A DNA stretch of 33,748 nt from positions 1 to 33,748 of the forward strand of contig BQIW01000048.1 of NCBI GenBank assembly GCA_021604105.1, read 5' to 3'. Below are positions 1-33,748 of the stretch, piece after piece. The DNA is from Nitrospirales bacterium (lineage in GTDB: Bacteria; Nitrospirota; Nitrospiria; Nitrospirales; UBA8639). The stretch's first letter is position 1, and every line of letters begins with the position of its first letter. The notes under the pieces are model-generated. The model had not been told where the DNA came from. It saw only the letters and a list, made by a program, of their open reading frames with translations, and ran no database searches. Made by a program: the position numbers and the translations under genes.

Positions 1-722
1 GCGCCCCGTAAGTCTTGGATGAATTGTAAATACTTTTTTACGTCCTGCTTAGTTCCCCCTAATAACGGAGTGGCATTATTGTTGTGAGAATAGACAGCTT
101 TATCGAAATCCATTTGGTCAATGACCCTTAAGGATCGCTCCCATTCTTTAATATTGAAATCTGGGACAATATTAAACATGACACGATTCGGGACGACGAG
201 GTCGGCCATATAGGCGATTTTCTCTTTTGGCAAAAGAAACACGGTCATCCCGAGTCCGTGGTTCATGCCTAAATAATGCAATTCAAGGACCGTGTCTCCG
301 AGAGTAATGTTTTTTCGATTACCTCCCCAACTTTTATCGGGCACTACCATATCCTGGCCGGTGTTGGCTTTCATCCAGGTATAGGCTTCCTCGTGGGCCA
401 TCAAAATTGCCCCAGCCTCACGAAACACTTTTCCGCCACTGGCATGATCCCAATGATTGTGACTGTGTAAGAGATACCGAATGGGTTGATCTGTTATTTC
501 TCTTATGGCCATGACCATGCCTGATGCATGTTGGGAACTCACGGATTCGATGGCGATGACGCCTTCCTTCGTCACCAAAAACATGGAAAAATAGCCATTC
601 GCTGGGTTCCCATAGCTATACACTCCGTCCGTGATCTTTGCGGTGTACGGGGGAAGGTCCTAAGCGAGAGCTATGTTGGATATGAAGAGGGCCATGACAA
701 GCATACCAATGAAATGTTTCAT
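1..722 (-). pseudogene. MBL-fold metallo-hydrolase, second copy, in-frame stop, runs off window
   Basis: Reading the minus strand from the ATG at 722-720 gives a 20-residue signal peptide (MKHFIGMLVMALFISNIALA). It is followed at once by TAG (662-660), and then the same frame stays open to the window edge. The downstream part is a good MBL-fold hydrolase: HSHNHWDH zinc motif, MNHGLGMTVF, MADLVVPNR and a late YSHNN, matching ligand positions of the intact neighbour at 996-1847. An SD-like aaggag lies upstream of the ATG. The zinc ligands are preserved, so the lesion is recent, or a product starts downstream (ATG at 584-582, without signal peptide), or there is a sequence error. It is the last visible gene of the duplicated STAS-MBL array. 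The C-terminus lies outside the window. Confidence 0.8.
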
Positions 723-794
723 ACGATTTAACTCCTTTTCTCAACAGGTGATCTCGGAAACAAACATACGATGAACAAACATAAATATGTTGCG

Positions 795-995
795 TTAGAG
801 ATCATCTCGAGGCAAAGCCACAGGTTTCTGTTTCGAATCCTGCGATGCTCTCGCGGTGACCTCATCCACAATGGCTTTTCTCAGGCATCCTAAGGCCAGC
901 AACGGTCCACCCTTTCGGTGAAGCTGTTGCAACTGCGCCTTGCCGTTTTCGTCGATCAAGGTGATTGCATTCAAATCTACCCAGATCCTGCCCAT
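795..995 (-). pseudogene. Truncated STAS-like protein (C-terminal half only)
   Basis: This 66-residue frame aligns with the C-terminal half of the STAS-like protein at 1883-2173. Shared pieces include WVDLNAITLIDENGKA versus LVDLRDMISVDERGKA, and LGCLRKAIVDEVT versus SGCLTKAIVEEVT. The N-terminal strand-helix part of the domain is missing. Its ATG follows the TAA of the upstream MBL gene with no spacer (TAAATG), and I see no ribosome site of its own except inside that gene. The most economical reading is a deletion that joined the MBL 3' end to the middle of the second STAS copy. Translation by reinitiation is possible, but a half domain is unlikely to fold like the parent. Confidence 0.65.
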
Positions 996-1847
996 TTAAT
1001 AGCCCATGATGATACCTAACATGATCCGCCAGGTGTTCATGGGAAGCCATTCCTTATAAAAGAGCCAATCCTTATATTTTGGCAACTGGATGGTATTGGG
1101 AATCTCCATCACATTTTCACCATTGTTCATTTTGCGAAGAATTTCCGCTTTCAGATCCGCCAAATATTCCCGTTGAGCTACCACTTCGGCTCGACCACCT
1201 ATCGGACCTTCATGCGAAAACACGGCTATCTGAAATGGAATAGCTTCAATTTTTTTCAAACTGCTGACCCAGGCATCCGGATCAAAATCTGGAATGATCG
1301 TAAAGGGCAATCGATTCGGTGTGACGATATCAACCAAGTACATCACCTTCTCCTTAGGCAAGTAATACACCGTCATCCCTGTCCCATGATTTGGACCGAA
1401 ATATACGAGTTCCATGGTTTTATCGCCAAGCGTGAGAGCATATTTTTTCCCACTCCATGTAAAGTCTGGAATCGCAACATCCGGGTGCGGTTTTTTCAAA
1501 ATGGCGTTTTTCGCTTCCTCGTGGCTCAAGAGAACAGCCCCAGCGTCCTTAAAAACCTGTCCGCCAGCAATATGATCACGATGGTTATGAGAATAGACCA
1601 GGTATCTTACTGGTTTATTTGTCACCTTTTTGATCTCTTCCAACATCCTTGAAGCAAATTCTGGATTGATGGAATCCGCGACAATCACTCCCTCCGAAGT
1701 TACAACAAACATCGCGTTATAGCCTGGTCCCGTGACGACATGCACATCCTTGGTGACCTCTAGTGTTGAATACGATGCACTTTGGGCAAATGCAGCTCCA
1801 GCAAATAACGAACTAAGAAGCACGATCAATCCCATGACTTTTTTCAT
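996..1847 (-). CDS. Exported MBL-fold metallo-hydrolase
   Basis: A 283-residue metallo-beta-lactamase-fold protein with an N-terminal signal peptide (hydrophobic residues 5-21, probable cleavage after AFA), so it is probably periplasmic. The binuclear zinc set is complete: H87, H89, D91, H92 in SHNHRDH, H154 in GPNHGTGM, D173 in LVDIVTPNR and H212 in FSHEG. Known relatives hydrolyse lactams, thioesters, lactones or other esters; the sequence does not tell which. The start is supported by agggag nine bases upstream. It lies 35 bp after a STAS-like gene. The pair was tandemly duplicated, and the other copy (1-995) is broken. The activity class is secure; the substrate is unknown. Confidence 0.92.
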   Translation of the reverse strand: MKKVMGLIVLLSSLFAGAAFAQSASYSTLEVTKDVHVVTGPGYNAMFVVTSEGVIVADSINPEFASRMLEEIKKVTNKPVRYLVYSHNHRDHIAGGQVFKDAGAVLLSHEEAKNAILKKPHPDVAIPDFTWSGKKYALTLGDKTMELVYFGPNHGTGMTVYYLPKEKVMYLVDIVTPNRLPFTIIPDFDPDAWVSSLKKIEAIPFQIAVFSHEGPIGGRAEVVAQREYLADLKAEILRKMNNGENVMEIPNTIQLPKYKDWLFYKEWLPMNTWRIMLGIIMGY

Positions 1848-1882
1848 GTCAAGACTCCCTTATTCGGTTCTTGGTATTCTGT

Positions 1883-2173
1883 CTAAATCAAATTATGCCG
1901 TGTCTGAATCGTAACCTCTTCCACAATGGCTTTCGTCAAACATCCAGAGGCGATAAGGGTTCCACCATGTTGATAAATTTGTCGCAAAAGAGCTTTCCCG
2001 CGTTCATCAACAGAGATCATGTCCCGTAAATCCACCAGGATGGTGTCGCTGTCTTCTGCAACACGGTTGGACGTCCAGTAGTGTTGAAACTCAGACACCC
2101 ATGGACCAACCAATCGACCTTCGAGTTTAATGGTTAGCCCAGCCTCGCTTCGTTCTGAAGTAATTCTGAACAT
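1883..2173 (-). CDS. STAS-like domain protein
   Basis: A 96-residue cytoplasmic protein from the ATG at 2173 (MFRITSERSEAGLTIKLEGR). A TTG at 2212 would add 13 residues that do not look conserved. The pattern is that of an anti-sigma-factor antagonist/STAS domain: beta strand with LEGRLVGPWVSEF, then TILVDLRDMISVDERGKALL, then GGTLIASGCLTKAI. The serine usually phosphorylated in SpoIIAA-type proteins (DxSG) is replaced here by VDERGK, so a phosphoswitch is doubtful. It sits 35 bp before the exported MBL hydrolase and is repeated in truncated form at 795-995. Single-domain proteins of this kind are often coupled to regulators, but no partner is obvious here. Confidence 0.75.
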   Translation of the reverse strand: MFRITSERSEAGLTIKLEGRLVGPWVSEFQHYWTSNRVAEDSDTILVDLRDMISVDERGKALLRQIYQHGGTLIASGCLTKAIVEEVTIQTRHNLI

Positions 2174-2350
2174 CGTCGTGTGGCCAAACGTCCGAGAGGT
2201 TCTTAGAAACAAGAGAGGGACGAATCAAACGTTTTCAGAAGCTTTCCTGACAAAATCCTATCAATCACGGCTTGAACTTGTGACTTAATGCTCATGATCG
2301 TCTTCTCCCTTCATACGAATTCACTTAGAGATGCAATATTCTCGACAAAC

Positions 2351-2380
2351 TCGAGCTACCACCGACTGGTGGTAGATCGA
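2351..2380. repeat. Perfect-core inverted repeat between genes
   Basis: CTACCACC-GACT-GGTGGTAG is a perfect 8-bp stem with a 4-base loop. It is extended outward by tcga/tcga after one mismatched pair. It lies between the stop of the 179-residue exported protein and the start of the STAS-like gene. No T-run follows on either strand, so it is more likely an operator or an mRNA-processing hairpin than an intrinsic terminator. Confidence 0.5.
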
Positions 2381-2408
2381 GCCACTCATCAGTATGACAG
2401 CCGACTCA

Positions 2409-2948
2409 TCACTGTGGTGATTTTGGCATGGCATGAATGCTTGCTTCACCATGCGAACCACGGTGCAAATCGATCACCTTGCCACCCTCATTCACTTCGA
2501 CTGTGACGACGGTACCCTCTTCGAGGTTTTTGGTTTTGATTTCAAGCCGATCAATCGGAAACACTTTTTCTCCATCGATGGTTTCCAGCTTAATCTCTTT
2601 CTTCATTTTCCCCATATACACGAGTTTCCCGGTGTAGAAGTGATGGTGGCCTTCTTCACCCTTGAGATGGGCCTCGATGATATCGTTATTCTCGTCCATC
2701 ACAATCGTCACTTCATCCCCATTTTTATATTCGGCATGACCATGCTCGCGAGCATTTTTCTGATTGAGCATCAGGCTGCCTGTGACGGTCTTTACCGTCA
2801 CGAAATCACCCTTAATGGCGGTGACCACTCCGCTGACTTTCCTATGGCCCTCACTCAGGGTGTCAGCCTGTCCAACACCCGACCCAATGACTAACAAACC
2901 CATAACAACCGAAACGGCAATGATGTGAAGATGCATCTTACTGTTCAT
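2409..2948 (-). CDS. Exported His-rich hypothetical protein (two beta-barrel-like repeats)
   Basis: 179 residues with a clear signal peptide (hydrophobic 8-26, cleavage near GQA-DT). I do not recognise a named family. After the signal there are two similar strand-rich units: about 38-95 (VSGVVTAIKGDFVTVKTVTG ... YKNGDEVTIVMDENNDI) and about 104-160 (YTGKLVYMGKMKKEIKLETI ... EGTVVTVEVNEGGKVI). Each resembles the short OB-like repeats of DUF5666-type proteins. The linker carries EEGHHHF, and other His residues are scattered in the protein, so metal binding is possible but unproven. The start is well supported by aaggaggt. It is transcribed toward the STAS and MBL genes and could be the first gene of that unit, though a 235-bp gap with a hairpin intervenes. 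Confidence 0.75.
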   Translation of the reverse strand: MNSKMHLHIIAVSVVMGLLVIGSGVGQADTLSEGHRKVSGVVTAIKGDFVTVKTVTGSLMLNQKNAREHGHAEYKNGDEVTIVMDENNDIIEAHLKGEEGHHHFYTGKLVYMGKMKKEIKLETIDGEKVFPIDRLEIKTKNLEEGTVVTVEVNEGGKVIDLHRGSHGEASIHAMPKSPQ

Positions 2949-2983
2949 GATTGACCTCCTTATTAGGATTGTTGAAAGATAAT

Positions 2984-3003
2984 TCCGTTCCTCAATGAAC
3001 GGA
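2984..3003 (-). terminator. Hairpin downstream of doxX-like gene
   Basis: TCCGTTC-CTCAAT-GAACGGA forms a 7-bp stem just after the DoxX-family stop. On the minus strand it is followed by an A/T-rich stretch without a long T-run, so it is a weak terminator candidate. Confidence 0.35.
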
Positions 3004-3031
3004 GTGTACTATTGTGTGTTCTGGACAACGC

Positions 3032-3415
3032 TCAATCACTTGGCACGTTCCTGGAAGCATCCACGCTCCAGATGCCGGAACCCTGGGCAGAAAGAAAGAG
3101 AAAGACAAAACAATACAGGGCAGCGAGCTCCCCTCCATTTTGGAGAGGGAGGATGGCATTCACGCCATGGGCAATCCAATACGCGGCGGCCATGAGGCCG
3201 CTGCACAGGAAGGCCGCCCACCGGGTAAAAAGTCCAAGCATCACAAGTAACCCCCCAAACAGCTCAATTGGCCCTGCCACGTAAATGACAAACGCAGGGG
3301 CTTCCATCGGCATGGCTGTCGGAAATGCAAATAGCTTCTGTGTCCCATGCCACAAGAATAAAAACCCGGTGACCATGCGCATGAGCGCGTAGGCTTGTGG
3401 TTGAAATCCGCTCAT
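3032..3415 (-). CDS. DoxX family membrane protein
   Basis: 127 residues from the ATG at 3415. That start is chosen over 3442 because aggagg lies seven bases upstream of it. The DoxX pattern is clear: an N-terminal LMRMVTGFLFLWHGTQKLF helix, then AGPIELFGGLLVMLGLFTRW, an amphipathic turn, and two further helices ending in YCFVFLFLSAQGSGIWSVD, giving four membrane segments. DoxX-type proteins are inner-membrane proteins linked to thiosulfate-quinone reduction in archaea and to thiol/oxidative stress in bacteria; the role here is unknown. It stands alone, with a candidate sigma-54 promoter and an inverted repeat upstream, directly beside a sigma-54 activator in the same orientation. Confidence 0.88.
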   Translation of the reverse strand: MSGFQPQAYALMRMVTGFLFLWHGTQKLFAFPTAMPMEAPAFVIYVAGPIELFGGLLVMLGLFTRWAAFLCSGLMAAAYWIAHGVNAILPLQNGGELAALYCFVFLFLSAQGSGIWSVDASRNVPSD

Positions 3416-3497
3416 GATTCTGCCTCCTGCTTGATCAGTCATTGATAATTACTCGTTCATTTTCTCGTACCTGTTTTCGTTCTCCTTCTAAGACAGG

Positions 3498-3512
3498 GCA
3501 TAAGCCATACCA
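3498..3512 (-). promoter_or_regulatory. Candidate sigma-54 (-24/-12) promoter for doxX-like gene
   Basis: On the minus strand TGGTATGGCTTATGC has the invariant GG and GC with exactly 10 bases between them. It matches TGGCACG-N4-TTGC at 8 of 11 fixed positions. Transcription would start near 3486, about 70 bases before the doxX ATG. The adjacent gene encodes a sigma-54 activator, which raises plausibility. Confidence 0.5.
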
Positions 3513-3594
3513 AAAGACGAGGGCACCAGAATGACTGAAAATTATTTGAAAATTTTAGGAAATTCTCTGATCAGGATAGATGACAGACTCTGAG

Positions 3595-3625
3595 TGTCGA
3601 AAAATGAGGTGACGGTATTTCGACA
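3595..3625. promoter_or_regulatory. Inverted repeat, candidate activator site (UAS)
   Basis: TGTCGAAA (3595-3602) and TTTCGACA (3618-3625) are perfect 8-bp inverted arms 15 bp apart. They lie about 85-110 bp upstream of the candidate -24 element. This is the usual position for an enhancer-type site bound by an AAA+ activator. The TTTCG/CGAAA core recalls FhlA-type sites, but that is only resemblance. Confidence 0.45.
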
Positions 3626-3649
3626 AATGATGAGGGGACGACACAAACA

Positions 3650-5713
3650 CTACAGCGGGCGGGAAATCTTGAGCTTCTTCATTTTAGAGATCAGGGTTGT
3701 TCGTTTCAGATCTAATCGAGCGGCAGCTCCTGACGGACCGCCAATGACCCATTTCGTCTCGCGAAGAACCTGGACGATATGATCACGCTCAACTCCTTCT
3801 AACGTAGACTTGGACTGAGGAGAGGCGGGTTCCAATCGTGGAGCCGCTTTCAGATCAGTTAAGGGAAGCATGAGCACGGAGCCTTGCGACAGGATGACGG
3901 CCCGTTCAATCAGATTTTCCAACTCCCGAATATTTCCAGGCCAGTGGTAGCGGGAGAGGGTGTCCATCACCTTCGTGGGAATCGTTTCGATCGGTTTGTT
4001 CATCCGCCGTGCAAAGCGCTGGGTAAAATAGCGAACCAGAACAGGAACATCGACTGGTCGTTCACGAAGTCCTGGGAGTGTGATGGGAAAGACATTCAAG
4101 CGGTAGTAGAGATCACCTCGAAATTGTCCGGCTTCGACCATGTTGACTAAATCACGGTTGGTGGCCGCCACAAACCGAACATCCACTTTCATGGTACGGG
4201 TACTCCCCAGCCGCTCAAATTCCTGCTCTTGCAGGACCCGCAATAATTTGGACTGTAGGTCCAGAGGAATCTCTCCGACTTCATCCAGAAAGATTGTACC
4301 TCGGTTGGCGAGTTCAAACCGTCCAGCCTTTTGCGCAATGGCCCCCGTAAATGCGCCTTTTTCATGGCCAAATAGTTCGCTTTCTAACAGACCGGTGGGT
4401 ATGGCCGCGCAGTTGAGTTTGACAAATGCCCGCTCCTTTCGTGAACTCAAATGATGCAAAGCTCGCGCGATGAGTTCTTTTCCTGTCCCTGTTTCTCCCT
4501 GAATCAACACGGTGGAATCCGTCGGGGCCACGATTTCGACTTGTTGTAAGACACGCTTCAGCTCGGCACTCTCTCCAATGATCTCGTCAAAATTATGCTC
4601 CGTGCGAATTTCATCTTTCAAATATACATTTTCCTGTTCAAGATTCTCTTTCAATTCATGTATTTTGTTGTACGCCAAGGCGTTGTCCAACCCAATGGCC
4701 ACCTGTGTGGCAACCTCGGAAAGGAGGGCAACCAGGTCGTCTCCAAAACCTTGGTCGTGGGCACTCGCAACGTTCAGTGTCCCGAGAACCTCATTGCGAA
4801 CTACCAGAGGAGCGCACGCGCCGGACTTCATGCCCTCAGCCAACATTTGGCGTGCGGTGTCTGAGTCGTACTGTTTCATGTCCGATTCATTCCAGACTAA
4901 CGCCTTCCGGCTGTGAAATGCCTTTGTCGCAGGGGATTCATCTTTTCCAATGATACCAACTGCTTGAACGAAACCCTTCCGTTCTGGGAAGTCCAGTACC
5001 GGTCTTTTGAAAGTCTGCGTGTCCGAATCATACAAATATAGACTGGTCGTAACCTTCGGAATGATCTTCCGGAGAGAAGCGCTCACAGACGCGAAAAGCT
5101 CCTGTAAATTAAGAGTCGAAACCACGGCATTATTCACGTCCAAAAGAAGGCGTGAATGATCACGCTCTTTCGTGAGTTCCTGAACGTGAAGAACATTGTC
5201 CACGGCCACAGCCACGTGTCTCGAAACATGCTCCAGGAACTCAAAGTCTGACTCCTTATACGTGGCCTTTTCACAACTGGCAAAAATAAGCGCTCCCAGT
5301 TTGCGAACCGCCGTGGTCAATGGGAGCGCGCATAAGGAATTCGCGCCGTCTTCATGCATGCGTGAGAAAACATCAAGGTATCGACTGTCCTGAGTAATAT
5401 CGGATACAAGGAGAGGCTTTTGGCTTTGAAACACTGTTCCACCTGGATGTAAATCTAACTTCCATGGATTCCCTCCTTGGATATCCGCCGGCACATCGGT
5501 TTGAATAATCAGGTCGTGAATGGTCTGGTTTTCAGGTTGATACAGCATGAGTCCAAGAAAATCGACTGGCACGATTTGAGGCACAAGCCTGGCCAGATCT
5601 CGAAAAAGGTCATGCAGATCCCAATTCTTGGAAATGGTCTCAGAAATCTCCAAGAGGGTTTTGTATATATGGTGGGTATCTGGATTGGATGGAAAAGTAC
5701 TGTTTTCAGACAT
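3650..5713 (-). CDS. Sigma-54-dependent activator, GAF-GAF-AAA+-Fis
   Basis: 687 residues with FhlA-like architecture: GAF about 20-175, second GAF about 190-345, a short coiled linker, AAA+ about 378-610, and Fis-type helix-turn-helix about 640-685. Key motifs are intact: Walker A GETGTGKE (406-413), GAFTGA loop (453-458, sigma-54 contact) and Walker B FLDEVGE (475-481), followed by an [13 protein letters not shown] stretch and [15 protein letters not shown]. It should remodel the sigma-54 RNA polymerase in response to a small ligand or redox state sensed by the GAF domains. No good SD precedes the ATG; a decayed recombinase abuts the 5' end and may have replaced the original leader. The likely target is the doxX-like gene downstream. 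Confidence 0.93.
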
Positions 5714-5732
5714 AAATCATACTAGGCAAAGC

Positions 5733-6310
5733 TTTATATGTGTTTAGCTTCAATTGTCGATAGAACCTAGCTTGTGAGATGTCAAGGGTTCGGCAAATAA
5801 GCGAGATCCCCAGGTCTTTGACTTCATATATTTTCTTGGCCGGCTGAACACGAGGTTTTTTCGCGTTCAATGGTCTTCTACCGCCATGGTGTCCCCGTGC
5901 TTGTGCCGCCTTGAGCCGAGTTTAGGTTCGTTCTTGAATAAGCCGCCGTCCGAATTGAACCAATGAAGAAAAGATATTGAAGATGAGCTCACCAGATGCT
6001 GTATGATGTCGACGACCCCATCACAGATTTACCAAAAGTCCATGCGGCATTTTCGTAGTTCTTCCACGACGGAGATGAGATGGTAAATCGACCGGCCTAG
6101 TCGATCGGGACGCCAGACTTGAAGTACATCACCTGACCGTAGCTTGGCAAGACACGCGTCAAGCCTTGGTCGTGTGGCCTGTGCTCCCATACTCTTTTCA
6201 ACGAAGATATCGCTCTTAGTACACCCTTGTTTCTTTAGGTCATCAATCTGAATGGTAAGATCCTGATCACCCTTCCTGACCCTGGCATAGACGATGTTTG
6301 TTCCTCCAAA
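5733..6310 (-). pseudogene. Decayed serine recombinase (resolvase/invertase)
   Basis: Minus-strand translation shows a serine site-specific recombinase in pieces. The N-terminal piece has IVYARVRKGDQDLTIQIDDL, then VEKSMGAQATRPRL and VWRPDRLGRSIYHLISVVEE. The C-terminal piece has TASGELIFNIFSSLVQFGRR, KAAQARGHHGGRRPL and ISLICRTLDISQARFYRQL, the last being a helix-turn-helix. Lesions: TAA at 6031-6029, a frame change near 6000, and TAA at 5924-5922. The catalytic serine of the YARVS motif is AGG (Arg) at 6277-6275. It cannot be functional. It lies immediately upstream of the sigma-54 activator and marks one edge of the accessory redox block, consistent with past mobile-element activity. No terminal repeats or transposase were seen. 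Confidence 0.88.
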
Positions 6311-6461
6311 CTTTTGAGGAAATATTCAAGATGTCTTAATTTTCCCTTGTTCCATGGCAATACCATATGCTTATTCATGATTGAATAGTATACGGCATCA
6401 CGATCAAAAGAGCATGCATGCCGACATTCGTCAATTTTTCAGCCAACTCGAACTTTTAAAA

Positions 6462-7289
6462 CTAAAAATGAACGCCGTACGATTGTGTTCTTTCGGCCAA
6501 AACCGTCTCAATCACACGTATTATTTCTCGGGATTTCCGTTGATCAAGCGCATCGGGATGGGGCGAGGCAAACCGGCCGGAATCGTTATCGAAGTACTGG
6601 CCTGACGCCGCCGCAAATTCATCTGCCAGTGCCGCGCGAATAAGTATTTCTGCGCCTATACGGATATCACCGCCGTCCACACCGAAGGCCTCTTTCACCA
6701 TCTTGCTCCCGAGCATCGACCCGGGATTCACCGCAATGATGGCCGGGCCGTGATCCTTGAGTGAAAGCGCCAGGCTACGTGACCACATGGTCAGCGCCAG
6801 TTTACTCTGTGCATATCCCGCGCCGTCGGACAGGTGGCCTTGTGCGGCCAGCGCTTTGGGATCGACCGGCGACTGGGCCGCGGAAGACAGGTTGACCACC
6901 CGTCCGGATATCCCGAGCAGCGGTAAAAGCCGTTGGGTCAGCAGATAGGGAGCGATCGTATTGACCGCAAATCGCACATCGAGTCCATCCTTCGTGCTTG
7001 GATCAGATGCGCTGTAGACGCCTGCATTATTGATGAGCACATCAAGTGTAGCGTACTTTTCAGTTACTGCCGTTGCAAACGCTTCGACGTCGGCCAGACG
7101 CGACAGATCAGCTACGTAGCGTTCAACGCGCCCGCCACCCGGCAGCCCAGAAAGCGTTCGTTCCGCTTCTTCCAGTTTTGACGGATTGCGCCCATGCAGC
7201 AAAACATGGTGCCCCATTGAAACCAACACCCTGGCCGTCTCCAACCCGATACCGTCCGTCGAACCGGTAATAAGAATGATTTTCTGCAT
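6462..7289 (-). CDS. Short-chain dehydrogenase/reductase
   Basis: 275 residues from the ATG at 7289, chosen because gaaggag lies nine bases upstream; an upstream ATG at 7331 overlaps the previous gene and has no site. Classical SDR features: TGSTDGIG cofactor loop (8-15), HGRN after strand 2 (NADP preference likely), AD near residues 60-61, NNAG (87-90), NLSS (133-136) and catalytic YAQSK (Y159, K163). It is a cytoplasmic NAD(P)H-dependent oxidoreductase, and the LHGRN, NLSSAAQ and NPGSMLGSKM segments resemble the retinol-dehydrogenase-like/WWOX-type SDR group. It starts 13 bp after the luciferase-like monooxygenase and is surely cotranscribed with it. Substrate unknown. Confidence 0.9.
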   Translation of the reverse strand: MQKIILITGSTDGIGLETARVLVSMGHHVLLHGRNPSKLEEAERTLSGLPGGGRVERYVADLSRLADVEAFATAVTEKYATLDVLINNAGVYSASDPSTKDGLDVRFAVNTIAPYLLTQRLLPLLGISGRVVNLSSAAQSPVDPKALAAQGHLSDGAGYAQSKLALTMWSRSLALSLKDHGPAIIAVNPGSMLGSKMVKEAFGVDGGDIRIGAEILIRAALADEFAAASGQYFDNDSGRFASPHPDALDQRKSREIIRVIETVLAERTQSYGVHF

Positions 7290-7302
7290 GATAGTGTCTC
7301 CT

Positions 7303-8277
7303 TCACACTGAAAAGTCCGGCAATATGTCATTGGCCAGACGTTTCAACGTTGTCTCGATATCCGCCTGATTAAAGCGGAGGTTAAACGCCACATGGTTGA
7401 CGCCGATCTCTTCCCGCGATTTTAAATAGGCTCGAAGGTGGTTCGTACCCAGCCGAAAACCCAGATGGATCGGTTGCGGTGGTGTCCCAGGGTCTTCTGC
7501 TAGATCGACATACAGCGGTTGCATGACTGGCTGGGCGGGTCTTCCTGACGCCTCAACCCGTGCCCGCCAGTCGCGAATGGTCTGTGCTTGCACCATGGTA
7601 TGACGTGGATACAGCATCCAGCCATCTCCATTTTGTGCAATCCATGCGGAATCTTGTTGACTGCCTCCCGTAATCAGCAGCGGCAGTTTTCCGGAAGCCG
7701 GTTTAGGCAGCATGTCCATTCCACCACCGGGGCTGCCATACGTGTTCTCGAACTCCGGTGCGACCTCGCCCATGCGCCTGATATAATCAAAGCTCTCGCG
7801 AAATCGTGCGCCGCGCCCGGCAAAGGGCAGATTAAGTGCCGGGTACTCTTCCGGACGGTCTCCGGAAGCAACTCCAAGGATCAAGCGCCCACCAGAAAGT
7901 ACGTCGGCAGTTGCTGCGGCTTTGGCAATGTGAGCCGGATGTCGTAAAGGCAGTATGATACTGGCGACGCCAAGAGCGATCCGTTCTGTCAGTCCGGCCA
8001 GCAGGCCCAGATACACGAACGGGTCGTACATCTGACCGGCATCCCCGAATGATGGCACGTTAAACCGCACATCTCGTAACCAGACTGCGGAAAACCCGAG
8101 TGCTTCGGCTAGTTGAATACGTTCCACGTGACCGGTCATCGCCGGTACCGGGCCCCTTGAGTAGCTTTCCAGGGGCACCACCAATCCAAGGGTCAGCCGA
8201 CTCTGGCGGAACACGGAGTTGTATCCCCGATTGATTGGTTGGAACTCGGTTGTGTCGAAAGTCACTGCCAAAGTCAT
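7303..8277 (-). CDS. Luciferase-like (LLM class) flavin-dependent oxidoreductase
   Basis: 324 residues of the bacterial luciferase/F420-dependent fold. Visible signatures: LTLGLVVPLES at the first strand, ERIQLAEALGFSAVWLRDV, LLAGLTERIALGVASIILPL with RHPAHIAKAAATADVLSGGR, then LGVASGDRPEEYPALN and PLLITGGSQQDSAWIAQNGD. These enzymes use FMNH2 (or F420) to oxidise small organic compounds; the substrate is not predictable here. The start is supported by ggagg nine bases upstream. It forms a two-gene operon with the downstream SDR. The 190 bp upstream, before the quinone oxidoreductase gene, presumably hold its promoter, but I could not pick one with confidence. Confidence 0.9.
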   Translation of the reverse strand: MTLAVTFDTTEFQPINRGYNSVFRQSRLTLGLVVPLESYSRGPVPAMTGHVERIQLAEALGFSAVWLRDVRFNVPSFGDAGQMYDPFVYLGLLAGLTERIALGVASIILPLRHPAHIAKAAATADVLSGGRLILGVASGDRPEEYPALNLPFAGRGARFRESFDYIRRMGEVAPEFENTYGSPGGGMDMLPKPASGKLPLLITGGSQQDSAWIAQNGDGWMLYPRHTMVQAQTIRDWRARVEASGRPAQPVMQPLYVDLAEDPGTPPQPIHLGFRLGTNHLRAYLKSREEIGVNHVAFNLRFNQADIETTLKRLANDILPDFSV

Positions 8278-8466
8278 CTCGCAAAGCCTCCGAATGGTTT
8301 CAGCTGTTGTGAATTGTGCCGCACACTTCGAGGGTCGTTGATTTCGAAGCTACGAGCATCGAGCATTATATTCAGCACTCTTCCGAAACTAGCTCGAACT
8401 ATCACATGCAGTGAAAAAACGTAGAACAGCCGATGGCATTTATCTTCGCTCTCACCCTGTCCCCCT

Positions 8467-9465
8467 TTACGATGATTCGTAATTTTCAACAACCACTTTA
8501 CCCATAGCTTGCCCACTCTCTAACCGAGCGTGCGCTTGTCCGGCTTCTTCAAGTGTAAAACGCTTTTCATCAAGCACAGGTTTCAGACCGCCAGACTCCA
8601 CAATCTGAGTCACGTTGCGCAAAATCCCTGCATGTTCTTCTCGCTTTACGTTATGCAGCATAGGAATCAGCATGAACACGACGTGCAACGACAAACCCTT
8701 AAAGTGGGCGATGGATAAATCGATCTCACACAATGCAACTGTCGAAGCGACTTGCCCATTGAGTGCAGAGGCCTCAAATGAGTTAGCCATATTTGCACCG
8801 CCAACAGAATCGAACACCAAATCAAAACCTGCCCCACCCGTATGTTTGGCCACGTACTGATCAACCGTTTCAGTTTTATAGTTGATGGCCGTGGCTCCCA
8901 GTCGTTTGATTAATGCCAGTTGTCTTTCACCGCCACCCGTAGAATACACTTCGGCGCCAAAATGTTTAGCCAGTTGTAATGCAACATGACCAACACCACC
9001 GGATCCACCATGCACCAAAACTTTTTGCCCTGGCTTGATATCCGCGCGAGTCAAACCTTCGTAGGCAGTAATGGCAACCATTGGCAATGCAGCGGCTTCC
9101 CGCATCGACAAATTCTTGGGCTTATGGGCAATCAAATTGCAATCCGCCACCATATATTCAGCCAATGTGCCCGGTAAATCTGCTAACCCTCCGGCACAGC
9201 CAAAGACTTCATCGCCAATTGAATAATCTTTCACTCCGTTGCCGACGGCCTCAACCCGGCCGGCAAAGTCCATTCCAAGAATGGCCGGCGTATCGGGTGA
9301 TAATGGTAACTCCTTACCCATTTTGCGAATCATGATGTCCACTGTGTTGACGCTCGATGCCGCGATTTTTACGAGAACATGACCAGCTTTTACTTTCGGT
9401 TTTTCAACCTCCGCCGCTTCAAATATGGCATCTTCGCCATAGGCATTCACACGCATTGCTTTCAT
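8467..9465 (-). CDS. Zinc-free quinone oxidoreductase-type dehydrogenase (MDR superfamily)
   Basis: 332 residues of the medium-chain dehydrogenase/reductase superfamily. The N-terminal GroES-like domain has VLVKIAASSVNTVDIMIRK and LGMDFAGRVEAVGNGV. The nucleotide-binding domain has VLVHGGSGGVGHVALQLAK (153-159 the glycine loop). There is no structural-zinc cysteine cluster, so it is of the QOR/enoyl-reductase type using NADPH. The start is supported by aaggac eight bases upstream. It is transcribed away from the HxlR-type regulator gene at 9891, with a dehydrogenase remnant (9599-9731) between them. HxlR regulators commonly control divergent oxidoreductase genes, so it is a likely target. Confidence 0.9.
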   Translation of the reverse strand: MKAMRVNAYGEDAIFEAAEVEKPKVKAGHVLVKIAASSVNTVDIMIRKMGKELPLSPDTPAILGMDFAGRVEAVGNGVKDYSIGDEVFGCAGGLADLPGTLAEYMVADCNLIAHKPKNLSMREAAALPMVAITAYEGLTRADIKPGQKVLVHGGSGGVGHVALQLAKHFGAEVYSTGGGERQLALIKRLGATAINYKTETVDQYVAKHTGGAGFDLVFDSVGGANMANSFEASALNGQVASTVALCEIDLSIAHFKGLSLHVVFMLIPMLHNVKREEHAGILRNVTQIVESGGLKPVLDEKRFTLEEAGQAHARLESGQAMGKVVVENYESS

Positions 9466-9598
9466 AATGTTTGTCCTTGCTCATGTAACCGAATTGTTAA
9501 TTCCAGAAATTGGTGTCCCTCTGTTACTGTTCCTCAATGGAAACTTACTTCACATGACAATTCAATCACGCTCTACTATTTCTACCAGATTGGGCAGA

Positions 9599-9731
9599 TC
9601 ATTTAGCATCGGAAATCGCTCGAATGTTTATCAGCAGATCTTTTCTGGTCGGCTGCGGAGGTTCAATCCGGATCCACCAATGACTGTTCGTCTTCAATGG
9701 GTAAGTCCTGATACAGGCTGACCGCTTTCAT
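9599..9731 (-). pseudogene. 5' stub of a zinc-binding-alcohol-dehydrogenase-like gene
   Basis: From the ATG at 9731, preceded by a strong aaggag, the frame reads MKAVSLYQDLPIEDEQSLVD. It then shifts and continues in another frame as IEPPQPTRKDLLINIRAIS before a stop at 9601-9599. The two pieces together match the first ~45 residues of the dehydrogenase type encoded intact at 10479-11492 (compare RDLLVKIIAVSVNPVDTK). The rest of the gene is absent. It looks like a frameshifted leftover of a paralogue or of a gene once divergent from the HxlR regulator. Confidence 0.75.
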
Positions 9732-9890
9732 TGTGGAACTCCTTCCTGATAAGGGTGAATGATGAATATGGCGGTTTCCTTTTTACAGCCCCGCGTTTAT
9801 GATATAGCTAAAATAGATCTTACGGATACGTTTAACAAGTACGCACATAAAAGTGTTATAGGATCAAAAAGTATACTGAGGAGGTTCGCT

Positions 9891-10244
9891 ATGAGACACG
9901 AACGCTACGATTGCTCAAGGGGCTGCCCCGTCGAAGCGGCGTTAGAGTTGTTCGGGGGGAAGTGGAAAGGAATTGCGCTTTACCATCTGCTGGATGGGAC
10001 CAAGCGGTTCAATGAGTTAAAGCGCAAGGTGGGCAATGTGACCCAACGAATGCTGACCAAACAACTTAGAGAGTTAGAAGAGGATGGGTTGATTTCGAGA
10101 CTGGTGTATGCCGAAGTGCCGCCGAAGGTCGAGTACCGGCTTACCGAAAAAGGCAAGTCCCTTCGTCCGATATTACTGGCCTTGGAAAAGTGGGGAACGC
10201 GGTACGCACTTCCGCAAGCACCCGCCAAGGTAAAAAGCGCGTGA
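9891..10244 (+). CDS. HxlR-family transcriptional regulator
   Basis: 117 residues from the ATG at 9891, which has gaggagg just upstream; the longer frame from 9759 adds 44 unconserved residues. HxlR winged-helix signatures: [48 protein letters not shown] and the wing [15 protein letters not shown]. Two cysteines, C8 and C12, sit before the first helix, where redox-sensing relatives (YodB, HypR, QsrR) carry their reactive cysteine. It may therefore sense quinones, aldehydes or disulfide stress, and the surrounding genes are oxidoreductases. A gtatac palindrome lies just before its SD and could be an operator. It is the only plus-strand gene in this block. Confidence 0.92.
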
Positions 10245-10279
10245 AGGACGCACTTTGGGAGATGAGTCGGCCTCTTTCA

Positions 10280-10435
10280 TTAGATAGCATTTCTCCGATT
10301 AACCCCTACAAGGGGATGGTGTTGAATCTATTCAGCACCGACGTACAGTGCGACAGCTTTGGAGGGATTCCCCAGGTACGCAGTGCGGTAGAAGGCCACG
10401 GAATGATGCCTATTCCCTTTCAGATTGTCCGGCAT
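10280..10435 (-). pseudogene. SnoaL/NTF2-like protein remnant
   Basis: From an ATG at 10435 with ggag upstream the frame reads MPDNLKGNRHHSVAFYRTAY, then NPSKAVALYVGAE, TAG, IQHHPLVGVN, and stops at 10282-10280. The second part fits the well-known SnoaL-like signature (FYxxAF...PxxAVxxYVGxxYIQHNPxVxDG). A Tyr codon there has become TAG and the C-terminal two thirds are gone. A CCCCT-ACA-AGGGG hairpin falls within it. It is another eroded gene in the redox block. Recognition rests on one short motif. Confidence 0.6.
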
Positions 10436-10478
10436 GTCGGCACTCCAATGGGATGATTCGTCTCTGCTACGCACCGAA

Positions 10479-11492
10479 TCAGAACCCTTCAAGCACAATC
10501 TTCCCCCTGGCAGAACCGCTTTCGATCTGCGCATGCACCGCCCGCAGTGTCGCCGCATCGATCTTGCCCGCAGTTTCGGTGACGGTGGACCGTATGCGTC
10601 CCGCATCGACCAGCGCGGCCACTTCGTTCAACAGCCTTCCCTGTTCCGCCATATCCGGGGTGCCAAAGAGCGAACGCGTGAACATCATTTCCCAGTGAAG
10701 TGACACGGCTTTACGCTTGAACGGCTTCGCGTTGAGCACTTCGGGGTCGTCGATCAGGCCAAAACGGCCCTGCGGCGCAATCAGTTCGACGATATCCGCT
10801 ACATGCTGTCCGGTCTGAGTCGTTGAAAATACAAACCCGGGAGCGCCAAGACCCAGTGCCGCAACCTGAGGTGCCAAAGGCTGACGGTGGTCGAGCACGT
10901 GATGAGCGCCGCATTCCCGCACCCAATCCTGCGTTGCCGGACGAGAGGCGGTGGCAATCACCGTAAGATCGGTCAATGTCCGCAGAAGCTGGATGGTGAT
11001 AGAGCCGACGCCACCTGCGCCACCAATGATTAAGATAGCGTTGCCTCCCTCCGGAGTCGGGCGTTTGACATCGAGACGGTCAAACAACATTTCCCAGGCG
11101 GTAATCGCCGTGAGCGGAAGTGCTGCCGCCTCTGCATCGCTCAGGCTGGAAGGTTTGCCGCCCACGATGCGTTCATCGACAAGGTGATACTCGCTGTTGG
11201 TGCCGGGTCGCGCGATGGATCCGGCATAAAAAACGGCATCGCCCGGTTTGAAATTCCGCACCTCAGGCCCCACGGCCTCGACCACGCCGGAGGCATCAAA
11301 CCCTAAGACCCGCCAATCCCCTCCTTCGGGCGCAGCACCGAGGCGCAACTTGGTGTCCACAGGGTTGACCGACACGGCGATGATTTTGACGAGCAGATCA
11401 CGGCCTTCGGCTTTGGGTGTCTCAAGGGTAATGTCCTGCAGAGCGTCTTCACGCTCAATCGGACCAGGTGTGTTGTAGGCAACGGCTTTCAT
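10479..11492 (-). CDS. Zinc-binding alcohol dehydrogenase family protein (QOR-like)
   Basis: 337 residues from the ATG at 11492 (MKAVAYNTPGPIEREDALQD), with ggag eight bases upstream; the upstream extension to 11621 is not protein-like. MDR superfamily: GRDLLVKIIAVSVNPVDTK (30-48), LGFDASGVVEAVGPEV, and the glycine loop IIGGAGGVGSITIQLL (157-163 the GGAGGVG). It belongs to the subgroup named zinc-binding but without obvious zinc cysteines, so NADPH-dependent quinone or enone reduction is more likely than alcohol oxidation. It is encoded alone; an inverted repeat at 11544-11559 lies in the promoter region. The stub at 9599-9731 comes from the same family. Confidence 0.9.
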   Translation of the reverse strand: MKAVAYNTPGPIEREDALQDITLETPKAEGRDLLVKIIAVSVNPVDTKLRLGAAPEGGDWRVLGFDASGVVEAVGPEVRNFKPGDAVFYAGSIARPGTNSEYHLVDERIVGGKPSSLSDAEAAALPLTAITAWEMLFDRLDVKRPTPEGGNAILIIGGAGGVGSITIQLLRTLTDLTVIATASRPATQDWVRECGAHHVLDHRQPLAPQVAALGLGAPGFVFSTTQTGQHVADIVELIAPQGRFGLIDDPEVLNAKPFKRKAVSLHWEMMFTRSLFGTPDMAEQGRLLNEVAALVDAGRIRSTVTETAGKIDAATLRAVHAQIESGSARGKIVLEGF

Positions 11493-11543
11493 GGTGAGTC
11501 TCCAGTTGTGCTGATGATATAAATCGATAATATGCGATTCACG

Positions 11544-11559
11544 CAACGACGAATCGTTG
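11544..11559. promoter_or_regulatory. Inverted repeat upstream of dehydrogenase gene
   Basis: CAACGA-CGAA-TCGTTG is a perfect 6-bp inverted repeat about 50 bp upstream of the ATG at 11492. It is a possible operator. No second copy was found near the HxlR gene, so the regulator is unknown. Confidence 0.35.
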
Positions 11560-11642
11560 TAATTATACCGCTGACAAAGGATCCGAACGAGTGGAAGGAC
11601 TGAAATGCTCCCCCCAGCCACTGATAATTATTTGTGCGGTAC

Positions 11643-12182
11643 TCAGTTCGGGGATTGCGGGATTCGGTTGGGAAGCATCGAAAATTTAATGATTCCAGAT
11701 CGATGTTCGGTGACGGATGCGGGGTTTGAACTTGAACAGAGAAAACACATTTCTTCAAATTTGTCATGAACGAGCCCGCCATAGTCTCCAACAAGCGCCC
11801 ATCCATTCTCCGGGCTTGCGGCTGATGGGTTGATGATTTCGATTCGGGCTTGGCTTCCAGAAAAATCAAATTGAATGTCTTTGGTGGATGCTATGGTGGT
11901 ATTGCCCGTCACGGTGATTGTTGAATTTGCTCCAGACTTTGGACCAAGAAGGGTAAATACATGAGAGCCGTCGTTTACACGGAGGTTCCAATCTATGAAA
12001 TTTGGTGCAAGGAGCGGCCCAATCGTTCCATCCGTCTCGATAAAGCCGGAGACAGTCCCTTTTCCATCAATCACTCGATTCACATCGTAGGTAATGGCCA
12101 AGGATTGCAGAGGCATCTGCGCAAGGGAAAAAATGACAATCATACTCGCAAAATGATGCCGGCCTTTTTTAAATGTCCTCAT
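11643..12182 (-). CDS. Exported hypothetical protein
   Basis: 179 residues from the ATG at 12182 (aaggga upstream); 18 further codons to 12236 are not needed. Signal peptide MRTFKKGRHHFASMIVIFSL then AQMPLQSLA, cleavage before ITYDVN. The mature part is strand-rich: GTVSGFIETDGTIGPL, LAPNFIDWNLRVNDG, FDFSGSQARIEI, then WALVGDYGG and a CFLCSSS pair of cysteines. The GTVSGFIETDG...IDWNLRV pattern is one I associate with small secreted proteins often carrying PEP-CTERM anchors, but no PEP-CTERM tail is present here. No function can be assigned. The gene is monocistronic between the dehydrogenase and a divergent GDSL hydrolase. Confidence 0.65.
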   Translation of the reverse strand: MRTFKKGRHHFASMIVIFSLAQMPLQSLAITYDVNRVIDGKGTVSGFIETDGTIGPLLAPNFIDWNLRVNDGSHVFTLLGPKSGANSTITVTGNTTIASTKDIQFDFSGSQARIEIINPSAASPENGWALVGDYGGLVHDKFEEMCFLCSSSNPASVTEHRSGIIKFSMLPNRIPQSPN

Positions 12183-12740
12183 CGTTGTGTCCCTTAGTGA
12201 AAGTGATCGTCGAGGCCCGTCTCTTCCCCAAAACAAAAAGAGTTCGCAATAGTGGATTCAAACACAGAATGGTGAACCTGAGGATCTACGATTGTCAACA
12301 TTCTCTGAGAAGTAGACCTGGTGATCCAGGTATCTCACTCCGGTAACAGGAGAAACTTGGTGAACGGGTTAACCACGCGCTGAGGGGTAATCTTCAATCA
12401 GATCCATAAGTCCCTGCAATCTCTATTCTTTGCACAATAATTGAAAGCTGTTTTCTGCATATACCGCTTTGCTCATTATCGATAGACAACATAACGTCTG
12501 TAGTCTTGGCGGATATGTTGATCAGCCTGACTGTGAGGTTCCCATAACTCGTGCAAGGATTAAACCCATTCAACTCAACAAAACCACGATGCGGCGATCA
12601 GACTTATCAAGATGGGAAGAGAATTAGTTGGATCAGTTTCCGATTTTGCTATACTCATCAACGCCATATCACCAAAGAACAACTGAATTCCAAAAAGCCT
12701 GACAGGCAGGACTTGTTACCTAAACTTAGAAGGAGGGAAC
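12183..12740. other. Intergenic region between divergent genes
   Basis: About 560 bp without a credible gene. It holds a perfect ACCTGG-TGAT-CCAGGT hairpin at 12316-12331, a GTTAAC palindrome near 12368, and a sigma-70-like promoter for the GDSL gene near 12628. Nothing else is recognised. Confidence 0.5.
12628..12655 (+). promoter_or_regulatory. Sigma-70-type promoter candidate for GDSL hydrolase gene
   Basis: TTGGAT, a 16-base spacer, then TATACT. The predicted start is about 80 bp before the gene at 12741. It matches the consensus at 4/6 and 5/6. Confidence 0.4.
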
Positions 12741-14243
12741 ATGAAACCACACAACCATTTTGGGAAGACAGGCCTTTCACTCGTCGTCATGGTGGTTATG
12801 ACAGTTGTCCCTCCAGTGACTGCCAGCTATGCCCAAGACAAAGAAATGTTTCCTCGACGCAGTGTCTTTTCTAATGCGATATTTTTTGGAGACAGTCTCA
12901 CGGATATTGGGAATGGTCCAGCAAGTCTGACATTTGATGGGGAACCATCGGACGGCGAATATTTCACCTCGGATAACGGTATTTTCAACAATATCTACGT
13001 TCCGATCTCGAATCCCGTGAACCCTCGCAAGGATACCATTCTCCCCGGCACCAAATTATGGTTCCCACCAACCAAGAGAGGCTCTAGGCTGTTTCGTGTA
13101 ACATTGCCGCCAGAATTGCCATTGTGTTCTAACCAAGGGTGCGTGAAAAAGACCCACCATTCTCTCAATTGGACAGAATATTTTGTGTATAACGGCGTGT
13201 TGAAGAAAATATTGAAGCAGGGTGCTGATTTGCGCCCTTGGATCATTCAATTCAACGACACCCTTGCTTCTGAGGTTTCCCTTCGACAATCCGTAAATTA
13301 TGCCTTTTATTCCGCGCTCTCAGGTGAGGGATGTACCAATGTAAATCTCTTCCCGTTGCCTTGTACCTTTGAGGGTCAATCACTCCAGGAGTCCATCTTT
13401 ACACGACAAGATGTCTATCGAAACAACCAAAGTTCAACGAATGCAGAGGCAAACAGTCTCTTGCGGGAGACCGTCATTATTCCGGCCTTGCATACTCAAA
13501 TCGATATATTTGAAGTGGATAAGGATTTGGGGCAGATCGTGATCAATGAGCATACACTTTTCATTGTCTATACGGGAGCGAATGATCTCGCTGCCGCGTT
13601 CTTTCTCTTTGTCGAGGGAACGATTACATTTGACCAATTTATTCAAGCCTTGACCATTGGGATTCCGATGGAAATTGCTGGAGGGGTTGAACGGTTACTT
13701 TCCCTCGGCGCCAAGAACATTTTGGTTCTTGGGCAATTTAATTTGGGGCTCACTCCTCGATTACTTTCAATGGGGGATATCGAAGGCCCCTTAGCCAAGC
13801 ATGAGGTGGCCGCCGAATTTGACCAGTTATTGACATTGTACAATCAATCACTGCAAGCACAGATTGGAAATCTTGAGAGCAAGAGGATAAAGTTTATTGA
13901 TATTCAAACACCCATACGAAATGCCGCCAATACATTTTTCATTGGCAGACACGCTGGCTATTTTTATTCAATTGGTGAACAATGTGTCGACGAAACCGCT
14001 GGGATCATTCAACTGGGGAAGGCGGCTTCCTGCTTTAACAACAATGTTCCAGTCCCCATTGGATTTTGGAATGCCTCTCATCTGAGCACACAGTTCAATC
14101 AACTCATTGCTGCGGCTGTGTTGGAAGAGTTTCTCCCGAGCCGGGTTTCGGAACCCAAAAGATTTGGGTTCCACAATAGATTCGTTCCTCAGATAAGGCT
14201 GGATCAGCTGGAAACTCAACTTACGACGCGGTATCGGAGGTAG
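12741..14243 (+). CDS. Secreted GDSL/SGNH-type hydrolase
   Basis: 500 residues with a signal peptide (hydrophobic 12-24, cleavage near SYA-QD), starting 6 bases after a near-perfect aaggaggg. SGNH blocks: FFGDSLTDIGN (nucleophile S52), and GANDLAA (279-285, block III Asn/Asp). The C-terminal catalytic block reads FWNASHLST with H447. In the phospholipase/lecithinase-type secreted esterases (COG3240-like) this block is usually DxxH, so the acid residue is Asn444 here. A large insertion about 60-210, with Cys-containing loops, separates blocks I and III. It is probably an extracellular or periplasmic esterase/lipase working on lipid or polysaccharide esters. It is monocistronic. Confidence 0.85.
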   Translation: MKPHNHFGKTGLSLVVMVVMTVVPPVTASYAQDKEMFPRRSVFSNAIFFGDSLTDIGNGPASLTFDGEPSDGEYFTSDNGIFNNIYVPISNPVNPRKDTILPGTKLWFPPTKRGSRLFRVTLPPELPLCSNQGCVKKTHHSLNWTEYFVYNGVLKKILKQGADLRPWIIQFNDTLASEVSLRQSVNYAFYSALSGEGCTNVNLFPLPCTFEGQSLQESIFTRQDVYRNNQSSTNAEANSLLRETVIIPALHTQIDIFEVDKDLGQIVINEHTLFIVYTGANDLAAAFFLFVEGTITFDQFIQALTIGIPMEIAGGVERLLSLGAKNILVLGQFNLGLTPRLLSMGDIEGPLAKHEVAAEFDQLLTLYNQSLQAQIGNLESKRIKFIDIQTPIRNAANTFFIGRHAGYFYSIGEQCVDETAGIIQLGKAASCFNNNVPVPIGFWNASHLSTQFNQLIAAAVLEEFLPSRVSEPKRFGFHNRFVPQIRLDQLETQLTTRYRR

Positions 14244-14340
14244 CTTGAATTTGGAGTTGTAGACCACAGGAATTATACCGACCGTCACCACACTCGAGGA
14301 GGAAAATATCTCCATCGAAGCAATGCTCTGCTAAGCATGT

Positions 14341-14841
14341 TCAATCACCCTGGTCACTTTTTTGTGTTACACCCTTAAATTCTTCTGACTCAATCCGCTG
14401 GATATCAATCATCGAACGGTCAAGAAACGCTTGAATTTCCTCATCCCACCCGCTCTTAAATTCAGTCGTGAGAAACGTATCAACGATTTCCTTGGCTTTA
14501 AAAGATGCCGTAACCATGCCACCCATGGTGAGGACGTTGGCATTATTGATCGATCGGGCCTTTGTCGCCGCTGAAGGATCCTCGCACACCGCGGCAAAAA
14601 CATTCGGATGTTTGTTCGCAATGATCGCCATGCCCATCCCGGTGCCGCAGACCAGGATACCGCGGTCACACTCACCTGACCCCATTTTTCCGGCAAGTTC
14701 ATGAGCGACCTCATAATAGGGACGTGCCTCATCGGTTGTTCCGCCAACATCCACGCACACATGACCGAGTGCCAGGACATGTCGCTTCACTGTCTCTTTC
14801 AGTTCAAGTCCGAAGGGATCTGCTCCGATTCCAATTTTCAT
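14341..14841 (-). CDS. RpiB/LacA/LacB family sugar-phosphate isomerase
   Basis: 166 residues from the ATG at 14841 (gagggg eight bases upstream). The family core is clear: MKIGIGADPFGLELKETVKR, VDVGGTTDE, the active-site loop GILVCGTGMGMAIIANK with C65, then ARSINNANVLTMGGM. These enzymes interconvert aldose and ketose phosphates (ribose-5-P/ribulose-5-P, galactose-6-P, allose-6-P, erythrulose-4-P). The usual GxDHAG motif is GADPFG here, so the His found in RpiB is absent, and a substrate other than ribose-5-P is possible. It lies 88 bp downstream of the SMP-30-like gene in the same direction, suggesting a small sugar/sugar-acid unit. Confidence 0.88.
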   Translation of the reverse strand: MKIGIGADPFGLELKETVKRHVLALGHVCVDVGGTTDEARPYYEVAHELAGKMGSGECDRGILVCGTGMGMAIIANKHPNVFAAVCEDPSAATKARSINNANVLTMGGMVTASFKAKEIVDTFLTTEFKSGWDEEIQAFLDRSMIDIQRIESEEFKGVTQKSDQGD

Positions 14842-14929
14842 ATCCAACCCCTCTTTGCTGTATCTGCCATGGGCACCCCAGCGTACGGATGCACCGGCAT
14901 TGCGTGAGCACCGTCCCCGGTAGGCTCCT

Positions 14930-15961
14930 CTATTGCATACGAACCCGTATGCGGTACAGTCCGTTACTGGAGGGTGGTGTCCACGGACCCGAACCAGAAG
15001 GTAACCGGGCACACACCACATATAAAAGATTGGCGTCGGCACCCCGTCCAAAATCAAGATTCACGGCGGTCTCCTCGGTCGCCAGAAAGGCGAGTGGTTG
15101 CCCACTCGGTGTGTAGATGTGGACCCCATTGCTACCGGGAGGGCCACCGATTCCCACATAGATGTTCCCCTCCCTATCCACAGTCATCCCGTCACCCCAA
15201 GTCCCCGTGGGAAATGTCACCACCATGTTCCGATAACGAAGAGAGCCATCGTCCAAAAGATCATACGCGTGAACCGCGCTCGGTGGACCGCCGACAACAG
15301 GAGGCTTCTCCAGGATATTGATGCTATAGATTCCAACTTCAACGACGTAGAGGGTCTTCTGATCGGGGGCGACGGCGAGTCCGTTTGGTTGCCACAGGTT
15401 TGCCGCAAGAAGATGCACACGGCCGTCAGGGTCAATTCGATAGACGCCCATCACCGGTTGATCAATGGGCTCATGTCCTGTGTAGCGCGGGTCGGTGAAA
15501 TAGATCCTCCCGCGGGCATCAACTGTCAGATCATTTGGGGAATTGAACCGATTCCCGTTGTACAGACCGGCAACAGTATCGCTCTGGCCCGTATTCATCT
15601 CGGTGTGCGTAATCCTGCGGCCACCGAAGTCAGCACCTTCGGCCACGATCATATCGCCACGGGCATCAAACACAATGCCATTTGCCATCCCACTCGGTGA
15701 ACGGAAGATGGTCGTTACGCCCGTGCGTGGATCAAAGCGCCAGATACGACCGGCCTGCATTCCGCTCATGCTCGTGTGGGGAATGTCTGAGAAGTAGACC
15801 GACCCGTCCGGAGCGACAGCCGGGCTCTCAAGCCAGAATCCACCGCTGAATACCTGCTCGAACTTGGCTTCGGGGTCCACGAATGAATCCTGAGCCGGAA
15901 GGGTCCCGAAGTGGCCCACGACAGTAAGCAGGACGACGACGACGCAGATTCGTTTCACCAT
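14930..15961 (-). CDS. Exported SMP-30/gluconolactonase-like beta-propeller
   Basis: 343 residues from the ATG at 15961 with aaggag eight bases upstream; the signal peptide has hydrophobic residues 4-16 and ends near LPAQ. Six-bladed-propeller features of SMP-30/gluconolactonase/LRE proteins: E45 in ESPAVAPDGSVYFSD, N143 in SPNDLTVDARGRIYFTD, N193 in PNGLAVAPDQKTLYV and D257 in GDGMTVDREGNIYVG. These four are the usual divalent-metal ligands, so lactonase activity is likely. It would act in the periplasm on sugar lactones or related esters. It is followed by an RpiB-type isomerase gene. Confidence 0.9.
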   Translation of the reverse strand: MVKRICVVVVLLTVVGHFGTLPAQDSFVDPEAKFEQVFSGGFWLESPAVAPDGSVYFSDIPHTSMSGMQAGRIWRFDPRTGVTTIFRSPSGMANGIVFDARGDMIVAEGADFGGRRITHTEMNTGQSDTVAGLYNGNRFNSPNDLTVDARGRIYFTDPRYTGHEPIDQPVMGVYRIDPDGRVHLLAANLWQPNGLAVAPDQKTLYVVEVGIYSINILEKPPVVGGPPSAVHAYDLLDDGSLRYRNMVVTFPTGTWGDGMTVDREGNIYVGIGGPPGSNGVHIYTPSGQPLAFLATEETAVNLDFGRGADANLLYVVCARLPSGSGPWTPPSSNGLYRIRVRMQ

Positions 15962-16545
15962 GATGTTCACTCCTTTTGGAACTAGGCCAAAAGTCCGGCT
16001 TCCTTGCATGAGAGGCATATCAAAAACTCAGGTGAATCCGCAGGAGATGCAGAGCTTCGATTTTAGGCCTGGCACATCTGCGCGATTCTCTTGAAGACTG
16101 CAAAATATGTCAAGTTGAGAGTCTGTAGGGATAAGATGGGGGAATCCAATGGGCATTTTAGAGCACTTCCATTATGGGTCTGTTGAAAAAAGCCGCCAGC
16201 GGCGTTCTCGCCATTTTCCCGTGCTCACGTACTACGCGTACGTTCCGCGCGTACAAACGGCTGCGGCCTTGCTGGACGGACCCTTCGGGAAGACTCAGGG
16301 CATGCTTTTTTGAACCGACCTCTAGCCTTTGATGAGTAATCTCATCCTGCGCAAATTTGCCCTTGAACCTCCTTATTATTCAACACTCCCCATATTTTCC
16401 TCTGCCGTGTCTTTGTCACACCTGTGCCAATGAAAAAAATTTTAATATTTCCAATATTCAACGGTTTCGCAATGAACTCTCAGGCGTATGCGACACAACA
16501 GGGCTCAAAAGGACTCATGAACATTCGTGAAAGGTGGAGTAGAGG
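15962..16545. other. Intergenic region with one structured repeat copy
   Basis: The stretch between the SMP-30-like gene's start and the ATPase terminator contains the ~145-bp repeat at 16177-16320. The flanks (15962-16176, 16321-16545) show no credible gene. A short plus-strand frame beginning near 16424 runs through the ATPase terminator and is rejected. Confidence 0.5.
16177..16320. repeat. ~145-bp palindrome-bounded repeat, copy A
   Basis: The ends form an inverted repeat: GGTCTGTTGAAAAAAGC at the left and GCTTTTTTGAACCGACC at the right, 15 of 17 paired. Inside are GCCGC-CA-GCGGC, GGCG-TTCT-CGCC and ACGTAC-TACGC-GTACGT hairpins. The 20 bases at 16193-16212 recur exactly at 20813-20832 in copy B, as do TGCTCACGTACT and CTGCGGCCTT. 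There is no coding capacity. It resembles a MITE/REP-type element. Confidence 0.85.
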
Positions 16546-16589
16546 AAAAACGATTGCCCAACATTCCCTCCCTGGAACGTTGGGCAATC
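16546..16589 (-). terminator. Intrinsic terminator of the ATPase gene
   Basis: GATTGCCCAACATTCC and GGAACGTTGGGCAATC pair over 16 bp with one mismatch around a 6-base loop. On the minus strand the stem is followed by GTTTTT. It lies 30 bp beyond the stop at 16619. Confidence 0.9.
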
Positions 16590-16618
16590 CATCGTGCAAG
16601 ATACCGGCAGGGGAAACG

Positions 16619-17989
16619 TTACTGACTCGTATTCTGATCGTATTCGGCGGCTTCTACAAAGAAATAGGTGTGGCAAGCCCGATCGATAAACGTCTTAGAG
16701 AGAGTCGGCGGCACTCCATTGAATTTCGCAATGCTGACAATCTGCTCGATCAAATCCCGGGGATGGCAACTCCGCATATTCAATTGATACTTGACATACA
16801 CACCATCCAATAAATATTGCACGGCTTCAGGATCATACGGCACCCCCTTTTTCCTGCAGACTTCTTCAAAAATCTGTGTAAACCGTTCGGGGGTCGGGTC
16901 GGCAATGTAGATTTTATTTCTGATCCGGCGAAGAAAGGCTTCATCGGCCAGCTTGGCCGGCTCCAGGTTCGTGGCAAACAACACAATCGTGTCAAAGGGA
17001 ATTTGAAACACTTTACCCGTATGCAAGGTCAAATAATCCACCCGCTTTTCCAACGGCACAATCCATCGGTTTAATAAATCTCGCGGACGGACCAATTGTC
17101 GTCCAAAGTCGTCAATCAAAAACACCCCGCCATTGGCTTTAATATGCGGGGGCGCTTTGTAATATTTTGCGGACGCATTAAAAGAGAGATCCAGCGTGGC
17201 CATCGTCAACTCACCACCGGCAAACTCGATCGGACGTTTACAGAGCACCCAGCGGGTATCTTTTTCCACTTTGGCTTCAATGAGGGATCTGGCCGCTTCT
17301 TGTGGAACATCGACTCTGACGTGGGTGATCGGATCGAACACTTGAATGATTTGTCCATCGACCTCCATGGCATAAGGAATATAGACTTCTCCCCCGCCTA
17401 CCGCTTCCAACATTTTCCCAATGGCTTCGGCCAGGACTGTTTTTCCATTTCCAGGAGGCCCATACAAAAAGATGGCCCAGCCGGAATTGACAGCTTCCCC
17501 GAGTTGATCCACAGTGCCGGGAGTCAGCACCAAATGTTCCGTGGCCGCAGTCACAGTTCGTCGGTCAATGGTTAAACTATTGACGGGCTGACTTTTGATC
17601 ATGTCGATATACTGATTGAGGGAAACCGGAGCCGGTCCCACATACCGGCAGAGATCCATAAAAGCCGTGGCTCGCTGTCGGCCAGCCTCCGTCAACACAT
17701 ACCGGAGTAACACCCCGAGGGACTCCCCGTGTCCCTTGACCTCGCACAACTTCTCCCGTTGAATGAGGGTGAACAACTCTTTCATGACCCCATATGGCAA
17801 TTTCATAATCTCCCCGGCCGATCGCTCGGTGAGTTCTCCTTGGGTATAAAGCGTTCTAACCAGAAGCTGAATAAGCAATTCCTCCGGCAACCCGGTCTCC
17901 TCAATGGTCGTTGGGGCCGTTAAAGTGCGAGCGTTGAGAGGTTGGGTCTTCACACTTCCATTAGATGTCATTGTGGCAGCCGAACTCAT
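16619..17989 (-). CDS. AAA+ ATPase with N-terminal winged-helix-like region
   Basis: 456 residues, SD aaaggag eight bases upstream. Residues about 33-115 form a helical, wHTH-like module (LLIQLLVRTLYTQGELTERS ... YVLTEAGRQRATAFMDLC). The ATPase core starts about 150: Walker A GPPGNGKT (177-184), Walker B VFLIDDFG (290-297), sensor-1 LFATNLEP, and arginine-finger region FLRRIRNKIYI. The C-terminal lid carries CHPRDLIEQI. The core is like MoxR/bacterial chaperone-type or pilus-associated ATPases; no partner gene (VWA protein, pilus gene) adjoins it. It ends at a strong terminator and is therefore monocistronic. The client process is unknown. Confidence 0.85.
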   Translation of the reverse strand: MSSAATMTSNGSVKTQPLNARTLTAPTTIEETGLPEELLIQLLVRTLYTQGELTERSAGEIMKLPYGVMKELFTLIQREKLCEVKGHGESLGVLLRYVLTEAGRQRATAFMDLCRYVGPAPVSLNQYIDMIKSQPVNSLTIDRRTVTAATEHLVLTPGTVDQLGEAVNSGWAIFLYGPPGNGKTVLAEAIGKMLEAVGGGEVYIPYAMEVDGQIIQVFDPITHVRVDVPQEAARSLIEAKVEKDTRWVLCKRPIEFAGGELTMATLDLSFNASAKYYKAPPHIKANGGVFLIDDFGRQLVRPRDLLNRWIVPLEKRVDYLTLHTGKVFQIPFDTIVLFATNLEPAKLADEAFLRRIRNKIYIADPTPERFTQIFEEVCRKKGVPYDPEAVQYLLDGVYVKYQLNMRSCHPRDLIEQIVSIAKFNGVPPTLSKTFIDRACHTYFFVEAAEYDQNTSQ

Positions 17990-18071
17990 TCGTAATCTCC
18001 TTTAATTAGTCCATTTTGAGAACATGGGGGACATGGCGCAGAATGATTGCTACGGTTCGTCCACTATGGTG

Positions 18072-18087
18072 CCCTTTTACAAAAGGG
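18072..18087. promoter_or_regulatory. Inverted repeat in divergent promoter region
   Basis: CCCTTTT-AC-AAAAGGG is a perfect 7-bp inverted repeat between the divergent ATPase and ABC importer genes, overlapping a GATAAT -10-like sequence. It could be an operator for either gene. Confidence 0.4.
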
Positions 18088-18177
18088 ATAATCTCTGTAA
18101 AATTAAAAAAACATCGCCATGCATACGTTCCCGCGCTATTACCCTATCTCGCTCACACAACCGTTCCATGAGGTTGC

Positions 18178-19803
18178 ATGAGAATTTCTTTCCATGCCTA
18201 TCGCCATCTCTCAGATATTCGACCCGCTAAGCGTTCCCCTATCGGTTCTGTCCAAAAAAGGCTTCATGGCTTTCAATTGAACTGGCATATGTGGCTGATG
18301 GTTTTCGGCCTCATTTCAATCGTTGGCTGTACCGAATCGCTTCCCGATTACACGCTACGTTTTGGGTTAGCCAATTCACCGACGAATTTAGATCCGCGTC
18401 ATGCCACTGATGCCACGTCAGCCCGAATCAATCGGCTTCTGTATTCCCGCTTAGTGGATTTCGGCGAGGGCACGGTCCCGATTCCAGCCTTGGCCACGTG
18501 GCGTGAACTCTCTCCCATCCACTATCAATTCACCTTGCAAGAACCGGCACCGCTCTTCCACAATGGCGCCAGACTCTCCGCCAACGATGTCAAAGCCACC
18601 TATGCCTCCATTCTGAATCCTGCCACGGCATCTCCTCATCGGGGTATTCTGCAAATTATTACCCGGATCGACACACCGACGGAGAATACCGTTGATTTCT
18701 TTCTGAAGCAGCCCGATTCATTATTTCCCGGCTATTTAGTTATCGGCATTCTCCCCGCAAACCTTATTGCCAGGGGGCACCCTTTCCAGAAACATCCCAT
18801 AGGCAGCGGGCCCTTCCAATTTCTTGAACGCCCCGATGACACCCGGCTTGTCATCGAGCGACGGGCGGATGGTCAACGTGTGGAGTTTTTACGAATTCCC
18901 GATCCGACCGTTCGAACACTCAAGCTTTTGGCAAATGAAATTCATCTCCTTCAAAATGATCTCCCTCCTGAGCTTGTCACGTATCTGTCCGCCCACAAGG
19001 GCATCGCCTTGCAACAGCGTCAAGGGGCAAATTTTGCCTACCTGGGGTTTAATCAGTTAGATCCTGTGGTCGGTCAAGAACTGGTGCGGAAGGCTATTGC
19101 CCATGCCATTGATCGCGAGCACATTATACAATTCGTGTTAAGAGGGCGAGCCAGAGTCGCGCAAACGCTCTTTCCTCCGGAGCATTGGGTTGGACATGCA
19201 TCCTTACCTGGGTACACTTACGATCCTGAGGAGGCAAAACGCTTATTGAAGAAAGCCGGATATGATCATGCCCATCGCCCGACCATCACCTATAAAACCT
19301 CAACCGACCCCTTTCGATTGCGCTTGGCCACGATTATTCAATACCAACTCGACCAGATTGGCATTGATGTCTCCATCCAAAGCCACGACTGGGGCACATT
19401 TTACGGTGATATCAAATCCGGCCGATTCCAAATGTATAGTCTGGCCTGGGTCGGCGTGAAATCTCCGGATATATTCCGGTATGCCTTTCATAGTGACGCC
19501 ATCCCGCCCGTCGGCGCCAACCGTGGTCACTTTGCCGATGTGGTGGCGGATCGCCTTATAACGCAAGCCGAACGGACCCTGGACAGGCAGGAGCAGCAGA
19601 CGCTGTATCGCACTCTTCAAGCCCGTCTTTTGGACACACTCCCGTATGTGCCTCTCTGGTTTGAAGACCATTATGCGCTGGCATCCACCAGCATTACCGG
19701 ATATCAATTGAGTGCCGATGGCAATTATGACGGACTCAGCCAGGTCCGGTGGATGGGACCTCCATCAGTTCCCCCCAAACACATCGCACGGCTCGACCCA
19801 TGA
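18178..19803 (+). CDS. Peptide-type ABC transporter substrate-binding lipoprotein (family 5)
   Basis: 541 residues if started at 18178, which has gagg close upstream. The hydrophobic segment MWLMVFGLISIVGC ends in a lipobox with Cys51, so it is a lipoprotein. Either the N-region is unusually long or the true start is the ATG at 18289 (M38), which lacks an SD. Family-5 (DppA/OppA) features follow: LRFGLANSPTNLDPRHATDA, FTLQEPAPLFHNGARLSAND, GSGPFQFLER, AIDREHIIQFVLRGRA, and a C-terminal LPYVPLWFEDHYALAS. It delivers peptides or other small solutes to the permeases encoded next. The first permease begins 70 bp downstream. Confidence 0.88.
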   Translation: MRISFHAYRHLSDIRPAKRSPIGSVQKRLHGFQLNWHMWLMVFGLISIVGCTESLPDYTLRFGLANSPTNLDPRHATDATSARINRLLYSRLVDFGEGTVPIPALATWRELSPIHYQFTLQEPAPLFHNGARLSANDVKATYASILNPATASPHRGILQIITRIDTPTENTVDFFLKQPDSLFPGYLVIGILPANLIARGHPFQKHPIGSGPFQFLERPDDTRLVIERRADGQRVEFLRIPDPTVRTLKLLANEIHLLQNDLPPELVTYLSAHKGIALQQRQGANFAYLGFNQLDPVVGQELVRKAIAHAIDREHIIQFVLRGRARVAQTLFPPEHWVGHASLPGYTYDPEEAKRLLKKAGYDHAHRPTITYKTSTDPFRLRLATIIQYQLDQIGIDVSIQSHDWGTFYGDIKSGRFQMYSLAWVGVKSPDIFRYAFHSDAIPPVGANRGHFADVVADRLITQAERTLDRQEQQTLYRTLQARLLDTLPYVPLWFEDHYALASTSITGYQLSADGNYDGLSQVRWMGPPSVPPKHIARLDP

Positions 19804-19873
19804 CCATGCCACGCGACCAGGATCCGGTCATGCAGGCTCTATTTGTTCAATTACCCTTTTCGCCTGTTTCGTC

Positions 19874-20806
19874 ATGACTCATTTCCTGGTCACTAGAATC
19901 CTGAGCGCAGTGTTCGCCCTTTTGGGAGTGATTTGCCTCGTTTTCCTGTTGATTCATCTTATTCCAGGCGACCCCGTAGAAGTAATGCTGGGTGAATCAG
20001 CTCAACCGATAGACAAAGAAACCCTTCGCCATGCCTTAGGCCTGGACCTCCCCCTCCATCAACAGTGGTGGATTTACTTCAAGGGGCTTTTACATCTGGA
20101 TTTGGGCACATCGCTTTTTTCGGGTCGGGCGATTGTGGATCTGCTCATTGAACGCATTCCCGCCACCCTCTATCTCAGTCTCATCTCCCTGATTGTGGCA
20201 ATCGGCTTGGCGCTTCCCCTTGGCCTGGTCGCGGCCGTCCGACAACATACTCCTCTGGATTATGGCGCAATGGGGTTTGCGTTGTTCGGAATGTCAATTC
20301 CCAATTTCTGGATGGGTCCATTACTCATTTTAGTCGGTGCCCTCTGGCTTGGCTGGTTTCCCGTGAGTGGACGGGAAGGCTGGAACTCCGTCGTACTCCC
20401 TGCCCTGACACTCGGAACAGCCATGGCGGCCATCCTGGCCAGAATGATTCGAAGCAGTGTCCTTGAGGTATTGGGGGAGGACTTCATGCGAACCGCTTGC
20501 GCCAAAGGCCTCTCCTCGACACGGGCGGTCTTGTACCATGCGCTTCCCAATGCCCTCTTACCCATCTTGACACTTCTTGGCCTTCAGCTCGGGGGCTTGC
20601 TTGGTGGAGCGGTGATCACGGAAACCGTGTTTGCCTGGCCTGGATTAGGCTTACTGATGATTGAAGCCATTCAACAGCGCGATTATCCGGTCGTGCAAGC
20701 GGCCGTGCTTTGCATCAGCATGACCTATATCGTGGTGAATCTGCTCACGGATCTGCTATATGCATGGCTGGACCCTCGCATCCAATTCACCACTGGGGAG
20801 GGTTGA
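19874..20806 (+). CDS. ABC transporter permease, DppB-like
   Basis: 310 residues from the ATG at 19874 (MTHFLVTRILSAVFALLGVI). The longer frame from 19712 overlaps the lipoprotein gene and is not conserved in type. DppB pattern: first helix followed by LIHLIPGDPVEVMLG, then GLDLPLHQQWWIYFKGLLHL, four more helices, and the EAA loop TACAKGLSSTRAVLYHALPN that docks to the ATPase subunit. The C-terminal helix ends in LYAWLDPRIQF. No convincing SD precedes the ATG. The stop codon TGA (20804-20806) lies inside repeat copy B, so the last residues (about GEG) come from the repeat's left arm. Confidence 0.88.
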   Translation: MTHFLVTRILSAVFALLGVICLVFLLIHLIPGDPVEVMLGESAQPIDKETLRHALGLDLPLHQQWWIYFKGLLHLDLGTSLFSGRAIVDLLIERIPATLYLSLISLIVAIGLALPLGLVAAVRQHTPLDYGAMGFALFGMSIPNFWMGPLLILVGALWLGWFPVSGREGWNSVVLPALTLGTAMAAILARMIRSSVLEVLGEDFMRTACAKGLSSTRAVLYHALPNALLPILTLLGLQLGGLLGGAVITETVFAWPGLGLLMIEAIQQRDYPVVQAAVLCISMTYIVVNLLTDLLYAWLDPRIQFTTGEG

Positions 20807-20942
20807 AAAATTCCGCCAGCGGCGTTCTCGCCCCTTTGTCATGCTCACGTACTCACTTGTACGTCCCGCGTGCCAAACGGGCTGCGGCCTTCCCTTCGGC
20901 ATGACTCAAAGCAGGACTGGACGGACTTCTTTGAACCCTCCC
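20796..20942. repeat. ~145-bp palindrome-bounded repeat, copy B
   Basis: Left arm GGGAGGGTTGAAAAATTCC pairs with right arm GGACTTCTTTGAACCCTCCC. The outer nine pairs GGGAGGGTT/AACCCTCCC are perfect. The outer arm sequence differs from copy A, yet each copy's arms pair with each other. Internal ACGTAC-TCACTT-GTACGT keeps the stem of copy A with a different loop. It sits between the two permease genes and overlaps the first one's 3' end. It may form a strong mRNA hairpin that adjusts expression of the second permease. Confidence 0.85.
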
Positions 20943-21029
20943 TTATTGCTCTTGATTGCCACGCAATATTATGGAGAGGATTGAAATGGGCGGAAATCTG
21001 AATTATTCAACAGTCACCATAGATTAACC

Positions 21030-21839
21030 ATGCGTCTTTGGCTCCCACTCTCCATCATCGCCGTGTGGGCCTTTCTGGCCATCTTCCATCCCATACTTTC
21101 CTTAACCCCTGATGCGATTGATCTCACCAACATTCTTTCCCCGCCAAGTCTGGAGCACTGGTTGGGGCATGATGAATTAGGTCGGCCGGTTGCCGACCGT
21201 CTTATCAGCGGTGCACACACGTCGTTTTTTGTTTCGCTGTGCGTGGTCGCCCTGGGGGTCGGTCTTGGAAGTCTTCTCGGCGTCTCCAGTGCCTATCTCA
21301 GCGGATGGGTCGATGTGGGCTTTGTGCGAATTGTGGACGTCATGCTCGCCTTCCCCGGGTTACTGCTTGCCATCGCCCTGGCCGGTGCGTTGGGACCGGG
21401 AATCGGCAATGTGATTCTGGCTTTGGGAATCGTGGGATGGGTGGGATATGCCCGACTGGCGAGGGGACAGGTCCTCGCCCTCAAACACGCCGATCATGTC
21501 CTGGCCGCCCAAGCCATCGGAGCACCACCTTGGCGTATTATTCTCCGGCACCTTCTGCCGTTAATCATGGCCCCGCTTATTGTTGAAGCCAGTTTTGGTG
21601 TCGCCGGCGCCATCATTGCCGAAGCCGGCCTCTCCTTTTTGGGGCTGGGGGTTCAACCCCCTGCCGCATCCTGGGGAAGCATGATTCGAGACGGGACCCG
21701 CTACATGTTGGTGGCTCCCCACCTGGTCATCTTTCCCGGCTTGACTCTCATGGCGGTTGTTCTCGCGGCCAATATGCTGGGAGATTGGCTGAGAGATCGG
21801 TTGGATGTGAAAGAACAGACCTCCCGAAGACCGTCATAA
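21030..21839 (+). CDS. ABC transporter permease, DppC-like
   Basis: 269 residues. It starts with the helix LPLSIIAVWAFLAIF and then the DppC-type periplasmic loop and LGHDELGRPVADRLISGAHT. Further helices follow, and the EAA loop AAQAIGAPPWRIILRHLLPL, then AEAGLSFLGLGVQPPAASWG and a C-terminal LAANMLGDWLRDRLD. These are hallmark segments of the second permease of peptide/nickel-type importers. It is separated from the first permease by 223 bp containing repeat copy B. No ATP-binding subunit genes follow within the window; the next genes are on the other strand, so the ATPases must be elsewhere. Confidence 0.9.
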   Translation: MRLWLPLSIIAVWAFLAIFHPILSLTPDAIDLTNILSPPSLEHWLGHDELGRPVADRLISGAHTSFFVSLCVVALGVGLGSLLGVSSAYLSGWVDVGFVRIVDVMLAFPGLLLAIALAGALGPGIGNVILALGIVGWVGYARLARGQVLALKHADHVLAAQAIGAPPWRIILRHLLPLIMAPLIVEASFGVAGAIIAEAGLSFLGLGVQPPAASWGSMIRDGTRYMLVAPHLVIFPGLTLMAVVLAANMLGDWLRDRLDVKEQTSRRPS

Positions 21840-21857
21840 AACAGGTCGAACGGCAGA

Positions 21858-21899
21858 CAGAAGGTGACTGCCGGTTCTAGACCTACAGCCACCTTTCTG
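21858..21899. terminator. Imperfect stem-loop between convergent genes
   Basis: CAGAAGGTGACTG and CAGCCACCTTTCTG pair imperfectly around a loop between the convergent permease and DUF3365 genes. There is no good T-run. It is a possible bidirectional terminator. Confidence 0.35.
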
Positions 21900-21937
21900 A
21901 TTTCGGATTCAATGATGGACAAAAGGCCTTTGGTCGA

Positions 21938-22570
21938 TCAGGGTGTTTCCTTATTTTCTGAAGGCAGCGGAAACGAGATGATGATGCCGCCCATGACATC
22001 TCCCAATTTAAAATCCCGCTTGGAACTCAACAAATGCCCGTTGTGACAATCCACGCAGGCTTTGGAAACAGCCCGATCCGCATAAATGGCTTTAAAAAAC
22101 CGTTGATCCCCTCTCTTGATAATTCCACTATACACTTCCTCGGGATCTTCAGCGACGACTTTTAATCCGGCCTCTTCAAAGACGGTGCTTGGCCCATTCT
22201 CCTCATAAATCGGCCACAAACTGGCCAGACGATACCGCAGCCCGGACCCACCCATTTCGACCACTCTCCCACCCATCAAGAGCATTTGCGCCGGGAGTGG
22301 AAGCGCCTTCCGTTGCTTCCAGGCTTCTGCGGAAATCACAATACGATTTTCCTGCATACGATCCACCACATGCGTCGTATAGAGCGCTCTGTCTGCAGCA
22401 ATCACCGCATGAATATACCCGGCCACCACCTCTGGATTGAAACTGACTTCAGTCCCTGGTGTCACCCGCACTTCCGCTTCATCCTCACCCGCAGCTTGAG
22501 CGCTATCCCAACCGCCCGAGCACACCACAGCCCCAAGCACAATTCCTAAGAACAATAGTCGTAAACCCAT
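21938..22570 (-). CDS. DUF3365 (Tll0287-like) exported monoheme protein
   Basis: 210 residues from the ATG at 22570, fixed by aaggaggg; the frame upstream to 22627 is excluded. Signal peptide with hydrophobic 4-16, cleavage near AQA-AG. The body has the DUF3365/Tll0287-like pattern RYRLASLWPIYEENGPSTVF. Near the C-terminus there is one heme-c motif, CVDCH (C172, C175, H176), followed by NGHLLSSKRDFKLGDVMGGI. Such domains are periplasmic heme sensors or electron carriers. It lies 161 bp downstream of the cupredoxin gene on the same strand and near the giant copper oxidase, so a redox-partner role is plausible. Confidence 0.88.
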   Translation of the reverse strand: MGLRLLFLGIVLGAVVCSGGWDSAQAAGEDEAEVRVTPGTEVSFNPEVVAGYIHAVIAADRALYTTHVVDRMQENRIVISAEAWKQRKALPLPAQMLLMGGRVVEMGGSGLRYRLASLWPIYEENGPSTVFEEAGLKVVAEDPEEVYSGIIKRGDQRFFKAIYADRAVSKACVDCHNGHLLSSKRDFKLGDVMGGIIISFPLPSENKETP

Positions 22571-22731
22571 GGTCGCCCTCCTTTCATCCGTCATTACTTC
22601 AGTGAATGAATCAACATCCTGTTGCATGGCTTCAAGCGGGCTACCTCAGAAGATTCCTCCTGTTCTTGGACTATCAGTCATCATGTTCCCTCGTCTGCCG
22701 GGTGACCACTCGTGGCCCGCATGACAGCCCG

Positions 22732-23652
22732 TTAGGGAATCTGGCGTCTAATCGAAGGCACGATTTCAAGTCCCTCTTCCAATAACTCCAATCCAAACCT
22801 GGGATTCTCCTCAATTTCATGCGCACTCCGTCGGCCTTGTGGAGCCTCATACTGAAAATTCGCCACAGTGGCCTTCTGAGCGGTTACCGTGATGGGTTGT
22901 TCCACAAACTCCTTCATCCCGGGATGCCAGGCAGTCAGCATATAGTCCCCAGGAGGAACGTCGGTAATTTCAAAGGTTCCATCCTCGGGGGTAATCGCAT
23001 AATAGGGGTTTTCCAACACGAGTCCCCAGGAAAACATATAGGGATGGAATCCGCACTGCATGACAAACACATTCCGTCCTTTTCGTAAATGAATTTTTTC
23101 CACCATTGGTTCACCGGGGAGGTGTTTCTTGCCGAATATTCCCGCCACCTTGTGATACGGGTTCATCGGGAGGGGACGATTGAACAATACCCTGGCTCCT
23201 CGCTCTCTAGCCGTTTCATATCCCTGAATATCATGCTCGACCGGATCCATGTTGACCACAGTCAGTTTGTCCCCATCGCGCAGTACATTGACAAACGGAA
23301 TAAATTCACAGTCGACTGATTCAATCCTGACCTTGGGTAAATTGAACGGTTTCCCTTTTTCGATATCTTTGAGATAGACCACCACATCTTTAAGACTTTG
23401 ATCAGGCCCGATAATAAAATCCTCAACAATGCGCCAACCCGTTCCCGTAGAGATAGTTCCACAAAACACCGGATCGGGAATCGTCACCAGATTAAAGGCC
23501 ATGGGTCTGGGCTTTTCTCCCGTAATGGTCACTTTCCCTTGAATGGTTCCCCCATCAGTCACGGTTATTTCATCGTAGGACCAGCCCGTTTGCGCAAACA
23601 GCGCTATAAGCCCAGCCCCGACGATCCCTTTCCATACGTTTCGGCCCTTCAT
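22732..23652 (-). CDS. Exported cupredoxin-like protein with carboxypeptidase-regulatory-like domain
   Basis: 306 residues from the ATG at 23652 (gggagg five bases upstream). Signal peptide about 1-25. The cupredoxin part, about 85-215, carries a type-1 copper set: H140 in PVEHDIQGYE and C200, H203, M206 in QCGFHPYM. The C-x2-H-x2-M spacing is that of amicyanin. Residues about 216-268 (EDGTFEITDVPPGDYMLTAW) are a carboxypeptidase-regulatory-like beta sandwich. It should be a periplasmic blue-copper electron carrier or copper protein. It is encoded just downstream of the multicopper oxidase but behind a strong terminator, so it probably has its own promoter or depends on read-through. Confidence 0.85.
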   Translation of the reverse strand: MKGRNVWKGIVGAGLIALFAQTGWSYDEITVTDGGTIQGKVTITGEKPRPMAFNLVTIPDPVFCGTISTGTGWRIVEDFIIGPDQSLKDVVVYLKDIEKGKPFNLPKVRIESVDCEFIPFVNVLRDGDKLTVVNMDPVEHDIQGYETARERGARVLFNRPLPMNPYHKVAGIFGKKHLPGEPMVEKIHLRKGRNVFVMQCGFHPYMFSWGLVLENPYYAITPEDGTFEITDVPPGDYMLTAWHPGMKEFVEQPITVTAQKATVANFQYEAPQGRRSAHEIEENPRFGLELLEEGLEIVPSIRRQIP

Positions 23653-23717
23653 TCTTTCCTCCCACAAAAAATAAAATGATTACCATGCTTAAGGACATTC
23701 TATCGAACCATCTTCTC

Positions 23718-23755
23718 AAAAAAAAGCGGGGAAGCCGAAGGGTGGCTTCCCCGCT
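23718..23755 (-). terminator. Intrinsic terminator of the multicopper oxidase gene
   Basis: AGCGGGGAAGCC and GGCTTCCCCGCT form a perfect 12-bp stem with a 7-base loop. On the minus strand it is followed by eight Ts. It lies 30 bp past the oxidase stop. Confidence 0.95.
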
Positions 23756-23784
23756 TTCGCTAACCCTTGGAATAAGGGTATGGC

Positions 23785-26700
23785 TTACTTCGCGACGGTA
23801 GGAATAATACGCGGCTCGCCACTGGGCTCATCAAGAGCCGCTTGTTTGGATGACATAGCCGGACCGTCCAATGGCTGAATCCGTTGATCTGTTTTCGGCA
23901 ACACCCGAAGATAGCCCCATTGTCCCGATTGGGAATAGGGTAACCGGCCATTGCTCCACACATAATCTCCGGGTAAGGCCCATTTGCCTCCAGCCGATGG
24001 CAGGAAGACATCCAACTCTTCCGAACCCGAGAACTCCACGGTGCTAATCATATCCGCACCGGGAAGGAAGGGTTCGATCGGCCATTCATGCTTCTCCACC
24101 GTGAACATCCCGTTCTGCTCACTGCTGGCGCCAAAGACGTGAATCCGTACTTTGTCGCCGGCATGGGCTTCAATCAACGGTGTCACAGGATCCTGCGGCT
24201 CATCCACTTGGCACGGTTGGAACATCCGGCCCAACGAACAACCGGTTTCTTCCCGATGAAGATAGGGTTCGGCGCGATAGTTGACGCCGGTTAGCCCTGC
24301 TACATTTTGCACATAGGGCATAAAGCTGGTCCCGATGATGTTATCCTCGTCCTGGAAATACAAGGCCACATCCCGGTAGCTCACCCGGTTCTCATTTCCC
24401 TGAATAGTCCGATCCACGATCACATCGGCATTCCAACTATTTTTTAGAGAAATATCTTCCCCGGTTTTGGGATCACGGTATTGTGATCCTTTAGGTCCGA
24501 TAATGATTCCCCCGAACAGGCCGTTTCGGGGATTCATGGACACATTTCCCCAATCCCACACCAACGTTTGCGTCTCGCCATTGAAGGGATCCGCATAATA
24601 CGTGTACATTCGGGATTCTCCGGGCGCCACGGTTTGGTCGCCGGGATTATTCCCTAAATTTAGACCTTGGGAATCTTTGGGATCGAAGGCCAGTCCGAAG
24701 GCCGAGAACGACGCTCGCCCTTCTTTCAGCTTATTCGTCAATTTGACTTGGAGACAGTCACCCACGTTGGCCCGTAACGTTAACGGCATGGGCTGCACAT
24801 CACCTCCAACCTTTTTCACCTCATCTTCGAGGACATAGATTTTGGCTTGAGGATTGCGCAATTCAATCTTGCGTTCAAAGTCCACTTCGATCGCTTCCGG
24901 AGCATCGCTATTGAAGCTCATTTCCGGATGATCCAAGGCCACGACATTGAAGCTCCTTACCGGAGCCTCTTTCGGACAAACCGGTAATCGCTCCGGCATG
25001 CCTTCTTTGCCATAGGCTTTATTCGGCAAGGGCTGCAGATCATTCACCGGCTTATCTAAGACCCGAATCAGCCCCCAAGAACCTTCCGAAAACTTCGAGC
25101 TCCGGCCATTGAAGAACATATAATCTCCGGCTTGATGACGCGGACCACCCGCTTCAGGAATAACCAGGTCATACCGTTCGGCAATTCCGATATGCAGCGA
25201 ATGTTTGCGATTAGCTTCCTGCGCATATCGTTCTGACCAGAACGTATGGCCGGACAACGTAAACACGTTACTTTCATTCATCGTGACATCCAACAGCCGG
25301 AACACAATGGCATCGCCCAGATAGGCCCGAACCATGGCCGTGCTGGGATCACCATGTACTACACTGCTGAATATTTGCGATGGCTCCGGGTTATTCGCCA
25401 GTCGTTGCGCGAAGGGCTCTGACCGGAAATTGAAGGCTCCCCCGGTGGTATGCGTCCCGCCATTCAGGAACGGCATGGGCGTCATCTTGATTTTATCATT
25501 CGGTGGCATAATGAACGATACCGTCCGACCCGCTTCCAACGCCACATCCACCGGTTGTCCTGGAGGATTACCGGCGGTCACGATATTCACCGTGTGCGGC
25601 ACGGTATCCATGATGTGCACCATCAATTCGCGGAAGCTGCCGGCCACATCATGTCCCACACGTTCCACCGCATGGATGTCAGCGACCGGACCCGTACGAA
25701 TCCGTTTCCCGGTTTTCGGATCATGCCACGTCGAGCCGAAGGGTTCGGCAATCATGGTTCCCACCGCGCCGTGGGGCCACGTCGTGCCACCAAAGGCATG
25801 ATCATGCCAGAATACACTGCCCACATCCGCGTCTACCCAGAACCGCTGCCGCACATATTCCACAGTCACAATGTCCTCGACCGGATGCGCATTCTTCAAG
25901 GGCTGGGCAAAGGTCAACGTATTGCCATTAATTTTGACAATCCGTCGCACCTCCTGGCCTTTGACATTATCCGCACCGATCAGAATCGGAATGCCCACGT
26001 GATATTGCTTGGCATTCGAAACCTCCAGGGTTTTGTCACCTTTCTTGGCGGCCTTCGTCACCTTCGCATTCATCGGCACCGGCAACCCTTTATCCGATTT
26101 TTTCTCGAATTGGGTAAACGGCCGCATGGACTGTTCATACGAAAACCCTGAAATCACCCCATCAGATGCCTGATTGTCGAACTGGAAGAAATGGAAATGC
26201 GTGTTGATCTTGGACGACTGGAAATTCGTGATATCGTCATCCAACCATTCACTGGTCAGCGTCCAATCGATGCAATCATAGACATTCGCCCGAACCACCA
26301 ACGGGAATTTTTTGTCGTTGTTGGCCCGCACTTCTTCCTCTTCCTCATGCACAACATAGAGAAGCCCGTTGGGATCTACAATTGGCGGCTCTTTTCCTTC
26401 GGCAGCCGACAATTCTATCGGCAGCTTAATAAAATGCACATTGTAATCCTGTGATCCGGCTCGATCCGGACACAAACTCCAAGGGCCATTTTCGCCGGCC
26501 TTAGCCGGTTCGACCGACCGAGTTCCATCCGGATTCAATCGGATCATTTCCAACCATGGGGCGGGATTATGATCATTAGAAAACGGCGCACGTTTTCCGA
26601 AATGTGGCGTGAGCCACGGCCATGCCACTTTTCCGGTTGACGGTTCAAACCAAATGGCCCGCCGTTCCCCGGCTTTATATCCCTGCCACTCCGGCCGATA

Positions 26701-28668
26701 TTTGGGATTTTCCCCAAGGGTCGGTTCCTTCTCGCTCATGGCCTTCGTACCATCCCACACCCAATCCATGACGGTGGCATCATAGGCCTTCATTTGACCG
26801 GCCTCATCATCTTTATGTCCGGGCTTGCCTTGATTGCTGAGCTGCATTTCCACCCAGTCTTTGATATTGACGATAGCGGGTTCGGCTTTCCAATCACTTT
26901 TGCCTTGACCCACAATTTTGAATTGCTTGCCAAACCAATTGACGGTCTTGCCCACCAGTTGATCGGACGTCACAGGTTTGTGAATGCGGCCTAACCGATC
27001 CGGCAATTCCCGCAAAGGAGCCATCACGTCATTTTGCACACCCGGCTCTTGCAGGCTGTTATACACACGCCAGTAGCCCCACATACCGGCCACATAGTGA
27101 TGCGCCACATGGCAGTGAAAAAGAAAATCTCCCGCCAACCATTGGCACAGACCCGAGCCGCATTCTGTCTCCAGATCTAACGCCTCAGACGGCCCAATCA
27201 CTTCCACATCAACCCGGTCCGACTTCGTCCGGATCACCGGATATTTTACAGGGCCGTTCTGCCCCGTACTCCAGACCGGCATCTGCGTCGCACGTGGGCT
27301 CCGTTGCCACCGAATCGACCCACCGTGAGGATGATGCGAATGGAAGACTTCCGATCCACCGTGCACGATACGGAATTTAGCTGGGTCACCCAAATAACTC
27401 CGGGGAATAGTCGGGGCGGCATCACCAAAGGTATAGGAACTATACGCCATCGACTCATCTTCAAATCCAAAGTATTCATGTTGCACGTGCATATTGTTGA
27501 TGCCGAACGGCTCACTCCGATAATTGAGAGCCCGGGCACCCGGACGATAGGCATCGGTGAGCGGATCCCGCTGAGGCAGGAAGTCTCCATGCTTATTCAC
27601 CGGACGAAACGCTTCATCACCGACTTCATGATAAATCAGGACAAATTCCCGAAAGTCGGGACCGTCCCCATTATCAATCATCACCTGCCAGCCACTGGTG
27701 GCTTCCGTGGCCGGTCCCGTACCTAAGGGCTCGTAGTAATTCGACCCGCGGGGTTCCACGACGAACACACCGAAGAGCCCCATGACCGTCAGTTCCCGGT
27801 CATTGCTATAGGTATGAAATTGCTTTCCACCTTCCTGGGTATCCGGATGGATGTACCATTCCATTTCAATCGATTCGCCTTCAGCCGCCACCGTGTCAGG
27901 ATTGGTCGTTGTCGCAGCCTGACCGGTCTCGCTCATCACCATATCGGAACCATTGATATGCAAACTGACTTCTTCGCCGAATTCCAATTGGTTGCGCAAC
28001 GTAATCTTGACGCAATCACCTTGATTGCCCCGGATCACCAACGGTTGGATCCACTGATCCTGGATGCCATTTTTCACACCCCCCGGATCAGCATGCCCTT
28101 CCTTCTCACGAGCCTCGGCATTTTCGGCTTCCTCCTCACGGATCTTGTCAATATTTTCAGTCAAGGCATACATATATCCAGGATAATAATCCAGCCATTG
28201 ATTTAAGCTGATTTCCACATCAATGGCTGAGACATCGTAACTTCGGACGGGCGCTGTCTTGGGACATAACCCTCCTTTCATGGACACCGGCTCCACACCG
28301 GGAGTACTCGCCAGCAGGCCATTCGCCGGCCCCCCTCCATATTGATGAATCATCGACATGGAATCAAAGGCTCCGGTGTCGGCACCCTTATGCTCCATGT
28401 CCTTCTGCATTTGCTCCATCATGCGGTGATGCTGCTGTTCAACCAGGGCCGCCCGTTCCGCACGCCCTTCCATGGCATCCTCCACAATCGTCTGGCCCTT
28501 GAGCTGTTCGGCCCAACCGGGAGACTGCGCCGGCATCCCCGTTTGTTGGGCGTGTGGAGGAGATGCATTTTCAGCACTAACAAAGGATGGAGTAGCCCAA
28601 AAGCTCCCTCCTCCCATCAGCGCCAAAAATATAGACGCGGTTAAAAATCTACTCTTGCCGTGATACAT
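23785..28668 (-). CDS. Giant exported multicopper oxidase, MnxG/MofA-like permuted type
   Basis: 1627 residues, SD taaggagg, signal peptide about 1-32 (cleavage near VSA-EN). It holds several cupredoxin-like domains, and four copper motifs are present in unusual order. First come HSHHPHG (443-449) and HCHVAHHYVAGM (518-529), normally the last two motifs. Then come HFH (824-826) and HDH with WPHG (955-967), normally the first two. This permuted order and SDGVISGFSYEQSMRPF recall MnxG/MofA-type manganese oxidases. The type-1 ligands would be H443, C519, H524 and M529. Residues about 79-107 are Met/His-rich (HHRMMEQMQKDMEHK). Residues 1228-1590 are a further cupredoxin-like pair without copper motifs. 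The substrate (Mn, Fe, Cu or organic) is not proven. Confidence 0.9.
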   Translation of the reverse strand: MYHGKSRFLTASIFLALMGGGSFWATPSFVSAENASPPHAQQTGMPAQSPGWAEQLKGQTIVEDAMEGRAERAALVEQQHHRMMEQMQKDMEHKGADTGAFDSMSMIHQYGGGPANGLLASTPGVEPVSMKGGLCPKTAPVRSYDVSAIDVEISLNQWLDYYPGYMYALTENIDKIREEEAENAEAREKEGHADPGGVKNGIQDQWIQPLVIRGNQGDCVKITLRNQLEFGEEVSLHINGSDMVMSETGQAATTTNPDTVAAEGESIEMEWYIHPDTQEGGKQFHTYSNDRELTVMGLFGVFVVEPRGSNYYEPLGTGPATEATSGWQVMIDNGDGPDFREFVLIYHEVGDEAFRPVNKHGDFLPQRDPLTDAYRPGARALNYRSEPFGINNMHVQHEYFGFEDESMAYSSYTFGDAAPTIPRSYLGDPAKFRIVHGGSEVFHSHHPHGGSIRWQRSPRATQMPVWSTGQNGPVKYPVIRTKSDRVDVEVIGPSEALDLETECGSGLCQWLAGDFLFHCHVAHHYVAGMWGYWRVYNSLQEPGVQNDVMAPLRELPDRLGRIHKPVTSDQLVGKTVNWFGKQFKIVGQGKSDWKAEPAIVNIKDWVEMQLSNQGKPGHKDDEAGQMKAYDATVMDWVWDGTKAMSEKEPTLGENPKYRPEWQGYKAGERRAIWFEPSTGKVAWPWLTPHFGKRAPFSNDHNPAPWLEMIRLNPDGTRSVEPAKAGENGPWSLCPDRAGSQDYNVHFIKLPIELSAAEGKEPPIVDPNGLLYVVHEEEEEVRANNDKKFPLVVRANVYDCIDWTLTSEWLDDDITNFQSSKINTHFHFFQFDNQASDGVISGFSYEQSMRPFTQFEKKSDKGLPVPMNAKVTKAAKKGDKTLEVSNAKQYHVGIPILIGADNVKGQEVRRIVKINGNTLTFAQPLKNAHPVEDIVTVEYVRQRFWVDADVGSVFWHDHAFGGTTWPHGAVGTMIAEPFGSTWHDPKTGKRIRTGPVADIHAVERVGHDVAGSFRELMVHIMDTVPHTVNIVTAGNPPGQPVDVALEAGRTVSFIMPPNDKIKMTPMPFLNGGTHTTGGAFNFRSEPFAQRLANNPEPSQIFSSVVHGDPSTAMVRAYLGDAIVFRLLDVTMNESNVFTLSGHTFWSERYAQEANRKHSLHIGIAERYDLVIPEAGGPRHQAGDYMFFNGRSSKFSEGSWGLIRVLDKPVNDLQPLPNKAYGKEGMPERLPVCPKEAPVRSFNVVALDHPEMSFNSDAPEAIEVDFERKIELRNPQAKIYVLEDEVKKVGGDVQPMPLTLRANVGDCLQVKLTNKLKEGRASFSAFGLAFDPKDSQGLNLGNNPGDQTVAPGESRMYTYYADPFNGETQTLVWDWGNVSMNPRNGLFGGIIIGPKGSQYRDPKTGEDISLKNSWNADVIVDRTIQGNENRVSYRDVALYFQDEDNIIGTSFMPYVQNVAGLTGVNYRAEPYLHREETGCSLGRMFQPCQVDEPQDPVTPLIEAHAGDKVRIHVFGASSEQNGMFTVEKHEWPIEPFLPGADMISTVEFSGSEELDVFLPSAGGKWALPGDYVWSNGRLPYSQSGQWGYLRVLPKTDQRIQPLDGPAMSSKQAALDEPSGEPRIIPTVAK

Positions 28669-29116
28669 GCTCCGGCCTCCTTACTTATGGGGTGAATAAA
28701 GATCCAGTTTTGACTCTCAACCAGACAATTGGTTTCAACATTTCAAGTTTCTCGAAAAACAGCCCGGCCCTCTACCTGATTGTAAGTGCCGACGCCAGAA
28801 TTCCCCTTTAAGAGGTCGGGCATTCCGGAGGCCGGTCCATCACACCCAAACCAGCGTCGGCAATTATCTGCCACCGCAACATCGATGCCATTGAATACTC
28901 ATCCATGCTCCAAACGCCAAAAGCCTGCACTGTGGGGGATTTCAGTAAACAGGCAGAAAGGAAGGGAAGCATGCACAACGGGGCATATTTCCAGCACGTT
29001 GGACACACTTTTCAAGGAATTGGATGTTTCAACAAAAAATCAGTGCGTTACGTGTCTAAAATTTTGGACAATAAAAAACGGAGATTGGGGGATTTAGGGG
29101 CAATCAACGGCGAAGA
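28669..29116. promoter_or_regulatory. Control region of the multicopper oxidase gene
   Basis: About 450 bp between the oxidase and its neighbouring sigma-54 activator. TGCCGACGC (28787-28795) and GCGTCGGCA (28854-28862) are perfect 9-bp inverted arms 58 bp apart, suitable as two activator half-sites. A weak -24/-12 candidate lies between them, and AACCA-GACAAT-TGGTT lies closer to the gene. No credible gene lies here. Confidence 0.45.
28820..28834 (-). promoter_or_regulatory. Weak sigma-54 promoter candidate for the oxidase gene
   Basis: The minus strand reads CGGCCTCCGGAATGC: GG and GC with exactly 10 bases between, but few other consensus bases. Transcription would start about 140 bases before the ATG. 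It is suggested mainly by the adjacent sigma-54 activator. Confidence 0.25.
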
Positions 29117-30535
29117 TTAAGAAATATGATAGTCCCGTAATTTGTTGTAGAGGCTGGAACGACTGATCCTCAAGGCACGTGCAGCGCGGGTCTTATCTCC
29201 CTTCGCATCCTGGAGGGCTTGGAGGATTCTTGACCGTTCCGCTTCCTGCCGAGCGATTTTCCCGATCGAGCTCAAATCGCTTTTGTCAGGTTGCAGCGGA
29301 TGATCGGCAAAAAAATCTTGTACTTCAATTGTGGAATGCGGGCATGTGACCACCACCCGTTCAATCAAGTTTTCTAATTCCCGGACATTCCCAGGCCACG
29401 AATGGTGCACGAGAGCCGTTTGGGCATCCGGGCTGAGGTGCATCGGCTCACGCCCGTGCTTTCTGGCGCATTGCTCCAAAAAATATTTCACCAGCAATAG
29501 GATATCTTCTCTCCGCTCCCTTAAGGGCGGGACGGTGAGCGGGAGGACGGCGAGCCGATAGTATAAATCCGCACGAAACAACTTGGTTGCCACGAGATGC
29601 TCCAGAGGTTTATTCCCGGCAGAGATGACCCTCACATTCACCTTGATGGATCCATTGCTTCCCACGGGCTTGATTTCGCCTTCCTGCAGGACGCGAAGTA
29701 AACGGGCTTGGAATGCAGGAGTGGTATCAGTAATTTCATCCAAAAAAATCGTGCCGCCTTCGGCTTCTTCAAACAAACCTTTGCGATCAGCTACGGCTCC
29801 GGTAAAGGATCCACGTACATGGCCAAATAATTCGCTTTCCAGCAAAGTTTCGGGCAATGCACTGCATTCCACCACAATAAAGGGACGGAGGCGTCGCCGA
29901 CTCAAGGCATGAATGGTCTTCGCCACCAATTCCTTGCCCGTTCCACTTTCCCCTTGAATGAGCACCGTTGCCTCACTCGCGGCGATCAATCGCACCATTT
30001 CCACCAATTGTTGAATCGCCTCACTTTCTCCGATGATCGTGGGAGGTACAATCTCCTGGAAGGATTCCCCTGACAGTTTAAGCGGGTCGGAAGAATCTTC
30101 GTCCTGTGGAACCATCATAATACTCTCACTCCCCCGAGCCCCCATCAATATCGCAAAATGGGTCATACCGGTCATGCTTTTCAATGGCACAGCACGAGGA
30201 AACGGGCACCCAGGCGTGGGAACAGCGGAAGTAGGACAGGGGAAAATTTCCTGAATTTGCCTGTCAGACTGAAACAGTTCCATTGCGTGACAGGGGTCAC
30301 ATGGGGTCTGGGGATCGGAAGACAGTGAACCGGTGGAAGAAATGGACGGCGAAGAGGTTAATGGACAGTTTTTGGCTATTTTATTGGCTGAGGGATTGGC
30401 ATACACCAATTCCTTTTGAGGATTGAAAATCACAACCGGCTCATCCACATGCTGCGCCAGAAACTTCAATCCTTCAATCCTCGCGCTCAAGGATACATCA
30501 GAATCAGAATCCCGGTGCACAAACGATCCGGCCAT
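29117..30535 (-). CDS. Sigma-54-dependent activator, PAS-like-AAA+-Fis
   Basis: 472 residues, SD aagga. The N-terminal PAS-like region (20-125) begins HVDEPVVIFNPQKELVYANP. It carries a cysteine cluster, CDPCH (79-83), FPC100 and GC110P, of a sort seen in Cys-containing PAS sensors. AAA+ core: Walker A GESGTGKE (195-202), GSFTGA (242-247) in place of GAFTGA, Walker B FLDEITD (264-270), [15 protein letters not shown]. The C-terminal Fis HTH has DKTRAARALRISRSSLYNKL. There is no receiver domain of its own, but a stand-alone receiver gene ends 32 bp upstream in the same operon. It is transcribed toward the giant oxidase gene, its probable target. Confidence 0.92.
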   Translation of the reverse strand: MAGSFVHRDSDSDVSLSARIEGLKFLAQHVDEPVVIFNPQKELVYANPSANKIAKNCPLTSSPSISSTGSLSSDPQTPCDPCHAMELFQSDRQIQEIFPCPTSAVPTPGCPFPRAVPLKSMTGMTHFAILMGARGSESIMMVPQDEDSSDPLKLSGESFQEIVPPTIIGESEAIQQLVEMVRLIAASEATVLIQGESGTGKELVAKTIHALSRRRLRPFIVVECSALPETLLESELFGHVRGSFTGAVADRKGLFEEAEGGTIFLDEITDTTPAFQARLLRVLQEGEIKPVGSNGSIKVNVRVISAGNKPLEHLVATKLFRADLYYRLAVLPLTVPPLRERREDILLLVKYFLEQCARKHGREPMHLSPDAQTALVHHSWPGNVRELENLIERVVVTCPHSTIEVQDFFADHPLQPDKSDLSSIGKIARQEAERSRILQALQDAKGDKTRAARALRISRSSLYNKLRDYHIS

Positions 30536-30567
30536 CGTTTATCCTTTTCTTTCTCTCGTTCACTGCC

Positions 30568-30990
30568 TCAATCAAAAGGAATATTCCCGCAGGGATTCAC
30601 CAGACACATTTGACAAATCCATGTCTTTAAATCGGAGATACGAAGAGGTTTTTCGAAATATCCCTTGGCACCACAATCTAACGCTTTCGCTTTGGACTGG
30701 CTATCTCCATACGCAGTCATGACGACAATCGGACACTCCGGTGCCCCTTCCTGGAGCCGACGTAAATAGGAAAACCCGCCATCCGGCATTTTCAAGTCAG
30801 TGACAATCACATTCGGGACCACCGCCTTTAGGACTTTCAAGGCATCTGTCCCATTCTCTGACTCAATCACGCGACACCCTTTTTCTTGAAGGGCATCTAC
30901 AAGCAATGTCCGCATCGCTTCATCATCATCCACTACCAGAATGGTACATGATTGCCCACTGTGTGTTCCCGGTGTGGTAACTGGGGGCAT
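30568..30990 (-). CDS. Stand-alone response-regulator receiver
   Basis: 140 residues from the ATG at 30990 (aagggtgg upstream); a start at 31020 would add 10 residues. It is a CheY-like receiver: acidic pair D21, D22 in VVDDDEAM, phosphoacceptor D65 in VTDLKMPDGG, T92 in VVMTAYG and K114 in YFEKPL. The C-terminal tail ICQMCLVNPCGNIPFD adds three cysteines and no output domain. The next gene, 32 bp on, is a sigma-54 activator lacking a receiver, so the pair may work as a split NtrC-like regulator. No histidine kinase is in the window. Confidence 0.88.
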   Translation of the reverse strand: MPPVTTPGTHSGQSCTILVVDDDEAMRTLLVDALQEKGCRVIESENGTDALKVLKAVVPNVIVTDLKMPDGGFSYLRRLQEGAPECPIVVMTAYGDSQSKAKALDCGAKGYFEKPLRISDLKTWICQMCLVNPCGNIPFD

Positions 30991-31328
30991 TATCCCACCC
31001 TTCTCGGAATCATGGCACACCCATCTCGGAAATAGAAATACTCATAACACTCATATCCTCTTTCCTCATGGCAGACTTGACAGCAAGTTCCGGACCCCTG
31101 ACGTTTATGTTGTACGTGCATAAATTGGCCTATTTTGTCCTTACGCACGCGTCTCAGTGAAATCATCATGTGGATTTTTTCTACACTTAATTGAGAGTCT
31201 TTTTACCCAACACGAGGGAAATCTGAATTTTTCATGCCTAGGAGTAATGAAAAATTGATTCCTCTTCAGACTCATCGTCCTTTGAAATTAGTGGTCGGCA
31301 TTGCCGAAGTTGTCCCCGAAATAGCACT
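30991..31328. other. Intergenic region upstream of the receiver gene
   Basis: About 340 bp without a credible gene. It holds a perfect 10-bp inverted repeat, AATTTTTCAT (31226-31235) and ATGAAAAATT (31247-31256), with an 11-base loop. This could end the small-ORF transcript or bind a regulator. No promoter could be chosen with confidence. Confidence 0.4.
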
Positions 31329-31415
31329 TCAGGCATTTGGCAAAATGTCCAAGTCGATGAGCACCTCTCCTATCCGAATCAACCGTTCAATATCTGAATG
31401 GTATTGTGGGGTCAT
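31329..31415 (-). CDS. Tiny ORF overlapping the previous gene by ATGA
   Basis: 28 codons (MTPQYHSDIERLIRIGEVLI then DLDILPNA). The ATG overlaps the TGA of the 48-residue ORF, the usual sign of translational coupling. In a neighbouring frame the same DNA reads GHFAKCLKCYFGDNFGNADH to a stop. That looks more protein-like, so a frameshift between the two halves is possible. Not recognised. Confidence 0.3.
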   Translation of the reverse strand: MTPQYHSDIERLIRIGEVLIDLDILPNA

Positions 31416-31558
31416 GTGCCATCCTTCTTCCCCGCCCCGGCTTTCACGGGGCAATCAGAGCAGGACGTCGCGCCTGTGGCCAGAAAAAGAACACCGGCAG
31501 CGGTTAGTAAAGTCAGACCGAGCACCAAAGATGTACGAAGGGAAAGCGACGGGGTCAT
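31412..31558 (-). CDS. Small exported Cys-containing protein (48 aa)
   Basis: The frame reads MTPSLSLRTSLVLGLTLLTA, then AGVLFLATGATSC, SDCPVKAGAGKKDGT and stop. It is a signal-peptide- or single-helix-like N-terminus followed by a short mature tail with C33 and C36 (CSDC) and several lysines. ATSC is a poor lipobox. A gaggag lies about 14 bases upstream, rather far. It follows the PH-domain gene by 37 bp and is coupled to a tiny downstream ORF. No family is recognised. Confidence 0.5.
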   Translation of the reverse strand: MTPSLSLRTSLVLGLTLLTAAGVLFLATGATSCSDCPVKAGAGKKDGT

Positions 31559-31595
31559 ACAGAGTCTTTCTCACTCCTCATCCCAACAGGTGCAG

Positions 31596-32078
31596 TCATC
31601 GTTCGGAAGGGCTGAGGAACACGGGAGACGAAGGAGGGAGGAGCGCTCGTAATTTTGTTTCAATGACTTCAGGATCCTTGATGCCACGAAATCGAACACT
31701 CCGGTTTGAATCCTCACACTGAACCACAACGGTACCGATTCCCAACATCCTGGCTATTGGCCCCTGCATGACTTCGACAGATTTGAACGTCGCGAAATCC
31801 ACACTCGCCATATCCTTTCCCGAATACCCATTCCTCAGTATCACTCGTTTGGACGTGAGCAAATATTTGGCCCAATATCGAAGCACCACCACCAGCCCCA
31901 ATAATATTATTGCGCCGACAACCCATATTTCCCAGCCGGGAAATCCTATCCGTAGGAGGAAGAACCCACGCAATCCTGTCCACAGGCTAAAAAAATACAA
32001 CCAGGTAAAATGCCCCCACGAGGGATAGCCCACCCAGAGAATTCGTTCGGGATCTCCCGGCTCACTCATGCCATTCAT
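31596..32078 (-). CDS. PH-domain (YdbS/DUF304-like) membrane protein
   Basis: 160 residues. The N-terminus has ILWVGYPSWG, then two membrane helices about 22-42 and 48-68 (WEIWVVGAIILLGLVVVLRY). They are followed by a bacterial PH domain beginning YLLTSKRVILRNGYSGKDMA, with VEVMQGPIARMLGIGTVVVQ and FRGIKDPEVIETKLRALL. This is the classic bPH2 layout of small inner-membrane proteins with the PH domain on the cytoplasmic side; their function is poorly known. The start is uncertain (ATG at 32078 or 32069), as neither has a good SD. It heads a small minus-strand group with the 48-residue ORF. Confidence 0.85.
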   Translation of the reverse strand: MNGMSEPGDPERILWVGYPSWGHFTWLYFFSLWTGLRGFFLLRIGFPGWEIWVVGAIILLGLVVVLRYWAKYLLTSKRVILRNGYSGKDMASVDFATFKSVEVMQGPIARMLGIGTVVVQCEDSNRSVRFRGIKDPEVIETKLRALLPPSSPVFLSPSER

Positions 32079-32528
32079 CTTTACTGTTTAACACCATGAA
32101 TATTTTACCTTCTTAAAAAAGACTCACCTGCGACCTCTGTGCCAATGGACCCCATACGGCTAGACCCCATACAGATGCAAAGGGGTTTAAAGGAGAAGAG
32201 AAAAATGGTCTCCGATTGAGACCGGGCCAGTGACGACAAACGCACCACCTCCGGAGAGTCATTTTGATGATTTCTGACCCACTTGCGAGCGGTGGGCAGA
32301 AAGAACCATAGGCCAAAATAACAAAAAGGAGAGGATTTCTCTGAGGGAAGAAGCTGAGTCGGGATCAGGAGAAACAATCCCGAGTAAAAGGGGCATACCC
32401 TGGCATGGGAGATCAGTGTGGAACACAGCCCTGGAACATCCTGATGAGAGAAACTGGGTCGAATATTTGCTCACTGTTACAACGACGTCAAGTGGAAAAA
32501 CCTATTTGACCGCTGACTAATAATTTCT
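32079..32528. other. Intergenic region without recognised gene
   Basis: About 450 bp. It contains a 10-bp direct repeat, GACCCCATAC at 32148-32157 and 32163-32172, 15 bp apart. Several overlapping minus-strand frames here have low-complexity, unlikely sequences and no SD. Confidence 0.45.
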
Positions 32529-33530
32529 TCAACAGCTCAGATAGGGATACCCCATGTCCCGTGGTATTTGAAGAATGGATGGTGCCCCCGATCCCTTAAA
32601 GGCCTCCATGGGAAAGGCAGGCTTTTTCCCCATTGATCGCAATGTCTCCACAATTCGTTCCGGACGACCCCAGTCGCTCCATGTGACATCATCAAGCTCC
32701 ATGACACCCAATTGACCGGCAAGGGGTTGCAATACATCACGGGAAAAATTTCGTGTCGGCATATCCTGATACATAGCCCGGAGGGTCGACCCTTCGGTGG
32801 GAGTCCCGATTTGCCTTCGCAACCCTTCAAACCGTTCCATTATTTCAGGGAAGCACAACCATCCGAATTTCCATAAAGTCTCCACTTTGGTCACCAGCAC
32901 CAGGGTGTTCCACAATGCTCCTTCCGACATCAATCGCTTGCCATCAACAGCCTCAGGTTTTTCTACAAACGATTGAATGCCACGAATAGCACTCCCTCCA
33001 CTCCATCCGAGCACTCCTCCGACGGACATCCATCCATAATCAAGCTCCGGATGAGACGGACGAACCCCCATAAGAATCATTCGGTCAGATAAAAATTCTA
33101 CCGCTCGCACCGCCCGGCGCACTGCAGCCACAAAGCGATCTTCAGGACAGATAAAATGATCGGCAGGCAAGAGGACCACGATCGCATGAGGATCCCAGGC
33201 TCTCACGTAAGTCAGAGGCAGAAAAACTCCCGGCGCAGTGTCACAATTTCGCGGTTGAAAAATCAGCGTGCCTTCATCCTGCCTCGTGCAATGATGTTCC
33301 AAATTCTGCTGATGTGTTCGACCAACAACCGTCACTTTTTTCCGTGGCAGCCCGATTTGGTCGGCCCGATCCCATGTGTGTTGCAACATCGAGCGGGTGC
33401 CGACAAAGGTGCAGTATTGTTTGGGAACCGGATGCCCGAGCCACTGCTCTATTGAGGGTCGGATACGTTCCCCTTCACCACCTGCCAATACGATGGACCA
33501 CACGGAGGACGGTAGGGTCTGAACAGCCAT
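32529..33530 (-). CDS. Mannose-1-phosphate guanylyltransferase-like nucleotidyltransferase
   Basis: 333 residues, SD aggagg seven bases upstream. Sugar-nucleotide pyrophosphorylase signatures: LAGGEGERIRP (15-25) with PKQYC (36-40), VLLPADHFI (118-126), GVRPSHPELDYGWM, SFVEKPEA, WNTLVL, and DDVTWSDWGRPERI near the C-terminus. Closest in pattern to ManC-type GTP:mannose-1-phosphate guanylyltransferases, without the C-terminal phosphomannose isomerase domain. It would make GDP-mannose for surface polysaccharide. The usual GGxGxRLWPLS is changed to GGEGERIRPSI, so nucleotide or sugar preference could differ. It is monocistronic here; the 218 bp upstream hold nothing recognised. Confidence 0.82.
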   Translation of the reverse strand: MAVQTLPSSVWSIVLAGGEGERIRPSIEQWLGHPVPKQYCTFVGTRSMLQHTWDRADQIGLPRKKVTVVGRTHQQNLEHHCTRQDEGTLIFQPRNCDTAPGVFLPLTYVRAWDPHAIVVLLPADHFICPEDRFVAAVRRAVRAVEFLSDRMILMGVRPSHPELDYGWMSVGGVLGWSGGSAIRGIQSFVEKPEAVDGKRLMSEGALWNTLVLVTKVETLWKFGWLCFPEIMERFEGLRRQIGTPTEGSTLRAMYQDMPTRNFSRDVLQPLAGQLGVMELDDVTWSDWGRPERIVETLRSMGKKPAFPMEAFKGSGAPSILQIPRDMGYPYLSC

Positions 33531-33748
33531 AATAGACCTCCTGGAAATTGTAAAACGTAGTTAATGGAACATGCCCCATAGAGCAACACCCTCACTCGTT
33601 TTTCCAGACACCGTAAACTGACTGTATTCCAAATAACAGGGGGGAGCAGAGAATAATATTACATTTCGGATAATAAATTGAAAGATAAGCAATTGAAAGG
33701 CCAGAGTCAGAAGGAATCTTAATCCGTTGATTTTCTTCACTTTCCATC

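Follow-up and report, generated by a model that had tools for sequence, protein, structure and literature searches.

The question raised by this locus is why a large multicopper oxidase carries its copper-binding motifs in an apparently permuted order. The gene lies in a 33,748-nucleotide stretch of DNA from a Nitrospirales bacterium (the window; contig BQIW01000048.1 of GCA_021604105.1). A sequence-only reading of this stretch had noted that motifs that are normally C-terminal (L3 and L4) precede those that are normally N-terminal (L1 and L2), and had proposed that the trinuclear copper site is built from domains joined in a circularly permuted way. Our analyses bear out the motif order and give it another explanation: the trinuclear cluster very probably sits at the interface of the second and third domains (D2/D3) of a six-domain chain, the only interface that keeps its ligands, within a putatively exported oxidase. 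The gene and the domains of its product are as follows.

23785–28668, minus strand: six-cupredoxin multicopper oxidase, 1627 residues (phmmer against PDB, Pfam)
27694–28287, minus strand: D1 cupredoxin, odd type, residues 128–325 (hhalign, Pfam Cu-oxidase_3), with relict positions L1 = HIN at 237 and L2 = HTY at 285
27034–27546, minus strand: D2 cupredoxin, even type, residues 375–545, with L3 and L4 (hhalign, motifs)
26482–27033, minus strand: D2–D3 linker region, residues 546–729, outside all domain profiles
25714–26487, minus strand: D3 cupredoxin, odd type, residues 728–985, with L1 and L2 (hhalign, superposition)
25864–26112, minus strand: L1–L2 insert of ~80 residues, at about 853–935 (MnxG alignment, model)
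25003–25671, minus strand: D4 cupredoxin, even type, residues 1000–1222, copper ligands lost (hhalign to D6)
24433–24993, minus strand: D5 cupredoxin, odd type, residues 1226–1412, copper ligands lost (hhalign to D1)
23863–24417, minus strand: D6 cupredoxin, even type, residues 1418–1602, copper ligands lost (hhalign to D4)

Among Pfam families, Cu-oxidase_3 scored above the cut-off (E = 9e-12), and Cu-oxidase_2 and Cu-oxidase scored below it; a weak match to PixA was taken as chance and not as a domain of the oxidase. The gene was absent from the matches of a PF07731 search of its own genome because just a 25-residue stretch of that profile matches D2. Read by eye, the N terminus has a hydrophobic stretch resembling an export signal. 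The copper motifs, with ligand roles assigned by the established multicopper oxidase scheme, are located as follows.

27322–27342, minus strand: L3 motif HSHHPHG, residues 443–449 (H443 type 1; H446 and H448 trinuclear)
27082–27117, minus strand: L4 motif HCHVAHHYVAGM, residues 518–529 (H518 and H520 trinuclear; C519, H524 and M529 type 1)
26191–26199, minus strand: L1 motif HFH, residues 824–826 (H824 and H826 invariant, 112/112)
25798–25806, minus strand: L2 motif HDH, residues 955–957 (invariant, 112/112)
25771–25773, minus strand: H966 of WPHG, after L2 (an extra His outside the 12 standard ligands)

Along the chain the motifs thus run L3, L4, L1, L2, and all of them lie where the sequence-only reading had placed them, from H443 (27340–27342) to H966 (25771–25773; its end point, 967, is the Gly next to H966). 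Over the 1627 residues, HxxHxH occurs at 443 only and HCHxxxHxxxxM at 518 only, and the remaining HxH motifs are those at 824 and 955; the chain has no further HxH. In 20,000 shuffles of the oxidase protein HCHxxxHxxxxM never appeared, and HxxHxH alone was present in 5%. The ligand scheme predicts a single type-1 site (H443, C519, H524 and M529) and a single trinuclear site (H446, H448, H518, H520, H824, H826, H955 and H957), which on the motif scan would be the sole set that the chain can make, as had been suggested. D2 would supply all ligands of the type-1 site and half of those of the trinuclear one. The protein has the attributes of its superfamily: the four motifs L1–L4 (eight trinuclear His plus the type-1 set) and cupredoxins recognized by profile. 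None of the 12 predicted ligands varies among the 112 aligned sequences, which extend down to ~27% identity (for L4 the count is 111/111, one sequence being N-masked there), and the position of H966 is His in 107/112. An early regular-expression search had indicated loss of L3 and L1 in the paralogue clade L090–L108; in the alignment every ligand is present, and this clade carries the variants HSHHPHS and HPH at the motif positions.

We compared profiles of the six oxidase segments pairwise with hhalign. Odd domains matched one another (D1–D3, E = 1.2e-8; D1–D5, E = 1.8e-21; D3–D5, E = 7.8e-10), as did even domains (D2–D4, E = 1.2e-9; D2–D6, E = 7.1e-6; D4–D6, E = 2e-17), and no odd–even pair among the six segments fell below E = 0.077. 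A short motif, CPxxAxxxxxxV, marks the start of each unit, at 135, 733 and 1231. Together, the odd/even matches and the recurring motif indicate that the chain consists of three tandem two-domain units. The expectation of a large multi-cupredoxin oxidase holds, and its proposed size of six or more cupredoxins narrows to six and not more in the hhalign profiles. The domain with L1/L2 is odd and the one with L3/L4 even, a placement like that in ordinary oxidases, and D3–D4 runs in the usual N-to-C direction when superposed on two-domain oxidases and on copper nitrite reductases (NirK) (VIA; Z about 14, rmsd 3–4, about 235 residues). Circular permutation was rejected as the simplest reading of the motif order on these domain profiles, in which the odd/even order is unbroken; the same pattern explains the order without permutation.

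Three unit–unit interfaces could house a trinuclear cluster (D2/D3, D4/D5 and D6/D1), of which D2/D3 alone keeps its ligands. The motif order looks permuted because the cluster would bridge units 1 and 2, where D2 adjoins D3. At the other interfaces, the L4 position of D4 has neither C nor HxH in any aligned sequence, and the L3/L4 ligands of D6 are absent from all aligned sequences. In D1, the L1 position is HxH in 53 of the 112 sequences and the L2 position in 8, both being so in 5; these putative relict histidines fit the loss of a former D6/D1 site and would support loss from a multi-site ancestor. We infer the geometry of the D2/D3 site and the export of the protein and, from the ligand set read by established multicopper oxidase chemistry, the electron path and the reduction of O2. 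The one type-1 copper, in D2, would take up electrons from the reductant and hand them on, via the His-Cys-His bridge of L4, to the trinuclear cluster at D2/D3, which would reduce O2 to water.

The closest structural comparison is with MnxG of Bacillus sp. PL-12 (PDB 9bxa), the best PDB match of the oxidase (phmmer E = 4.9e-77) and its nearest solved relative; the profile match to 9bxa had E = 1.4e-92. MnxG likewise has six cupredoxins and, in the alignment, HxxHxH and HCH (D2) followed by HIH and HDH (D3), in keeping with the rearranged order that the sequence-only reading had attributed to it, as well as a His after L2 at the place of H966. The 9bxa structure is of a mutant with Ala at 340, the place of the second type-1 His, which matches its title ‘Mnx H340A’. 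Identity between the two proteins is about 18–25%, and the oxidase is about 400 residues longer. Its D2–D3 linker, which has no Pfam family and matches no domain profile, exceeds that of MnxG (where the aligned stretches on either side are ~70 residues apart), and between L1 and L2 the alignment of MnxG jumps 3 residues where the oxidase profile has ~88. Against the MnxG equivalog model (NCBIfam NF041487) the oxidase scores 134.7 bits (E = 1.7e-39), far under the curated threshold of 3100 bits; it is a relative of MnxG and not an equivalog, and so should not be given that name. A Pfam scan of nearby ORFs found neither MnxE nor MnxF, the complex partners of MnxG, among the annotated neighbours.

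An AlphaFold2 model of D1–D4, built from an alignment of 37 relatives, had a mean pLDDT of 55, with most of D2 at 20–30 and essentially unfolded; it was used for the folds of D1 and D3–D4 and for structure ranking, not for cluster geometry. Foldseek ranked 9bxa first (E = 1.5e-33), followed by ceruloplasmin and factors V/VIII, and 9bxa was also the top match by VIA (Z 15.8, rmsd 7.2, 593 aligned). The L1–L2 insert was modelled as a small beta fold (strands at pLDDT 74–90).

Ceruloplasmin, which ranked high by Foldseek, also has six cupredoxins in three two-domain units. According to PMC3600357, its cluster lies between D1 and D6 and its mononuclear sites are in D2, D4 and D6, whereas prokaryotic and algal six-domain multicopper blue proteins have the trinuclear site at D2/D3 and a mononuclear site in D2 only. 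The ceruloplasmin arrangement of trinuclear ligands (D1 plus D6) does not apply to the oxidase, in which D6 is without ligands and D1 has relicts only. Instead, the oxidase has the prokaryotic, MnxG-like layout (six cupredoxins, L3/L4 in D2, L1/L2 in D3 and the other sites lost), and we found no difference in copper-site layout from the six-domain proteins described in PMC3600357. Given this published placement, the seemingly permuted order is a known property of six-domain prokaryotic oxidases: it is real and was correctly located, yet it is an established feature of the group. The L3–L4–L1–L2 order can serve as a diagnostic for six-domain oxidases with the cluster at D2/D3.

A true circular permutation of a ceruloplasmin-like protein, in which the C-terminal two-domain unit moved to the N terminus (present D2 being the old D6 and present D3 the old D1), would be expected to yield just this order; with three near-identical units both histories end alike, and the hhalign comparison does not separate them. 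Nevertheless, the odd/even order is unbroken, and the relict L1/L2 of D1 in many homologues fit the six-domain ancestor with several copper sites and differential loss that is proposed in PMC3600357. Because the arrangement is the same in 112/112 sequences, no un-permuted relative was found in the lineage, and we regard a permutation as very unlikely.

Two-domain laccases form their trinuclear cluster between subunits. That the oxidase might do the same, with two incomplete sites joined between D2 of one chain and D3 of another, could accommodate the long D2–D3 linker (about 180 residues) and a model in which D2, unfolded there, is not docked on D3, but is extremely improbable, since the cluster lies within one chain in six-domain relatives (PMC3600357) and homology to MnxG extends over all six domains.

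Directly downstream of the oxidase gene lies that of a predicted copper protein.

22732–23667, minus strand: plastocyanin-like neighbour, in an Ig/fn3-like domain (cupredoxin part about 23014–23343)

Pfam matches of this neighbour cover its C-terminal Ig-like region only. Its model (pLDDT 89) is plastocyanin-like over residues 104–213 (Z 10.7, rmsd 2.5, 89 aligned), and structural matches over residues 30–270 suggest that the plastocyanin-like domain is inserted in a fn3/rhamnogalacturonan-lyase-like domain. In 122–123 of 123 homologues the predicted type-1 ligands (H, C, H and M, in a blue-copper site of the CxxHxxM type) are unchanged. The neighbour is conserved at 67 of the 73 oxidase loci with enough sequence, mostly on the same strand and downstream, at most loci <300 bases from the oxidase and often in two to four copies, in tandem or nearby. 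It is a candidate redox partner of the oxidase. Beyond it, 21938–22627 (minus strand) encodes a Tll0287-like protein with one CXXCH heme motif, which is present in only 12 loci. Upstream of the oxidase are a sigma-54 activator without a receiver of its own (29117–30535, minus strand) and a separate receiver-only response regulator (30568–31020, minus strand), a gene pair that is kept in some close relatives; the two proteins are possible regulators of the oxidase.

By homology to MnxG, Mn(II) is a plausible candidate substrate; the blue-copper neighbour may serve instead, or both may. A putative MnxG-like periplasmic multicopper oxidase, similar to the Mn oxidase of Bacillus SG-1, has been described in Nitrospira defluvii and Nitrospina gracilis; it is conserved in Nitrospira, its gene cluster also includes cupredoxin-like proteins, and it has been proposed to protect the cells from reactive oxygen (PMC3578206). 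All Manganitrophaceae have two multicopper oxidases (PMC9040806). The oxidase may instead be a respiratory or detoxifying enzyme fed by the plastocyanin-like neighbour and not a metal oxidase, for example a protective one in nitrite oxidizers, to which we give a substantial but somewhat less than even chance. The blue-copper neighbour at 67/73 testable loci, the proposed defence role (PMC3578206) and the presence of the gene, mostly in multiple copies, in 21/21 genomes of the genus, which exceeds expectation for an accessory metal oxidase, favour this function; the nearest characterized relative is, however, a Mn oxidase, and a conserved neighbourhood is no proof of electron transfer. Broader still is a tentative and rather doubtful proposal: a Nitrospirales-wide copper module, comprising the MnxG-type six-domain oxidase and a dedicated Ig-nested plastocyanin-like protein, that nitrite oxidizers use as part of their core redox machinery. 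If this were true, the oxidase would be a core redox part in these organisms and not an accessory Mn oxidase. The D2/D3 placement (2013) and the MnxG-like family in Nitrospira and Nitrospina had already been described; the ~80-residue L1–L2 insert, with LysM in some paralogues, and the conserved plastocyanin-like downstream neighbour are newer details. The blue-copper neighbour is a more open lead than the motif order, and identifying the substrate would help to explain activities of these bacteria beyond nitrite oxidation.

Each of the 21 genomes that were sampled within the genus of the window carries the oxidase gene, most with at least two matches. Across the phylum, 69 of 198 sampled genomes gave a match; all full-length matches were from the same class or closer, and outside the class only fragmentary matches (32–40% identity) were obtained. 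Named relatives in the genome scan were nearly all Nitrospirales or Nitrospirota records, N. moscoviensis and N. defluvii among them (the latter with two homologues, L082 and L099); a few metagenome-assembled genomes are labelled otherwise, for example as Opitutales or Nitrosomonas, and probably reflect binning errors. In D1 of eight paralogues (L122–L125 and L131–L133 among them) an HSH-like L2 is intact, and five of these also have L1, which would make up one half of a second trinuclear site that lacks its counterpart in D6. Insert length between L1 and L2 differs between paralogues in the 112-sequence alignment, and in some of them (L041, L045, L046, L047, L051 and L084) a LysM domain, which is peptidoglycan-binding, lies inside this insert of D3 (Pfam E = 2.8e-16 to 4.1e-15). 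Genes near paralogues in other Nitrospira genomes encode FGE-sulfatase-like and HEAT-repeat proteins and further cupredoxin copies (L107, 12997–18846; L082, 14514–15908).
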